60,371 bases of DNA from Protofrankia sp. CiT1 (GTDB lineage Bacteria; Actinomycetota; Actinomycetes; Frankiales; Frankiaceae), in contig NZ_CAKJTL010000172.1 of NCBI RefSeq assembly GCF_917627385.1, positions 960 to 61,330 of the forward strand. Direction: 5' to 3'. Positions within the stretch are counted from its first letter, which is position 1; every line of letters begins with the position of its first letter. The position numbers and the translations under genes were made by a program. This document shows positions 1-60,371 of this stretch, piece after piece. The notes under the pieces are model-generated. The model was not told where the DNA came from, made no database searches, and worked only from the letters and a program-made list of their open reading frames with translations.

Positions 1-165
1 TCCGCGGGTCGGCACCCGATCGTCATGGCATGCCGCCGGGCTGTCGCGCCGTTTCCGCTTCTCGGCGCTGACGCGCCTGCGGCGCGAAAGGACAGCAACC
101 GGCGGACACCGAGGCTGATGCCTCCCCGACGAACTCACCACTCACCCGCACACATGACCTGCGTG

Positions 166-573
166 TCAGGTCATGCTGAGCACCTCGGCGTTCACGCCCG
201 CCAGCCCGGTGAAGTCGGCGGACGCATCGGTCGTCAGCAGTATGCGTCCCTCGGCCACAGCCGTGGCAACAATGATCATGTCATGCGCTGGCCGCGGCCT
301 GCCGCGGTGCATGGCGTGGACAGCGAGTCGGGCGTGTGCCCGAGCGACGTCGAGCGTGTAGTCCACAACCGGCACGCTGGCAAGCACTGCCTCCACATGC
401 AGTGCACGACGCTGCTTGTGGGCCTCGGTCGCGCGCTCAACGCCCACGAGGAGCTCCATTGCGGTGATCGAGGCGATCGCCGCGTCGTCCGCCCCCAGGA
501 CCGCATCAATGTCGAGCGTGCCTCGCTCGAACGCGATGATGACCCCGGTATCGAGAATCACACGTCTGGCCAC
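166..573 (-). CDS. PIN-domain (VapC-like) ribonuclease toxin
   Basis: This 135-residue protein fits a single PIN domain. It opens with ILDTGVIIAFERG, which carries the first metal-binding Asp. SITAMELLVGVERA carries the second acidic residue, and HDMIIVATAVAEG plus LLTTDASADF supply the C-terminal acidic cluster. PIN toxins of this kind are Mg-dependent endoribonucleases that cut tRNA, rRNA or mRNA and are held in check by a cognate antitoxin. Its ATG overlaps the end of the upstream antitoxin gene by 16 bp, the usual coupled toxin-antitoxin arrangement. All acidic positions look intact, so the toxin is probably functional. The RNA target cannot be read from the sequence. Confidence 0.9.
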   Translation of the reverse strand: MARRVILDTGVIIAFERGTLDIDAVLGADDAAIASITAMELLVGVERATEAHKQRRALHVEAVLASVPVVDYTLDVARAHARLAVHAMHRGRPRPAHDMIIVATAVAEGRILLTTDASADFTGLAGVNAEVLSMT

Positions 574-821
574 GTGCGGACCTGATCGGTGAAGGAGGCC
601 CGCAGGTCGGCCCGTATGGCCTCAAGATCGTCGGCAAAGGCGGGATCTGGCGTGTGCTCCCGCAGCGCGTCTTTGAGCCGGTCGGCCGTGGTGCGCCGTT
701 CGGGGACGAACCGGCCGACCGTGACGCCATCCCGCGTGATCACCACAACTTGTCCGTGCTCGACCGCGTCGAGCACACTGGCGAAGTTGCGGGCCGCCTG
801 AGTGGCCGTCATGCTCTTCAT
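558..821 (-). CDS. Phd/YefM-family antitoxin paired with the PIN toxin
   Basis: This 87-residue protein begins with MKSMTATQAARNFASVLDAV, the standard Phd/YefM fold start, followed by VVITRDGVTVGRFVP. The N-terminal half should dimerise and bind the operator. The acidic C-terminal half (about residues 50-87) should wrap the toxin. It lies first in the operon, and its 3' end overlaps the PIN gene. Phd-type antitoxins with PIN toxins are a common vapBC-like pairing in actinomycetes. Autoregulation is expected, and the AT-rich divergent gap upstream holds suitable palindromes. Confidence 0.88.
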   Translation of the reverse strand: MKSMTATQAARNFASVLDAVEHGQVVVITRDGVTVGRFVPERRTTADRLKDALREHTPDPAFADDLEAIRADLRASFTDQVRTWPDV

Positions 822-849
822 GCGTTACACACTATCAGATTTACTTTGC

Positions 850-891
850 GTATACATAACTACCATATTTCCATGGAAGCCCCTCCATGGA
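850..891. promoter_or_regulatory. Candidate operators between divergent toxin-antitoxin operons
   Basis: The 214-bp gap between the Phd antitoxin gene (leftward) and the TacA-like gene (rightward) is the AT-richest stretch nearby. It holds a GTATAC palindrome at 850-855 and two copies of the 8-bp palindrome TCCATGGA at 870-877 and 884-891, 14 bp apart. Both neighbours encode autoregulatory DNA-binding antitoxins, so these are plausible operators. Which protein binds which site is unknown. Confidence 0.4.
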
Positions 892-1035
892 CAGCGACCA
901 GCGACCCAGAGCAGCGCTCTGATCACATGCGCCGCACTGTAGCAACCGGTGTAGCAACGGCTGCGGATGTGGGCGGATGTCAGCGAACGGCGGCGGACGG
1001 ATGACCCGTACGCCTACCAGGCGCACACTCGAAGC

Positions 1036-1305
1036 ATGACGATGGTCAAGAGCTCCCGCATCGCCGTCCGCCTACCCGAGGAACAGGACGCGCTGATCCG
1101 CGCGGCTGCCGAGGCCGAAGGCTCCACCGTCACCGAGTTCACCGTGAACGCCGCCGTGGCCAGAGCCAAGGACGTCCTGGCTGACCAGCGCCTGTTCACC
1201 CTGGGTAACGAGGCGTGGGCGGAATTCCTCACCGTCCTCGATCGTCCGGTGACCCGCAAGCCGCGGCTGGAGCGCCTGTTCGCCGAAGAATCGCTCTTTG
1301 AGTGA
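1036..1305 (+). CDS. DUF1778/TacA-like ribbon-helix-helix antitoxin
   Basis: This 89-residue protein starts MTMVKSSRIAVRLPEEQ, a ribbon-helix-helix strand-helix start typical of DUF1778 antitoxins. The second helix is TVTEFTVNAAVARA. The C-terminal half, through WAEFLTVLDRP and LERLFAEES, resembles the toxin-neutralising tail of TacA. The ATG at 1036 was chosen over an upstream in-frame start because the family begins just before the RHH strand. Its TGA overlaps the GTG of the next gene by 4 bp, so the pair is translationally coupled. In characterised systems the antitoxin blocks the acetyltransferase and represses the operon. Confidence 0.88.
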   Translation: MTMVKSSRIAVRLPEEQDALIRAAAEAEGSTVTEFTVNAAVARAKDVLADQRLFTLGNEAWAEFLTVLDRPVTRKPRLERLFAEESLFE

Positions 1306-1814
1306 GCGGCTACTCGGCCCCCCGGCCGATCATCGCCTCCGACGACCTGTCGGCCTTCGACAGCGGCGAGCTCTCGCTCGACGACTGGCTGCGCCGACGC
1401 GCGCTGGGCAACCAGGCGGCAGGAGCATCCCGCTGCTTCGTCACTATCCGCAACGGACGCGTCGTCGGCTACTACGCCCTGGCCACCGGGGCAGTCCAGC
1501 GACTGGACAGCAGTCGGCGCGTCGGGCAGGGCATGCCCGACCCCGTCTCGGTCATTCTGCTCGGCCGCCTCGCCGCCGACGCCAAGGAACAAGGCCGGGG
1601 CCTGGGTGCCCATCTGCTCCGGGACGCGATCACCCGCATCGTCTCCGCAGCGGAGATCGTCGGCGTACGAGCACTGCTCGTCCATGCGCTGCACGACCAG
1701 GCCCGGCAGTTCTACCTGCACTTCGGGTTCGAGCCCTCCCCGACCCACCCACTTCGCCTATTCCTTCTGATGAAGGATGCTAGAGCGCTGACCAGAGAGA
1801 GCACATCCGTATAG
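1302..1814 (+). CDS. GNAT-family toxin, TacT-like tRNA acetyltransferase
   Basis: The 170-residue GNAT protein starts at GTG 1302 inside the end of its antitoxin gene. The acetyl-CoA loop is visible as KEQGRGLGAHLLRDAI (about residues 95-110). It is preceded by the strand VSVILLGRLA and followed by FYLHFGFEPSP, where the conserved Tyr and the FGF motif of TacT/AtaT-type toxins lie. Such toxins acetylate the amino group of charged tRNAs and stop translation. Pairing with a DUF1778 antitoxin is diagnostic. The tRNA specificity cannot be inferred. Confidence 0.88.
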   Translation: MSGYSAPRPIIASDDLSAFDSGELSLDDWLRRRALGNQAAGASRCFVTIRNGRVVGYYALATGAVQRLDSSRRVGQGMPDPVSVILLGRLAADAKEQGRGLGAHLLRDAITRIVSAAEIVGVRALLVHALHDQARQFYLHFGFEPSPTHPLRLFLLMKDARALTRESTSV

Positions 1815-2013
1815 CCAGCTTGTTACGGGCACTGCCATCGCCATTGCTTGGGGTGATAGACGCAGGTAGACGGGCTGATACGACAAGGCTGGCCATCGCC
1901 GCGGTTTGCGTAGATGCTGTATAAGCCCCCGGGGGCACACGACTGAGGGTTCTGCGTGTTACTCGGCAACGCCTGGTCGCCGCGTCATGCCTGTTGGGAT
2001 AAGTTTTGTCTTA

Positions 2014-2212
2014 GAGCGACCGGCAATAGGGGCGCGGCGTCGCGGGGCTGGGGCACGCACCTCGCCGCATCGCTCCCCATCCATCGCTGCGCGATGCACG
2101 GGTACCCCGGCTCGTCGGTCGCCACCCAACACCTCCGGTGACTCCCTCCACTGCCTCGCGATGCACGCACCCAGTCCCGCTCCTTGATCCACACCCCTAT
2201 TGCCGGGCGCTC
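2014..2212. mobile_element. Inverted-repeat element, family 1 copy A (199 bp, MITE-like)
   Basis: The element begins GAGCGACCGGCAATAGGGG and ends with the near-complement CCCCTATTGCCGGGCGCTC. It is flanked by TTA on both sides (2011-2013 and 2213-2215), a target duplication of the TNA type made by several IS5-group elements. The inner parts GCTGGGGC and CCCGCTCCTTGATCC recur in copy B (20786-20876), and the right half recurs in copy C (44190-44241). It has no open reading frame of its own, so it would have to be moved by a transposase encoded elsewhere. Family membership rests on my alignment by eye. Confidence 0.72.
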
Positions 2213-2215
2213 TTA

Positions 2216-2413
2216 CGCGGCATCAAATGTTGGATCTTCAACGCCGAACGGGATGTTCTTCTCCTGCGGGTGCCCGCATGGGTGGGCGAGCACGAAGCGC
2301 TCTGGCAGCCGATCACCAGCGGCATCGAAGCCAAGGAGACCACCCTGCGGAAAGATCTGGCCGCGATGGGCATCCAGGCCCACATCTCGACAGCGGCCCC
2401 CGGACCTAACTGA
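2216..2413 (+). pseudogene. Degenerate NUDIX-like fragment beside copy A
   Basis: Reading rightward from the repeat element, the frame gives CWIFNAERDVLLLRVP and then ALWQPITSGIEAKE, which resembles the substrate strand and the start of a NUDIX box. The rest of the box is wrong. The spacing from Glu to Arg is about four residues short, and the catalytic Glu pair is replaced in RKDLAAMGI. The open frame runs out of the inverted-repeat element without its own start, so a NUDIX-type gene was probably truncated here. A small unrelated protein cannot be excluded. Confidence 0.45.
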
Positions 2414-2677
2414 CCATCACCATCGGACGCTGTAACGTCCTACCGGGTTGTGAAGGGCGCCGGCCGGGTCGAGATACCCGAAGCTGTTGCCCAGGCACAC
2501 GACCGCGTCGACTTCAACACCGGTGTCTTCGGGCCTGGAGGCGGCTGCCACCGGCACGCGGCGGGCACCGTAGGGCCGCCCCCGCACCCGCCACACACGC
2601 CCGGCCGGCGTTCCGGTCGAACTACGCGATTTTCGTGGCGTTGCCTTCTCCCAGACCCCCAGATTCAGGCCTTCGCA

Positions 2678-2695
2678 AAGCTTGAATTCAAGCTT
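2678..2695. promoter_or_regulatory. Perfect 18-bp palindrome, probable antitoxin operator
   Basis: AAGCTTGAATTCAAGCTT reads identically on both strands and ends 3 bp before the ATG at 2699. In a background of about 70% GC this AT-rich palindrome stands out. A position directly before a Phd-type antitoxin gene fits an autoregulatory operator overlapping the promoter or transcription start. Binding is inferred. Confidence 0.6.
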
Positions 2696-2698
2696 AAA

Positions 2699-2989
2699 AT
2701 GGTGCCCATGCAGACGCTACCGATCTCGAAGGTCAAGGACAGGCTCAACGAACTGGTCGACGCCGCCGCGATCACTCACGAGCAAGTGACCATCACCAAG
2801 AACGGCTCGCCGGCGGCCGTCCTGATCGGCGTCGACGAGTGGGAGTCGATCCAGGAGACCCTGTACTGGCTGTCGCAGCCGAGCATCCGCGAATCTCTCG
2901 CCGAGGCCACGGCCGACGTGACGGCCGGGCGGGTCTTCGACGAAGCGCAGATCCGCGCCGAGTTCAGCGTGCCCAGGCGCGACCGGTAA
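2699..2989 (+). CDS. Phd/YefM (RelB-like) antitoxin
   Basis: The 96-residue protein contains MQTLPISKVKDRLNELVDAA, the usual Phd/YefM N terminus, then VTITKNGSPAAVLIGVDEWE, the second half of the dimerisation and DNA-binding fold. The acidic tail, about residues 60-96, should contact the toxin. Translation may start at ATG 2699 or ATG 2708; the family normally begins near the second. It is followed 8 bp later by a RelE-family gene on the same strand. The 18-bp palindrome upstream suggests conditional cooperativity-type autoregulation. Confidence 0.88.
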   Translation: MVPMQTLPISKVKDRLNELVDAAAITHEQVTITKNGSPAAVLIGVDEWESIQETLYWLSQPSIRESLAEATADVTAGRVFDEAQIRAEFSVPRRDR

Positions 2990-2997
2990 CGCGCCCG

Positions 2998-3270
2998 GTG
3001 AGCTATGAGGTGGTCTTCACGGCCACGGCACGGCGAGACCTCCAGCACATCCCACCGCGCATCGTGCCAGCGATCATCGAGTTCGTCTTCGGCGACCTCG
3101 CGGTCGCACCGCAGCGGGTCGGCAAACCTCTCGAACGGGAACTGGCAGGCACCTTCAGTGCCCGTCGCGGGCCGTACCGGGTGCTGTACGTGGTCGACGA
3201 GGAAGCGAAGCTCGTGACGCTTCTGCGGATCGCTCACCGAGCCGATGTCTACCGCCCCGGCGGTAGGTAG
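2998..3270 (+). CDS. RelE/ParE-family toxin
   Basis: This 90-residue protein starts at GTG 2998 with VSYEVVFTATARRDLQHIPP, the signature beta-strand and helix of RelE/ParE toxins. It continues to GKPLERELAGTFSARRGPYR and VLYVVDEEAKLVTLLRIAHRADVYR. The conserved Arg residues near RRGPYRVLY and the C-terminal His/Arg/Tyr suit an mRNA-cleaving RelE rather than a gyrase-poisoning ParE, but this is not decisive. The gene forms a two-gene operon with the preceding antitoxin. The start follows the antitoxin stop and matches the family N terminus. Confidence 0.88.
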   Translation: MSYEVVFTATARRDLQHIPPRIVPAIIEFVFGDLAVAPQRVGKPLERELAGTFSARRGPYRVLYVVDEEAKLVTLLRIAHRADVYRPGGR

Positions 3271-3326
3271 AAGGAGGTCTGGCCCCGGCTGGGCACCGCG
3301 AGTTCGACGACGCTTCGATAGCCACC

Positions 3327-3367
3327 GTCATCGCGTGCAGCCCCAGCCTGAAGCTGCACGCGATGAC
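3327..3367 (+). terminator. Hairpin downstream of the RelE operon
   Basis: Perfect 14-bp arms (GTCATCGCGTGCAG at 3327-3340 and CTGCACGCGATGAC at 3354-3367) enclose a 13-nt loop about 55 bp after the toxin stop. There is no U-tract, which is common for actinobacterial terminators. The rest of the gap to 3721 shows no supported gene. Confidence 0.5.
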
Positions 3368-3721
3368 AAGCCGGCCGGTTCGAGAACCGCTGGTCGCGCC
3401 CGCAACCTTCTGCGTGCCGTCTTGCCGGGGGCACGCAAGAACGATCTTTGTCGCGCTGTTTGTGCTGGTCAAACAGGATGAGCAATATCGGAACCAACCT
3501 TGGGTCGCTCGGGTCCAAAGCGCGCGGCGGGAGCACCGCTGCCGATCGTCGCGTCCCAGATGGAACGGTCGGCCTTCCTTTGGCCTGTGCCGTGCCAGGG
3601 CCGGCGAATCAGCGCGGACGTGCTACCGTGCGCAAATAGATCACCTCATAAAATGCCGCCCCCGACGGGCCGCGGAGCCGCGCTGACGGGGCATTCCTGG
3701 TCAGGCTGATGAGGGGGCGAT

Positions 3722-4207
3722 GTGCCTGGCACGAGGCGCTCGGGGGATGGTGCCCCCAGCGGGACCACGGACGCGGAGACCGGCGCGGCCGGCCACTGCG
3801 ACTTCTTCCTTACCCATGCCCGCGCCGATGCCGAATGGGCGAAATGGATCGCCTGGCAACTCGAGGAGCACGTACGTTTCGACGGTCGGAAGGCGCAGGT
3901 TTTTCTCGAAGCCTAGGATATCGTGCCCGGATCGGATCTGGTAGCCAACATCAGCCGCATGCTCGACCGCTCCGACCGGGTCGTGCCCATCCTCTCGCCA
4001 CACTATTTCGCCGATCCCGGCAATCATGTGTGGCCGGCGGCCTGGACGGGCGACCAGGACCGGCTTCGGCGCATCGTGCCGGTGCGGGTCGAGGCCTGCG
4101 TACCTACCGGCCTGCTCCGGACGATCCATTACATCGACCTGGTCGGCATGGACGCCGAGGCGGCCGCAGCGGCCCTGCGCACCAGGATGTCCGACGCCAT
4201 CAAGGGT
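3722..4207 (+). pseudogene. TIR-domain protein interrupted by an in-frame TAG
   Basis: From GTG 3722, behind a good GAGGGGG ribosome site, the frame encodes CDFFLTHARADAEWAKWIAW and then QVFLEA. A TAG at 3914-3916 follows, and the same frame continues DIVPGSDLVANISRMLDRSD, VVPILSPHYFAD, IVPVRVEAC and YIDLVGMDAE. Together these cover a full TIR domain of the effector type. The TAG sits where related TIR domains have Trp, so TGG to TAG is the simplest change. The position that normally holds the NADase catalytic Glu before Trp appears to be Val (HVWPAAW). The domain runs to within 10 bp of the next gene and has no clean stop of its own. It is probably non-functional unless the stop is read through. 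Confidence 0.72.
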
Positions 4208-4215
4208 CGACTGAC

Positions 4216-5526
4216 ATGCCGACGCCGACGGTCAGAACGGCCTGCCGCCTCGCGTCTGCCGCGCTGCTGGCCTGTCTCGTCTACGCGCTGGGAGTCAGCG
4301 GTTGTTCGTCGCGGGAATCCGGCGACGACGGCGTCGGGCCGATCACCTTCTCCGGGATCGCCGACCTCACCTACGGCCACCAGGTCACCAACGCCGTCGG
4401 CCGCTGGAACCGGGAACACCCGGACCAGCACGTCCGATACATCGAGCAGACCGACTCCGCCGACGAGCAGCGCGCCCAGCTCATCGCGACCGCGCAGGGC
4501 TCGCACGAGTGTTATGACGTGCATTCGCTCGATGTGGTGTGGACGGCGGAGTTCGCCCGCGGCCACCTTGTCGTACCGCTGGATGCGCACGAGTCGCGCG
4601 CGTACGGGATCAGAAAGGATCTCTTCGTCCCCGCGGCGTGGGCGAGCGGGCGTTACCGCAACCAGCAGTGGGCCGTGCCGTTCCTCGTCAACACCCCGCT
4701 GCTGCTCTACCGCAAGGACATTCTCGACGCGGAGCGGCTGCTCCCGCCCACCAGCCTGAACGAGATGATCTCGCAGATCAAGTTGATCAACAAGCGGCGC
4801 GCCACCGCCGGCCAGCCGCCGGTCGGCGGCTTCGGCGGTCAGTTCGCCCGCTACGAGGGCCTCACCGTAAACGCCCTGGAAATCATCCGCAGCCTCGGCG
4901 GCGACCTCGCCGCGGGCCCCGACACGCCGCTCTCCGAACCCGACGACATCGGCGCGGCCCTGCGCCTGCTCGCGGCCGGCACCGAGGCCGGCACCGAGGC
5001 CGGCGGCTGGCTGCCGCAGGAAACGCTGACCGATCGCGAGCAGGGCAGCCGAGACGCCTTCACCCAGGGCCAGCTGCTATTCCTGCGCAACTGGCCCTAT
5101 GCCTACAAACTGGTCACGGCCGCGGGCTCACCGCTCGCCGGAAAGGTGGGTGTGGTGCCGCTGCCCTGGAGCGGCGTCCTCGGCGGCCACAACCTCGCCG
5201 TGTCGACCTGCTCCCGGCACCGCGCCACCGCCTGGTCGTTCATCAGCTACATGACGACCAACCGCGACATCCAGTCGGCCATGTTCCGCGACGGCGGCTA
5301 CCCGGCCGCTCTGCTCGCCGTCTACAGCGACCACGAGGACGAGTTCGGCCGAGCGGTCGTCAGCAGCCTGAAGGGCGCCGGCACCCGTCCGATCAGCCCG
5401 TACTACGCTGCCGTGAGCGGAACCATCCAGGATGCCGTCCACAGCGTGCTGACCCACGAGCGCACCCCCGCCGAGGCCGTCGCCTTCCTCCAGCAGCAGC
5501 TGCCCGATGCCCTCCATGGCGGATAG
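4216..5526 (+). CDS. ABC-type extracellular solute-binding lipoprotein (sugar family)
   Basis: The 436-residue protein starts at ATG 4216 with AAGGG at a workable distance. It has a lipoprotein signal peptide, with a hydrophobic core ending LGVSGCSS, so Cys about 32 should be acylated. The body resembles bacterial family-1 solute-binding proteins: NAVGRWNREHPDQHVRYIEQ, then DVHSLDVVWTAEFARGHLV, PFLVNTPLLLYRKDIL and GVLGGHNLAVSTCSRHRATA. These proteins capture sugars or related solutes outside the membrane and hand them to a permease. No permease or ATPase gene is adjacent, so it is an orphan here. It directly follows the broken TIR gene, which may once have been co-transcribed with it. Confidence 0.85.
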   Translation: MPTPTVRTACRLASAALLACLVYALGVSGCSSRESGDDGVGPITFSGIADLTYGHQVTNAVGRWNREHPDQHVRYIEQTDSADEQRAQLIATAQGSHECYDVHSLDVVWTAEFARGHLVVPLDAHESRAYGIRKDLFVPAAWASGRYRNQQWAVPFLVNTPLLLYRKDILDAERLLPPTSLNEMISQIKLINKRRATAGQPPVGGFGGQFARYEGLTVNALEIIRSLGGDLAAGPDTPLSEPDDIGAALRLLAAGTEAGTEAGGWLPQETLTDREQGSRDAFTQGQLLFLRNWPYAYKLVTAAGSPLAGKVGVVPLPWSGVLGGHNLAVSTCSRHRATAWSFISYMTTNRDIQSAMFRDGGYPAALLAVYSDHEDEFGRAVVSSLKGAGTRPISPYYAAVSGTIQDAVHSVLTHERTPAEAVAFLQQQLPDALHGG

Positions 5527-5602
5527 CCGGTCGCGCCCCTGCTTGCGAATGATGGATGCCGCGGACGGCCGGGCCGGGTAACGGATTCGAGGCGTGCGGG
5601 AG

Positions 5603-6487
5603 TCAGCGGTCGGCTGGGAGGCCGAAGAGCTGGGTCCAGTAGACGCCGTAGCTGCCGCCGCGGGCACAGCCGACCCCGATCTGGGTGAAGTCCCCGGTAA
5701 GGATGTTCTTCCGGTGCCCGGGGCTGTTCATCCAGCCGGCCATCACCTCGGCCGGGCCCGGCTGTCCCGCGGCGACGTTCTCACCCAGCATGCGGTAGCG
5801 ATAGCCGGCCGCGGCGGCGCGGTCGGACATCGTCCGCCCGTCCAGGCTGACGTGGTCCATATAGCTGTTGGCCGCCATGTCCTCGCTGTGCCGCTGCGCG
5901 GCCAGGGCCAGGCGGGGCTCGGACGCCAGCGGTCCAGCGCCGGTCCTGGCGCGCTCGGCGTTCACCAGCACGACCACCTCCGCCAGCGGGCCGGCCAGCG
6001 GCGCGGTGTCGTCGTCCACCTGGACGCCGAAATCACGGACAAGCCCGGCAAGACCGTCAGAGTAGCCCTGGCCAAGCGCACGGATCTTCCAGGCGCCGCC
6101 ACGCCGGTAGATCTCGGCGAGGAGAAACACGGTCTCAGCGCGTGGCCGGGGCGGTGTGAAGCGCACCAGCGTGGAGCCTTCACCACCGCGGATATCCAGC
6201 ACCGGCACTGGCAGCTGCCCGAGTGACAGCGCGCTGTCAGCGGGGCTCACGACCACCACCACCCGGCTCGCCCCTGGCCGCAACCGGCCCGGATCGATGG
6301 TCACGTTGTCACCGTTCACCGTGGCGCCAGGCGCGGACGGCTGGTTATAGAAGACGAAGTCCTGATCTGCCGCGACCTTCCCGTCGTCACCGGTGATGAG
6401 AAGCGAGAGGTCGAAGGGGCCGGGCACACGGACCGACAGGACGCCACCGGGTAACGGCCGGTTGGCACCGGCAACCAGCTCGATCAT
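5603..6487 (-). CDS. TerD-domain / CAP (SCP) domain fusion protein
   Basis: From ATG 6487, with GGGAGC upstream, the 294-residue protein begins MIELVAGANRPLPGG, a TerD-type start. It continues LSLLITGDDGKVAADQDFVF and FYNQPSAPGA, features of the tellurite-resistance/stress fold. From about residue 165 to the end comes a CAP/SCP domain: VVLVNAERARTGAGPL, HSEDMAANSYMDHVS, YRMLGENVAAG, VMAGWMNSPGHRKNIL and GVYWTQLFG. The CAP His and Glu residues are present. No signal peptide is visible, although CAP domains are usually exported and TerD domains are cytoplasmic. The gene converges on the solute-binding gene. Confidence 0.85.
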   Translation of the reverse strand: MIELVAGANRPLPGGVLSVRVPGPFDLSLLITGDDGKVAADQDFVFYNQPSAPGATVNGDNVTIDPGRLRPGASRVVVVVSPADSALSLGQLPVPVLDIRGGEGSTLVRFTPPRPRAETVFLLAEIYRRGGAWKIRALGQGYSDGLAGLVRDFGVQVDDDTAPLAGPLAEVVVLVNAERARTGAGPLASEPRLALAAQRHSEDMAANSYMDHVSLDGRTMSDRAAAAGYRYRMLGENVAAGQPGPAEVMAGWMNSPGHRKNILTGDFTQIGVGCARGGSYGVYWTQLFGLPADR

Positions 6488-6623
6488 GACAGCTCCCGAA
6501 CACGTTGCCGGCCTGTGTTGTGTGCTGCCGGTAGGCGGCATCGCCACGGCGCGGATAGGCTAGGTCACGGAAAGGACGTAAAGTCACATTTTGGCCCTGC
6601 CACCAGATGTTATTGTGCCCGGC

Positions 6624-7466
6624 ATGGCCGAGCCGGCGTCCCCCTCGCTGGGATCTTCTTCCTCCTCCAATACTCCCACCGCGCTCGACGGGGCAACGTC
6701 ACAAACCTCGTGCCCAGAGCCGCCACCCACTCCACCGATGCCGGTGGCCAGCACCTCAGTCAAACGATCGATCAAGCTGTTCCAGGCCTGCCGCCGCGAG
6801 CAGGTCGATCCCGCAGGCTTCTACTCGTTGCTCGCCGCGGACTCGGTACACCAGCTCAGCCAGTTCACCTCGCTGGCGGGGTCGGTCGTGCTGGACGTCG
6901 GCGGCGGCCCCGGCTATTTCCGCGCCGCGTTCGGGCGAGCCGGAGCCCGGTACTTCTGGGTTGAGCCGGATATCTCGGAGATGAGCGCGGGAGGGATCGT
7001 GGAGCCGGGACGGGTGCTCGGCAGTGCCCTGGACATGCCGTTCGCCACCGCCTCGGTGGACGTCTGCTATTCCTCAAACGTCCTTGAGCACGTCCCCGAC
7101 CCGTGGCGGATGTGTGCCGAAATGGTGCGGGTGACCCGCCCCGGCGGTGTGATCTTCCTGAGTTTCACCAACTGGCTGTCACCGTGGGGTGGCCACGAAA
7201 CCTCACCATGGCATTATCTGGGCGGCCACCGGGCGGCGCTGCGATACAAGCGCCGCAGCGGTGTCGCGCCCAAGAACCTCTACGGCACCAGTCTGTTCCC
7301 GGTGTCGGTCGCCGACGCCCTGGCCTGGGCACGCGGCCGAGCCGACATCCAGATCCTCGAGGCCATGCCGAGGTACCTGCCTACCTGGACAAAACCAGTC
7401 CTGCGGGTTCGGGGCCTGCGGGAGGTCGTCACCTGGAACCTCGCGATGGTCTTCCGCAAACGTTGA
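6624..7466 (+). CDS. Class I SAM-dependent methyltransferase
   Basis: The 280-residue protein has a Pro/Ser/Thr-rich N-terminal stretch and then a methyltransferase core. VVLDVGGGPGYFRAAFGRAG is motif I (SAM binding), WVEPD is the acidic end of strand 2, ALDMPFATASVDVCYSSNVL spans motifs II and III, and VLEHVPDPWRMCAEMVRVTR with PGGVIFLSFTNWLSPW completes the fold. It resembles actinobacterial Rv0224c-like methyltransferases. The start is uncertain: ATG 6624 is given, but GTG 6615 and TTG 6591 are in frame. The substrate is unknown. It is divergent from the TerD-CAP gene and convergent with the helicase fusion. Confidence 0.82.
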   Translation: MAEPASPSLGSSSSSNTPTALDGATSQTSCPEPPPTPPMPVASTSVKRSIKLFQACRREQVDPAGFYSLLAADSVHQLSQFTSLAGSVVLDVGGGPGYFRAAFGRAGARYFWVEPDISEMSAGGIVEPGRVLGSALDMPFATASVDVCYSSNVLEHVPDPWRMCAEMVRVTRPGGVIFLSFTNWLSPWGGHETSPWHYLGGHRAALRYKRRSGVAPKNLYGTSLFPVSVADALAWARGRADIQILEAMPRYLPTWTKPVLRVRGLREVVTWNLAMVFRKR

Positions 7467-7647
7467 CAAAAAGCTGTCATCGAATGCATCCCGACATACG
7501 ATCCGGCCACGTCGACGACATTGTTCCCGACGGTGTCGTCGACGCGGCCATCGTCACCAGGATTATCGCCATCAGGAGCCAGCCGCACCCTGAACCCCGA
7601 GTGTGCACAGGATCGAAAAATGCGCTGGAATCGCACATGGCCGCAGT

Positions 7648-10600
7648 TCAGACCAGCCGTAGCTGGTGGCCCTGGTTCGCCCGTTGCGGGCGGGTACCCG
7701 CCGGGCCCGAACGGCGCTGGAGCAGTGGCTCACCAAGGACGTCCAGAAATGGTGACGGCCGTGTCTCGATGACCGCCCCACCCCGGCCGCGGCGGGCCGC
7801 CTGGGTGAGCACGAGCCGCCCCTTGGCCCGGGTCATGCCGACGAACAACAGCCGGCGCTCCTCGGCGTCCTCGCCGCCCTCTCCAGCGCTGGGACCCGCC
7901 GCGTTGACAGCTACTGGCGAGGAGGCACCCGCCCAGCTCAACGGCAACAAACCAGCCTCGCAGCCAATAATGATCACAAGGCCGAACTCCAGGCCCTTGG
8001 ATGCGTGCAACGTCAGCAACGAGATCCGATCCGCACGCGGATCAAGAGTGTCGACCTCCGCGCCGAGCGCGATCTCGGACCGGAACCGCTCCAGATCATC
8101 CCCGCACTCGGTGGCGAGAGAGGTCAGGATGTCAAGCGCGTAGCGGATCTCGATCTCGCCAAGAACCGGCTGGCCGGAGGCTGGCAGGCCGGTGGTGACG
8201 GCCGGCGCGGGAAAAGCGTCGATCATTTCTTGTGCGGCGGCACGCAGCCTCGCGAGGACGGACCGCCGCTCCGCGGAGCCGCCCTCGCGCTCGTCGATGA
8301 GCTCCAGCAGACGCCCGACGCCCGCGGCGTCGGCAAACCGGTTGTGGGAGCGCCGCTGGAAGGGAAAACCGTGGCGGTCCAGCGCGTCCATCACCGGCCG
8401 GGCCTGGCGAGCCGTGCGGTAGAGCACCGCGATGTCGGCGAAGGAGAACCTGTCCTCGCCGGTCCCGTCCACACCGAGGTCGAGCGCGTGAAAAGAGGTG
8501 CCGCCCAGCGCCTGTTCGATGGTGCTCACGACGACCGCGGCCTCCTCGGCCTCGTTCGAGGCTCGATGCAACAGCGGCCGCGGGCTTTCTGGGTGGGTGC
8601 CGACCGCCGCGAGCGTCCGGCCGGGAACGAGCGTCGCCGGTTCGATCAGGCGGACGGCGGCATCCACGATGGCCGGCGTGGAACGGTAGTTACGGGTGAG
8701 CGAAACCACCTGGGCGTCGGGAAAGTCCTCTCGAAAACGCAGGAAGAATCCCACATCGGCGCCGCGGAAGGAGTAGATGGCCTGGTCCGGGTCGCCGATC
8801 GCGCACAGGTTCGCGGCAGGCCGGTCAACCGCCGCGCCAGCTGGTCCCGTACCGGCGGAACGACCTGTCAGCATCGTCAGTAGCACGTACTGCAGCTCGT
8901 CGACATCCTGGTACTCGTCGACCCAGACATGCCGCCAGCGCGCCTGGTAGGAGGCGGCCAGGTCCGGCCGCGCCCGCATGGCGACCACCGGCAGCCCGAC
9001 CAGGTCGTCGAGGTCCACCAGGCCACGCGCGCGCAGTGCCTCGTCGTACCGCCGGGCCGGGCCCGCCAGCTCATGGCCGGCCAGCGCATCGCCCGCCAGC
9101 GCATGGCCGCTCGGCGGAGCACCGAGCGCGCACGCCCGGCGGAACCCGGCCAGCTCGCGCCGGACCCGTTCCAGGCTGCGCACGCCCGTGACCGTCCCGG
9201 CCAGCGCCTCCCGCAGGATGTGGGTGCACGTCGCGTCGTCGGCGATACGGACGTCCGCGCCGAGGCCGAACAGCTCGTGGCAGTCCTGGACGATCCGCAG
9301 GCCCAGGCCGTGGAAGGTGGTGGCGAGGATGCGGGGCGCCGCCTCGCCGGCGAGCGCGTCGAGCCGCTCCCGCAGCTCGGTCGCGGCCCGCCGGGTGAAG
9401 GTCACCGCCAGGCACTGTTCGGCGGGCACGCCCTGCTCCCGGACCCGGTGCGCAATCGAGTGGACCAGGGTCCGGGTCTTGCCGGTGCCGGGTCCAGCAA
9501 TGATCAATAATGGTCCCCGGATGACCGCGGCCGCCGCGCGTTGTTCGGCATCGAGACCGGCCAGGATCGACGATCCGGCCGGGCCGGCGCTCGCCCCCAC
9601 GCCGGTCGGGGCGGGGGCCGCCGGAGCCGCGGCTGTGGCCGCGCTCGTGGCCGCGCTCGTGGCCGCGCTCGTGGCCGCGGTCTTGGGCACAGTCCTGCCC
9701 GCGGTCCTGCCCGCGGCCGGTAGGACCGACGGCGCCAGCGCGCTCCGCTCCGCACGCCGGGTGTTACCTCGCGCGCTACGGGTAGCGCCGGCCGGGCCAC
9801 CGGCGTCCTTCGTCGCCTCCGGCCTGCCGCCCTCCGCGGTGGGTGTGCTGGGTGCAAGGTCGAACAGCGTGCCCGCGCGGGAGGCCAGTTCCTTCGGGTC
9901 GAACAGCCGGATGACCCCGTACTCGCCGTCATAGCCGGCGTCGCGGATCACCTCCTCCCGGCGCAGCCGCCGGATCGCCTCGACCAGCACGGACGAACCG
10001 ACCTCGGCGATGGCGTCCAGCGGGACCTCACCAAGGATTGCCAGTTCCGGGCCGAGGCGGGCGGTAAGCGTGGTGACCTGCGCGGCTACCGCCTTGCTCT
10101 TCGGGCCGACCCCAAGGATCTCCCCGACGACCTCGGGCAACGCGACCAACGAGCGCACCTCTCCCGCGGTCGCCGGGCGCACCCCATCGCCGCGGTCGGC
10201 CAGCGCGTCCACGCGGTGCAGCACCCCGACGGTCAGTGGGCGCCCACACTGCGGGCAGCGGCCGTCGACCTCCCGGGTCTGGCTCGGTTCGAAACGCACT
10301 CCGCAGTTGCGGTGACCGTCAAGGTGGTACTTGCCCTCTTCCGGGAAGAACTCGATGGTGCCGGCGAACCCCTCCCCGCCACGCAGCGCCGCGCGGATCG
10401 CGAAGTAGTCGACATCGCAGGTGAACGCGGTCGCCTCCCGGCCGAGCATGGGCGGCGAGTGCGCGTCGGAATTGCTGACCAGCCGGAACCGGTCGAGCCC
10501 GGACACCCGCCAGAACATCGGCGGGTCCGCCGACAGGCCCGTCTCCAACGCGAAGATGTTGTCCGCGAGGTCGAGATAGCAGTCCTCGATCGCGTCGAAG

Positions 10601-11139
10601 CCGGATTTCGACCCGAGAACGGCGAACCAGGGGGTCCACACATGCGCCGGCACGAGGTAACAGCCCTCCCCCGCACCGAGCGTGATCTCCAGGAGGTCAC
10701 GGGAGTCCAGCCCCAGGATGGGACGCCCGTCCGCGGCCAGATTGCCGATCTTCGCAAGACTCGCGGTGATCCGGCCAGCGGCGTCGGTGTCCGGGGCGTA
10801 GAGGAGATGGTGGACCTTGCGGGTCCGCTCCCCCCGCTTGTAGATCGTGGAGATTTCCGTGGACAGCATGAACCGGGTCACCTGCTGGCAGGACGCGGGC
10901 AGCGTCCGCAGGACATCCGCCTCGAGGTCCGGACGCAGCCGGAACAGGCCGGGCTCGGCCGGCACGAGCTTGGTGGCGATCTCCTGCGACCATGCGGGAT
11001 GGGTGAAATCGCCCGTACCGACCACAGCGATCCCCTTGCGTGCCGCCCACCAGGCCAGATGCTCCAGGTCGCAGTCCCGGCTGCATGCCCTGGAGTACTT
11101 GGAATGGATATGCAGATCTGCAAGAAACCGTGAGTTCAC
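7648..11139 (-). CDS. PHP phosphoesterase / zinc-ribbon / UvrD-type helicase fusion
   Basis: This protein of about 1163 residues joins two enzymes. The N-terminal part is a PHP domain with metal ligands in DLHIHSKYSRACS, GTGDFTHP, STEIS, PAHVWTPW and SNSDAHS. It is followed by a Cys cluster (NCGVRF, then CPQCGRPLTVG) that looks like a zinc ribbon. After an Ala/Thr/Gly-rich linker comes an SF1A helicase: AGPGTGKTRT (Walker A, about residue 550), DEYQDVDELQ (about 740), GDPDQAIYSFRGAD, LTRNYRS, LLTLHASKGLEF and GMTRAKGRL. GTG 11139 starts just before the PHP strand; a longer frame reaches 11193. Such fusions probably process DNA ends, pairing unwinding with a nuclease-like site, but the substrate is unproven. 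pcrA is encoded separately at 31295-33691. Confidence 0.88.
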   Translation of the reverse strand: MNSRFLADLHIHSKYSRACSRDCDLEHLAWWAARKGIAVVGTGDFTHPAWSQEIATKLVPAEPGLFRLRPDLEADVLRTLPASCQQVTRFMLSTEISTIYKRGERTRKVHHLLYAPDTDAAGRITASLAKIGNLAADGRPILGLDSRDLLEITLGAGEGCYLVPAHVWTPWFAVLGSKSGFDAIEDCYLDLADNIFALETGLSADPPMFWRVSGLDRFRLVSNSDAHSPPMLGREATAFTCDVDYFAIRAALRGGEGFAGTIEFFPEEGKYHLDGHRNCGVRFEPSQTREVDGRCPQCGRPLTVGVLHRVDALADRGDGVRPATAGEVRSLVALPEVVGEILGVGPKSKAVAAQVTTLTARLGPELAILGEVPLDAIAEVGSSVLVEAIRRLRREEVIRDAGYDGEYGVIRLFDPKELASRAGTLFDLAPSTPTAEGGRPEATKDAGGPAGATRSARGNTRRAERSALAPSVLPAAGRTAGRTVPKTAATSAATSAATSAATAAAPAAPAPTGVGASAGPAGSSILAGLDAEQRAAAAVIRGPLLIIAGPGTGKTRTLVHSIAHRVREQGVPAEQCLAVTFTRRAATELRERLDALAGEAAPRILATTFHGLGLRIVQDCHELFGLGADVRIADDATCTHILREALAGTVTGVRSLERVRRELAGFRRACALGAPPSGHALAGDALAGHELAGPARRYDEALRARGLVDLDDLVGLPVVAMRARPDLAASYQARWRHVWVDEYQDVDELQYVLLTMLTGRSAGTGPAGAAVDRPAANLCAIGDPDQAIYSFRGADVGFFLRFREDFPDAQVVSLTRNYRSTPAIVDAAVRLIEPATLVPGRTLAAVGTHPESPRPLLHRASNEAEEAAVVVSTIEQALGGTSFHALDLGVDGTGEDRFSFADIAVLYRTARQARPVMDALDRHGFPFQRRSHNRFADAAGVGRLLELIDEREGGSAERRSVLARLRAAAQEMIDAFPAPAVTTGLPASGQPVLGEIEIRYALDILTSLATECGDDLERFRSEIALGAEVDTLDPRADRISLLTLHASKGLEFGLVIIIGCEAGLLPLSWAGASSPVAVNAAGPSAGEGGEDAEERRLLFVGMTRAKGRLVLTQAARRGRGGAVIETRPSPFLDVLGEPLLQRRSGPAGTRPQRANQGHQLRLV
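9635..9682. repeat. 12-bp tandem repeat inside the helicase linker
   Basis: GTGGCCGCGCTC is repeated three times with a fourth variant copy. On the coding (minus) strand it encodes an AATS-type repeat in the flexible linker between the PHP and helicase parts. Copy-number change would keep the frame. Confidence 0.8.
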
Positions 11140-11408
11140 AGAAATGTATGTTGTCGCATCGCCGCACCCGCACAGGCGGCTACCCCGCTGCACCGGCGGC
11201 GGGGCACGGATGGGACGCCACCCGTCCGGTAGCTCCGGGACCGCCGGGCCAGCCCCAGGTCGCGCAGATGGGCACTTTCATGATCCTACAATCAAAAAAA
11301 CGGACCATGCGGCCCGAGCGCGGGAGCAGGCCAGCCACGAACCCCGCCGGCACGACACGGCGAGCCATCCACCCGCACCCAACAGTGACCGACAGTAATC
11401 TTCATCAG

Positions 11409-12941
11409 GTGCCTCTGACTCGCGAACGCCTGCGCACGGCACCTTCCGTCCTGCTGCTCGTTTCCCTGGTGACGGGGCTGACAGCCATGCTCCCGACCGC
11501 GGCGGGAGCCACCGCGGCACCGAGGCCAACCAGCACGAACCTCCTCGGCGGTCCGGAGCTGGCGAGCGATGCCGTCGTGGTCGGTCCGCAGGCCTCGTCG
11601 CAGCCTCCTGAAACCACCGCCGCGAGCTGGCTGATCGCCGACGCCGATAGCGGCGCGGTCCTGGCGGCTCGAGACGCCCACGGTCCCCACCTACCGGCGA
11701 GCACGCTCAAAATCCTCACGGCGCTCGCGATACTGCCGCGGCTGTCACCAGCCCAGGAAGTGAAGATCAGCAGTGCCGCCGCGTCGGTCGACGGAACTCG
11801 GGTGGGTCTCGTCCCAGGTATGACCTATACGGTCGCGGAGCTCGCCACGGAAATGATCATCGCTAGCGGCAACGACGCCGCTGTCGCGCTCGCCGAAGCC
11901 GCTGGCGGCGCCGCCACCACGATCGCCCTGATGAACCGCACCGCGGCCGAACTGAACGCGCGCGACACGCAGGCCGGAGATCCCAGTGGCCTGGACGCAC
12001 CCGGACAGCGGACATCAGCCTACGATCTTGCATTGCTGGGCCGGGCCGCGCTTGCCAGTCCCATAGTCAGCCGGTTCCTGACGATCCCGCGGGCGACCGT
12101 CCGCGGGCGGAGCGGCACATCGTTCCAGATCCAGAACCATAATGAGCTCCTCACCTCATATTCAGGAACCATCGGCGTCAAGAACGGCTACACCGCCGCG
12201 GCGGGAGCGACCTACATAGGCGCTGTCCGGCGAGGTGGCCACACCCTCATCCTCACGATGATGCGGGCAGCCCCCGCATATGCCGCGGAGGCCAAGGCGC
12301 TGCTCGACTGGGGATTCGCGAACGTCGATACAATCACCCCGATTGGGTATCTTGTCACGGAAAGCGATGAAATTCGCAATGTCGAAATGTTTCCAGCCGG
12401 GTCAATCGTGGACGGCTCGCGGCCACTGATCGCTTCCAGCGCTGCCCCAGGCATCCGAAGCCGCAACGCTGTTGGGGACCGGAATTACCCAGGAAATCAG
12501 CCATGGCGGCGGGACAGCCACGACCGCGGGATAGGGACGGTGACGTGGATCGCCATCGCAATCACCTGCGCGGTGGGGCTGCTCACCCTACGGCGGCGGC
12601 TTGCCCGCCATCGCCTTTTCTCGGGCATCGGCACGTTCCCCGTCGGCACACCGCCCGGCATCGCGATCCGGCCGCCCCTGCCCTCCTCCGGCCCGGAAAA
12701 CATCTCCGGATCCCGTGTCCGGCTGCTGCCTCCTCGACGAGGCGGGGACGAAAGCGGAAGCCCAGCAGCCGCTCGAGGCGTCGAGCCCGATGGCGGCCCA
12801 GCGCCATCCACCTCTCCGCCGGGAACGTTCCCGGCAGGAGCATCCGTACCGGGAACGGCTACGCCGCCGGGGACATCCCTGCCGGCGGTATCCGTGCCGG
12901 CGGCAACCGCGGTACCCGACGGCGCGACATCGGAGGAATAA
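11409..12941 (+). CDS. D-alanyl-D-alanine carboxypeptidase (serine PBP5 type)
   Basis: The protein has a signal peptide with core SVLLLVSLVTGLTAMLPTAA and then a peptidase S11 domain. LPASTLKILTAL carries the SxxK nucleophile and base, IASGNDAAVALAE is the SxN motif, and GVKNGYTAAAGATY holds KNG in place of the usual KTG. It trims D-Ala from muropeptides outside the membrane. A C-terminal transmembrane segment, TVTWIAIAITCAVGLLTLRR (near 12540-12600), would anchor it. The remaining 110 or so residues are Pro/Gly/Ser-rich. GTG 11409 starts at the signal peptide; ATG 11307 is also possible. The last 445 bp overlap the YihY gene on the other strand. Confidence 0.87.
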   Translation: MPLTRERLRTAPSVLLLVSLVTGLTAMLPTAAGATAAPRPTSTNLLGGPELASDAVVVGPQASSQPPETTAASWLIADADSGAVLAARDAHGPHLPASTLKILTALAILPRLSPAQEVKISSAAASVDGTRVGLVPGMTYTVAELATEMIIASGNDAAVALAEAAGGAATTIALMNRTAAELNARDTQAGDPSGLDAPGQRTSAYDLALLGRAALASPIVSRFLTIPRATVRGRSGTSFQIQNHNELLTSYSGTIGVKNGYTAAAGATYIGAVRRGGHTLILTMMRAAPAYAAEAKALLDWGFANVDTITPIGYLVTESDEIRNVEMFPAGSIVDGSRPLIASSAAPGIRSRNAVGDRNYPGNQPWRRDSHDRGIGTVTWIAIAITCAVGLLTLRRRLARHRLFSGIGTFPVGTPPGIAIRPPLPSSGPENISGSRVRLLPPRRGGDESGSPAAARGVEPDGGPAPSTSPPGTFPAGASVPGTATPPGTSLPAVSVPAATAVPDGATSEE

Positions 12942-13816
12942 GGCGCGGTGACCGTCCACGCCGCGACCAGCAGCGTCCAGCGCATCATGATATTGATCCA
13001 AATCAACAAACCGACAATCACCGCGAACGTCCCGTAGACGGGGTTTCTGGTCGTCATGCCCACCAGCCAGGTCGCGAGGACCTTGAGGCCCTCCACCCCG
13101 ATCGCGCCACACAGCGCCCCCCGCAACGCGCGGTCACGATCGGTGCTCAACGGCAACCAGAGAAACAGACAGAGGAAAAGCGCCACGTCCAGAGCCAGCG
13201 CGACGGCAACGGCGAGCAGCGAGGTCACCACCGCGGCCATGGTGCTGCCAGACAGCCCGATCCAGCTCAGGAACGTCCCTGACACCGATGTGGCAACGCT
13301 GGTCACCGCGATCGACACGAACCCGATAAGACCGAGCCCGGCCAGGACGCCGATATCTTTCAATCTGCGCGTCACCACATTGCCGACGTCTACCGGCTGG
13401 TGCCACATGATCCTGATCGCGTCCCGCAACGCGTCGATCCATGCCAGCCCGGCCAGCAGGAGACCGAACAGACCGAGCAGACCGGCGCCGACCTTCGCGT
13501 TGCCGATGCTGGCGATGTCCAGCTTGTCCGCAAGTCCCGGCAGATAGTTGTTGATCTGTTTGGTCATCTCCCGCTGGACGTCCGGATAGGCATCAACCAC
13601 GAAGCCCGCGATCGAGAAGGCCAGGGCGACCAACGGAAAGAACGACAGGAACGCGAAGTACGTCGCGGCGGCCGACAGGCGGTCGCCACCGTCAGCGGTA
13701 TACCGGCCGTAGGCGCGGACAGCGTGGTCGACGCAGGGCCGATGCCGGCGCACGGCTCCTGCCGCGCTGGACGCTTTTCGGGCACCGAAACGGACCGCTC
13801 TGATCGGATTGGCCAC
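12497..13816 (-). CDS. YihY/BrkB-family inner-membrane protein
   Basis: The 439-residue protein matches the YihY/BrkB family over its first 290 residues: RLSAAATYFAFLSFFPLVAL, a long loop, FGLLLAGLAWIDALRDAIRI, GVLAGLGLIGFVSIAV, LALDVALFLCLFLWLPL and FAVIVGLLIWINIMMRWTLL, giving about six membrane segments. The family was once called RNase BN and is now regarded as a transporter-like envelope protein of unknown substrate. The last 150 residues are Gly/Pro/Arg-rich and lie antisense to the carboxypeptidase gene, so the true C terminus may be shorter than the open frame suggests only if the sequence contains an error. Confidence 0.87.
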   Translation of the reverse strand: MANPIRAVRFGARKASSAAGAVRRHRPCVDHAVRAYGRYTADGGDRLSAAATYFAFLSFFPLVALAFSIAGFVVDAYPDVQREMTKQINNYLPGLADKLDIASIGNAKVGAGLLGLFGLLLAGLAWIDALRDAIRIMWHQPVDVGNVVTRRLKDIGVLAGLGLIGFVSIAVTSVATSVSGTFLSWIGLSGSTMAAVVTSLLAVAVALALDVALFLCLFLWLPLSTDRDRALRGALCGAIGVEGLKVLATWLVGMTTRNPVYGTFAVIVGLLIWINIMMRWTLLVAAWTVTAPYSSDVAPSGTAVAAGTDTAGRDVPGGVAVPGTDAPAGNVPGGEVDGAGPPSGSTPRAAAGLPLSSPPRRGGSSRTRDPEMFSGPEEGRGGRIAMPGGVPTGNVPMPEKRRWRASRRRRVSSPTAQVIAMAIHVTVPIPRSWLSRRHG

Positions 13817-13948
13817 TGCTGCTCAGTACCCGCTCACGCCGCGGCTGTCACGCCGGGGCCTGCCCGGAGTTGACCCGCGGCCTCCTCTCAGCAGGCCTCA
13901 GCAGGCCCAATCGGTCCTGATCAAAGTCTAACCAAGGCCCAACCAGGC

Positions 13949-14863
13949 CTAAGCGGGCTGGTCGGACGCAGTGCCAGCCGGCGAACCGGGATGCTGCCCC
14001 GCGGCGCCGGCGTAGGCGGCCTGCTGGGCCAGTTCCCATCCCTCGGGGAACTGGATCGCGACCCGTCCCAGCGTGCCGCCATCCGTGCTCGGGAAGCAGA
14101 CCCCGGACATGTAAGCGGACTCGTCGCTGGCCAGATAGAGCGCGGCGTAGGCGTTGTCGAGCAGGTTCGGTGGACGGCGCAGCTTCAGCGGCATCGGGGC
14201 GTGGTCCGGGTTCCAGGGTCCCATGACTTCCTCATAGGACTTGCCGAGCACCTCGGCGTCCGGAGGCAGACCGAAGTTGACGGACATGCCGTGGGTCGGG
14301 CAGATGGCGTTGACCCGGATGCCGTAGGCGCCTAGATCGAACGCGGCGCCCCGGACGAGCGCGTTCACCCCGCCCTTACTCGCGGTGTAGATCGTGAACC
14401 GCGGGTAGGCAGCCAGCGAGGACGCCGATGACGTGACCACGATCGTCCCACCGCCGCCCTGCGCCTTCATCGCCCTCGCGGCGTGCTTGATAGCGAAAAA
14501 GACACCCTTGAGGTTCGTGTCATGGACATGTGTCCAGCTCTCCTCGGTGGTGTCCTCCAGCGCGACCGTTCCCTGGCCAGGCACCGTGACCCCGGCGTTG
14601 GCGAACATGACGTCCAGCCGGCCGAACTGCTCCACCGCGGCGGCCACCGCCGCGGCGACCTCGGTTTCCACCGTGACGTCGGTTCTGATGGCCAGCGCCT
14701 GGCCGCCCCGCTCACCGATCAGGTTCGCGACGTCCTTCGCCCGCCGTTCGATGATGTCGGTGACGACAACCGTGGCACCTTCACGGGAGAACAACAGCGC
14801 GCTCTCCCGGCCCAGACCCGACCCGGCGCCGGTGATGACGACAACTTTGTCTTCCAGTCGCAC
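13949..14863 (-). CDS. Short-chain dehydrogenase/reductase
   Basis: This 304-residue classical SDR has the NAD(P) loop VVVITGAGSGLGRESALLF, an acidic residue after strand 2 (VVVTDIIERR, favouring NAD), NAGV in the central strand, and the catalytic Ser with YTASKGG after IVVTSSASSLAAYPRF. A substrate loop follows at NAICPTHGMS. The C-terminal extension, ending near QFPEGWELAQ, is longer than in plain SDRs and is seen in actinobacterial alcohol or steroid-type enzymes, including mycofactocin-associated ones. A 3Fe-4S ferredoxin gene lies 27 bp upstream on the same strand, which suggests an oxidative pathway with a P450 or Rieske partner elsewhere. The substrate is unknown. Confidence 0.85.
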   Translation of the reverse strand: MRLEDKVVVITGAGSGLGRESALLFSREGATVVVTDIIERRAKDVANLIGERGGQALAIRTDVTVETEVAAAVAAAVEQFGRLDVMFANAGVTVPGQGTVALEDTTEESWTHVHDTNLKGVFFAIKHAARAMKAQGGGGTIVVTSSASSLAAYPRFTIYTASKGGVNALVRGAAFDLGAYGIRVNAICPTHGMSVNFGLPPDAEVLGKSYEEVMGPWNPDHAPMPLKLRRPPNLLDNAYAALYLASDESAYMSGVCFPSTDGGTLGRVAIQFPEGWELAQQAAYAGAAGQHPGSPAGTASDQPA

Positions 14864-14890
14864 CTGAACTCCTCGGAAAAACGAAAGAGA

Positions 14891-15082
14891 TTATTCGGAT
14901 AATGAGATCGCGCGTTCAGGACAGGCCGCCGCCCCATCCCGCGCCTGCCGCTCAAGGCCCACGGACACCACCGCGTTCGCGATAGTGCAGTAGCCGGAAT
15001 CGTCGAGCTGGTAGACATCCGGCCCGTCGGCGTTGCAGCGGCCGTGCCCGACACACAGCGAAGGATCAACCTGGACCCGCAT
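14891..15082 (-). CDS. Small 3Fe-4S (P450-type) ferredoxin
   Basis: The 63-residue protein starts at ATG 15082 behind GAGG. Its sequence MRVQVDPSLCVGHGRCNADG has the CxxxGxC pattern of soluble single-cluster ferredoxins, and AAACPERAISLSE gives the last Cys-Pro. His in CVGHGRC sits where the second Cys of a 4Fe-4S site would be, typical of 3Fe-4S ferredoxins that feed electrons to cytochrome P450s. No P450 gene is in the window. It is probably co-transcribed with the downstream SDR. Confidence 0.87.
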   Translation of the reverse strand: MRVQVDPSLCVGHGRCNADGPDVYQLDDSGYCTIANAVVSVGLERQARDGAAACPERAISLSE

Positions 15083-15370
15083 ACGGTCCTCCTCGGTGCA
15101 GGTGAGGCGTGCGGAGACGAGACAGCGGTGCCCGGCCGAACGCGCCGCCATCCGCCGGGAGCCCGGATCGCGCGTCATCGGCCTGCCACCGGCGCCGCGC
15201 CGGGCAGGGACGCGCGGTGCTCCCGGGGCCGTGGACAGCGATCAGATTCGGCAACGGCACCACCGGATCGGCGATCACACACCGCTCCCGGGCAACTGCC
15301 ATACCCCGTGCCTCTTCTCATCCGGATGGCATATCCCGCCATCGAACTGTCGCACACCTCACAGTGGACA

Positions 15371-15455
15371 AATGATCATCAACTGTCAAGATATCGATGC
15401 TATCCAGAAGTGCCGGAAACGCCGCGGCCCAGGACGCCCAAAATGATCATCAACG
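15371..15455. promoter_or_regulatory. Duplicated AATGATCATCAAC motif in the ferredoxin-TetR gap
   Basis: The 484-bp divergent gap (15083-15566) contains two exact copies of AATGATCATCAAC at 15371-15383 and 15443-15455, centred on the palindrome ATGATCAT. A divergent gap next to a TetR gene is where its operator is normally found. The motif is palindromic only at its core, so this is a candidate. No gene is supported elsewhere in the gap. Confidence 0.35.
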
Positions 15456-15566
15456 CGGTCGGTCCGAGACGTTTTCCCGGCCGCCGGAGACCGTGCCGCC
15501 GGCTTGTTGATCGACCTGACGGACGGCCAGCCCGGCACGCGGGCACTGGTCGGTCATCATGGTTGA

Positions 15567-16397
15567 GTGACCCCGGATCCCCGCTCCCGACGCAGCTCGG
15601 CGACTGTCCGCTCGCTGGTCCTGGGCGCGGCTCGGGAGCTGTTCGATATGTACGGCTACGAACAGGTGAGCACCCGGGAGATTGCCGCCCGCGCTGGCGT
15701 GACCCAGGCGCTGGTGTTCCGGCACTTTGACACGAAGGCCAACCTGTTCGTCGAGGCCGTCTACCGGCCCTTCTATGACTTTGTCGCCGAGTATGTACGG
15801 CAATGGATCGAACGCGGGCATGGCACAAGGAGCGCCGAACAGACCACGCTGGACTTCGTCGGCGGACTTTACGGGTTACTTGTCAACAACCACAAACTGC
15901 TGCTGGCGCTCCCCGGGGGGCCGAACGGAGGCTCGCCCGAACTGCGCAACCGCGCCAGCGCGTTTCTCCAAGAGGTCTTCGACGAGCTGGAACGGGAGAT
16001 CGAGACCGAGGTGACCATGCTCGGCGCCCCTGTGATCGACGTGGCGTTGGCCGTCCGGTTCACCGTAGCGCTCGTCTATGGCACCGCTGTGTTGGACGAC
16101 GTGCTGTTTCCCGCCGGCCAGCGGCACCTGGGCAGCCAGCGCCTCGTCGAGGAGCTGGCCGGATTCGTGATCCGCGGTGCCGGCGGCGTGGGCCCACCGC
16201 ACGATCATGCCGGTTACAGCGGCCTGGCCACCGGCTCCTCGGCACCAGCACCAGCACCGAGCGCCGCCACCACATCGTCGGACAACGTGGGCCAGGCATC
16301 CACCGCCCAGGAGCCGAACTCACGGTCGGTCAGACAAGCACAGGCGGCATTCAACGCCGGATCAACCCAGAGAAAAGTTCCGCTCCGACCGAAATGA
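15567..16397 (+). CDS. TetR-family transcriptional regulator
   Basis: The 276-residue regulator begins at GTG 15567. Residues 10-60 form the TetR helix-turn-helix: VRSLVLGAARELFDMYGYEQ, VSTREIAARAGVTQALVFRH and FDTKANLFVEAV. The ligand domain follows to about residue 215. The last 60 residues are Ala/Ser/Pro-rich and lie opposite the end of the convergent serine hydrolase gene, so that tail looks fortuitous rather than conserved. It is divergent from the ferredoxin-SDR pair, its most likely target. The inducer is unknown. Confidence 0.87.
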   Translation: MTPDPRSRRSSATVRSLVLGAARELFDMYGYEQVSTREIAARAGVTQALVFRHFDTKANLFVEAVYRPFYDFVAEYVRQWIERGHGTRSAEQTTLDFVGGLYGLLVNNHKLLLALPGGPNGGSPELRNRASAFLQEVFDELEREIETEVTMLGAPVIDVALAVRFTVALVYGTAVLDDVLFPAGQRHLGSQRLVEELAGFVIRGAGGVGPPHDHAGYSGLATGSSAPAPAPSAATTSSDNVGQASTAQEPNSRSVRQAQAAFNAGSTQRKVPLRPK

Positions 16398-17170
16398 CCG
16401 AAGGTCCCGGGCGAATTTGCGCCCCCCGTCCAGTGGGGCTGTTTTCCGCCGCGGATCTCGAAACCGAGCCCCCAGTCGTTCGGGTCGCGCACACCGAAGC
16501 CGGGCAGTACCCCGGCGAGCCCCGGAAACGCCACCGAGGTCGCGGCCGCGAATGTCGGCGGCGCAAGCAGGCGTGGAGCCAGCAGCTCACCGGCAAAAAC
16601 AACAAGATCGGATAGCGTGGACGACACCCCGTAGGCCGGCGAGCCCCGCAGCTCGGACGCTGTCATGCCCAACGGCCCGAACACGGCTTCGGCGAGGTAC
16701 TCACCGAACGCGATTCCGGACGCCTTTTCCAGCGTTTCACCGAGAACCTCGATGCCCGTGTTCGAATACACCCGCCGTGTCCCAGGGCGGGTCACCGTCC
16801 GGGTGCCGGAGAAGCCCAGGCCCGAGGCATGGGCGAGGAGATGGGCGACGGTCGAGCCCGGGGGGCCGGCCGGATCGCCCAGGCCGAGGGCTCCCTCCTC
16901 CACCCCGATCAGGACGGCATACGCGGCGAGCAGCTTCGATACCGATGCCAACCGGAAGGATCTGTCCATGGCGCCGACCGATCCACGTACCGTGACGCGG
17001 CCGGAGGCGTCGCGTACCAGGACGGCAACGGCCGCGTTCTCGACCGGCCAGGAATCCACCTGCGCGAGGGCATCCACGTGCCGAACTGTACGAACCCGGG
17101 CTGTCTGGTGCGCGCCCGGCTCGCTGAGACACTGGGCGGATGTGGCAACACCGACACCTCCCGATGCCAT
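16214..17170 (-). CDS. Beta-lactamase-related serine hydrolase
   Basis: The protein carries the class C-type motifs FRLASVSKLLAAYAVLIG (SxxK, with SVSK), RVYSNTGIEVLGE (YxN) and, near the end, FGHFGRSGTFLWVDP (HxG-like). The fold includes the typical LAHASGLGFSGT segment. Such proteins include D,D-peptidases, esterases and true beta-lactamases, and no signal peptide is seen. The start is uncertain: ATG 17170 is given, and GTG 17077 would remove a poorly conserved leader. The ATG overlaps the start of the divergent flavoprotein gene within one CATG. Confidence 0.8.
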   Translation of the reverse strand: MASGGVGVATSAQCLSEPGAHQTARVRTVRHVDALAQVDSWPVENAAVAVLVRDASGRVTVRGSVGAMDRSFRLASVSKLLAAYAVLIGVEEGALGLGDPAGPPGSTVAHLLAHASGLGFSGTRTVTRPGTRRVYSNTGIEVLGETLEKASGIAFGEYLAEAVFGPLGMTASELRGSPAYGVSSTLSDLVVFAGELLAPRLLAPPTFAAATSVAFPGLAGVLPGFGVRDPNDWGLGFEIRGGKQPHWTGGANSPGTFGHFGRSGTFLWVDPALNAACACLTDREFGSWAVDAWPTLSDDVVAALGAGAGAEEPVARPL

Positions 17171-18404
17171 GACCACGCACGCACGCGGCGTCCCCGCGGT
17201 GGCCGATCCAGGTATTCCGGCCGGGCGCTCCGCCATTGTGGACCTGCTCGTCCTCGGCGCTGGACCAGCGGGCTGCGCCGCGGCGCTGCGCGCGCTGCAA
17301 CTCCGTCCGGATGCCCGTGTGGTGCTGTTGGATGCCGCGGCCTTCCCCCGGGACAAGGCCTGCGGTGACGGCATCGCCCCACACGGCCTGGACGTCCTGC
17401 GTGCCCTCGGCGTGCCCGATGCCGTCGCGGGGTACTCGCCAGTGGATCGCATGCGGTTGCGGACGCCTGGGGGCGCGGAAGTGGCCACCCCGTCCCAACG
17501 AGCGAACTACGTGGTTCCCCGCAAGATCTTTGACGCACGGCTCGTCGCCGCCGCCCGTGCTCGGGGTGCGGTGCTCCTGCGCCAGCGCGCGCGGTCCGTC
17601 GTGACCGGTGGCACCGCGGACGAGCCAGTGGTGATCGTCAACGGTAACCTGAGAGCACGGGTGGTGATCGGTGCAGATGGCGCGAATTCGATCACTAGGC
17701 GGTCACTCGGCATCGGGCCAAACCCACCGGAGGCACTTGCCATCGCGGTCCGGGGGTACGCCGACGCGCCGCATACCCCCGGACCGCCGGAACAGCTCAT
17801 CGAGATGACCGACGAGGGCTGGCCGGCATATGCCTGGTCGTTCCCGATCGGCGACGGCCGCGCCAACATCGGCTATGGGATGTTGCGATCCAAACTCGCC
17901 GCGCTGCCCGGCGACACGGGCGGCCGCACCGTTCTGCACGGCACCCTCGCCCGGATGCTGCCCGAGCAGCCAGCGCATCCGGGAACGCTGCGCGCCCACC
18001 ATCTGCCCATGTCGACCTGGCGGCCCCGCCAGCCCGATGGCCCGGTGCTGCTCGCCGGTGACGCCGCATCATTGATCAATCCGCTGACCGGGGAGGGGAT
18101 CTACTACGCGCTGCTGTCCGGCTCCCTGGCTGGTGCGGCCGCCACGACCGCCACCCCAGCCCAGGCCGGCGCGGTCTACCGCCGGGCGCTCGACCGGGAG
18201 CTCGGCCGGCATCTACGCCACACCGCCCTGCTGGCCGGGCTCGCCGGCCGCCGTCGAACCCTCATGGACTCAGCCGTGCGAGCCGCCGGCCACCGCACCG
18301 AACTGTACGACAACCTGATCGAGATCGGCCTTGGACGGGGGACGATCCCGACCGCCTCCGTCGCACGTCTCGCCCTGCGCAGGATCATCTCAACACGGCC
18401 GTGA
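17169..18404 (+). CDS. Geranylgeranyl-reductase-family FAD oxidoreductase
   Basis: The protein of about 411 residues has an N-terminal FAD site, VDLLVLGAGPAGCAAALRAL, and DKACGDGIAPHGLDVLRALG, the Cys-Gly-Asp region typical of the geranylgeranyl reductase/ChlP group. ARVVIGADGANSITRRSLG is the central GD motif, and VLLAGDAASLINPLTGEGIY is the second FAD motif. Members reduce isoprenoid double bonds, for example in menaquinone, phospholipid or carotenoid tails. The precise substrate is not evident. The start is ATG 17169 or possibly GTG 17238, just before the FAD strand. Confidence 0.87.
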   Translation: MTTHARGVPAVADPGIPAGRSAIVDLLVLGAGPAGCAAALRALQLRPDARVVLLDAAAFPRDKACGDGIAPHGLDVLRALGVPDAVAGYSPVDRMRLRTPGGAEVATPSQRANYVVPRKIFDARLVAAARARGAVLLRQRARSVVTGGTADEPVVIVNGNLRARVVIGADGANSITRRSLGIGPNPPEALAIAVRGYADAPHTPGPPEQLIEMTDEGWPAYAWSFPIGDGRANIGYGMLRSKLAALPGDTGGRTVLHGTLARMLPEQPAHPGTLRAHHLPMSTWRPRQPDGPVLLAGDAASLINPLTGEGIYYALLSGSLAGAAATTATPAQAGAVYRRALDRELGRHLRHTALLAGLAGRRRTLMDSAVRAAGHRTELYDNLIEIGLGRGTIPTASVARLALRRIISTRP

Positions 18405-18498
18405 CGCACCGCGGAGAATCCATCCAGCAGCGCGATCGCTGCCCCTTTCGCGCCGCTGGAGGCCAAAAATATCAAAACCGAAATATCAGAACCGGATG

Positions 18499-19431
18499 CT
18501 ACAGACTGGCCACATCCGCCTGCTTGACCCGCACAGCCTCGGCCGCGGTGACGAGCGCGGCTTTCTCCGCTGCCGAGAGGTCAATTTCCACGACCTTCTT
18601 CACACCCCCGCGGCCTATCTGGGCAGGCACGCCGAGATAAACACCGGAAATACCGAACTCACCGTTCACCCAGGCGCACACCGGCATGACCGCGCCGGAG
18701 TCCTCTGCCACAGCCTTCACCATCCGAGCGGCGGCGGCGGACGGCGCGTAGTAGGCCGACCCGGTCTTGAGGAGGGCGACCACCTCGGCACCACCGTTAC
18801 GGGTCCGCGTGACCAGATCATCGATCTTGTCGGCGGGCAGCAATTCCGCGAGCGGCCTGCCGTCCACCGTGCACTGGGACGGAACCGGCACCATGGTGTC
18901 GCCGTGCGAGCCCAGGGTAAGGGTCTGTACCGACCTCACCGGCACTCCCAGTTCCACCGCGACGAAGTTGCTGAAACGAGCGGTGTCGAGCATGCCGGCC
19001 TGACCGATGACCCGGTTACGGGGAAACCCAAGGACATTCGCGGCGAGCGCGGTCATCTCGTCCAGCGGGTTGGAAACCACTACGACGACCGCGTCGGGTG
19101 AAGATTTCGCGATGTTCTCCGAAACCTGCCGGACAATCTTCGCGTTGACCTCAATGAGGTCCATCCGGCTCATGCCGGGCTTGCGGGGCAGGCCGGCGGT
19201 GACGACCACGACGGCCGAACCCTCGGTATCGCCATAGTCGTTTGTTCCGATCACCGTGGTCTCGAAATTCTCGACTGGGCGCGACTGATTCAGATCGAGA
19301 GCGATGCCCTGGGGCTTGCCCTCGATAATGTCGGTCAGGACAACCGTGTCGAAAATATCGTACTCGGCGAGGCGCTGCGCGGTCGTGGAACCATAGAAAC
19401 CGGCTCCGACCACAGTCACTTTCCCAGCCAT
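18499..19431 (-). CDS. mdh: Malate dehydrogenase
   Basis: The 310-residue enzyme has the NAD site KVTVVGAGFYGSTTAQRLAE with Asp at the end of the second strand (VVLTDIIEG). The substrate Arg loop is GLPRKPGMSRMDL, distinguishing malate from lactate dehydrogenase. VVSNPLDEMTALA and the catalytic LGSHGDTMVPVPS (His) follow. It interconverts malate and oxaloacetate in the TCA cycle. Its length is that of the LDH-like MDH type used by many actinomycetes. Seven bases upstream lies the stop codon of a decayed isocitrate-dehydrogenase-like gene, suggesting the pair was once an operon. Confidence 0.94.
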   Translation of the reverse strand: MAGKVTVVGAGFYGSTTAQRLAEYDIFDTVVLTDIIEGKPQGIALDLNQSRPVENFETTVIGTNDYGDTEGSAVVVVTAGLPRKPGMSRMDLIEVNAKIVRQVSENIAKSSPDAVVVVVSNPLDEMTALAANVLGFPRNRVIGQAGMLDTARFSNFVAVELGVPVRSVQTLTLGSHGDTMVPVPSQCTVDGRPLAELLPADKIDDLVTRTRNGGAEVVALLKTGSAYYAPSAAAARMVKAVAEDSGAVMPVCAWVNGEFGISGVYLGVPAQIGRGGVKKVVEIDLSAAEKAALVTAAEAVRVKQADVASL

Positions 19432-19437
19432 CGGCTG

Positions 19438-19606
19438 TCAGCTCCCCAGCTTCTCGATGATAGCGTCGGCGCGCTCCGCCGTCCCCACCGCGGTGGAGCC
19501 GCACGGGTCGGCTTCAGGTCGTAAGCGACACTACGCCCTTCCGCAATGACCAGCCCGCCCGCAATGGCCGGCGCGACGGCCTGATCCAGCTTCCCCGCCG
19601 CTCAGC
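19438..19606 (-). pseudogene. 3' remnant of an isocitrate/isopropylmalate-type dehydrogenase gene
   Basis: No intact gene exists here, but the minus strand encodes LDQAVAPAIAGGLVIAEGR and SVAYDLKPTRAAP in one frame and TAVGTAERADAIIEKLGS plus stop in the next. Joined with one extra base they read like the C terminus of a decarboxylating beta-hydroxyacid dehydrogenase (KPTR..PTAVGT..ADAIIEKL). That suggests a single-base deletion. The N-terminal 300 or so residues are missing, replaced by the DUF3017 gene region. The identification rests on remembered family sequence and is moderate. Confidence 0.55.
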
Positions 19607-19609
19607 CGC

Positions 19610-19912
19610 TCAGCTCCCGGGTGGCACCGTGAGCGTCACAACAATGATCATCAATCCGAACACGCCAAGTGTGGTGACATCGAACGCCCTGCTCCGCGCC
19701 GCAAGTAGCCCCACCCGCCGAGTCGGCAGCACCATCCGCAGAAACGCACCGGCAAGCAGCACCGCTCCGAGGCCGACCAGGCCCTGCCGCCAGTGACCAG
19801 CCACGACGAACAGCAGGGCGAGACCGACAGCGCCGAACATACCGGCGAAGACCGGCTCCCGCCGCAGCCATGACCGCCATCGCGACACGGACTGGCGGTG
19901 CCGCAGACTCAT
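19610..19912 (-). CDS. DUF3017 small membrane protein
   Basis: The 100-residue protein starts at ATG 19912 with a basic segment (SLRHRQSVSRWRSWLRRE). Three hydrophobic segments follow: FAGMFGAVGLALLFVVAGH, GLVGLGAVLLAGAFLRMVL and a C-terminal FDVTTLGVFGLMIIVVTLTV. LPTRRVGLLAARSR links the last two. This matches DUF3017, an actinobacterial family of unknown function usually found between folD and mdh or icd. Here the neighbouring folD is absent and icd is a remnant. Confidence 0.8.
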   Translation of the reverse strand: MSLRHRQSVSRWRSWLRREPVFAGMFGAVGLALLFVVAGHWRQGLVGLGAVLLAGAFLRMVLPTRRVGLLAARSRAFDVTTLGVFGLMIIVVTLTVPPGS

Positions 19913-20291
19913 GACAGCGTGGCCAGCACACGCCCGATCAGCCGTCCGATGCTCGCTCGCCTCCCACCCGTACGCGGGAGCCGACCCGCTCACCCCCGAC
20001 CATAGACGCAGGTGGGAAACGGCGCGAAAAATCGCGATCACACGCTGATCGACTTCCCAGCCCACGGCGAGAAGCCACTGTCCGGCTACCGGCCCGCGTG
20101 CGACGCATCGAGAAGAATGTGCCTGGCGGGCGCGGAAGTGGCCTACGCACAGCGTAGAAACCCCACCAGGCATCCTCAACCTCACGATCGCCGCACCGGA
20201 TTCACAATCGTACGGACCCCCCGGGCGCGGACACCGTGTGCAACTAGGGCAGACTTCCGCCGCAAGTCCCCGGAGTGGGAGGGAGCGGGCC

Positions 20292-20669
20292 GTGGCAGAC
20301 GAAACGCCACACAGCAAGAAACTGCAGGAGCTGATGTTCCGGGCTTGGGAGACCTTCGGAGATGCCCGACATCTCGACAGCGACGACCGGGTGTTCGTCC
20401 AGGCTCTCGCACGGCAGACGGCAGACAGGATCTCGGTCCTGTATGGCGCCAGCTGGCGGGATGCACTGGACTGGGTTGCGCAGCGTTACGTACCCAACGA
20501 CGACGCACCCGGTGGTTCCATCCTGGCGTCATCGAACGGCAGCATGTCATCGAATGGCACCACGTCGTCGAATGGCACCATGTCGTCGAACGGCACCACG
20601 TCGTCGAACGGCACCACGGCGAGCGCGCGACGAAGCGTGGCAGCGGCGGAGTCCACCTCCATCTTGTGA
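20292..20669 (+). CDS. Hypothetical protein with a Ser-Ser-Asn-Gly-Thr repeat tail
   Basis: A GTG at 20292, behind GGGAGGGAG, opens a 125-residue frame. The first 75 residues look like a folded helical domain (KKLQELMFRAWETFGDARHL, DDRVFVQALARQTADRISVL, ASWRDALDWVAQRYVP). The next 30 residues are a six-residue repeat, SSNGTT or SSNGTM, encoded by an 18-bp DNA repeat. I do not recognise the family. The good ribosome site and a sensible N-terminal domain argue for a real gene. It runs opposite to purH and the DUF3017 gene, where folD would normally be found. Confidence 0.6.
   Translation: MADETPHSKKLQELMFRAWETFGDARHLDSDDRVFVQALARQTADRISVLYGASWRDALDWVAQRYVPNDDAPGGSILASSNGSMSSNGTTSSNGTMSSNGTTSSNGTTASARRSVAAAESTSIL
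20529..20618. repeat. Five tandem 18-bp repeats
   Basis: Units resembling TCGTCGAACGGCACCACG occur five times head to tail (20529, 20547, 20565, 20583, 20601), differing at a few bases. They are in frame and encode SSNG(T/S)(T/M). This is a coding minisatellite; there are no spacers, so it is not a CRISPR array. Confidence 0.9.
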
Positions 20670-20785
20670 AACGTTGGTGTCGTCCGGCCAGTCACAGCTG
20701 ACCCGGACGGCGCCAACGAACAGGCACACAGCAGCTCCATCACCACGGTGTGGCCGGGCTTCACGGGCTTCGGACGCCGACATTA

Positions 20786-20876
20786 GAGCGACCGGCAACA
20801 GGGGGACGCGGCGTCGCGGAGCTGGGGCACACGCCCCAGCCCGCTCCTTGATCCGCACCTCTGTTGCCAGGTGCTC
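20786..20876. mobile_element. Inverted-repeat element, family 1 copy B (91 bp)
   Basis: It begins GAGCGACCGGCAACAGGGGG and ends CTCTGTTGCCAGGTGCTC, the near-complement, with the inner pair GCTGGGGC and GCCCCAGCCCGCTCC. The first 15 bases equal copy A with one change. TTA precedes it at 20783-20785, but the right flank (CAG) does not repeat it, so one flank has mutated or recombined. It lies between the 20292 gene and purH. Confidence 0.68.
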
Positions 20877-20926
20877 CAGATGAACAACGATCATCCGAAT
20901 AACGCCTGAATAACGCCCGGATGACG

Positions 20927-22603
20927 TCAGTGCGCGAAGTGGCGGACGCCGGTGAAGTAGAGCGTTATCCCCGCTTCCCGCGCGGCGGCTATTACCTGCT
21001 CGTCACGCACGGATCCACCCGGTTCGACAACCGCGCGGACACCGGCGTTGATGAGCACCTGCAAACCGTCCGGGAAGGGGAAATAGGCGTCACTCGCGGC
21101 CACAGCTCCCTTCACCCTGTCACCGCCACGGCTCACCGCGAGCATCGCGGCATCGACCCGGTTCACCTGCCCCATACCCACGCCGATCGTTGCGCCGCCC
21201 AGGGCGATCAGAATCGCGTTCGACTTGACGGAACGGGCTGCCTTCCAGGCAAAAACAAGATCATTTAGTGTTGCCTCATCGGCAGGCGCGCCAGCCTTCA
21301 GCGTCCACCCCGACGACCCGTCGCCAGCCGTGTCCAGCACGTCACGGGACTGCAGCAACAGCCCACCGGAGATCTGCCGCATTTCGACCCCGTGCGGATC
21401 CATCGGCAGCGGGCACTCCAGCAGCCGGATCGAGGGCTTGCGGGAAAGGATCTCCTCGGCGCCTTCGGCATAGCCAGGCGCCACAACGACTTCGGTGAAT
21501 ATCTCCGCGATCTGTTCGGCCAGGGCGACGCTGACGGGCCGGTTCGTCGCGATAACCCCGCCGAAAGCGGACACCGGATCACATGCGTGCGCCTTGCGAT
21601 GAGCATCGGCAACGTCGCTGCCGATGGCCAGGCCGCATGGGTTCGCGTGCTTGACGATGGCCACGCATGGCTCGTGGAAATCACCCGCGGCGCGCCGGGC
21701 CGCCTCCGCGTCGGTGTAGTTGTTGAACGACATCGGCTTGCCGTGCAGTTGCCGGGCACCCGCGAGCCCGGGCCCGCCGTCATCCGCCACATACAGCGCG
21801 GCCCGCTGGTGGGGGTTCTCGCCGTAGCGCAGGACCTCCGCCCGCCGCCAGAGCGCCGCTACCGTGTCCGGCCAGCCCGACTCCCGGGCGATCTCATCGG
21901 GCGCCAGAACGCCGGCGAACCACGACGCGACCGCGACGTCGTACGCGGCGGTGTGCGCGAAGGCGCGGGCGGCAAGCCGGCGCCGCGCCGCGAGCTCGAA
22001 ACCACCAGCCCGGATCGCGGCGATCAGCTCCGGATAGTCCGCCGGGGAGACGACCACGGCCACGGAGTGATGGTTCTTCGCCGCGGCGCGAATCATCGCC
22101 GGCCCGCCGATATCGATCTGTTCGATCGCCTCGTCCTCGGACGCGCCGCCCGCGACCGTTTCCCGGAACGGATAGAGGTTCGACACAACGAGGTCGAACG
22201 GCTCAATGTCGAGTTCCGCGAGCGTCTTGGCGTGCTCGACGTCGCGCAGATCAGCGAGGAGGCCGGCATGCACGCGTGGATGCAGTGTCTTGACCCGTCC
22301 GCCGAGAACCTCGGGGAAACCGGTGAGGGTGCTTACGGGCGTCACAGCCAGGCCATGGCGAGCGAGCACCTGTGCGGTGGATCCGGTGGAGACGACCTCC
22401 ACCCCGGCATCGATGAACGCGTCCGCGAGGTCCGGCAGGCCGGCCTTGTCGTAGACGCTGACCAGAACACGGTGGATGGGACGCCGGCCGGTGGTGACCA
22501 GCGCCCCGCCGGCTGATGGTGCCGGGCCGGTGTGCGGGAAGGCCCGTGCCCCAGCCGTCGAGTCACCGGCGGTGGAGGCCTGCTGATCCTGTGTGGACGT
22601 CAT
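20927..22603 (-). CDS. purH: Bifunctional AICAR formyltransferase / IMP cyclohydrolase
   Basis: The 558-residue enzyme performs the last two steps of IMP synthesis. After a 40-residue variable leader, the IMP cyclohydrolase (MGS-like) domain runs [20 protein letters not shown] to about residue 180, with [19 protein letters not shown] and [12 protein letters not shown]. The AICAR transformylase domain follows, with the hallmark [18 protein letters not shown] and a C-terminal [20 protein letters not shown]. Length and ending fit the family (about 520 residues) apart from the leader. Its ATG overlaps the stop codon of purN, so the two are coupled. Confidence 0.96.
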
Positions 22604-23175
22604 GTCCCCTCCTCCGACCGGATGATCCGGCCGATTGTCGCCACGTACAGGACACGTTCCACCGCCTGGATACGGGTACGCAGAGTTTCCTCAGTGTCGG
22701 ACTCCTCCACCGCTACGACCGCCTGCGCAAGGATCTGCCCGGTGTCGACGCCCTCATCCACCCAGTGGACCGTCACTCCGCTGACCTTGACGCCGTACGC
22801 AAGCGCGTCGGCGACGGCGTGCGCTCCCGGGAACGCGGGCAACAGAGACGGATGCGTGTTGATCGTCCGAAATCGGGCGATCACCTGTTTGTCCAGAATT
22901 TTCATGTAACCAGCGAGCACCAACAGATCCGGAGCGTATAGGGAGATCCTCGCCGCGGTGGCCGCGTTGAAAGCCGCTCTGTCCAGCGCGTCCTCCAGGC
23001 GGACGACGAACGACGGGACGCCGGCCGCCGCCGCCCGGTCCTGTGCTCCGGTGCCGTAGCGGTCCGCGCCCACGGCAACAACTTCCGCGCCGAAATCTGG
23101 ATCTCTGCACGCGTCCAGTACAGCCTGCAAGGTGGTACCCACCCCGGAGGCGAGAACAACCAGTCGTGCGGGCAC
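22600..23175 (-). CDS. purN: Phosphoribosylglycinamide formyltransferase
   Basis: PurN transfers a formyl group from 10-formyl-THF to GAR. The start GTG 23175 has GGAGAG seven bases upstream and gives [20 protein letters not shown], the family N terminus. A longer open frame to 23334 lacks support and would overlap the neighbouring gene. Catalytic Asn and His are in [12 protein letters not shown], and Asp is in [14 protein letters not shown]. The protein has 191 residues, normal for PurN. It is followed with a 4-bp overlap by purH, forming a purine operon. Confidence 0.94.
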
Positions 23176-23279
23176 GGAACTCTCCGGTACGACAGGTCGG
23201 CGGTGGCTCGCCGGTGGACGTATGACCGTTCCGACTGTACTGAGGTCTACCGGCCCGCGCGCATCAACCAGCCGCCCGG

Positions 23280-23756
23280 TCACAGGACGGCTTCGGTCGC
23301 CCCCCTCATCGTCGGTATCTCCGGCTCCGGACACGGATCCTCCCGTTCAACGCGGTAGCCCGCGGAACCGGGCTCGCGAGCCGGCTCGCCCACAGCATCG
23401 TCACAACCAGTGTCGAGACGGCCGAAATCCTCCCCGTCAAGAAGGTCGCCGGGCCGGCAGAGATACAGCTCGGCGAGCCGCACGAGCGTCTGGGTCGACG
23501 GCGCCCGCCCACCTCGACCGGGCCAGACCTCCCAGTAGGAGAAGGATTTTCCCGTCTTCGGGAGACCTTCCCCGGACCACCGTGCGTTCCATCGGCAGGC
23601 TGCCTCCTCCTGCGTCCAGCCGTGCGCGAGCCGGAAGGCGACTCGCGCGTTCAGGCGATAGCGATGCTGCCACTCCAGGGCGATGCGCCGATAGGACCAG
23701 CCGAGTGCCCGCAGGCGCCCCGACTCAGCCCGCAGCCCAGCGACGCTGACAGCCAT
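23280..23756 (-). CDS. Helix-turn-helix protein (Cro/XRE-like, actinobacterial type)
   Basis: The start is ATG 23756, preceded by GGGGAGG. The 158-residue protein has the segment GWTQEEAACRWNARW, a helix-turn-helix-like helix pair, then SFSYWEVWPGRGGRAPSTQT and LVRLAELYLCRPGDLLDGED, a Cro/C1-like ending. This arrangement, with RIALEWQHRYRLNARVAFRL before it, is common in Streptomyces and Frankia regulators of unknown target. It lies upstream of purN on the same strand with a gap of about 100 bp. Confidence 0.7.
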   Translation of the reverse strand: MAVSVAGLRAESGRLRALGWSYRRIALEWQHRYRLNARVAFRLAHGWTQEEAACRWNARWSGEGLPKTGKSFSYWEVWPGRGGRAPSTQTLVRLAELYLCRPGDLLDGEDFGRLDTGCDDAVGEPAREPGSAGYRVEREDPCPEPEIPTMRGATEAVL

Positions 23757-23960
23757 GGCGACCTCCCCATAGACGAACAGATGTTCGTACATTAGCGAGC
23801 AGGTCGGACATTTCCTGACGCTATGAGCCCTGGCCGGCTCGCGCCGCGAAAACTCCCCCGCTGGCGGGGTGCCGCACCGGTGGGGGGACGGATGAGCACG
23901 CATACCCGCGGGCGCCGTGACCCGTTATGATGCCCGTTGCCGCAGCTGGGAGGGCCTGCC

Positions 23961-24416
23961 ATGGTAGTGCCGAAGGAACCACGGCCGGGCGCCGCCCCCA
24001 GCGACGACTCGCGGCCTACCGAGTATCGGCATACGCATGTTGATCATCCGGGCGGATCCCGGAACAACTTTGGCGGTCTGGCCCTGGCACTGGGCCTGCT
24101 CGGTGTCGCGACCTGTTGGATCGGCATCGGCGGCCTGGCCGGAATCGCCGCTGTGGTCGTTGGCATGTTCGGTCGTTCCCGCGCGCGGCGGATGGGCGGT
24201 GCGGGCGGCGGTGTCGCAACAGCTGGACTGGCGCTGGGCGTGCTCTCCACTCTCATCGCGCTGCTTCTTGTCGGCGGCACCTGGACCTTCTACGAGCGGC
24301 ATGGCGATGACCTGCGCCGGTATCAGGACTGTCGGAGGGACACGAGCCAGGACCCCGCGGTCTGCCAACAACGCTTCGACGAAGTGCTCAAAAACCCACC
24401 CGCCTCAAGCCGGTGA
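23961..24416 (+). CDS. Small DUF4190-like membrane protein
   Basis: ATG 23961 has GGGAGGG at the right distance. The 151-residue protein has a polar Pro-rich N terminus of about 38 residues. Two Gly/Ala-rich membrane segments follow: LALALGLLGVATCWIGIGGL with AGIAAVVVGMFG, and VATAGLALGVLSTLIALLLV. A short charged extracellular or periplasmic tail carries two Cys residues (RYQDCRRD, AVCQQRF) that could pair. This layout fits DUF4190-type proteins, whose function is unknown. Confidence 0.75.
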   Translation: MVVPKEPRPGAAPSDDSRPTEYRHTHVDHPGGSRNNFGGLALALGLLGVATCWIGIGGLAGIAAVVVGMFGRSRARRMGGAGGGVATAGLALGVLSTLIALLLVGGTWTFYERHGDDLRRYQDCRRDTSQDPAVCQQRFDEVLKNPPASSR

Positions 24417-24432
24417 GGTGCGTGCGCACGCT

Positions 24433-24468
24433 GCACGCCCATGAACAGCGGCACGCCCATGAACAGCG
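24433..24468. repeat. Two tandem 18-bp repeats
   Basis: GCACGCCCATGAACAGCG occurs twice head to tail in the short gap between two convergent membrane-protein genes. No terminator-like stem is obvious there. Confidence 0.8.
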
Positions 24469-24566
24469 GCACGCCCTGAACAGCCGCCGCACGGGCGGCC
24501 AGCCCCACTCGACCACCGGAACCGACCACCGGCGCCCCGCCCGGAAGGCTACCGCGAGCGGCCTGT

Positions 24567-25223
24567 CTACTGGTCCCGCTGACCGTAGGGCGGCTGGCCG
24601 TAGGGTGGCTGCTGGCCGTAAGGCGGCTGGCCGTAGGAGGGTGGCTGGCCGTAAGGCGGGTGGCCATGCGGACCAGGTTGTCCGTAGCCGCTCTGCGGAG
24701 GCTGCCCGTAGGTGCCTGGTTCGCCATACCCGCCCGGCAAGGGGCGGCCCGAGGAGTCGTACCGGGTACCTGGCGCGGGCGGGAACCGCGCCCGGCCACG
24801 GCCGCCCTGCCCGGGCAGCGTGTACCCGCTCGCCAACACGCTGAGAACCGCGAAGGCCGTGATCGCGGCGGACGCGATGAGCCCCAGCCACAGCCCAGCG
24901 GCACGGTGGCTGTTCCCAAACCCCAACAGCACTTTAAGAAAGATCATAATTGTGCCGAGCGCCGCCGTCCCGGCAATGACCAGAATCCAGTCCGCGCCCA
25001 CTGCCGGCAGCTGGACACGGGCGAAGGCACGCAGCGCCACCAGCCCGGTCGCGAGCAGCCCCAGCTCCACGCCGCTATAGGCGAAAAAGCCCACTCCCCA
25101 CGCGTTCTCCGCGAGCCTGCCGAACGAAAACCAGTTGAATAACGAGACGATGAGCAAGACGGCACCGGCGACGAGAACGCCGAGATCATTATTGGATACG
25201 TCACGACCGGCGAGACGTGGCAC
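24567..25223 (-). CDS. Four-helix membrane protein with PYGQ-rich tail
   Basis: The 218-residue protein has four hydrophobic helices: [56 protein letters not shown] and [20 protein letters not shown]. From about residue 140 the chain is a Gly/Pro/Tyr/Gln tail built on a repeated PYGQP unit, probably cytoplasmic and disordered. Similar proteins with PYGQ tails are common in actinomycetes and uncharacterised. It lies downstream of sucD on the same strand, beyond a terminator-like hairpin. Confidence 0.78.
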
Positions 25224-25374
25224 GGAATGACCTCACTTCATACGATCAACGGTGGCCTGACGGAGCCACCCCTGCCACGGTAGCCGCTGTGTCCCGAGAC
25301 GTCATGATCCCATCCGTGATTCAGGTCCGATACTGAGAATTTCCCCCGATGGACCTGACACGACGTGGAGCACC

Positions 25375-25423
25375 GTAACCGGGTGTGAACCGCCACCGAA
25401 ACAGCGAGGACACACCCGGTTAC
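25375..25423 (-). terminator. Terminator-like hairpin after sucCD
   Basis: GTAACCGGGTGTG (25375-25387) and CACACCCGGTTAC (25411-25423) form a perfect 13-bp stem with a 23-nt loop, 17 bp beyond the sucD stop. A second, weaker pair (TCAGGTCC at 25321, GGACCTGA at 25351) follows. There is no T-run. Confidence 0.6.
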
Positions 25424-25439
25424 GAGATGCTTCAAGATT

Positions 25440-26315
25440 TCAGAACGAACGCATGACGTCAGCCATGAGACGGGCGGTCTCCGAAGGAGTCTTGCCCACC
25501 CGTACACCCGCCTTCTCAAGAGCTTCTTTCTTGGCCTGCGCCGTGCCTGACGATCCGGAGACGATCGCCCCCGCATGGCCCATCGTCTTGCCCTCCGGCG
25601 CGGTGAAGCCCGCGACGTAGCCGATAACCGGCTTGGTGATGTGCGCCTCGATGTACGCGGCGGCACGCTCCTCGGCGTCACCGCCGATCTCACCGATCAT
25701 CACAATCGCGTCGGTGCCGTCATCGGCCTGGAACGCGTTGAGAGCGTCGATGTGAGTCGTGCCGATGACGGGGTCACCCCCGATACCGACCGCGGTGGAG
25801 AAGCCGAAGTCCCGCAGCTCGTACATCATCTGGTAGGTCAACGTACCGCTCTTGCTGACCAGACCGATACGGCCGGGCGGGGTGATGTCCGCCGGAATGA
25901 TGCCGGCATTCGACCTGCCGGGGCTGATGATGCCCGGGCAGTTCGGGCCAATGATCCGCGTCGTGTTGCCCTTGGCCTGCGCGTACGCCCAGAAGTCAGT
26001 GGTGTCATGCACCGGGACGCCTTCGGTGATGACCACGACGAGCGGCATGCCCGCGTCGATGGCCTCGATCACGGCGGCCTTCGTCCCCGCTGGTGGGACG
26101 TAGACCACGGAGACGTTCGCGCCGGTCTTCTCAATCGTCTCGGCCACGGTCGCGAAGACCGGGACACCCTCGACCTCGCTGCCCGCCTTCTTGGGGTTGG
26201 TACCGCCGACGATCGATGACCCCGCGCGCAGCATCCGGGCGGTGTGCTTGCGTCCCTCGGAACCGGTGATGCCCTGAACCAGGATCTTGGACGTCTCGTC
26301 CAGCCAGATTGCCAT
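25440..26315 (-). CDS. sucD: Succinyl-CoA synthetase alpha subunit
   Basis: The 291-residue alpha subunit binds CoA and carries the phosphorylated His. Visible motifs are [20 protein letters not shown] (CoA-binding Rossmann part), [26 protein letters not shown] and [20 protein letters not shown], which includes the active-site His. It converts succinyl-CoA to succinate with ATP or GTP formation in the TCA cycle, together with SucC. sucC lies 24 bp upstream on the same strand. Confidence 0.96.
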
Positions 26316-26339
26316 TGTCGGAAGCCTCTTCCCGTCCGC

Positions 26340-27506
26340 TCAGGCCGCGGCCGCGGCGAGCTGGGCGGCGAGCTTCGCCGCACCGTCCATGGTGTCCACC
26401 GACCTGACCGCATCGAGGTTCGCCTCGGTGAGGATGCGCCGGCCCTCGTCCGCGTTGTTGCCGTCCAGCCTCACGACCAGCGGCGTGGCGACGTCGCCGA
26501 CGATCTTGAGGGCCTGCACGATACCGTTCGCGACCGCGTCGCAGGCGGTGATACCACCAAAGATGTTCACAAAAACACTCTTGACCGCGGGGTCGGAAAG
26601 AATGATCGACAGGCCGTCCGCCATCACCTGCGCGGATGCGCCACCGCCGATGTCGAGGAAGTTCGCCGGCCGCTGGCCGCCGAACTCCTCACCAGCGTAG
26701 GTGACGACGTCCAGCGTGGACATGACCAGGCCGGCACCGTTACCGATGATCCCGACCTGTCCGGACAGCTTGACGTAGTTGAGGTCCTTCTCCTTGGCCC
26801 GCCGCTCAAGGGGGTCCACCGCCGCGACATCGACGAAGCCCGCGTGGTCCGGGTGGCGGAAGGAGGCGTTCTCATCCAGGCTGACCTTGCCGTCCAGGGC
26901 CACCACACGGCCATCGGCGGTCAGGATCAGCGGATTGACCTCCACCAACGTGGCGTCGGACTTGACGAAGACATCCCATAGCTTCACCAGGAGTTCGGTG
27001 GCGCCGTCGAGAGCGGCCGCGGGCAGCTTCGCGGCAACCGCGATCTGGCGGGCAACGGTCGCGTCAACCCCGGTCAGCGGATCTATCGGGATGCGGGCGA
27101 GGGCTTCGGGCTTGGTCGCCGCGACCTCCTCGATCTCCATCCCACCCTCGCGGGAGCACATGGCAAGGAATGTCCGGTTTGCCCGATCGAGCAAGAAGGA
27201 GGCGTAGTACTCCTCGGCGATGTCACTCGCCTGTTCCACCAGTACCGAGTGGACGGTATGGCCCTTGATATCCATCCCCAGGATGGCGGTGGCTTTGGCG
27301 GTGGCGTCAGCCGGACCGTCGGCGACCTTTACTCCGCCGGCCTTGCCCCGGCCGCCGGTCTTGACCTGCGCTTTGACGACAACGCGGCCGCCGAGATCGG
27401 TGGCGATGGCGTGCGCCTCGCCGGGGGTCGTGGCGACCTTGCCGGAAGGCACGGGAACGCCGTGATCGGCGAACAGCTTCTTCGCCTGATATTCGAAAAG
27501 ATCCAC
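26340..27506 (-). CDS. sucC: Succinyl-CoA synthetase beta subunit
   Basis: The 388-residue beta subunit starts at GTG 27506 with [20 protein letters not shown]. It has an N-terminal ATP-grasp fold ([40 protein letters not shown]) and a C-terminal succinyl-CoA ligase domain ([47 protein letters not shown]). It provides the nucleotide site and pairs with SucD. The length is normal. The gap upstream (27507-28068) contains no other supported gene. Confidence 0.96.
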
Positions 27507-28068
27507 AGTCCGTCCAGTCGGATACGAGATCGGTGGTCAGGATCGAACGTTTGAAAGTTCACGAAGATGAGAAGCATCCCGAGCCTACTGAGTTGCCCGT
27601 CGCGGTAGCCGCGCTGGCTGTCGCGACAGACGGTCACGCATGTCCGGGACAGCACCATCATCACCCGTACCCGCCACCGGGCGCCCTACTTTGTGGCAGC
27701 CGACACCGCGATCACACCGAGCAGGCGACCCTCATCACGAAGATCCTAAGAGCGCCCGGCAAGAGGGTCAACGAGGCTGGCGTGATCCCGACAACCGCGG
27801 GACCGCCGCCCGAGCCAGCACCGCGCGCGGCTCCGGCGATGTCCAGCTGCATCCCCACTACCAGGGTGAACGGGCCACCGGGAGCGCCTGATCGGGTCAG
27901 GTCAAAAATCACAGGCCCGAGCGGGAGGCCGCCCTGCCCCGCTAGCTCAGCCAGAACCGGCGCCCGCCTGACCGACCAGGCCCGCCTGGTACGTACAGGG
28001 AAGATCTAAAACAAACCGACAACTCGGTCAAGAGCCAATCCGCACGTGATCCAAAATGATCAAACCAG
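27507..28068. other. Gene-poor gap upstream of sucC
   Basis: These 562 bp show no recognisable gene. The few open frames have poor codon composition and no family resemblance. The sucC promoter should lie near its left end. There is no clear repeat or hairpin of note, and the region may hold decayed sequence. Confidence 0.5.
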
Positions 28069-28485
28069 TCAGAGCGCGTGCACCGTAGCTACCCGCGAAC
28101 GGATCCAGTCGACGATCTCGCTGGTCGTCGCACCCGGAGTGAATATCTCGGCCACCCCGAGCGCCTTCAGCTCGGGGATATCGGCAGCTGGGATAATACC
28201 GCCGCCGGTCACCACGATGTCGTCGGCGCCACGCTCCCGCAGCAGCTCCATCAGGCGCGCGAACAGGGTCATGTGCGCGCCTGAGAGCACCGAGAGACCG
28301 ATGCAGTCGGCATCCTCCTGGATGGCGGTCTCGACGATCTGCTCGGGTGTCTGATGCAAGCCGGTGTAGACGACCTCCATGCCCGCGTCCCGCAACGCAC
28401 GCGCGATCACCTTGGCACCGCGATCATGACCGTCGAGACCCGGCTTGGCAACCACAACCCGGATCCGCTCACCGTTTCCGCTCAC
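28069..28485 (-). CDS. Standalone cobalamin-binding mutase subunit
   Basis: GTG 28485 follows AAGGAGG, a strong ribosome site. The 138-residue protein is a B12-binding domain: [20 protein letters not shown] contains DxHxxG (His ligand to cobalt). [36 protein letters not shown] and [15 protein letters not shown] complete the SxL...GG pattern of methylmalonyl-CoA mutase family domains. Standalone forms act as the small subunit of isobutyryl-CoA, 2-hydroxyisobutyryl-CoA or related mutases. The large subunit is not in the window, so the reaction is unassigned. Confidence 0.9.
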
Positions 28486-28982
28486 GCCGCCTCCTTGCGA
28501 TCCGTGACATCGACTTCCGTAACAGGGTGCTGGGAAACAGCATCTCTCGGTGGGCCGCCCAGCCCCCGGCCGCACGGTCACAGCTCCTCAGCCGCGGTCG
28601 CGGGCTCGCGGAATCCAGTAGGCCAGCAGCCACGCGATCATCGTCCTCCCCCGCGACCGGAGACCCCGAGCAGGCTAGCGGCGCACGTCCGGAGAAGCAC
28701 GCCGTTGCTGACCGGGCTGACCGGGCCGGCCGGGCTGACCAGCGGAGAAACAGTCGACAGCTATCAGGTCCGTTTGTACTCTCGGTCACAGTGGGCGTGA
28801 CGATGATCCGCGGAACCTCTAGCAACACGAAGAGTCACCACGAGAGTAGCCGACAGCTCGGTTCGCGATCCAACGGCCCTCGATCATCGCACTGCTCCGG
28901 TTGGCCGGTTCTTCCGACGGCTATCCACGCACGGACGGGAGAAGGGGTAATCGACAAACGTCAACTAGGCCGGAGCGACACG
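28486..28982. other. Divergent intergenic region, no gene seen
   Basis: About 500 bp separate the B12-binding gene (leftward) from the lipase gene (rightward). I see no supported gene, only short GGGCTGACCGGGC-type direct repeats near 28710-28740. Promoters for both neighbours are expected here. Confidence 0.4.
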
Positions 28983-29921
28983 GTGGTGGGCAAAATCGCC
29001 AGATCCTTCGGTGCGACCACTGCTCGCCACGGCGCAAAAGTGACACGCGGGCTGCTCGACGTGCCCGCGACGGTCCGCGGGATGGTCCTGGAAGCCACCT
29101 GGGTGGCGACCCATGTCGCCTTTTATCCGGTCGGGGTCGTCTCGGAGAAACTGCGTGAGCCCGTCCAGCGCTACACCCTCGAGGGGCTGTCACCGCTGAG
29201 GCGCGGCCTGCTCATCGGCGACATAGAAGCCGCGGGCACGCCGATCCTGCTGGTGCACGGCCTGATCGACAACAGGTCCATCTTCACCCGGCTGCACCGG
29301 TCACTGCGCCGGCGCGGTTTTGAACACGTCGCCACGGTGAACCTGCCCTTGTTCACCTCGGACATACCCACAGCGGCCAGCAGGCTTGCCAAGATGGTCG
29401 AAACCACGTGCGAGCAGACCGGGCACGGGCGCATACACATCGTCGCCCATTCGCTCGGCGGCCTTGTCGCACGCTACTACGTCCAGAAACTGGGCGGCGA
29501 CGAACGCGTCCACACACTGGTGACCCTGGGAACTCCGCACGAAGGTACCCGCCTCGCCCGGATGCTCCCGCCAATGGTGGCCTACACCCTGCTGCGCCAG
29601 TTACGCCCAGATTCGGACGTAATCCGGGAACTGGCCGAGCCCGCACCAGCCTGCCGGACGCGCTTCCTGGCGTTTTCCGGCGATCTGGACACGGTGATCC
29701 GCCCGACCGAATCAGCGCTTCTTCACCACCCGGACCTCAGCGTCCGCAATGTTCGGCTGCCTGGTGTCGGTCATCATTCGCTGCCGTTCAATCTTGACGT
29801 TGTCCACCAGATTGCGAACGTGCTGGCCCACCTCGATGGTGACGCGGAACGTCCCAGCGCCGGCAGGGAACGACCGGAGGAACAGCGGCCGAAGGCGGGA
29901 GCACGGTCCGAAGCTCGGTAG
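28983..29921 (+). CDS. Alpha/beta-hydrolase lipase/esterase
   Basis: From GTG 28983 (a second GTG follows at once) the protein has about 312 residues. An N-terminal helical segment is followed by the hydrolase core. PILLVHGLIDNRSIFTRLHR carries the oxyanion strand, IHIVAHSLGGLVARYYVQKL is the nucleophile elbow GxSxG (with Ser), VTLGTPHEGTRLARM is typical of triacylglycerol lipases of the LipA/EstA type, and GVGHHSLPFNLDV carries the catalytic His. The catalytic Asp is probably in FSGDLDTVIRP. The tail is charged and Arg/Glu-rich. It has no clear signal peptide. Confidence 0.85.
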   Translation: MVGKIARSFGATTARHGAKVTRGLLDVPATVRGMVLEATWVATHVAFYPVGVVSEKLREPVQRYTLEGLSPLRRGLLIGDIEAAGTPILLVHGLIDNRSIFTRLHRSLRRRGFEHVATVNLPLFTSDIPTAASRLAKMVETTCEQTGHGRIHIVAHSLGGLVARYYVQKLGGDERVHTLVTLGTPHEGTRLARMLPPMVAYTLLRQLRPDSDVIRELAEPAPACRTRFLAFSGDLDTVIRPTESALLHHPDLSVRNVRLPGVGHHSLPFNLDVVHQIANVLAHLDGDAERPSAGRERPEEQRPKAGARSEAR

Positions 29922-30182
29922 GAGCCTGTTCCAGCCCCTGTTCCCGATCCTGGCGGCCGCTCCCGGCACCGGGATCCGTCCAACATGATCCGATCACCTT
30001 GGACCCGCGGCTGCGAAAAGCGACCTATGTTACGCTCACCGTCACTACGCCCCCTTGGCGTGGGGTGGCGACAAAGTCATGATTTGGCCGGTGTAGCGTC
30101 TTCATCGGTTTACGGGATCCCCCCTCCTGCCGCACGGTGCCGTGGCTGGAGCCTTGTCGACCAACAGGAGCGTGAGTCCGGG

Positions 30183-31004
30183 TTGTCGCAGCCCCCTGCC
30201 CGCAGCTCCGCGCGACACCGTGAGCACGGTGCGCCCGCGAGACGCGGGATACCGTTCGGTCGCGGCCGGCGAACGGTGCCCCTGGCCCAACTGCGTCGCA
30301 CCGGAGTTGCCTCGGCTGTTGTGTCGACGCTTGGCATCGCCATGGTCAACACAACCGGCATCGCACACTCCGAACCGCCATCTCTCACCCGACTTGGGAC
30401 CGTCGGGGCGGCTTCGGCCTCCGGCCAGGCCGAGAGCGCGACCGATGGCCTGAGTGACCCGGCCCTGGTCGCACAGCTCGACAACGACGGCGCGGCTATG
30501 CGGCTCCGGGTCCAGGCTGACCGGGCTGACCGCGATGAGGCGCTGGCCCAGCTGTCCATCCTCCTCGTGCAACGACGGAATGCGGCCGAGCGGACCGCAC
30601 GCGATCAGGATGACGCGCTGCGCTGGGTGCGGCCTATCGAGGCCCGTCTCACCCAGCGGTTTGGCGGTGCCAACGGCCACCCCGGAATTGACCTTGGAGC
30701 CGCGCTGGGCACCCGGATCGCCGCCGCCCACGGCGGCACAATCATCTATGCGGGATGGGAGTCCGGCTACGGCAACTTCGTACAAATCATGCACGAAAAC
30801 AAAATTGTCACCTGCTACGGCCACCTGTCACGCATCGATGTCCGGGTCGGCCAGGTGGTCGCCACCGGCCAGCAGATCGGCCTAGAAGGCTCAACCGGTT
30901 ATTCGACCGGCCCGCACCTGCACTTCGAGGTCCGGCTCAACGGCCAGGACGGGATGAAGATCGACCCGCTGGCCTGGCTCGCCGAACACGGCGTGACCTA
31001 CTAA
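30183..31004 (+). CDS. Secreted M23-family peptidase
   Basis: The C-terminal half is an M23 (LytM) domain: RLTQRFGGANGHPGIDLGAA (zinc His and Asp), then AAHGGTIIYAGWESGYGNFV, YGHLSRIDVRVGQVVATGQQ and STGYSTGPHLHFEVRLNGQ, containing the HxH motif. These enzymes cut peptide bridges of peptidoglycan. An N-terminal hydrophobic stretch, RTGVASAVVSTLGIAMVNTT, should be the signal peptide, and a coiled stretch lies between. The start is uncertain: TTG 30183 is given, and ATG 30027 lies farther upstream in frame. It is followed directly by two mobile repeats. Confidence 0.85.
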   Translation: MSQPPARSSARHREHGAPARRGIPFGRGRRTVPLAQLRRTGVASAVVSTLGIAMVNTTGIAHSEPPSLTRLGTVGAASASGQAESATDGLSDPALVAQLDNDGAAMRLRVQADRADRDEALAQLSILLVQRRNAAERTARDQDDALRWVRPIEARLTQRFGGANGHPGIDLGAALGTRIAAAHGGTIIYAGWESGYGNFVQIMHENKIVTCYGHLSRIDVRVGQVVATGQQIGLEGSTGYSTGPHLHFEVRLNGQDGMKIDPLAWLAEHGVTY

Positions 31005-31035
31005 TACGTGCCTGACGGCTCTCTACAGGCGCTAA

Positions 31036-31085
31036 GAGGCTCCGATAATAGGGCGCGAGCCGGCCAGTCCTATTGCCGGAGCCGC
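31036..31085. mobile_element. Family 1 short palindrome copy D (50 bp)
   Basis: GAGGCTCCGATAATAGGGCG and CCTATTGCCGGAGCCGC form an almost perfect hairpin whose core (AATAGGG...CCTATTGCCGG) matches copy A. TAA lies on both sides (31033-31035 and 31086-31088), as expected for a TNA target duplication. It could also serve as a terminator for the M23 gene 31 bp upstream. Confidence 0.6.
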
Positions 31086-31088
31086 TAA

Positions 31089-31253
31089 GAGCGTGTTTGA
31101 GATCGTCATTCCGGCTCACCGCGTCCAGGCGCGCCCTTGGCCGCGCTGTCGGCCACACCGATACAACTCATCCGGTGTCGCTTCGGCCTGCCGCCTTGCC
31201 AGGGGGCGCCTGGACACGGCTCACTGATCGAAAGCCCGATCTCACACACGCTC
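31089..31253. mobile_element. Inverted-repeat element, family 2 (165 bp, MITE-like)
   Basis: The left end GAGCGTGTTTGAGATCG matches the complement of the right end CGATCTCACACACGCTC. The arms continue inward imperfectly (GCGTCCAGGCG against CGCCTGGAC), so nearly the whole element is a long palindrome. TAA flanks both sides (31086-31088 and 31254-31256), and the left TAA is shared with copy D. There is no coding frame. The ends and TNA target resemble IS5-group elements. Confidence 0.72.
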
Positions 31254-31294
31254 TAAAAGCCGCCTGCGTTACACGACACCAGCGCCACAGCCGG

Positions 31295-33691
31295 TCAGAG
31301 TTTTTCAACGGGTGCGAAACGCAGGAGCAACCGTTTGGTTCCCGTTCCATCCCCAAAATCAATACTCGCTTCCAGATTGTCACCGGATCCCGCCATGGCG
31401 ACAACCTGGCCCAGCCCAAACGTGTCGTGGTTGACCCGGTCGCCCGTGGTCAGATCGGGAATGGGACGTGGGACCGGCGAGGGCCGGCGGCCGGGTAGTC
31501 CGCCGGCCCTCGCGGGCGACGGCCCAGCGGACGCCGAGCCCCACCCCGACACCCGCGGCGCGGACACGGGCGACGGTGGTCGAGTGCTCTCCTGCCAGGT
31601 AACCAGCTCTGTCGGCACCTCATTGAGGAAACGCGACGGCGGGTTGTACGCCGGCTGACCCCAGGCATTGCGGACATGCGCCCGGGTCAGGTAGAGCCGG
31701 GCCCGAGCGCGGGTGATGCCGACATAGGCGAGGCGACGTTCCTCCTCAAGCTCGATCGGGCTGCCGAGCGTGCGGATATGCGGGAACATGCCGTCCTCCA
31801 GCCCGGTCAGGAAAACAACCGGGAACTCCAGCCCCTTTGCACTGTGCAGGGTCATCAACGTGACGACCCCGGCTCCGCCGTCAGCAGGGTCGGGTATCTG
31901 GTCGGCATCGGCCACCAGGGAGACCTGTGCCAGAAAGTCCGCCAGTGAACCCTGCGGAAAGCGTTCGGTGAACTCCCGGGCCACGCTGACGAGTTCCTGT
32001 AGGTTCTCCACTCGTCCGGCGGCCTCGATATTTTCCTGCGCGGTCAGTTCGGCGAGGTATCCGGTTCGTTCCAGGGCCGCCTCCAGCGCCGTTACCGGAC
32101 CGGCTTCCCCGACCGCCCGCAGCTCGGCGAGAAGGTCCACGAAACCACGGACCGCGGTCGCGGAACGGGTAGGCAGGCCCGGGATCTCCCCCGCCTGGCG
32201 CAGGGCGTCAGCGAACGGAATCCGCTCTTTTTCGGCAAAGACGGCGAGCATCGTCTCGGCACGCTCGCCGATGCCCCGCTTGGGCACGTTGAGAATACGC
32301 CGCAGACTCACCGTATCCGCCGGATTGGCCAGCACCCGCAGATAGGCGAGGAGATCCCGGACCTCACGCCGATCGTAGAAACGCACTCCGCCGACCACCC
32401 GGTAGGGCAGCCCGACCCGCATGAACAGTTCCTCGAAGACACGGCTCTGGGCATTGGTCCGGTAGAAGACAGCGACGTCACCCGGCCTGGCTGTGCCGGC
32501 GTCGGTGAGCCGATCGACCTCGGCGGCGACAAACGCGGCCTCATCGTGCTCACTGTCGGAGACATAACCGACAATCTTCTCGCCGTCGCCCGCGTCCGAC
32601 CACAGCCGTTTGGGCTTACGCTGCCCGTTACGGGCGATCACCGCGTTGGCCGCCAGCAGGATCGTCTGCGTGGAACGGTAGTTCTGTTCCAGCAGAACCA
32701 CGGTCGAGTCAGGATAGTCCTGTTCGAACTCAACGATGTTGCGGATGTTCGCGCCCCGGAAGGCATAAATCGACTGATCGGCATCACCGACCACACAAAG
32801 CTCGGCCGGTTCCACACCATGGCCCCCCGCGCCTGGGCGGACCGGCTCGCCGTCCACGGTCAGCGGGGATACGCGCCCGACCAGCTCCCGTACGAGCACG
32901 TACTGAGCGTGATTGGTATCCTGGTACTCGTCGATGAGAATGTGCCGGAACCGGCGCCGGTAATGCTCGGCGACCTCCGGGAATGCCTGCAGCAGGTTCA
33001 CGACAGCCATGATCAAATCGTCAAAATCGAACGCGTTCGCTTCCGCGAGCCGGCGCTGATAAATGCCGTAAGCCTCGGCGGTGGCCCGTTCGACATGATT
33101 CGCCGCCCGGTCGCGGGCGGTCTCCCAGTCGATCAGCTCGTTCTTGAGATTGCTGATCCCGACAGCGAGCGCGCGGGGAGGGTAGCGCTTGGGATCAAGG
33201 TCCAGATCGCGAGCGACCAACGCCAGCAGCCGCTGCGCGTCGGCCGCATCGTAGATTGAGAAACTGCTGGTGAACCCAAGTCGCGCCGCTTCCGACCGCA
33301 GGATACGCACGCAGGCGGAATGGAAGGTGCTGACCCACATCGCCCGCGTCCGGGCGCCGACCAGCGCGGTGACCCGCTCCTTCATCTCGTTCGCGGCCTT
33401 GTTGGTGAACGTGATCGCGAGGATCTCGCCAGCGCGGGCCCCGCGCACGGCCAACAGATAGGCGATCCGGTTCGCGAGGACCCGCGTCTTGCCCGATCCC
33501 GCGCCCGCGACCACGAGCAGTGGCGAACCGGCATGGACGACCGCGGCCCGCTGCTGCGGGTTCAGCCCCCCCAGCAGGACATCGGGACCGAGTCGCGGAG
33601 CGGGACGACCAGCCTGCTCGCCCGGGTCGACACCAGCGTCAGCACCGGCATCATCGAAGTCGGCGTACGGACCGCCGGAAAGAGTACTCAT
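31295..33691 (-). CDS. pcrA: ATP-dependent DNA helicase PcrA/UvrD1
   Basis: The 798-residue SF1A helicase starts at ATG 33691; the frame extends to 33742 without support. GLNPQQRAAVVHAGSPLLVV leads into AGAGSGKTRVLANRIAYLL (Walker A). Then come ITFTNKAANEMKERV, DEYQDTNHAQYVL, GDADQSIYAFRGANIRN, LEQNYRSTQTIL, LMTLHSAKGLEFPVVFL and YVGITRARARLYLTRA. A C-terminal Tudor-like domain (GDRVNHDTFGLGQVVAMAG, SIDFGDGTGTKRLLLRFAPV) matches PcrA/UvrD1 and its RNA-polymerase-binding tail. It unwinds DNA 3' to 5' in repair and at stalled replication forks. Confidence 0.95.
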   Translation of the reverse strand: MSTLSGGPYADFDDAGADAGVDPGEQAGRPAPRLGPDVLLGGLNPQQRAAVVHAGSPLLVVAGAGSGKTRVLANRIAYLLAVRGARAGEILAITFTNKAANEMKERVTALVGARTRAMWVSTFHSACVRILRSEAARLGFTSSFSIYDAADAQRLLALVARDLDLDPKRYPPRALAVGISNLKNELIDWETARDRAANHVERATAEAYGIYQRRLAEANAFDFDDLIMAVVNLLQAFPEVAEHYRRRFRHILIDEYQDTNHAQYVLVRELVGRVSPLTVDGEPVRPGAGGHGVEPAELCVVGDADQSIYAFRGANIRNIVEFEQDYPDSTVVLLEQNYRSTQTILLAANAVIARNGQRKPKRLWSDAGDGEKIVGYVSDSEHDEAAFVAAEVDRLTDAGTARPGDVAVFYRTNAQSRVFEELFMRVGLPYRVVGGVRFYDRREVRDLLAYLRVLANPADTVSLRRILNVPKRGIGERAETMLAVFAEKERIPFADALRQAGEIPGLPTRSATAVRGFVDLLAELRAVGEAGPVTALEAALERTGYLAELTAQENIEAAGRVENLQELVSVAREFTERFPQGSLADFLAQVSLVADADQIPDPADGGAGVVTLMTLHSAKGLEFPVVFLTGLEDGMFPHIRTLGSPIELEEERRLAYVGITRARARLYLTRAHVRNAWGQPAYNPPSRFLNEVPTELVTWQESTRPPSPVSAPRVSGWGSASAGPSPARAGGLPGRRPSPVPRPIPDLTTGDRVNHDTFGLGQVVAMAGSGDNLEASIDFGDGTGTKRLLLRFAPVEKL

Positions 33692-33964
33692 AGCAAATCG
33701 ATCATATGTTCGACGTCCGACAGTTCTGGCAGCGATGCACACTCGACACCCTACGAGGCACCGGTAGGCCTCACGACAGGGCGTAGCGCCGGATCGGCAT
33801 CCGGGCCACTCCGATCACGCGGACCACTCCGATCACGCGGGCCATACCGGGATCGATCAGCTGGCCGAGCGGGCGGCCCGCCGGCACAGTCAGGAGGATC
33901 TCGGGCATCCGGTTTGACGACCATCGGCACGAGCGAGCATCCTGAGCGGGTGGCGCAGCATCTT

Positions 33965-33997
33965 ATGATTATTTCTTGGGCGCGCGAACCCGCCTGA
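33965..33997 (+). CDS. Short leader peptide MIISWAREPA upstream of ilvA
   Basis: An ATG at 33965 opens a ten-codon frame with two adjacent Ile codons (ATT ATT), ending at TGA 33995-33997, 30 bp before a hairpin with a T-run and 113 bp before ilvA. Short frames rich in the regulated amino acid are the classic attenuation layout, and Ile is the end product controlling threonine deaminase. The low number of Ile codons and the missing ribosome-site check leave this moderate. Confidence 0.55.
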   Translation: MIISWAREPA

Positions 33998-34026
33998 CGA
34001 GCCAGCGCTCCGGGTCCGTGCGCCTT

Positions 34027-34058
34027 GCCCTCCTGCCATGCCGGCGGGGGGCTTTTTT
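34027..34058 (+). terminator. Rho-independent terminator (attenuator) before ilvA
   Basis: GCCCTCCTGCC (34027-34037) pairs, with two G-U pairs and one mismatch or bulge, to GGCGGGGGGC (34043-34052) around a short loop, followed by six Ts (34053-34058). A true T-run is rare in this genome. The hairpin sits between the Ile-Ile leader frame and the ilvA start at 34110, so it probably stops leader transcripts when isoleucine is plentiful. A competing antiterminator was not worked out. Confidence 0.6.
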
Positions 34059-34109
34059 GTTGCCGCGGCCATGCAGCAAGCTGGTCGCCGAGCCATCGGG
34101 AGAGCAGCG

Positions 34110-35252
34110 ATGAGCCGACCAGCCGCCACCCAGGCGCCGACCAGCAGTGATGGCGCCGCTGCCGAGACTCCGTCAAGACCCGGCCCGCCCCCAAGCGGCC
34201 GCCGTGCCGACCAGCCAGCCGCGGAGGTCCCCGATGCCGACATCAACGCCACCGACATCGACGTCGCTGGCATCGACGTCGCTGGCATCGACGTCGACCG
34301 GGCCGCGGCTGTGCTCACCGGAGTGGCCCAGCGCACCCGGGTCGTGCGCAGCGCGCACCTGTCCCGCCTGACCGGCGTGCCGGTGTGGTTCAAATGCGAG
34401 AACGAACAGCGCACCGCCTCGTTCAAGCTGCGCGGCGCCTTCACCCGGATCGCCCTCGCGGACCCCGAGGTGCGTGCGCGTGGCGTGGTCGCCGCCAGCG
34501 CTGGTAACCACGCCCAGGGCGTGGCCTACGCGGCGGCCCGCTTCGGCGTCCCAGCGACGATCTTCGTTCCAGCCGGGGCAAATCCTACAAAAATCGCTCG
34601 AACCAGGCGATTCGGTGCTCATGTCGAACTCGTGTCAGGCGACGTCGACGCCGCCCTGCTTGCCGCCGAGTCCGCCGCGCACGACCTCGGTGGGCTGCTC
34701 GTACACCCCTTCGACGACCCGATAGTGATCGCCGGTCAGGGCACGATCGGGCTCGAGCTGATCGAGCAGATACCGGGGCTGCGTACCGTGCTGGTCGGCG
34801 TTGGCGGCGGCGGGCTGATCGCGGGTATCGCGACAGCGCTCAGACAGCGCCGCGCCGATGTGCGGGTAATCGGTGTCCAGGCAGCGGGCGCGCCCGCTTT
34901 CGTCCGCTCCTGGCGCCGCGGGCACCGGCTGTGGGTACCGGCCACGACGATCGCGGACGGCATGGCCGTGCGAAGTCCGGGCAAGCTGCCGCTGGCTCTC
35001 GCCGCGGACCTGGTGGATGACATGGTCACGGTTGATGAGGAGGCGTTCTGGGAAGCGATGGTGATGTTGGCCCAGGCCGATGGCCAGACGGTCGAACCGG
35101 CTGGTGCCGCCGGGGCCGCGGCGCTGCTGCGCCATCCGGGCTGCGCGCAGGGCCCGACCGCGGTGGTCCTGTCCGGCGGGAACATCGACCAGGCGACCGC
35201 TGGCCGCGTACGGGCGCTGGTGGCCGAGTCGCTGCGCACACCCGCGGCCTGA
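34110..35252 (+). CDS. ilvA: Threonine ammonia-lyase (threonine deaminase), short form
   Basis: ATG 34110 follows GGGAGAG. A low-complexity N terminus of about 60 residues (with a repeated DVAGI unit) precedes the PLP fold. WFKCENEQRTASFKLRGAF carries the Schiff-base Lys, VVAASAGNHAQGVAYAAARF is the substrate loop, VGVGGGGLIAGIATAL is the phosphate-binding Gly loop, and AVVLSGGNIDQ closes the fold. It converts threonine to 2-oxobutyrate, the first step to isoleucine. The protein has about 380 residues and stops after the catalytic domain, with no ACT-like regulatory domain, so allosteric control by isoleucine is probably absent. That fits transcriptional control by the upstream attenuator. 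Confidence 0.9.
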   Translation: MSRPAATQAPTSSDGAAAETPSRPGPPPSGRRADQPAAEVPDADINATDIDVAGIDVAGIDVDRAAAVLTGVAQRTRVVRSAHLSRLTGVPVWFKCENEQRTASFKLRGAFTRIALADPEVRARGVVAASAGNHAQGVAYAAARFGVPATIFVPAGANPTKIARTRRFGAHVELVSGDVDAALLAAESAAHDLGGLLVHPFDDPIVIAGQGTIGLELIEQIPGLRTVLVGVGGGGLIAGIATALRQRRADVRVIGVQAAGAPAFVRSWRRGHRLWVPATTIADGMAVRSPGKLPLALAADLVDDMVTVDEEAFWEAMVMLAQADGQTVEPAGAAGAAALLRHPGCAQGPTAVVLSGGNIDQATAGRVRALVAESLRTPAA

Positions 35253-35295
35253 ACCGGCCACATCGCCACCCGGGCCGCTCCCACACCACCCGGGG

Positions 35296-36915
35296 CTACT
35301 CCCACTCGATGGTGCCAGGGGGTTTCGAGGTGATGTCGTAGACCACCCGATTCACCTGGGCGACCTCGTTGACCACCCGATTGGAGATGCGTTCAAGCAG
35401 CTCATAGGGCAGCCGAGCCCAATCGGCAGTCATCGCGTCCTCGCTGGTGACCGCACGCAGGACAACCGGGTGCCCGTACGTGCGCTCGTCCCCCTGCACC
35501 CCGACCGAGCGGACGCCGGCCAACAGCACCGCGAACACCTGCCAGATCTCCCGGTCCAACCCGGCACGACGGATCTCCGCGCGCACAATCGCATCCGCGG
35601 CCCGCAAGGCCTCAAGACGCTCAACAGTGACCTCACCGATGATCCGGACAGCAAGGCCAGGCCCTGGGAAGGGCTGCCTCCAGACAATCTCCTCGGGCAG
35701 CCCGAGCTCCTCGCCGAGCCTGCGCACCTCGTCCTTGAACAGCGTGCGCAACGGCTCCACCAGGTTGAAACGCAGATCGTCGGGAAGACCACCCACATTG
35801 TGGTGCGACTTGATCTTCGCCGCGGTCGCTGAGCCGGACTCGATGACGTCGGGATACAGCGTCCCCTGTACGAGGAACTCAATCTGGGTTCCCTCGCTCT
35901 CGGCCCGTGTCTCGAGCTCGCGGGCCGCGGCCTCGAAGACCCGGATGAATTCCCGGCCGATGATCTTACGTTTGCGCTCGGGATCGGTGACACCGGCAAG
36001 CGCGGCGGCAAACCGGTCGGCCGCCTTCACCTGGAGCAGCTCAACGCCGGTCGAGGCAACGAAGTCCTTCTCGACCTGTTCGGCCTCGCCAGCGCGCAAC
36101 AATCCATGATCGACGAATACGCACGTCAACTGATCACCCACGGCTCTGTGCACGACGGCCGCCGCCACCGCCGAATCCACCCCACCGGACAGCCCGCAGA
36201 TGACCCGGCCGCCACCGACCTGAGCACGCACCGCCGCCACCGCCTCATCCGCGATGTTGAGCGTGGTCCAGTCCGGCCGGCACCCGGCACCGGCGAACAG
36301 GAAGTGCCGCAGGATGTCCAGCCCCCAGTCGGTGTGCGCGACCTCGGGATGAAACTGGACGCCGAACAGCCGGCGTTCGGTGTTCTCGAAGGCCGCGACC
36401 GGGGTTGACCGGGTCGCCGCGGTGACCACGAAGCCAGGTGGTGGTGCCGTCACCGAGTCGCCGTGAGACATCCACACCTGCTGGGCGACGGGCAGATCCG
36501 CGAACAGGACGCCCGCCGCCATGACCGCGAGCGGGGTAGCTCCGTACTCCGCGACACCCGTGCGCGCGACCGTCCCGGCCAGCGCGTGCGCCATCACCTG
36601 ATGGCCGTAGCAGATGCCCAGGACCGGGATACCGGCACCGAACAGCGCCGGATCCACCGCCAGCGCGCCCGGTGAGTACACCGACTTCGGCCCGCCCGAA
36701 AGGATAATCGCGGCGGGACGCCGAGCGATGATCTCCTCGACCGGAAGATCCCACGGCACGATCTCCGAATACACATGGCACTCGCGTACCCGCCTGGCGA
36801 TGAGCTGAGCGTACTGGGCACCGAAGTCCACGACCAGAACCCGGTCATGGACGGGGCGAAACCCCGGATCGGTACCGGTCGGACGTCCGGCGGGCTGCGA
36901 GGCTGCGGTGTTCAC
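35296..36915 (-). CDS. guaA: GMP synthase (glutamine-hydrolysing)
   Basis: The 539-residue enzyme converts XMP to GMP. The class I glutamine amidotransferase part has [36 protein letters not shown] (nucleophile Cys) and [14 protein letters not shown] (His and Glu). The ATP-pyrophosphatase part has [20 protein letters not shown] (the SGGVDS P-loop). The C-terminal dimerisation domain ends [13 protein letters not shown], the family ending. It pairs functionally with GuaB at 49.6-51.1 kb but is not in the same operon. The gap to the kinase gene holds two short tandem repeats. Confidence 0.96.
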
Positions 36916-36952
36916 GGCGTCAGCCTACGAAGCGGCAGGGGCCCGCGGCCGC

Positions 36953-36992
36953 GCGGACATTGATCCTTTCCCGCGGACATTGATCCTTTCCC
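36953..36992. repeat. Two tandem 20-bp repeats upstream of guaA
   Basis: GCGGACATTGATCCTTTCCC occurs twice head to tail, 38 bp upstream of the guaA start. It sits where the guaA promoter should be, so a regulatory role is possible. Confidence 0.8.
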
Positions 36993-37140
36993 GCGGCCGT
37001 GCCGTGACGGGTGTCCGCACGAGTCCCGGCCGGGGCACCGCCTGGATCACCAGACAGCAGCCGCGCGCGCTGGCCGATCGTAACGATTCCGGCATTCACG
37101 ACTACCATCAACTAGTATCAGCCCATGCCCGTCCGGCCGC

Positions 37141-37181
37141 TCCTGGGTTCGGCGGGAACCACTCCTGGGTCCGGCGGGAAC
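37141..37181. repeat. Direct repeat upstream of the conservon
   Basis: TCCTGGGTTCGGCGGGAAC (37141-37159) and TCCTGGGTCCGGCGGGAAC (37163-37181) differ at one base. A GGAAGTG..CACTTCC palindrome lies 20 bp further on. Both precede the sensor kinase gene and could be promoter-linked. Confidence 0.7.
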
Positions 37182-37316
37182 ACAGCCACCGCATCGAGCG
37201 GGAAGTGGACAACACTTCCCACACTTCCGGCTGTGCCGAGAAAACCATGATCCTATAGCCTTTGGGTGGCTACCCTAGGGTAGGCGTCTTTCGGGTCGCC
37301 TGTCCGTACCGCTAAG

Positions 37317-40300
37317 GTGCCTGTCGAGGGACATCCGGGCCCGATACCGAGCCATCCTGGTACGACGTGTTCCGGGAGGCTGGCGGAGAGGTTGCGAAGG
37401 TACGTGCGCAGACAACCGATAGCCAGCAGGGGCGTCGACGCGCCCGCGGCATCCCCAATGACGCCGGAGGAGCCCGCCGACGACGGTGGGCATCGCGTCG
37501 GTGCGCCTACGATTACCCCGGCGGCCCCCGGCGGCCTGCGGCGGATAGCGGCGAACGTCGCTACCCCGGCGAACTGGCGGGTCCGGACCAAACTGATCGC
37601 GATTCTCGCCGTTCCAATGATCGCCATCCTGGTCAATGCCTCCCAGGGGGCCAACACGGTCCTCAGCAGCACTCAGCAGATCAACAGAGTCCGTAACATG
37701 ATCCAAATCAGTCGCGCCGCCACCACCCTCACGTTCGAACTGGAACGGGAACGCACCTACACGATCGGCTATGTCGCGAGCGCGGGGCAACAGCGTTCCC
37801 TCGACGCGGTCAAGGCAGCACAGGCCCGGGTCGATCAGGCCGCCCGTGACTACGAGGACACCGCCAAGGGCCGCCAGAACGGCTTCAGTGAGCAGACCCG
37901 GGCGGCAATCCAAGCAGCCGCCGACCGGCTGTCCCGCCGACAGAACGTACGCGCGACAGCGCTGACTGTAGTTGACCCAGGCACTGTCACCGTGGCCTAT
38001 ACAACTATTATCAACAGTCTTGTCAACCTGGTTGCCCTCATTCCGCAGGGTCAGGACGACGGGTCGCTGCTGGCGGACGTGGTGAGCGCGGACTCGATTG
38101 CCCGCTCCGGGGAATTGCTGGCCGCTCAGCAGGCGCTGGTCTACGGCATTCTACAGAAGCAGCAGTTCGACAACAGCGACTATCGCGCGTTCGTCGGATT
38201 CCACACTGAGCGCGAAAGCCAGATTTCCCGCTTCGAGGGCGCGGCAACCGGCCCGCAGCGCGATTCGTACGGGACGACTGTTACCGGTCAGGACGTGTCG
38301 CAGGCCAACGACAACTCGCAGACCGTGCTGACAGGACGAGTTGGGCAGCCCCTCGACCTGGACGCCCAGAAATGGCTGAGGTCGACCCAACAGACGATGG
38401 ACCTCAACCACAAGGTCCTGACCTCCCTTTTCAGCGACACCGACAGCCGGGTTCAAACGCTTCGTTCGACTATTCAGCGCAAGGCGCTGGTGGCCGGTCT
38501 GCTCATCGTTTTCATCCTGGCCGCCGCCCTCCTCATGACAATGGTCGTGGCCCGCTCCCTGGTGCGGCCACTGCTCGGACTGCGCGCGGCGGCGCTCGAC
38601 ATCGCCGGCAGCCGCCTGCCTGAAGCCGTCCGTCGCCTGCGTGACTCCACTGACCAGGACATCGACACCAACATCCAGCCGGTCGGTATCGACACCGAGG
38701 AAGAGATCGGTGAAGTCGCCCGTGCGTTCGACGAGGTACACCGGGAAGCCGTCCGCCTCGCCTCCGAGCAGGCGGTCCTGCGAAACAACGTCAACGCGAT
38801 GTTCGTCAACCTGTCCCGACGAAGCCAGGGCCTGGTCGAACGGCAGCTACGGCTGATCGACGATCTGGAGAACCGGGAGCAGGACCCCGACCAGCTCTCC
38901 AACCTGTTCAAACTCGACCACCTCGCCACCCGTATGCGGCGGAACAACGAGAGCCTGCTGGTCCTCGCCGGTACCGACACCGCTCGCCGCTGGACCCACC
39001 CCGTCCCGCTCAACGAGGTCGTCCTCGCCGCCATCTCCGAGGTGGAGCAGTACACGAGGGTGAAGCAGTCGGCCGCGGCCCCGGTATCGATCGCCGGACA
39101 CGCGGTGAGTGACGTCGTGCACCTCATCGCCGAACTGCTGGAGAACGCGACATCGTTCTCGCCACCGGCAACAGAGGTGCTGGTCACCAGCCATTCGCTC
39201 GGTCCCGGCGCAGGGGCAATGATCGAAATTGAGGATCGTGGCATCGGCATGCCGGCCAAGGATCTCGAGCGTGTCAACGAGCGCCTTGCCAACCCGCCGG
39301 TCGTCGACGTGTCGGTATCCCGGACGATGGGCCTGTTCGCGGTAGGCAGGCTGGCCACCCGGCACGGCATTCGCGTCCAGCTTCGGGAATCAACGTCCGG
39401 CGGCATAACCGCCGTGGTGCGGCTACCAGCCAAAGTTGTCGCCGGTGATCCGTCCTCAAGCGCCCCCGCACGGCCGGCGAGTACCGTCGGTGGCGGTCGC
39501 CCATCTGTTGGCAGCCGGCCAGCGGCCGACAACGCTTTCCCCGCGGCCATGCCCAATGGCACCTTCACGGCCAACGGCAGGACGCTGGCCAAGGACAGCG
39601 CATTCTCCAACGGCGCTGCCCAGCTCAACGGGCATGCCCCGTTGAATGGCAGCGATCCGAGATCCGTCGAGCCGCAGTTGGGATTCCCGCCTCTTCCGTC
39701 CCCGGCGCCGCACATGGCGTCCCACGACGACCAAGACCGGGGACGTCGTCCCGGAGCGGACGGGATGCCGGCCGACAGCGGATTCCGCCAGGCGGGAAGC
39801 GGCGGATTGGACGTGGGCTCCACCCGTTTCGGAGGTACGAAGCCAGGGCCGGACGCTCTGTCCAGCGCTACCGGCCCGCAGAACATCATCGCCGGCGACC
39901 GGTCGGGAACCGATTTCCCAGCCGCGACCGGACCTTCCAGCGACGGCTATGAGATCCCCCGCGGGCCAACTGTGTCGCCTTGGCCGGCCGCATCGGACAC
40001 CGGGCCGATCAGCACCGGGCCGATAAACACCGGGCCGATCGGTAACAGACAGCCCGCAATGGGCCCCACCGGCTTCGGGATGTCAGAACCCACGGATCAC
40101 GTCGCCCCGGACACGGTGTGGGGTACTCCGAAGGCCAACGCCGATCCCGCCTTCGGCCGGGCCGCCGTGACCCACGAGGCATACGAGGCATACGAGGCAT
40201 ACGAGGGCGGACGCTCGCCCGGCACCATGCCGACGGCCAGCAACCAGCCTGACGATTTCAGTCCAGATCAGGCCGACGCCCCCTTGGATGATTCGTCCTT

Positions 40301-41063
40301 CGTCCAGGCAAGCGCTAAAGACGATCAAGGTGCTGAACACGAGCTGGACGATGCCGACACAACTCCTATCTTCGACTCGGTATCGGCCTGGTTCCAGCGG
40401 CGCTCCCCCGCACCGGCGCTCCCGACCCGGCGGGCTGTGCCACCGCCGTCCCCGCTGCGCCGTCCAGGCCCGGCAATCAACCGTGGCCCGGCGGTACAGC
40501 GTGCTGACTCACGCCCGGCAGAACCGCTGAGCCGTCTCGGTGGCCGTGCTAACACGATTGCGGGCGGCGAGAGCACCCGCCCCGGTTCCTCCTTCCCGCC
40601 CCCAGGCCGGCTCGCGAACCCTGCCCCGGCAACCAGCCAGGATGCGGCGTCCCCTGAGCTCCCGGTACGCGCCGGTGCGGGGATGGGTCTCCCCCCGGCC
40701 TACTCACCAGAGGCGATGTCGAGCGCGATGGTCACCGGTGTCGGCGACGCCACGGCGGCTTCCGCCGCCCCCGGGGCGATCTCCTGGTCCTCCGCCGGTG
40801 ATGCGGGCTGGCAGGCTGCCGAGGCGGCCCGCCAGCCCGCATCCAGCGGAACGACTCGGGCCGGCCTGCCGTTGCGGGTCCCGATGACCCACCTCGTGCC
40901 GGGTAGCGCCGAACCCGGGCCACGGCGCCGTCCACCGGACACGCCCCCTCGGTCTCCGGAAGCAGTCGGTGGCCGGCTCGCCAGCTTCTATCAAGGTGTT
41001 CGGCAAGGGCGCGACGTCACCAGGGACGCCGCCCCTCGCCGGGATGCCCAGGAGGACATGTGA
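37317..41063 (+). CDS. Conservon sensor histidine kinase (CvnA-like, NIT domain)
   Basis: The 1248-residue membrane kinase has a first membrane segment near residues 92-108 (LIAILAVPMIAILVNASQG). An extracellular nitrate/nitrite-sensing-like helical domain follows to about residue 385, then a second segment, ALVAGLLIVFILAAALLMTM, and a HAMP-like linker. The ATPase region has ELLENATSFSPPATEVLV (N box, about 606) and IEDRGIGMPAKDLERVNERL (G1 box). The second half, from about residue 705, is long and Pro/Gly/Ser-rich with short repeats (STGPINTGPIG, EAYEAYEAYE). It is followed by roadblock, DUF742 and GTPase genes, the Streptomyces conservon order. The signal is unknown. The GTG 37317 start is uncertain; ATG 37458 is an alternative. 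Confidence 0.9.
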   Translation: MPVEGHPGPIPSHPGTTCSGRLAERLRRYVRRQPIASRGVDAPAASPMTPEEPADDGGHRVGAPTITPAAPGGLRRIAANVATPANWRVRTKLIAILAVPMIAILVNASQGANTVLSSTQQINRVRNMIQISRAATTLTFELERERTYTIGYVASAGQQRSLDAVKAAQARVDQAARDYEDTAKGRQNGFSEQTRAAIQAAADRLSRRQNVRATALTVVDPGTVTVAYTTIINSLVNLVALIPQGQDDGSLLADVVSADSIARSGELLAAQQALVYGILQKQQFDNSDYRAFVGFHTERESQISRFEGAATGPQRDSYGTTVTGQDVSQANDNSQTVLTGRVGQPLDLDAQKWLRSTQQTMDLNHKVLTSLFSDTDSRVQTLRSTIQRKALVAGLLIVFILAAALLMTMVVARSLVRPLLGLRAAALDIAGSRLPEAVRRLRDSTDQDIDTNIQPVGIDTEEEIGEVARAFDEVHREAVRLASEQAVLRNNVNAMFVNLSRRSQGLVERQLRLIDDLENREQDPDQLSNLFKLDHLATRMRRNNESLLVLAGTDTARRWTHPVPLNEVVLAAISEVEQYTRVKQSAAAPVSIAGHAVSDVVHLIAELLENATSFSPPATEVLVTSHSLGPGAGAMIEIEDRGIGMPAKDLERVNERLANPPVVDVSVSRTMGLFAVGRLATRHGIRVQLRESTSGGITAVVRLPAKVVAGDPSSSAPARPASTVGGGRPSVGSRPAADNAFPAAMPNGTFTANGRTLAKDSAFSNGAAQLNGHAPLNGSDPRSVEPQLGFPPLPSPAPHMASHDDQDRGRRPGADGMPADSGFRQAGSGGLDVGSTRFGGTKPGPDALSSATGPQNIIAGDRSGTDFPAATGPSSDGYEIPRGPTVSPWPAASDTGPISTGPINTGPIGNRQPAMGPTGFGMSEPTDHVAPDTVWGTPKANADPAFGRAAVTHEAYEAYEAYEGGRSPGTMPTASNQPDDFSPDQADAPLDDSSFVQASAKDDQGAEHELDDADTTPIFDSVSAWFQRRSPAPALPTRRAVPPPSPLRRPGPAINRGPAVQRADSRPAEPLSRLGGRANTIAGGESTRPGSSFPPPGRLANPAPATSQDAASPELPVRAGAGMGLPPAYSPEAMSSAMVTGVGDATAASAAPGAISWSSAGDAGWQAAEAARQPASSGTTRAGLPLRVPMTHLVPGSAEPGPRRRPPDTPPRSPEAVGGRLASFYQGVRQGRDVTRDAAPRRDAQEDM

Positions 41064-41482
41064 CGCCCATGAGCTCAGACGCACAGAACCTCAACTGGTT
41101 GATCAATAACTTCGTCGAGAGGGTGCCCGGTGTCGCGCACACCGTGGTGGTCTCCGCGGATGGTCTGCTTCTGGCCGTATCGGACGGATTCCCCCGCGAC
41201 CGCGCGGACCAGCTGGCGGCCGTCGCCTCGGGCCTGGTGAGCCTGACCCAGGGCGCTGCCCGGGTCTTCGAAGCGGGCAACGTGACGCAGACTGTTGTCG
41301 AGATGGAGCACGGCTTCCTGTTCATCATGGCGATCAGCGACGGCGCCAGCATGGCGGTCCTCGCGGCGCCGTCGTGCGACATCGGGCTTGTGGGGTATGA
41401 GATGGCGCTGCTGGTAACCCGGGCGATGGACGTTCTGACGCCGGCACTACGGGCCGAGCTGCAGGGGATCCTTCCGCGGTGA
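41060..41482 (+). CDS. Roadblock/LC7 protein (CvnB-like)
   Basis: The protein of about 137-140 residues begins LNWLINNFVERVPGVAHTVV and VSADGLLLAVSDGFPRD, a roadblock/LC7 fold. GQLVS-like strands follow and the MALLVTRAMDVLTP helix ends it. Roadblock proteins bind and regulate the small GTPase of the conservon, in the manner of MglB with MglA. The gene overlaps the kinase stop by 4 bp. The start may be GTG 41060 or ATG 41069. The four-gene order argues for one transcript with strong coupling. Confidence 0.92.
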   Translation: MTPMSSDAQNLNWLINNFVERVPGVAHTVVVSADGLLLAVSDGFPRDRADQLAAVASGLVSLTQGAARVFEAGNVTQTVVEMEHGFLFIMAISDGASMAVLAAPSCDIGLVGYEMALLVTRAMDVLTPALRAELQGILPR

Positions 41483-41507
41483 ACCGACGGGAACACAGGG
41501 GGTCAGG

Positions 41508-41867
41508 GTGAGCATTGATCCCGAGAACGCCCCCGGGCCGGTTGTCCGTCCCTACGCGATGACCGGTGGAAGAACGCGCTCACGGTACGAACTTGCCATC
41601 GAGGCGTTGGTCTTCACGACAACCCTCGGCGAGGAACGGGCAATTGACCTTGCCCTGGAGCAACAGACAATTGCCGCCATGTGCCAGCATGTGCGATCGA
41701 TCGCGGAGATCGCCGCTGGCCTGCGGGTTCCCCTCGGCGTCGCAAGGGTGCTGGTAGGCGACATGGCGGACGAAGGTTACGTCCGGGTACACCAGCAACC
41801 GGACCGCGACGAGGCGCCAGACCTCGCGCTGCTCGAAAGGGTTCTCAGTGGCCTTCGAAAACTCTGA
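41508..41867 (+). CDS. DUF742 protein (CvnC-like)
   Basis: GTG 41508 follows AGGGGGTCAGG. The 119-residue protein starts VSIDPENAPGPVVRPYAMTG and has GRTRSRYELAIEALVFTTT, QQTIAAMCQHVRSIAEIAAG and LRVPLGVARVLVGDMADEGY. The latter is a winged-helix-like DUF742 signature (PLxVVRVLVxDLaxxG). In conservons the DUF742 protein sits with the roadblock and GTPase proteins at the membrane; its biochemical role is unclear. It overlaps the GTPase gene by 20 bp. Confidence 0.92.
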   Translation: MSIDPENAPGPVVRPYAMTGGRTRSRYELAIEALVFTTTLGEERAIDLALEQQTIAAMCQHVRSIAEIAAGLRVPLGVARVLVGDMADEGYVRVHQQPDRDEAPDLALLERVLSGLRKL

Positions 41868-42444
41868 CCACCGACGGGTCAATTCATCCGTCGCCACGAC
41901 ATCAGTCAAGATTGTTGTTGCTGGCGGTTTCGGTGCCGGCAAGACGACCTTCGTGGGTTCGGTGTCGGAGATTGTGCCCCTGCGCACTGAGGCTGTGATG
42001 ACCGAAGCCGGGGCGCACGTCGACGACCTGACCCACCTGACCGACAAGACGACAACCACCGTCGCCATGGACTTCGGGCGGGTCTCCCTGGATGAGGATC
42101 TGATCCTGTATCTGTTCGGTACGCCAGGACAGTACCGTTTCTGGTTTATGTGGGACGACATCGTCCGCGGCGCGATCGGTGCCATCGTGCTGGCCGATAC
42201 GCGGCGGTTGGCCGACTGTTTCGCCGCAGTCGACTATTTCGAGCAGCGACAGCTGCCGTTCGTCGTAGGCGTGAACTGCTTCGACGGTATCCTGCGGCAT
42301 TCCATCGACGATGTTCGGGAGGCCTTGCAGATCAACCAGGCCGTACCGATCATCACCTGCGACGCGCGGAACCGTGACTCCACGAAAAGCGCGCTCATCT
42401 CGGTGGTCGAACACACCATGTCCCGAGCGGTAGCGCGGACCTGA
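41848..42444 (+). CDS. Conservon small GTPase (CvnD-like)
   Basis: The 198-residue protein starts GTG 41848, inside the DUF742 gene. VKIVVAGGFGAGKTTFVGSV is the Walker A P-loop. EDLILYLFGTPGQYRFWFMW is the DxxG-like switch region, with the unusual TPGQ of the MglA/Arf-like family. Instead of a canonical NKxD, the guanine site reads VVGVNCFDG. Such GTPases act as switches downstream of the sensor kinase and roadblock protein. It is last in the conservon, followed by a bidirectional hairpin. Confidence 0.92.
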   Translation: MAFENSDHRRVNSSVATTSVKIVVAGGFGAGKTTFVGSVSEIVPLRTEAVMTEAGAHVDDLTHLTDKTTTTVAMDFGRVSLDEDLILYLFGTPGQYRFWFMWDDIVRGAIGAIVLADTRRLADCFAAVDYFEQRQLPFVVGVNCFDGILRHSIDDVREALQINQAVPIITCDARNRDSTKSALISVVEHTMSRAVART

Positions 42445-42460
42445 ACCCGGGCCCGCAGCC

Positions 42461-42505
42461 GGCCGAGGGCGACCCCAAAGAATACTGATCAACTCGCCCT
42501 CGGCC
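42461..42505. terminator. Bidirectional terminator after the conservon
   Basis: GGCCGAGGGCGA (42461-42472) and TCGCCCTCGGCC (42494-42505) form a perfect 12-bp stem with a 21-nt loop, midway between the conservon and the converging binding-protein gene. There is no long T-run. Confidence 0.65.
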
Positions 42506-42564
42506 GTACGGGACGTTACGGCCGCAGGCGGCTGGGATATTGTCGGCCCCACTCCTTTATCGCA

Positions 42565-43869
42565 TCAGCCGTACTGCTGCACCCGGTCCGACTGCGAAAC
42601 AATGCTGCTGTCCGAATCTTCACCGACGATCACAAGCTTGTATCCCTTGTTCTCTTCCGAGCGCCACTGACCGCCGACCAAAGGTGTCTTCGCGACGTTC
42701 TTGGGGATGTTCGCCAAACCGCCGAAGGCGAGCGGCCCCACTATCGTGTTGATACGCAGTTTACCGATGGCATCCGCGAGTGCCGCCCGGTCACCGGGGG
42801 AGCCGACCTGGGCCAGCGCTTCGGTGGCAACCTCGTACAGCGCGTGCACGAAGCCAAGGGTCTGCAGCCATGGCTTCCCGGTCTTCGCGGTGAAGTCGTC
42901 GGCGAGCGCTTGGGGGGTGGCCCCCGTCAACGAGCTCCGAAAACGGTGCACAGGTGACCACCAGACCTCGGTGCCAAGGTTGCTGGCATTCGTTCCGAGC
43001 TCCAGGACCGACGCCGGGAACAGCAAGGCCTTCGCCACCGTCACGATCTTTGGCTTGAAATCCTGCCGGACTGCTTCCCGCCAGAACAAGGCAAAGTCGG
43101 CCGCTGTCATCACCCCGGTCAGGATATCCACTCCCTTGCTCTTGAACTGGCTCACCAACGGGCTGAAATCTGTTGTGCCAGCCGGGATCGCGGGTTGCGC
43201 CGCCAAGGAGTAGCCATGCCCGGCAATCGCCTGCGGGAAGGCCCCGGCGAACGCCCTGCCATCGGGGTCATCTGGCCACAGCGCCCCGACTTTCTTGTTG
43301 GTGCCGAGCTGCGCCCACATTCCCAGGTAAACCTGGATCACGTCCTCCAGGCCCCAGAAGAAGTGATAGGTCCATTTAAACGGCTTCGTGAGGTCGCCAC
43401 CGCGCCCGGAGAACCACGACTGCCACGGAGCCGCGGTGGAGATGCATGGCACCTCATTCGCCTCGCACTGGTCCGCAACCGGGTTGACCGTGTCCAGCGT
43501 CGACCCGACCAGCACGACGTCCACGCCATCGATGAAAATCAGGTCGCTGGCTGCCTGAGCCGCCCTGGTCCGGTCGGACTGGCTGTCCCGAAAAACGATG
43601 TCCACCGGGTAGGTCCGAGTGCCTATGGTCAGGCCACGCCGGTAGAAGGAACGCATCGAGTCGGTGACGTACCTGTCCGCGACGCCGAATGCGGCCAACG
43701 ACCCGGTCTGCGGGCTCACATAACCGATCCGGATGGATCTCGACGCTTGCGATCCGTCGGAGCCCCCGCCGCACGCGGCAAGCGGCAGGGCTGCGGCGGT
43801 CATTCCAGCCAGGCTCAGCAGCTTCCGGCGGTCCAGAGAGCCACCGCCCCAACCGTCCGGTCGGGCCAT
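42565..43869 (-). CDS. Orphan branched-chain-type solute-binding lipoprotein
   Basis: ATG 43869 gives MARPDGWGGGSLDRRKLLSL and then AGMTAAALPLAACGG, a twin-arginine-like lipoprotein signal with the acylated Cys near residue 35. The mature 400 residues form a type I periplasmic-binding fold: RIGYVSPQTGSLAAFGVADR, GVDVVLVGSTLDTVNPVADQ, EANEVPCISTAAPWQSW and FGGLANIPKNVAKTPL. The closest groups are branched-chain amino acid or amide binding proteins. No permease or ATPase genes adjoin it, so it is an orphan component or a sensor subunit. It converges on the conservon GTPase. The region upstream to 44190 has no supported gene. Confidence 0.87.
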   Translation of the reverse strand: MARPDGWGGGSLDRRKLLSLAGMTAAALPLAACGGGSDGSQASRSIRIGYVSPQTGSLAAFGVADRYVTDSMRSFYRRGLTIGTRTYPVDIVFRDSQSDRTRAAQAASDLIFIDGVDVVLVGSTLDTVNPVADQCEANEVPCISTAAPWQSWFSGRGGDLTKPFKWTYHFFWGLEDVIQVYLGMWAQLGTNKKVGALWPDDPDGRAFAGAFPQAIAGHGYSLAAQPAIPAGTTDFSPLVSQFKSKGVDILTGVMTAADFALFWREAVRQDFKPKIVTVAKALLFPASVLELGTNASNLGTEVWWSPVHRFRSSLTGATPQALADDFTAKTGKPWLQTLGFVHALYEVATEALAQVGSPGDRAALADAIGKLRINTIVGPLAFGGLANIPKNVAKTPLVGGQWRSEENKGYKLVIVGEDSDSSIVSQSDRVQQYG

Positions 43870-44189
43870 GATCGGACGATACGAGCTGGTCGTGGCGCAG
43901 ACGCCGGAGTCCGAAAGGCTGCCAGGTCGTACCGGGTCAGCGCCGGTCACACAGTCAGATCGGAGCATGGGACCTGATCCTGCCGCACCCCGGTTGAAAC
44001 CTGGGCACTGGGTCCTGGTCAACACGTATCCAGGAGATCAAAAAAGGGAGTTTTGTTCCCTGCATCGTGCATTGTCACCCGTTGTTCTGACGCTCGGCAC
44101 GGCCACCGGAGCAGGCGATCACCGAGACCGGCCAGGACGCCCTCGGCCGGGCTGCCTGGATCCGCCGGGACGGCCCAGCGAACCATGAG

Positions 44190-44241
44190 CGCACGCATCC
44201 CAGCCCCGCTCCTTGATCCACGCCTCTCTTGCCAGTCGCGC
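44190..44241. mobile_element. Family 1 half-element copy C at a gene end
   Basis: CCCCGCTCCTTGATCCACGC and the run CTTGCCAGTCGCGC match the right half of copy A (CCCGCTCCTTGATCCACACC, ATTGCCGGGCGCTC). TAA follows at 44242-44244. The left inverted repeat is not visible, so this is probably a truncated copy. Read on the minus strand, TTA then G at its edge supply the TAG stop of the gene at 44241-46796. Confidence 0.5.
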
Positions 44242-46796
44242 TAATTGATCGCGCACCACCGGTTGGTCCCGTCCTCGAATGTCAGACCACCCACGTCCTT
44301 GCCCGCGTCGCCCTGTCGCACGCGGTTGAAAAACAACGCCTTGACGTCCTTGAGCGGCCCAGCGGTGAACTGCACATCGGCGAAGATCTCGGTCTCGGTG
44401 CTCAGGCTGTTCTTGGCGATCGTGTAGGTACCCTGCTGAGCGTTCCAGCTGTAGGCCCCTCGCCCCATCGGGATCACGAGCTTGTCCGGAAGTGCCGCCA
44501 GCGGCTTGAGGTCCGCGCTGTCCGCCTGGTAGCAACGGTAGGCGCCATCGATCAGTGCCAGCCCCGCAGCCGCGTCCGGATTACTCGTCGTCGATGTCTG
44601 CGACCCCGCGGACCGCGAGGCGGACGCCACCGACGTCGGCGCCGCCTCCGAGGCGCTCTTTCCACCGGTCACCATGACATACACGCCGATCGCGACGAGT
44701 GATACCAGTACCGCGATGGCGAGCGGGCCCACCCAGCCGTGTCGATAGCGCGCGAAGATTCCGGACGGGTAGTCATCCTCGTCGTCAATATCAATATCGT
44801 CGGTCAGGTCGGTGTCGCCGGTGAGATCAGGGTCGAAGTCGGTCCGGCTCGCCACGCCACGCCGATTACCGGGGGCGTTGCCGCCACGCCTCGCGGAGAC
44901 CGCTGTCCGCCCGCTCAGTGCCCGGCGGCGTTCCTTCGCCCCCTTCGTCGCCATGTCTGAGATCGCGTCGGCGGACGACGCCCGCGCGGACGATACTCGC
45001 GGGGGTGCCGCACCACCGCGGTCCGTCTTCTTCCGGACGGTGGTGGACGGCTTCCAACCGTCGTCCTCAACGCTCTCCGGCGCGGGCTCCAGCCGCAAAG
45101 CCTCGGTCATCGCGGCTTCCACCGGCGGTTGAGGCGGCAGCGCGGCAAGTGGCACGCCCTGGGACAGCGGACCGCTGTCCCAGGCGGGAGCCCGCACGGG
45201 GTGATGACTGTCCCGGTCCAGCTCAGGCGTGCCGCCAGCCGCCGTGCCAGCCGCATGGCTCCCCGACGATGGCGGAGCCGGCGGCAGGGCGGGCAGCGGC
45301 AGGGCGGTCGCCGGCCCCAGGGGTGTTCGCGGCGCGGTGAGCGGATCAACGCGAGGTCCGGCCGGGTCCCGGTGAAGCGGGGGGGGGATCGTGGCACGGC
45401 CGCTGGCATCCGCTCGTCTCGCGGCCGTCCGCGCGGGCCCGTCCGGTGGCGCGAAGGCCCGGTCGTCCGTACCGGAGCGGCGAGGAACCGGCCTGCCTGG
45501 CGGATAGCCGGAGTATCCGCCCGCGCTGGGCTCGGCCGGGCTGGGAGGCTCCGGTAACAGGACTGTCCGGCTCACGGCCTCCGGGCGGCGCCTCGCGTCA
45601 TCGCGCTCCATCCGCCCGGACTCCGCTGTCTGATCGAACGCCCTGTTGCCGGAGCCTCTTTGGCTGCCGGCGTCAACGGGCCGGCCGGAGCGGGCGATGG
45701 CATCACGCCCACCGGCAGCGCCGCGCGCGGATCCCGGGTAATCGGGAGGCTGGTGACCGCTGATCGCATAGCTGTCACCCTGCGGAACGCCATAACCGTC
45801 CGGCTGCTGGCCACCGGGGTAGCCATTCGCGCCGCCAGTAGGCCCGCCTCTCGGCGGACCATCGGCGCCGGTAGGCGTATATCCGCTGCTCCCATGGTCC
45901 GCGGGGCGCCCGGTAGCGCCCGCGAACCCTCGAGGGGGCGGCGAGCTGGCCGTCGAGCCGCCGGCCGGCCGATCCGCGGCCGCGCCGGTGGCGTTCCCCG
46001 GCGGCTGGAACGCCTGCGCACCAGATGCGGCCTGACCAGCGGCGGGGAAGGCCGTTAGCCGGTCGTCGGCTGGCGGCCAGTTGCGCCTGGCCTCAGCGGA
46101 GCCGACAGCCTCTGAACGGTTGGGCCCGAAGCCGCGGGGAACTTCGGGCTGGCGGTCGCGCACGCCGGGATCCCGGCCCGTGCCTGGGCCCGCGGGCGAG
46201 GACTGCCAGGCCAGACCAGCGCCGCGCGCGGAGTGCCCGTCGTCGGCGCTGCCCACTGACAGGTCCCAGCGCCCGCTCCCATGCCCAGGCCCGTGCCCGG
46301 CCGGCGTTCCTGGCAGGCCTGGCACGCCTCGCCCAGGATCAACCTGGTTCGGCAAACCATCCGTCCACGGTTCATGACGGACCGGATACGGCGGGTGCTC
46401 AACGGAGGGGTATGCGGGAGGAAGCGGTCGGTCATGGGTGGAGGAGACGTCAAAGGGGTCGACCGCGGCAGCCGCCGGCCGTGCGGGCGAGCCCGAGCCG
46501 GAGCGCCGGCCAGGGTCACGCTCCGAGGGCTGGTATGCCGGAGCGGTGACATCCCAGGATGATTCTCGGTCCGACGGCTGATACGGACGGTCGTCGGTCT
46601 CGCCGACCCGTTCCACCGCAAAGAAGTCATCCGCGCGTCGCGCCGGTGAACCGGATCGCTCCGATGGCCCCGTCACAGGCCCACCCGCGTCACCGGAATC
46701 ACCGGCCGTCACCCGCGGACGCCACATCTTGGCCGCGCTGTCCCACACCCACGCGCCATCGTCGCTCAACCAGCGCCCGAAGTCGTCGGTGGGCAT
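44241..46796 (-). CDS. Single-pass membrane protein with tryptophan motif and long disordered region
   Basis: ATG 46796 has GGGGGCAGG before it. The N terminus, MPTDDFGRWLSDDGAWVWDS with AAKMWRP, is a short W-rich module. About 600 residues of Pro/Gly/Ser/Arg-rich sequence follow, probably cytoplasmic and disordered. A single membrane helix, VGPLAIAVLVSLVAIGVYVM, begins near residue 680, and a 160-residue extracellular domain ends the protein (SYWNAQQGTYTIAKN-like, GGLTFEDGTNRWCAIN). The C-terminal domain has two Cys residues (YRCYQ, RWCAIN). Its stop codon lies in the edge of element copy C. It shares its N-terminal module with the gene at 46875-48095. The function is unknown. Confidence 0.72.
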   Translation of the reverse strand: MPTDDFGRWLSDDGAWVWDSAAKMWRPRVTAGDSGDAGGPVTGPSERSGSPARRADDFFAVERVGETDDRPYQPSDRESSWDVTAPAYQPSERDPGRRSGSGSPARPAAAAVDPFDVSSTHDRPLPPAYPSVEHPPYPVRHEPWTDGLPNQVDPGRGVPGLPGTPAGHGPGHGSGRWDLSVGSADDGHSARGAGLAWQSSPAGPGTGRDPGVRDRQPEVPRGFGPNRSEAVGSAEARRNWPPADDRLTAFPAAGQAASGAQAFQPPGNATGAAADRPAGGSTASSPPPRGFAGATGRPADHGSSGYTPTGADGPPRGGPTGGANGYPGGQQPDGYGVPQGDSYAISGHQPPDYPGSARGAAGGRDAIARSGRPVDAGSQRGSGNRAFDQTAESGRMERDDARRRPEAVSRTVLLPEPPSPAEPSAGGYSGYPPGRPVPRRSGTDDRAFAPPDGPARTAARRADASGRATIPPPLHRDPAGPRVDPLTAPRTPLGPATALPLPALPPAPPSSGSHAAGTAAGGTPELDRDSHHPVRAPAWDSGPLSQGVPLAALPPQPPVEAAMTEALRLEPAPESVEDDGWKPSTTVRKKTDRGGAAPPRVSSARASSADAISDMATKGAKERRRALSGRTAVSARRGGNAPGNRRGVASRTDFDPDLTGDTDLTDDIDIDDEDDYPSGIFARYRHGWVGPLAIAVLVSLVAIGVYVMVTGGKSASEAAPTSVASASRSAGSQTSTTSNPDAAAGLALIDGAYRCYQADSADLKPLAALPDKLVIPMGRGAYSWNAQQGTYTIAKNSLSTETEIFADVQFTAGPLKDVKALFFNRVRQGDAGKDVGGLTFEDGTNRWCAIN

Positions 46797-46874
46797 GTCC
46801 TGCCCCCCAGGTAAAGGGCGTATATGCCCAGGAAACGCGAAAAAACGGATAGCCCGAGCATACACTAGTGCTCA

Positions 46875-48095
46875 TCATCCGGCGCTCACACACTGGTCCG
46901 CGATCTCACGAACGACCTTGGTCGAGTCGGAAGAATTAACATTGTTGTTGAAGGCGACGTACTGGTCCTCCGGGTAGGTGGCTTCCAGCTTCTCCAGCGT
47001 GCATGCGCAGTAGGCCCGCAGCCCCCCGCTGACTTGGACGCACTCATCCAGATAGGCCGTGCGTACCGGCCCGGAGTACTGCCGCGGGTATCCCGCCGAA
47101 ACACTCGCCGCGACCTTGGCTGGTCCGTGGCTCACGGTGTGCCCACCGGCGTGGCCGAAAAGCAGCCACCCACCGAAGCCGAGCAGAAGCGCCAAAACCG
47201 CCGCTCCACCGATAAGCGCGGAACGCGGCAGCGGTGAGATACCTCGCGGGAACCCGCGGGTCTCCCCGTCGGCGGGCCCGGTCAACGGGCCGGACCGGGT
47301 CGCTCGGGCACTCGCCGTAGCGCGTCGCCGACGCCCATGGGTACGCGCACCGCTGGAGCCGGCGCGGCTGCGCGCCCCCGCCTCCAGCGCAGCAGCAGGG
47401 ACGCGGTCACCACGGTCACGTTCAGCCGGGTCCCACCCCGGGGCGGACGCTACGCGATCATCCTGGGCATGCTGGCTCAGGCCTGGTGACATCTTCTCGG
47501 CGCCCGGCACCCGGCCACCGAGGACATCAGCCCCGGCAAGATCACCGGAACCAGCCGGGATGTCACCCTCCCCCACAGCCCCCGCGAGCCAGGCCCCGGC
47601 GATCGGGTCAGATACCGGGGCGGGATCCCCGGATGCCCTGCCCGCCGCGGGGACACCGGTGCCGATCAGGTCAGTGCCGATCAGGTCAGTACCGAGCAGA
47701 TCAGTACCAAGCAGGTCAGCGCCGAGCAGGGTGCCGTCGGGCCGGTCCCACCCACCAGGGCTGGCCGGTTCCCCCCCGACGGCCGGCTGGATGCCCGGCC
47801 CGACGCCGGGACCCCCCGTATCGTCATGGATCGACCGCGGCCAGTCCACACCCGCCACCGAAAGATCGTCCGCCACGGGTAGGGCCGCTGTGCTCCGCGG
47901 GAGGGAAAGCAACGAGAAAGCGCCGGTGGACTCGACCACGATGCCATCCGTGGCAGGGTCGGCGGTAGCGGGGGCAGCCGTGGATCCCGCCGATCCGGTG
48001 GGACGCGGCGCCGACGGCTGCCACGCCTGGGCGGCCTCATCCCAGACGTAAGCGCCGTCATCGCTGACCCAGCGACCGTGCTCGTCGATGCGCAT
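46875..48095 (-). CDS. Paralogous single-pass membrane protein with the same N-terminal W motif
   Basis: The 406-residue protein begins MRIDEHGRWVSDDGAYVWDE and AAQAWQPSA, aligning residue by residue with the start of its neighbour (GRWxSDDGAxVWDxAAxxWxP). The module resembles the short Trp-rich repeats of DUF2510-like proteins. A low-complexity region with a five-residue repeat (LLGTDLIGTD) follows. One membrane helix, SALIGGAAVLALLLGFGGWL, comes near residue 300. The C-terminal domain is small, with four Cys residues (YLDECVQ, RAYCACTLEK, ADQCVSAG), likely disulphide-bonded. It is probably a duplication product. The function is unknown. Confidence 0.72.
   Translation of the reverse strand: MRIDEHGRWVSDDGAYVWDEAAQAWQPSAPRPTGSAGSTAAPATADPATDGIVVESTGAFSLLSLPRSTAALPVADDLSVAGVDWPRSIHDDTGGPGVGPGIQPAVGGEPASPGGWDRPDGTLLGADLLGTDLLGTDLIGTDLIGTGVPAAGRASGDPAPVSDPIAGAWLAGAVGEGDIPAGSGDLAGADVLGGRVPGAEKMSPGLSQHAQDDRVASAPGWDPAERDRGDRVPAAALEAGARSRAGSSGARTHGRRRRATASARATRSGPLTGPADGETRGFPRGISPLPRSALIGGAAVLALLLGFGGWLLFGHAGGHTVSHGPAKVAASVSAGYPRQYSGPVRTAYLDECVQVSGGLRAYCACTLEKLEATYPEDQYVAFNNNVNSSDSTKVVREIADQCVSAG
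47661..47735. repeat. Five 15-bp repeats coding LLGTD
   Basis: Units related to GCCGATCAGGTCAGT recur every 15 bp from 47661 to 47735 with a few changes, encoding a five-residue Leu/Gly/Thr/Asp repeat in the low-complexity part of the membrane protein. It may resemble a pentapeptide repeat superficially. Confidence 0.78.
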
Positions 48096-48320
48096 GTGTC
48101 ATCCTTCGGACCGAAACAGACGGTTCCAGGGTGCCATGCCGCCTGAAGGCGACGTCACCCCGGCATCTGAACCAGACCGGAAACGCCCGTTATGCCTGTA
48201 TCGCCGGAAATTACCTGTCGCGTAGCCGACTACGAGCGCCCGGCGGCAAGGCTGTCCGGCTCGCGCGGCCCGGTCGGGACGCGACAGAAAACGAGGCAGC
48301 CGGCAGGGGATGCCGGACAG

Positions 48321-49442
48321 TCAACAGAGCGTAGAGGTGATCAGAACTTCCGCCTTCTGCAGCTCCTTCACGGTCGCATAACCGGTGGTGGCCATGGCGG
48401 TCCGCAGAGCACCCGCAAGATTCAGGGTGCCGGGATTAACCGCAGCCGGGCCCAACAGGATCTCGCGCAGCGTCCCGGTGACAGGTACGCGCTCCCAGAC
48501 ACCGCGGGGCAGCCGTGAATGCAGGACATCCATGGACCAGTACCCGCCGTGGCCAGGCGCCTCGGCCGCGGCGGCCAGCGGCGCGTCGAGCATCACCGCG
48601 TCAGCGCCACAGGCAATGGCCTTGGCAATGTCACCGCCCGTCCGCATACCGCCATGGGCGATCACATGGACATAACGACCGCCGGACTCATCCAGGTAGC
48701 GCATGCGCGCCCCGGCCGCATCCGCGATGGCGGTCGCCATCGGAACCCCGACCCCGAGCACCGCGCGGGTGGTGTCCGCCCCGCCCGGTCCGACACCCAC
48801 GATCACACCAGCCGCCCCGGTCCGCATCAGATGGAGGGCCGTCGAGAAGGACGCGCACCCGCCCACCAGGACCGGCACATCGAGCTCACCGATGAACCGC
48901 TTGAGGTTCAACGGTTCACCCGCCCGCGACTGGTGCTCGGCGGACACGGCTGGCGCATGGATGACAAGCAGGTCTATACCACCGGCCTCGAGGAGGAACG
49001 GGTATAGCGCCCCGACCCGTTGGGGACGCAGCGCGGCAGCGGTGACGACGCCGGATTCGCGTATCTCCGCCAGCCGCTTGACCACCAGCTCCGGTCGGAT
49101 CGGCGCGGCATAGAGCTCGCGCAGCCGCCGGGTGGCCGCCTCGGCGTCGAGGGTGGCGAGCTCCGCCAGCAGCGCATCGGGCTCCTCATGCCGGCTCCAC
49201 ACGCCCTCCACGTGAACGACGCCCAGACCACCGAGCCCACCGACGCTCACGGCGCTCACCGGCGAGGTCACCGCGTCCGCCGGAGCGGTGACAACCGGCA
49301 GGTCGAAACGATAGGCGTCGATCTCCCAGGCCAGCGAGACGTCCGCGGGGTCACGGGTCCGCCGCGATGGCACGATGCCCAGGGCGTCCAGCCCGAAGGC
49401 AACGCGGCCGCTCTTCCCGATCCCGATCTCGACCTCAGTCAC
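48321..49442 (-). CDS. guaB3: GuaB3-family IMP dehydrogenase-related protein
   Basis: The 373-residue TIM barrel has VEIGIGKSGRVAFGLDALGI, LPVVTAPADAVTSPVSAVSV, VGGCASFSTALHLMRTGAAG and GRYVHVIAHGGMRTGGDIAK, close to IMPDH and GMP reductase. It has no CBS domains. The loop that bears the catalytic Cys in IMPDH reads VGPGGADTTRAVLGVG and has Asp or Thr instead of Cys. That is normal for actinobacterial GuaB3, so this protein probably does not oxidise IMP. Its exact reaction is debated (GMP reductase-like or regulatory). It lies downstream of guaB on the same strand. Confidence 0.9.
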   Translation of the reverse strand: MTEVEIGIGKSGRVAFGLDALGIVPSRRTRDPADVSLAWEIDAYRFDLPVVTAPADAVTSPVSAVSVGGLGGLGVVHVEGVWSRHEEPDALLAELATLDAEAATRRLRELYAAPIRPELVVKRLAEIRESGVVTAAALRPQRVGALYPFLLEAGGIDLLVIHAPAVSAEHQSRAGEPLNLKRFIGELDVPVLVGGCASFSTALHLMRTGAAGVIVGVGPGGADTTRAVLGVGVPMATAIADAAGARMRYLDESGGRYVHVIAHGGMRTGGDIAKAIACGADAVMLDAPLAAAAEAPGHGGYWSMDVLHSRLPRGVWERVPVTGTLREILLGPAAVNPGTLNLAGALRTAMATTGYATVKELQKAEVLITSTLC

Positions 49443-49559
49443 TGTGTCCTCTCACCGGGGATGTCTCACCGGGCGCCTGTCACCAGATGCCTGTCACCGG
49501 GGACCGGGCCGACGGAAGCCGGCCGGCCGCGCGCGGGCCGGCCACGGCACAGATACTGA

Positions 49560-51347
<1,788 letters not shown>

Positions 51348-51624
51348 TCATCGCGCACCCGCGCGGCGAGAAGCGCCAAAAAACGATCAGCTTGGTCTCC
51401 GCCTACCGGCATCGGCGCACAGGCAGCAGGCGGGACCAGAGAACCGGAACCACCAATCCAGTGCCGGATATGTCGTACTACGCAGTAATCCAGCGCCGCC
51501 AACCGTATGAGATGCGTAAAACGGTCTCGCGGACAGGTTGAAACACGCGATCCGAAACCGGCCAACCCCCTGGAGTCGCCCATCGGGACCACTAAGGGGC
51601 TTGCTCCGGCGTAGCGTGGGCGGC

Positions 51625-52032
51625 GTGAGCGACGAGCCTCTCGACCCGTTCGCGGGCGACCCCGAGGACCCGACAGCAGAGCTCGCGCGCCTCGACCCGG
51701 TTGAGGACACCGAACTGCTGGAGCCTCTTTCGCCGCACGAGCGCGAGGAGATACTTGCCGAGCTCGGGGACCTCGACGTCTTCCGGACCTTGCTGGAGCC
51801 CCGCGGCTACCGCGGCCTCATCGTCGACTGCGAGGGATGCGCGGAACCGCATTTCTTCGACTGGGACCTGCTCGCCGGCAACCTCCGCTACCTCCTTGAC
51901 GAGGGCCGGGCCCGGGTCCACGAACCCGCGTACGCTCCGGACCCATCGTCCTACGCCAGCTGGGACTATGCGCGTGGTTACGCCGACGGGGTCTACGAGA
52001 CAAGTGAAGCCTCGGAAGCTGATTCCCGCTAG
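51625..52032 (+). CDS. DUF5319 protein
   Basis: GTG 51625 opens a 135-residue acidic protein: VSDEPLDPFAGDPEDPTAEL, PHEREEILAELGDLDVFRTL, LEPRGYRGLIVDCEGCAEPH and FFDWDLLAGNLRYLLDEGRA. The CEGC pair and Trp-rich follow-up match the actinobacterial DUF5319 family, whose members are found beside guaB and WhiB or sigma-factor genes. A zinc or iron site is possible from the Cys pair and the nearby His. Its role is unknown. The 500-bp gap upstream (51111-51624) has no other supported gene and should contain the divergent guaB promoter. Confidence 0.8.
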   Translation: MSDEPLDPFAGDPEDPTAELARLDPVEDTELLEPLSPHEREEILAELGDLDVFRTLLEPRGYRGLIVDCEGCAEPHFFDWDLLAGNLRYLLDEGRARVHEPAYAPDPSSYASWDYARGYADGVYETSEASEADSR

Positions 52033-52089
52033 CCAAAGATCACCAATCCGCGTCGGATCATGCCTTTGCCCTGGTCCGGGCGGCACGTG

Positions 52090-53208
52090 CTAACCCTGGA
52101 GCGGGGCTCCGGTGAGAAGGTCGAGGGCTTCGCGCAGGGATCCCGCATGACGGACGCGCCCCGGAAGAGTCGCTCGCTGCCAGCCTGAGCCGCCGACAAC
52201 GATCGATGTCGGCGGCCGGGTCACCGGTAAGCCAGTCAACACCTGCACATCCGCGGACGTCCGACGCTGCGACCACAGGAAGACAGCTACCGGCCCAACG
52301 CGGACGATCGCATTGCGCAACGCGGCGATCGGCACCGCGGCGCCGAGTACGCGAACGCTCGCCCCCCGCTCAGCAAGGCCCGCGGCGAGTGCGGTCAGCG
52401 CGAGGCTGTGCTGCTCGGCCGGAGCACACGCAAGCAACACCGGTCGGCTATGACCGTCGACCTCACGATCCGCGGCCCGGCGGAACACCGCCGCCACGCA
52501 GTCACTGAGCAGATGTTCGACATCGACGGCGTCGCCACGTTGTTCCCATCGCCTGCCCACGGCGACCAGTACCGGGCACACAAGCTCCTGCCAGGCGGCG
52601 ACAACCCCATCAGCCGCGACGGCATGGGCCAGAATACGGGTCACCGCCGACGAGTCGAGCGCCATCGCCGCACGAGCAAGTCCACGGGCCGCGACGCCGG
52701 CATCCGCCAGCCGCAGCACCCGGCCGCCTGATCCCCGTGCCCCGGCCAGGTCCGCGACCGCCGGCTCGTCGAGGCCACCACAATCATCGTTCGCCGAGGT
52801 CACGGCCCCGGCGTGCTCACCGCTACCCGCCTGGCCCGGTTGCCCGCAGCCAGCTCCGCCCGCGGACGGTCCGGGTCCGGCGCCATACGGTCGATCATCA
52901 ATTCCCGGAGCCGATCGCGGCCAGCGCGATTCCGGTAGATCATCGACGAGTGTGGTCCTGGCGATTCTGGCCGCTTCGGCGGGCGCGATCCCGTCCTGTG
53001 TCAGCCGGCACATGAACTCCAAGCGGGCCAGGTCGTGTGGACCGTACCTGCGGCGGGTACCGGAGACATGGTCGGCTGGACCGAGCCCGTATCGACGGTT
53101 CCACGTGCGAAGGGTTGCGGGCGCGACGCCCAGCCGCCGGGCAACCGCCGCGACCGTGTACCGCGGGTTGCGCTCCGCCGGCTCCGGGGAGGGGGTCACA
53201 GCGCTCAT
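52090..53208 (-). CDS. MerR regulator with B12-binding-like C domain
   Basis: ATG 53208 gives 372 residues. The N-terminal MerR winged helix reads YTVAAVARRLGVAPATLRTW, NRRYGLGPADHVSGTRRRYG and LEFMCRLTQDGIAPAEAARI. After a 70-residue Gly/Pro-rich linker, the C-terminal half resembles the cobalamin-binding regulators of the LitR/CarH type: the helical part LVCPVLVAVGRRWEQRGDAV and the Rossmann-like PVLLACAPAEQHSLALTALA (with the His). The His in EQHS could ligate cobalt. A DxHxxG motif is not clear, so cobalamin binding is unproven. It is divergent from whiB and may regulate it. Confidence 0.85.
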   Translation of the reverse strand: MSAVTPSPEPAERNPRYTVAAVARRLGVAPATLRTWNRRYGLGPADHVSGTRRRYGPHDLARLEFMCRLTQDGIAPAEAARIARTTLVDDLPESRWPRSAPGIDDRPYGAGPGPSAGGAGCGQPGQAGSGEHAGAVTSANDDCGGLDEPAVADLAGARGSGGRVLRLADAGVAARGLARAAMALDSSAVTRILAHAVAADGVVAAWQELVCPVLVAVGRRWEQRGDAVDVEHLLSDCVAAVFRRAADREVDGHSRPVLLACAPAEQHSLALTALAAGLAERGASVRVLGAAVPIAALRNAIVRVGPVAVFLWSQRRTSADVQVLTGLPVTRPPTSIVVGGSGWQRATLPGRVRHAGSLREALDLLTGAPLQG

Positions 53209-53361
53209 GGTGGCTCTCGGCGACCGTACCCACAACTTGGCGACGAACCGGCTCCGACCGACCACGCGCCGAATGATTCTCTGTGTTGAACAACATATGG
53301 CGCGGCACTACGGTGTAGCTGCGGCGCCAGCCGCCCATGGTTGAGAGGGGGGCTCAGACCG

Positions 53362-53694
53362 ATGACCGACGTCCGACGACTTCCAGGCCCCGGTGCCGAG
53401 AAGTGGGAATGGCAGCTTCACGGTGCATGCCGTGGAGAGAGCACGGAGCTCTTCTTCCACCCGGAAGGCGAGCGGGGCCCGGCCCGCGCGGCGCGTGAAG
53501 CCGCCGCGAAGGCCGTCTGCGCACGGTGTCCCGTGATCCAGGCATGCGCCGAGCACGCGCTGCACGCCCGCGAGCCCTACGGGGTGTGGGGCGGGCTGAG
53601 CGAGTCCGAACGAGAAGGCATCCTGACCGGCCGGACGCGCCGCGGCGCGGCGCGGCACAACCCGTCACGCCCCGGCCTGGCTCCGGCCTGTTAG
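53362..53694 (+). CDS. WhiB-family iron-sulphur regulator
   Basis: The 110-residue protein starts at ATG 53362. Four Cys residues bind a 4Fe-4S cluster: one in HGACRGESTELFFHPEGERG, a CxxC in VCARCPVIQACAEHALHARE and one further on, then GVWGGLSESEREGI, the turn that binds RNA-polymerase sigma. The basic tail TGRTRRGAARHNPSRPG contacts DNA. WhiB proteins act as redox- or NO-responsive transcription factors. This one has the WhiB1/WblE-type short form. It sits next to groEL but transcribes toward it, separated by a strong bidirectional terminator. Confidence 0.93.
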   Translation: MTDVRRLPGPGAEKWEWQLHGACRGESTELFFHPEGERGPARAAREAAAKAVCARCPVIQACAEHALHAREPYGVWGGLSESEREGILTGRTRRGAARHNPSRPGLAPAC

Positions 53695-53841
53695 GGCGAG
53701 AGTGTGGTGGCGCACCGATGATCTTTGGGGCGACCGGACGCGGGCGTTCTGCCCGGACATACCCGGACGGATCCATCGCATGGATCGGGTCACCCGCGAC
53801 GTGTGAACGCAACGCTCGGTGAAATCGACCGGAAGCGCGAG

Positions 53842-53878
53842 AAAGCCCGGTAGGACGCCGAACGTCCTACCGGGCTTT
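53842..53878. terminator. Strong bidirectional terminator between whiB and groEL
   Basis: AAAGCCCGGTAGGACG (53842-53857), loop CCGAA and CGTCCTACCGGGCTTT (53863-53878) form a perfect 16-bp stem with A-run and T-run on either side, so it works in both directions. It lies between the convergent whiB and groEL genes. Confidence 0.9.
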
Positions 53879-53930
53879 GGGGAATCCGCGTCAGGATCCC
53901 GATCCTGGCAAGCAGGATGGTCCTGACAGC

Positions 53931-55586
<1,656 letters not shown>

Positions 55587-55606
55587 TCAGGGCATGTCTG
55601 GCCCGT

Positions 55607-55815
55607 GGGCCTGTCTGATCGATCTTCGATCGCTTCGCCCCCGCCCGAACGCTTCGCGCCCGTGCGGAGCCCTGCCCTCGATGCCCAGAAGAGGTCGCGC
55701 CGCACGGGGACCCCGGCTCGTCGTCACCGGCAGGACACCGCTATCGGCTCCTCCGCCACCGTGCGGACCGCCTTCTGAATCATCGCGCATCGACCAATAC
55801 CCATCAGACAGGCTC
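55607..55815. mobile_element. Inverted-repeat element between groES and groEL (209 bp)
   Basis: The left end GGGCCTGTCTGAT at 55607 matches the complement of the right end ATCAGACAGGCTC ending at 55815, with one mismatch, and the element carries no supported gene. Terminal repeats of this sort are common on actinomycete IS-derived elements. I found no convincing target duplication. The interior contains short GC-rich palindromes. Confidence 0.5.
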
Positions 55816-55816
55816 T

Positions 55817-55921
55817 GGGCGTGCCTCCTGGAAATCGCTCGATGGACTCCGGGAGCAGGAACCCACGCGGACGCGGAGCATGCGGGTGGGGTGCTGCGAG
55901 CGGGATTCGAGAGGCACGCCC
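55817..55921. repeat. Palindromic repeat next to the 209-bp element
   Basis: GGGCGTGCCTCCTGGAAATC at 55817 pairs imperfectly with the complement of GGGATTCGAGAGGCACGCCC ending at 55921, giving about 25-bp arms around a 50-bp loop. It may be a second element, or part of the same composite, in the groES-groEL gap. No gene is visible from here to the end of groES at 56008. Confidence 0.5.
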
Positions 55922-56007
55922 TAACGGCGATCAGGCGTGCTCCGCCGATCCGGACGAATGCCATCCAGAACGGCGAAACACGCCCTTGGATCCTGCTGGC
56001 GACAGAC

Positions 56008-56313
56008 CTACTTCTCGATGATCGCCAGCACGTCGCGGGCGGAGAGAACCAAGTACTCCTCGCCGGCGTACTTCACCTCGGTACCGCCGTACTTGCTGTA
56101 CAGAACGACATCGCCGACCTTGACGTCGAGCGGGACCCGCTTGCCATCCTCGAACCGGCCCGGCCCGACCGCGAGCACAGTGCCCTCCTGCGGCTTCTCC
56201 TTGGCCGTATCCGGGATCACAATACCTGACGCGGTGGTCTGCTCGGCATCTGACGGCTGGACGACAATGCGATCTTCAAGTGGCTTGATTGCAACCTTGG
56301 TGGCGGTCGTCAC
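56008..56313 (-). CDS. groES: Co-chaperonin GroES
   Basis: GTG 56313 behind GGGGGAGG gives a 101-residue protein: [60 protein letters not shown] and [20 protein letters not shown]. These are the family blocks, including the mobile loop that contacts GroEL and the [10 protein letters not shown] cap. It is controlled by a CIRCE site 83 bp upstream and so by HrcA. groEL follows on the same strand after a 442-bp gap. Confidence 0.96.
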
Positions 56314-56395
56314 GATCGACCTCCCCCTTCCTGCGCTGGATGAGAGAGCGACCCTGGCGGCCTGCCGTCGCGGGTGAACAGGCGCCTGTTGTCGC

Positions 56396-56420
56396 TGGCA
56401 CTCTCGTGTGCCGAGTGCCA
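56396..56420 (-). promoter_or_regulatory. CIRCE operator (HrcA site) of groES
   Basis: TGGCACTC, nine bases and GAGTGCCA form an inverted repeat that is perfect apart from its flanking base. It matches the CIRCE consensus TTAGCACTC-N9-GAGTGCTAA in the actinobacterial form TTGGCACTC. HrcA binding here would repress groES until heat shock. Confidence 0.9.
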
Positions 56421-56447
56421 ACTTAGCACCCGCCTCGCCCACGTCAA
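56420..56447 (-). promoter_or_regulatory. Probable sigma-70-type promoter for groES
   Basis: On the minus strand TTGACG (56442-56447) and TAAGTT (56420-56425) lie 16 bp apart, a good match to -35 and -10 boxes. The -10 touches the CIRCE operator, so HrcA would cover the transcription start. Confidence 0.6.
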
Positions 56448-56603
56448 CCAACACAGCCAGAACTGTCAAGCGAGCCCAGGCGCAAGGCACCGGCCAACCC
56501 GCCGGGCCCGGTCGCGGCCACGGGCGGCCGGGCCGGCCACAGCGGGCCGATACCCCTCGTGCCCGCGCCCACAACGACGCCGCGCCAGTCCCGGTGGATC
56601 GCG

Positions 56604-57554
56604 TCAGTCCCGGTGCAGGACGTCGGGATGCTCCCGAAACCAGGAGACCGTGGTGTCGAGACCGGTCCGCAGGTCGACAACTGGTTCCCAGCCGAGAACC
56701 TCGCGGGCCAGCGATATGTCCGGCTGCCGGATCGTCGGGTCATCCTCCGGCCGCGGAATGAATGAGATCTTCGATTCACTCTTGGCGACTTCACGGACGA
56801 GCTCGGCGAGCTCGATGATCGACAGCTCATACGGGTTCCCGATATTCATCGGACCAGGATGACCAGAAAACATCATCCGCACGATTCCCTCGACCAGATC
56901 ATCGACGTAGATGATCGACCGGGTCTGGCTACCGTCACCCGCCACCGTCATCGGTTCGCCGCGCAGCGCCTGGGTCGCGAAGGCGGGGATCGCACGGCCG
57001 TCGTTAGGGCGCATCCGCGGCCCGTGGGTATTGAAAATCCGGACGATTCCGGTATCCACACCGTGGCTCCGGCGGTAGGCCATGGTGAGCGCCTCGCCGA
57101 ACCGCTTCGCCTCATCGTACACACCCCGCGGACCTACCGGGTTGACATGGCCCCAGTAGTTCTCCGGCTGCGGATGGACCTGCGGGTCACCATAGACCTC
57201 CGAGGTCGACGCCAGTATGAAACGCGCGCCTTTTTCCTTGGCCAGGCCAAGGGCGTGCAGCGTACCGATCGAGCCCACCTTCAAGGTGTGGATCGGCAGA
57301 TTCAGATAGTCGATCGGGCTTGCCGGCGACGCGAAGTGCAGCACGTAGTCAACCGGACCAGGAACATGGACGTAATCCGTCACATCACAGCGGATCAATC
57401 GGAAGCACTCGCGGTCCGCAAGATGAGCGACGTTCACCGGGGTCCCCGTGACGAAGTTGTCCAGGCAAAGGACCTCATGGCCCTCGGTCAACAGCCGCTC
57501 GCACAGGTGCGATCCCAGAAAACCCGCACCTCCGGTGACAACGCTTCTTTTCAT
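56604..57554 (-). CDS. UDP-glucuronate decarboxylase-like NAD sugar epimerase
   Basis: The 316-residue extended SDR starts [20 protein letters not shown] with an NAD loop and an acidic residue in [72 protein letters not shown] (the YxxxK pair) and [20 protein letters not shown] match UDP-xylose synthase (UXS). It would decarboxylate UDP-glucuronate to UDP-xylose for glycan synthesis; specificity is inferred. Its ATG overlaps the stop of the small upstream gene by one base. Confidence 0.87.
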
Positions 57555-57895
57555 CAGGCCCCCTCCTGGTCATCGGTATTCGGTCCGCGTGACGATACGC
57601 GCACGAAGTCCCACGCCCGCGCGGAACGCGCGAGAAAGCTCGGCGGAACACCATCGAGAACAGACCCGGCGGCAGCGGCCGATGGTTTACCCACCGATAG
57701 TTCGCCGCCATGCGGATGAAGCAGGACGACCACCACGTCACCATTGCCGCCGGCACCGCGGTAGACCTCCGCCGGAGCATCTCCCAGCGCCTGGTCCAAC
57801 CAGGCCAGGAGGTCCTCCAGGCAGCCATCGGCCGCATGGGCCTCCCACATGCGCGTCACATCAACCACACCCACATCTTCGACCACGGTGGGCAA
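57554..57895 (-). CDS. Small conserved hypothetical protein upstream of the UXS gene
   Basis: The 113-residue frame (TTG 57895, with GTG alternatives from 57868) includes [40 protein letters not shown] and [20 protein letters not shown]. The strand-helix-strand order and acidic-aromatic pattern suggest a small alpha/beta fold, possibly a dimeric ferredoxin-like barrel. I do not recognise a function. It lies between tsaD and the UXS gene on the same strand, with a one-base overlap to the latter, so it is likely part of the same transcript. Confidence 0.6.
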
Positions 57896-57977
57896 GGCGG
57901 GACCAACGAGGTACCGGCACGCGACAAGGCCTGGCCACAGAGCGCACGATCACAGTCCCGCTCGCGCCTGGCAGGCT

Positions 57978-59060
57978 TCAGGGCCGCTCCAGCGAAAGGG
58001 TCGAGGAAGCGGACATGTCCAGCAAGGACGGGGTGACACCGGCGGCGGCCTGAAGGGAGCCCAGCGCGGCGACCATCGCGCCATTGTCGGTACACAATCC
58101 AGGCCGGGGCACCCGCAAGGTGATACCAGCGGCCGCACAGCGCGCCGCCGCGAGCGACCGCAGTCTGCTGTTCGCCGCCACTCCCCCACCGATCACCAGG
58201 GTGTCGACCCCGTGCGACCGGCAGGCCGCGACGGACTTGGCCGTCAGCACATCCACAACAGCCTCCTGGAACGACGCGGCGACAGCCGCGACGGGTATCG
58301 GCTCACCCGCCCGGTTGCGCGCTTCCAGCCACCGGGCCACCGCGGTCTTCAGCCCGCTGAAGGAGAAGTCGAACGTACCGTCGCCCGCCTTCGCGCGCGG
58401 GAACGCGATCGTGGGGCTCCCGTCACGAGCCGCCTGGTCAATGGGCGGCCCGCCGGGGAACGGCATCCCGAGCAGCCGGGCAACCTTGTCGTATGCCTCG
58501 CCCGCGGCATCGTCGACCGTGGCCCCGAGCGGGATCACCGCGCCCGTGGCGAGGTCCGGCACCAGCAGCAGGGAGGAATGCCCGCCGGAGACCAGCAACG
58601 CCATGGACGGGCCGGGCAATGGCCCATGCTCAAGGGTGTCCACCGCGACATGCGCGGCCAGATGATGGACCCCGTAAAGAGGGACGCCGAGCGCGAACGC
58701 GTATGCCTTGGCCGCGGCCACTCCGACGAGCAGCGCCCCGGCCAGGCCCGGACCAGCGGTGACCGCGATCGCGTCCACGTCACGATGGCGCAGCCCCGCC
58801 TGGGACAGCGCCCGGTCGACAGCCGGCACCATCGCCTCGACGTGCGCACGGGCGGCGATCTCCGGAATCACCCCGCCGTAACGCGCGTGCTCGTCCACGG
58901 ATGACGCGAGGGTGTCCGCGAGCAGAAGCCCGCCCCGGACCAGGCCCACTCCGGTCTCGTCGCACGAGGTCTCAATACCCAGTACCAACGGCGCGTCACC
59001 CCGCACCGACGGCCCGTCACTCCGCGCCGGCGGGACGTGGCCGGCGCGGACCCCGCTCAC
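57978..59060 (-). CDS. tsaD: tRNA N6-threonylcarbamoyladenosine transferase TsaD
   Basis: The 360-residue Kae1-family protein has [40 protein letters not shown] (metal His), [40 protein letters not shown] and [20 protein letters not shown]. It transfers the threonylcarbamoyl group to adenosine-37 of ANN-decoding tRNAs, working with TsaB, TsaC and TsaE. Its start overlaps rimI by 4 bp. The length is normal for the family plus a short N-terminal extension. Confidence 0.95.
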
Positions 59061-59623
59061 CGGGACACCGTCGACTCCACCGCGTCAAGCATCTCGCCGT
59101 AGTCACGGGTGTCTATGTGACGGGCCGACATCACGTAGGCGTCGGCTCCCGACGGCTGGTAGTAGCCCCTGCGCAGGCCGAGATCGACGAAGCCGAACCG
59201 ATGGTAAAGAGTTCGGGCCGTGCTGTTGTCGGTCCGTACCTCCAGGTCACAACGGCGCGCACCGCACATCCGGGCATGGCGCAGCAGAGCGGCCAGCAGC
59301 CGGGTGCCCACCCCGTTGCCGCGGGAGTCCGCGGTGACGCCGAGAGTCTGCACGTAGGACTCGCCGTCGTGGACGGCAAGCCCGCCGTAACCGACGACTC
59401 GCCCACCGCGCACAGCGGCCAGATAGTGCCGCGCCAGTCCCTGTGCCAGCTCCGACCAGAACAGCTCGGCCGTCCAGGCGTCCTCGGCGAAGATGTCCCG
59501 TTCCAGCTCGACAATCTCATCGAGATGCCACCAGCGCAGGCGCACAAGCGCCACCTCGCCACGCCCAGGTGCCGGCGAATCCTCGGTCACCGTGTCTGTC
59601 CTGATCGTCAGCTGGCCGGTCAC
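59057..59623 (-). CDS. rimI: Ribosomal protein S18-alanine N-acetyltransferase
   Basis: The 188-residue GNAT protein has [40 protein letters not shown] (with RGNGVG, the acetyl-CoA loop), [20 protein letters not shown] and [20 protein letters not shown], the classical RimI tail. It acetylates the N terminus of ribosomal S18 and possibly other proteins. It sits between tsaD and tsaB with 4-bp overlaps on both sides, the usual actinobacterial operon. Confidence 0.93.
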
Positions 59624-60330
59624 ACAGCCACCGCTTTCGGCGGGCGCGGTTCGGCCGCGTCCGGCCGGCGCAGGTACAGCGGGACGAGCGGCGCGGGCGG
59701 GCGGCCGGCCAGAACGCTCGCGCCGGCCAGGCGGGCGAGGGTGACCGGGGACGGATACCCCGGGCCGGTCGCCGGCTCCACCGGCTCCCCGAGGCTGGCG
59801 AAAACGTCCGGGTACAGCTGCGCACCCGGTCCGGCCACCCGGCGGACCGCCATCTCCCGCAACTCCTCGACAACGCTCCCCGGTCGGCCCACGGACGGCC
59901 CGGCCACCCGCTCACCGCTGTCGTACACCGCCCAGTACACCTCCCGGCGCCGCGCGTCGGTCGTCACGGCCACCCTGCCCGACGTGTCGGCGCCGATGCC
60001 GTCCAACGAGCACACACCGTAGGCGGGCCGGCCGAGAGCGTCCGCGAAGGCGGCCGCGGTCACCACGCCGACCCGCAGACTCGTGAACGGCCCCGGCCCG
60101 AGGCCCACCACCAGCGCGTCGAGATCGGCAGGGCATGCCGACGCCTCGTCCAGCGCCTCCCGGACCAGCGGTACCAGCAACTCCGCGTGCCTACGTGGAT
60201 CCACGACCTGACGTGCCGCCCTGCGGGTCACCCGCACAACGCCCGTGCCGGCGACCGGCTCGGCCCATTCGACGTCCGCGAGAGCGACCGAACAGGCGGG
60301 TGTCGCCGTGTCAACAGCGAGAAGCAGCAC
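59620..60330 (-). CDS. tsaB: tRNA threonylcarbamoyladenosine biosynthesis protein TsaB
   Basis: The 236-residue protein starts at GTG 60330: VLLLAVDTATPACSVALAD, then RHAELLVPLVREALDEA, DALVVGLGPGPFTSLRVGVV and TAAAFADALGRPAYGVCSLD, the actin-like TsaB fold. TsaB is the inactive-homologue partner that activates TsaD. The remaining 41 bp to the window end hold no gene; tsaE usually comes next. Confidence 0.94.
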   Translation of the reverse strand: MLLLAVDTATPACSVALADVEWAEPVAGTGVVRVTRRAARQVVDPRRHAELLVPLVREALDEASACPADLDALVVGLGPGPFTSLRVGVVTAAAFADALGRPAYGVCSLDGIGADTSGRVAVTTDARRREVYWAVYDSGERVAGPSVGRPGSVVEELREMAVRRVAGPGAQLYPDVFASLGEPVEPATGPGYPSPVTLARLAGASVLAGRPPAPLVPLYLRRPDAAEPRPPKAVAV

Positions 60331-60371
60331 GCCTGACAGCCTAGTGGTCGCCGCCGGAAATTCGTCCAGGG

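Follow-up and report, generated by a model that had tools for sequence, protein, structure and literature searches.

Mini-elements of the window

The window, that is the whole stretch of 60,371 nucleotides of Protofrankia sp. CiT1 that was analysed, belongs to a genome of 5.02 Mb in 191 contigs. It carries four short palindromic sequences, copies A to D, which the first-pass annotation had described as one family with like ends and a common internal motif, and two further elements that were absent from that annotation (Table 1). Comparison with viral contigs and phages gave no match.

Table 1. Mini-elements, their flanks and related sequences in the window and elsewhere
Feature	Position	Strand	Remarks
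Copy A, full-length type-I MITE, 199 bp	2014..2212	+	19-bp imperfect terminal inverted repeats
TTA target duplication, left flank of copy A	2011..2013		
TTA target duplication, right flank of copy A	2213..2215		
CCCGCTCCTTGATCC in copy A	2176..2190	+	Belongs to the sub-terminal module conserved at type-I right ends
Copy B, decayed type-I copy, 91 bp	20786..20876	+	Internally deleted; flanks TTA / CAG
Copy D, type-II (GAGGCTCCGG...) MITE remnant, 50 bp	31036..31085		TAA at 31033-31035 and 31086-31088
M2-family MITE, 165 bp	31089..31253		Ends GAGCGTGTKTGAGATCG; middle TAA common with copy D; TAA at 31254-31256; newly listed
Copy C, type-I relic, right half	44190..44241	+	Abuts stop codon of ORF 44241-46865 (minus)
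Type-II copy, 114 bp (38 codons)	45545..45658		In frame within the 874-aa ORF 44241-46865 (minus); flanks TGG / TTT; newly listed
M3 family, 117-161 bp	L102:1617-1783; e.g. L149, L208, L211		Ends GTGGTCGCCGCCGGAAG; flanks TTA/TAA

The two ends of copy A are GAGCGACCGGCAATAGGGG and GAGCGCCCGGCAATAGGGG, the latter read on the opposite strand. The type-I end pattern, allowing up to three mismatches, was matched five times in the window versus 0.16 matches expected, and none of 100 shuffled sequences reached five. The motif CCCGCTCCTTGATCC, whose module is present in both the 200-bp and the 160-bp forms of the family, occurred exactly at 2176, 20840 and 44205, and four matches were found with up to two mismatches versus 0.26 expected. 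The fold of copy A is a long, imperfect hairpin (z = -5.7 relative to dinucleotide-shuffled sequences), and synteny with the relatives is broken at its site.

Alignment with copy A revealed 91% identity for the left 45 nt of copy B and 86% for the right 49 nt, and the flanks of copy B retain no target duplication. Copy C aligns with the 160-bp form at 90% identity over 50 nt and lacks the left end; the like ends and internal motif attributed to all four copies hold for A and B but only in part for C. They do not hold for copy D, the ends of which are GAGGCTCC...GGAGCC, which matches type II at 97% over 32 nt and which does not contain CCCGCTCCTTGATCC. Judged from its sequence, copy D is a remnant of a sister end-type and not of type I, and the four copies do not form the uniform family first proposed. 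The flanking trinucleotides reported on both sides of copies A and D, TTA and TAA respectively, were confirmed.

The 874-aa ORF on the minus strand is proline-rich and has no Pfam match. The first base of copy C supplies the G of its TAG stop codon (window 44230-44245), so a reading frame can keep its end intact when insertion occurs at a TNA that overlaps a stop. The type-II copy inside the same ORF adds its codons without introducing a stop and has no target duplication left. Tandem 18-bp units (GTCATCGAATGGCACCA-like) lie near copy B at 20527-20616.

Copy number, size and target sites

Searched across the genome with up to two mismatches allowed, the 19-bp end was matched 182 times on the forward and 186 times on the reverse strand, a pattern of numerous, dispersed copies, versus 1 + 1 for the reversed control; each of four same-genus relatives held 2-9 such end matches in all. 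Copy A alone has at least 40 near-full-length relatives in its own genome with 83-100% identity (40 of 358 candidates scored). The genome carries about 180 of these gene-less mini-transposons.

Full copies, defined by paired ends in 1.88 Mb of sequence, fell into size clusters of 159-164 and 196-205 bp, both short by the usual limit for MITEs (below about 500 bp), with no transposase gene and with terminal inverted repeats. Given this clustering, the 50-bp and 91-bp copies are decayed minorities. The first-pass annotation took the range of 50 to 199 bp as a sign that internal deletion is common; this is true of copy B, which is internally deleted, and of copy D, a deletion remnant, but not of the full copies, and the spread of sizes among A to D is due to decay and to the inclusion of the sister type. 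A de novo scan of the same 1.88 Mb for inverted ends flanked by identical TNA recovered 32 elements, among them 22 of the copy-A family, seven of a family termed M2 and two of a third family, M3.

Reading outward from 220 distinct ends, TNA was found in 164 (TTA 86, TAA 57, TGA 11, TCA 10), a target-site duplication of fixed type, and G followed the TNA in 54%, indicating a CTNAG preference. Identical flanking 3-mers, all TAA or TTA, were present in 25 of 59 paired elements, compared with 2.2% for displaced 3-mers. The many genomic copies with TNA duplications that the first-pass annotation had named as its check were thereby found, at about 180 ends per strand.

Nineteen of the 164 TNA-flanked ends abut GTGGT (10) or GAGCG (9), which follow TNA in the background at 0.1% and 0.37%, respectively. 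Since these are the starts of M3, M2 or copy-A family elements, insertions appear to pile up side by side. An alternative reading of the GTGGT neighbours is a target preference for that motif, as some GTGGTCG neighbours have no recognisable M3 body. For annotation, this means that in about one in eight cases a TNA-flanked end lies directly against the beginning of another mini-element motif and that the repeats build clusters. Several assembly gaps lie in clustered mini-elements. A 512-bp element at L183:8972-9483 has type-I ends, TAA on the left and TTA on the right, and about 300 bp of foreign interior, possibly passenger DNA between MITE ends.

End-types and shared cores

Three end-types were distinguished: type I (GAGCGMCCGGCAATAGG), type II (GAGGCTCCGGCAATAGG) and type III (GAGCGCCCGAGRATAGG). 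The 200-bp type-I and type-II elements are 82% identical over 190 bp with different tips, type III has its core in common with the 160-bp forms, and hybrid elements exist that combine one type-I end with one type-II end. In two relatives (G004 and G007), core pieces were found that carry none of the type I-III ends. The MITE core is probably older than its present ends, since the same cores stand under different tips and I/II hybrids occur.

Members of the M2 family are about 165 bp long and show TNA duplications including TCA and TGA; their right sub-terminal bases resemble type II (79% over 34 nt). Type-I copies are often situated directly at M3 ends, and several scaffold gaps (N runs) fall inside M3.

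Transposases with matching ends

Public genomes were scanned for a stop codon followed by the type-I end pattern. Micromonospora sp. U21 carries two intact 986-bp insertion sequences with TTA duplications and ends GAGCGCCCGGCAGTAGG / GAGCGACCGGCAATAGG. Their transposase of 284 aa matches PF01609 DDE_Tnp_1 (E 6e-11) and is 62-65% identical to those of ISRer2 and of Streptomyces relatives. Both ISRer2, a 1003-bp element of Rhodococcus plasmid pBD2 with ends GAGCGTCCGGCAATTG, and the Streptomyces elements, which measure 982-983 bp and have ends GACCGACCGGCAA.., are flanked by TTA or TAA on each side. Within the IS5 family, a TNA duplication of 3 bp is characteristic of the IS1031 group.

Evidence in the own genome comes from contig C85 (positions 1-85), where 21 codons ending in RPTTRRLK are followed by a stop, by GCCTATTGCCGGTCGCTC and by TTA; here the C-terminus of an IS5 transposase is joined to a perfect 17-bp type-I end, and the contig edge truncates the gene. 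C34 closes with an N-terminal transposase piece fused to a type-I right end, which itself continues into the GGGGCGT sub-terminal bases, and C86 holds a decayed transposase remnant. Within the genus, the end GAGCGACCGGCAATAGG directly follows an IS5-type transposase C-terminus in G001, and N-terminal remnants with GAGTGACCGGCAATAGG were found in G002 and G003. Autonomous elements with matching ends and the same duplication are thus represented by the C85 end and by the insertion sequences of Micromonospora, Streptomyces and Rhodococcus, which agrees with the first-pass proposal of non-autonomous MITEs with an IS5-group helper and points to an ISRer2-like element as that helper.

The own assembly yielded no intact helper, only decayed remnants and the C-terminal piece truncated by a contig edge, nor did 1.88 Mb of sequence contain any TNA-flanked element of 500-3600 bp with matching ends. 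The smallest contig observed is about 2.1 kb, so a collapsed contig of a 1-kb insertion sequence could have been dropped; equally, the helper may be lost from the genome. The only ISAzo13-family element (L095; G000:C183:918-4838) encodes a 556-aa transposase and lies within a CRISPR array with repeat GTTTCTATGCCCTCTTGATCGGGCTGTGGTTAGCAAG, adjoining which an ORF looks like cas2.

The ISRer2-like insertion sequences are like the MITEs in their ends, GA(G/C)CGNCCGGCAA.., and in the TNA target duplication, but they are about 1 kb long and encode a DDE transposase of 283-287 aa, whereas the MITEs have 160-200 bp and encode nothing. Beyond the ends of about 17 bp, no significant similarity was detected between MITE interiors or sub-terminal bases and the ends of the insertion sequences. 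The MITEs were therefore not accepted as internal-deletion derivatives of an ISRer2-like element, their interior having no significant homology to it; on this comparison the copy-A family is a group of end-sharing MITEs and not one of visibly deleted insertion sequences.

Streptomyces homologues and empty sites

Elements homologous to copy A over its entire length (71.6% identity, E 4e-15) lie on plasmids of Streptomyces atratus. Their ends are GACCGACCGGCAATAGGGG and start with GACCG. The third end base is C in both the Streptomyces MITEs and the Streptomyces insertion sequence, and G in the own genome and its insertion-sequence fragment (GAGCG). Ends that co-vary with the local insertion sequence between genera offer a natural test of the specificity of IS5-family transposases for their ends. 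The Streptomyces copies contain an extra inner module (about AACTTCCCCAAGCTCTCGGCTTCGCTCGAGCAGGGGAGACCCC; L288:801-996 on a Streptomyces atratus plasmid), and this module occurs alone on many Streptomyces plasmids.

For one Streptomyces homologue, plasmids were found with a filled allele (NBC_01766, NBC_01267) and with an empty allele (NBC_01014, NBC_01387), the empty site in relatives expected of a MITE. The alleles differ by 163 bp and are otherwise 99.8% identical. The 163 bp read as a 160-bp element, AGACCGG...CCGGTCT, plus three bases, with the boundary one base further out on each side. The filled element is bordered by TTA at its left and by TCA at its right, and the empty allele has a single TCA; the two repeats disagree at their middle base, a discrepancy that calls for the assumption of one mutation. 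At two Streptomyces atratus sites the element was common to all three strains, with no empty allele among them.

Copies C and D are missing from the orthologous intergenic spots in three same-genus relatives, the spacers of which are too diverged to align the pre-insertion bases. Joined flanks searched in the own genome gave no clean empty site and mostly matched other repeats. Of the empty sites proposed as a check in the first-pass annotation, one was recovered, for the Streptomyces homologue; C and D are absent from the orthologous spacers, and an empty allele was found for none of A to D.

Probable mobilisation in trans and competing explanations

We consider it very probable that the copy-A family consists of non-autonomous MITEs moved in trans by an ISRer2-like transposase of the IS5 family. 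In the proposed mechanism, the DDE transposase would recognise the ends GA(G/C)CGNCCGGCAA.., mobilise the element and insert it at TNA, mostly TTA or TAA and often within CTNAG, duplicating the three bases. Such insertion would have produced copies A and B as type-I elements; C would represent a fragmented copy, and D what deletion has left of a sister-type element. The interiors would not be transposase remnants, only the ends being common with the insertion sequence. We infer both that an ISRer2-like transposase actually mobilises the MITEs and what the chemistry of transposition might be, cut-and-paste or copying.

Chance similarity among four short palindromes in one window might be suspected in a GC-rich genome with motifs this short, but a window with five end matches versus 0.16 expected, hundreds of matches genome-wide and at least 40 near-full-length copies at 83-100% identity make it vanishingly improbable, and we regard it as ruled out by copy number. 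That the sequences are structural or regulatory intergenic repeats of the REP/ERIC kind, kept for an RNA or protein-binding function with transposition as their origin only, would agree with the hairpin of copy A and with interiors conserved between the own genome and Streptomyces. A hairpin is, however, expected of any element with inverted ends, Rfam has no match in the window, and the number of ends rises from 2-9 per same-genus relative to more than 180 per strand here, with many TNA duplications intact and with copies C and D at sites where the relatives have none; we hold such a function to be unlikely.

The helper could instead belong to a different IS5 subgroup or to another TNA-duplicating family such as ISAzo13, the match to ISRer2-like ends being convergent, given that the own genome holds further transposases, namely matches to PF01609 and DUF4096 and one ISAzo13 element. 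This we judge very unlikely: the ends of the sole ISAzo13 copy are unrelated (GGGAGCGCAGAAAAATAACACG), no TNA-flanked matching end pair was found around the examined loci of the other PF01609 and DUF4096 transposases, and neither was retained as helper. Against convergence, 17 of 17 bases agree in the ISRer2-like end of the own genome, and the ends of insertion sequence and MITE co-vary between genera.

Mobilisation by an ISRer2-like transposase leaves room for a more tentative idea, to which we give a rather low probability: a long-lived non-autonomous core might change helpers by swapping its terminal modules. It would fit the cores common to types I, II and III, the I/II hybrids and the Streptomyces core with the ends of the local insertion sequence. 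Should every end-type depend on a transposase of its own, the family would parasitise transposons and follow its hosts by exchanging ends. With one core under different ends, how MITEs outlive their helper becomes testable.

Comparison with known systems

The present data document that one MITE family has undergone a lineage-specific burst in an actinobacterium, and they name its likely helper. A literature search on MITEs in Frankia or Streptomyces gave nothing pertinent, and a survey of Frankia insertion sequences (PMC2770080) leaves MITEs unmentioned. MITEs known from other prokaryotes include the Correia elements of Neisseria, Chunjie of Geobacter and QMITE2 of Coxiella (reviewed in PMC10969869). 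Like these, the copy-A family is short and non-coding, with inverted ends, short direct repeats and tens to hundreds of copies, many of them truncated. It differs from them in its TNA duplications, its probable ISRer2-like IS5 helper and the several end-types on one core, and in the presence of this core in two lineages of actinobacteria. ERIC and REP repeats are likewise high-copy imperfect palindromes; what sets the copy-A family apart from them is the record of duplicated target sites, of an empty allele and of a transposase whose ends are identical. What is new is a high-copy, modular MITE family; the kind of mobile DNA is known, and the family is no new kind of system.

Follow-up and report, generated by a model that had tools for sequence, protein, structure and literature searches.

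Why does the region between purH and mdh in Protofrankia sp. CiT1 hold no folD, and why does only a broken tail of an isocitrate dehydrogenase gene (icd) stand in front of mdh? A preliminary description of this DNA proposed a deletion with insertion and expected folate and TCA functions to be supplied from elsewhere. In our opinion (we give it a probability of about 0.85), a dimeric icd was displaced by an unrelated monomeric isocitrate dehydrogenase (IDH) and then decayed, its ends being kept for mdh, and folD was likewise replaced.

The purH-mdh region of CiT1

Protofrankia is cluster-2 Frankia, root-nodule bacteria that are close kin of Frankia. The CiT1 genome comprises 5.02 Mb in 191 contigs, and the window, the whole stretch of DNA that was analysed, covers 60,371 nucleotides of one of them. 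Read along the minus strand, the window has purN, purH, DUF3017, the icd remnant and mdh in this order; a small hypothetical gene lies on the plus strand between purH and DUF3017:

18499-19431, minus strand: mdh, malate dehydrogenase (TIGR01763), intact; NCBIfam equivalog MalateDH_bact, 386.6 bits against a cut-off of 351.85
19438-19601, minus strand: icd 3' remnant (dimeric, PF00180 family, about codons 319-365 of 366), frameshifted; from alignment and tblastn
19610-19912, minus strand: DUF3017 gene (PF11222, E 7.8e-20; domain about 19628-19840), start codon inferred
20292-20669, plus strand: small hypothetical gene of no known family, present in 24/24 loci of genera g1, g2, g4, g6 and g7
20527-20618, plus strand: 18-bp tandem repeat, 5.1 copies (TRF), encoding SSNGT/M units in the tail of the hypothetical gene
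about 20780-20880, plus strand: MITE-like hairpin repeat with 62 genome matches and a computed hairpin
20927-22603, minus strand: purH, ORF of 558 aa, with homologues in 34/35 family genomes
22600-23334, minus strand: purN, from its ORF and from tblastn synteny in relatives

The mdh gene is intact and conserved. It is 94% identical to that of Ca. Frankia meridionalis Cppng1 (G003), 94% to that of Ca. Frankia californiensis (G001) and 89% to that of Protofrankia coriariae BMG5.1 (G002), and the comparison with G003 gives dN 0.028 and dS 0.527. As a separate matter, the purN of G003 (L004, 6452-7724) appears as two pieces about 550 bases apart, through either an insertion or an assembly gap.

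The spacer from the DUF3017 stop to the mdh start has 178 bases. Of these, 123 align with an intact icd at 90 identical positions with one gap, for a score of 107, while none of 300 dinucleotide shuffles does as well (maximum 43) and the reversed and complementary icd score 28 and 37. The remnant also aligns with that of Ca. F. californiensis. Its stop codon lies at 19438-19440, its reading frame is broken near 19496, and tblastn with the intact icd extends it to 19601 in two frames, so the frameshifted icd-type tail that had been noticed before mdh is indeed there. The ribosome-binding stretch of mdh sits in its final bases. If we take the 366-aa actinobacterial dimeric IDH (Iso_dh, PF00180), whose gene adjoins mdh, as the known system, the CiT1 remnant matches its last ~47 codons in the same position before mdh; unlike that gene, it has no start, no promoter-like box and no catalytic body, and its frame is broken.

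It could be argued that the remnant is an assembly artefact and that icd is really intact, since the genome is in 191 contigs and the assemblies of two neighbours carry runs of N. We consider this very improbable. The window has no N at the position of the remnant, a search of the whole genome found no PF00180 member besides a gene that is leuB-like as judged by eye, and differently shaped remnants occur in 11 spacers of separate assemblies.

Gene order in relatives and the folD position

The order purN-purH-folD-DUF3017-icd-mdh, of the kind that had been described for actinomycetes, does exist in the family: in G018, from another Frankiaceae genus, all six genes are open. Of 35 family genomes, only G018 has this kind of icd intact. 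In a survey of the class, this icd was held by 18 of 393 sampled genomes, with mdh next to it in all 18, and the class icd genes show 77-82% identity (G018 itself aside). Among 73 named loci outside Protofrankia and Parafrankia (L037-L109, where several contigs end early), folD of the purH-linked type lies near mdh in 56 and icd in 2. Hence the placing of icd before mdh is ancient though patchily distributed, and folD commonly precedes DUF3017. In several of the class loci a citrate synthase-like gene, judged by eye, lies just upstream (for instance L037 1759-3069 and L038 3520-4647); together with DUF3017-icd-mdh it makes, in these outside relatives, a three-gene Krebs-cycle cluster inside a purine/folate neighbourhood.

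No folD was found between purH and DUF3017 in CiT1, as the preliminary description had said, and the gene that it saw there instead, with a repeat in its tail and a mobile repeat nearby, is present as described. That gene is no peculiarity of CiT1. It occupies the folD position in all 24 Frankiaceae loci read outside g3, that is in five genera, which makes the loss of folD from here old and family-wide; none of the 73 loci L037-L109 has it. Its core of about 65 residues is near-invariant between genera and its low-complexity tail varies, so that it probably encodes a strongly constrained protein specific to Frankiaceae. The core (20292-20540 and homologues) is better conserved than purH, for which the between-genus figure is 75-80%. 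We found no Pfam or NCBIfam match above cut-off, a single chance match (E 0.4) in a PDB sequence search and no match in a plasmid search with the core. An AlphaFold2 model from 8 rows has three helices at a mean pLDDT of 50.7, a confidence too low for its Foldseek search against the PDB, which returned no match, to be informative. In several g2 loci and two g6 loci the next gene is FHA-domain-like by eye.

The repeats are a different matter. The 18-bp array is expanded only in the CiT1 species among five Protofrankia, the others having a single SNG unit. The hairpin repeat folds at -64 kcal/mol (z -6.7) and is dispersed in many copies, some of its 62 matches being two halves of one longer element; it has no match in the same gap of four congeners beyond a 10-base chance hit. 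Further copies in the window are at 2011-2056 with 2164-2212 and at 44189-44235. In many copies the two halves are separated by roughly 110-160 bp; this points to two forms of the element, a long one with sequence between the halves and a shorter one such as that at 20780-20880. It resembles MITE-type hairpin repeats, which carry inverted terminal repeats with a target-site duplication and have a cognate transposase, in being about 90-100 bp long, dispersed and strongly hairpin-forming; it is called MITE-like here from its copy number and hairpin.

That both functions are supplied elsewhere was correctly anticipated. The single folD of CiT1 is on contig C107 (PF02882, 194.6 bits, an open frame of 275 aa), beside a cyclodeaminase-like gene as judged by eye, and its product is 41% identical to the purH-linked FolD of G018. 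A folD was found in 34 of the 35 family genomes, the exception being G020, which is 63% complete. The single monomeric IDH, on C93, is equally intact (PF03971, 1250.6 bits over positions 1-733 of 734, an open frame of 739 aa). It belongs to a sequence family unrelated to the dimeric IDH; from its family we take it to catalyse the same reaction, with NADP. The monomeric enzyme is present in 34/35 family genomes, and the sole exception is G018, the genome with the intact icd. Judging from the encoded genes, neither the folate nor the IDH function of the Krebs cycle is missing from CiT1 because of the mdh locus.

Decay of icd in Protofrankia and Parafrankia

Debris of icd is present in all 11 DUF3017-mdh spacers that have an mdh (5 Protofrankia, 6 Parafrankia), and in each case 0 of 300 shuffles is as good. 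The forms differ. G001 retains icd nucleotides 1-152 and 786-1085, G003 nucleotides 1-144 and a short end; G002, G004 and the Parafrankia retain start and end, and CiT1 the end only. There are at least four distinct deletion structures; we do not count five, because the remnant length of 207 nt that G002 shares with four Parafrankia comes with junctions too strongly diverged to judge whether they represent one deletion.

This bears directly on the proposal that CiT1 alone lost folD and most of icd, in a recent local deletion that came with an insertion of mobile DNA. Part of it stands: the hairpin repeat, the 18-bp expansion and the deletion of the icd start together with the box upstream of it are local to CiT1, the last being seen in no other of the 11 spacers. 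However, the swap at the folD position is old, which contradicts a local event for that gene, and icd is broken in four congeners too and is debris in all 11 mdh-bearing spacers of the two genera. Alignment with relatives returned the same gene in the folD place in every locus read outside g3, and icd debris of differing form. As an account of the whole locus we find the local event unlikely.

The remnants do not seem to be of one age. We compared them with intact icd by codon position, over 72-144 bases and not as a formal test: the G003 start differs at 7.6, 3.9 and 22.0 sites at positions 1, 2 and 3, intact genes among themselves at 6.0, 3.8 and 21.6, and G001 is intermediate at 6.1, 7.8 and 21.4, while the remnants of G002, G004 and Parafrankia show a clear excess of change at positions 1 and 2. 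Since the G003 start differs from icd as intact genes differ from each other, its icd probably died recently. The purH tree branches off g4, then g1, then g6, g2 and g7, with 89-93% bootstrap at the deeper forks and one fork drawn open. Tree and ages together would fit several separate losses of icd once the monomeric enzyme had been gained. The assemblies of G003 and G001 contain gaps, with runs of N in the genes examined, and for this reason we rejected two apparent lesions, a monomeric IDH broken in two pieces in G003 and a truncated mdh in G001, as runs of N.

Do the remnants still encode anything? One may suppose that the stub, or the short frames that the deletions created, encode a small functional peptide or act as a translated coupling leader for mdh. 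Indeed, six of the ten remnants that keep the start (G001, G002, G022, G023, G024 and G025) are open from icd start to stop. Against this, the other four are frameshifted, the CiT1 stub has no start, and the bodies of sister remnants change about alike at the three codon positions in all six pairs with at least 19 differences (8/9/8, 12/15/12, 11/11/13, 8/10/11, 12/12/10 and 7/7/5). On these counts we rejected the mini-frame as a functional peptide, and we think it improbable that the remnants owe their persistence to such coding; translation as such, without a conserved product, may occur. The stretch 19438-19601 is, in our judgement, a pseudogene of a dimeric icd: it shows sequence descent, synteny and a broken frame without coding constraint, this last taken for the CiT1 stub from the codon-position counts in sister remnants.

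Signals for mdh and the course of displacement

What is conserved in the remnants is found at their ends. In Parafrankia the mean identity is 94% in the 65-nt leader and 91% in the last 40 nt, compared with 83% in the remnant body and 60% in the 70 nt further upstream. The leader contains a box, TA[AG]CCT, and TAnnnT is the usual actinobacterial -10 form. We chose the pattern after viewing 23 of the sequences counted here, and 8 of 11 previously unseen intact loci have it. Within 160 nt upstream of the icd start it is present in 10/10 start-keeping remnants (0.14 expected from shuffles); it also precedes the intact icd in 14/17 cases (0.23 expected) and the g7 monomeric IDH in 6/7 (0.22 expected), compared with 5/71 outgroup mdh genes (1.37 expected). 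Its distance varies from -38 to -121, and from -205 to -227 in g7. Most simply, the leader and the end can be read as a predicted promoter and ribosome site of mdh. CiT1 has no such box either in the spacer or in the 1.5 kb that precede mdh on the same strand. An mdh of this type was not found (E 1e-60) in 23 of the 35 family genomes, belonging to g2, g4, g5 and g7; thus the gene is not indispensable to the family.

Genus g7, which is probably Pseudofrankia (as g2 is presumably Frankia), presents another arrangement. In all seven g7 loci read, the monomeric IDH gene lies directly after DUF3017, in the icd-mdh position, and is 81-83% identical to the C93 protein; an eighth genome, G034, is outside this count, its purH being at a contig end. 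The monomeric gene is thus off-locus in CiT1 and in the icd slot in g7.

It seems reasonable to propose the following course. The ancestor of Frankiaceae would have had a dimeric icd immediately 5' of mdh, with its own promoter, and the folD of the purH cluster would long since have given way to a distant folD at another site. The gain of the monomeric IDH, a different protein family, would have made the dimeric icd redundant; we found no genome with both enzymes intact, so this redundant stage is one that we infer. Loss of icd would have followed, probably several times. In Protofrankia and Parafrankia deletions would have removed its body but spared leader and last codons, since mdh, as we propose, draws its promoter and ribosome site from them; in g7 the slot would have been taken by the monomeric gene itself. 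CiT1 would be the most advanced case, a deletion between the stop codon of DUF3017 and approximately codon 319 of icd having taken the promoter-like box as well and left a 3' stub, and its mdh would now be transcribed by read-through from DUF3017 or from a new promoter.

A more specific version of these ideas treats the locus as a regulatory shell. Leader and last codons of icd would be selected as mdh signals while the body was deleted in several Protofrankia and Parafrankia lineages, the g7 monomeric IDH behind the same predicted promoter would be an in-place swap between non-homologous enzymes of one reaction, and CiT1 would have discarded the shell. We regard this version as evenly balanced between true and false; if true, the CiT1 mdh must depend on another promoter.

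The displacement and decay of icd that we prefer belong to a familiar kind. In non-orthologous displacement and in the pseudogene decay of symbionts, as in CiT1, a redundant gene of a reduced genome decays once it has a substitute; for Ca. Frankia datiscae Dg1, 325 pseudogenes are reported (PMC4447401). What sets the icd case apart is that the ends of the dead gene are conserved, and they apparently serve the following gene as leader and ribosome site. Among the titles listed by full-text searches on Protofrankia/Frankia isocitrate dehydrogenase and icd-mdh pseudogenes we found no description of the icd remnant locus. The icd case is the ordinary fate of a redundant gene, unusually legible, and a fresh example of non-orthologous displacement with repeated decay.

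For the organism, this removes the worry that folate or Krebs-cycle functions were lost through the CiT1 locus, and a role as mdh signals offers a simple candidate reason why the dead icd ends persist. For this family of nitrogen-fixing plant symbionts, it lays out a series of stages of displacement: icd intact, recently dead, gutted, reduced to a stub, and replaced in place.
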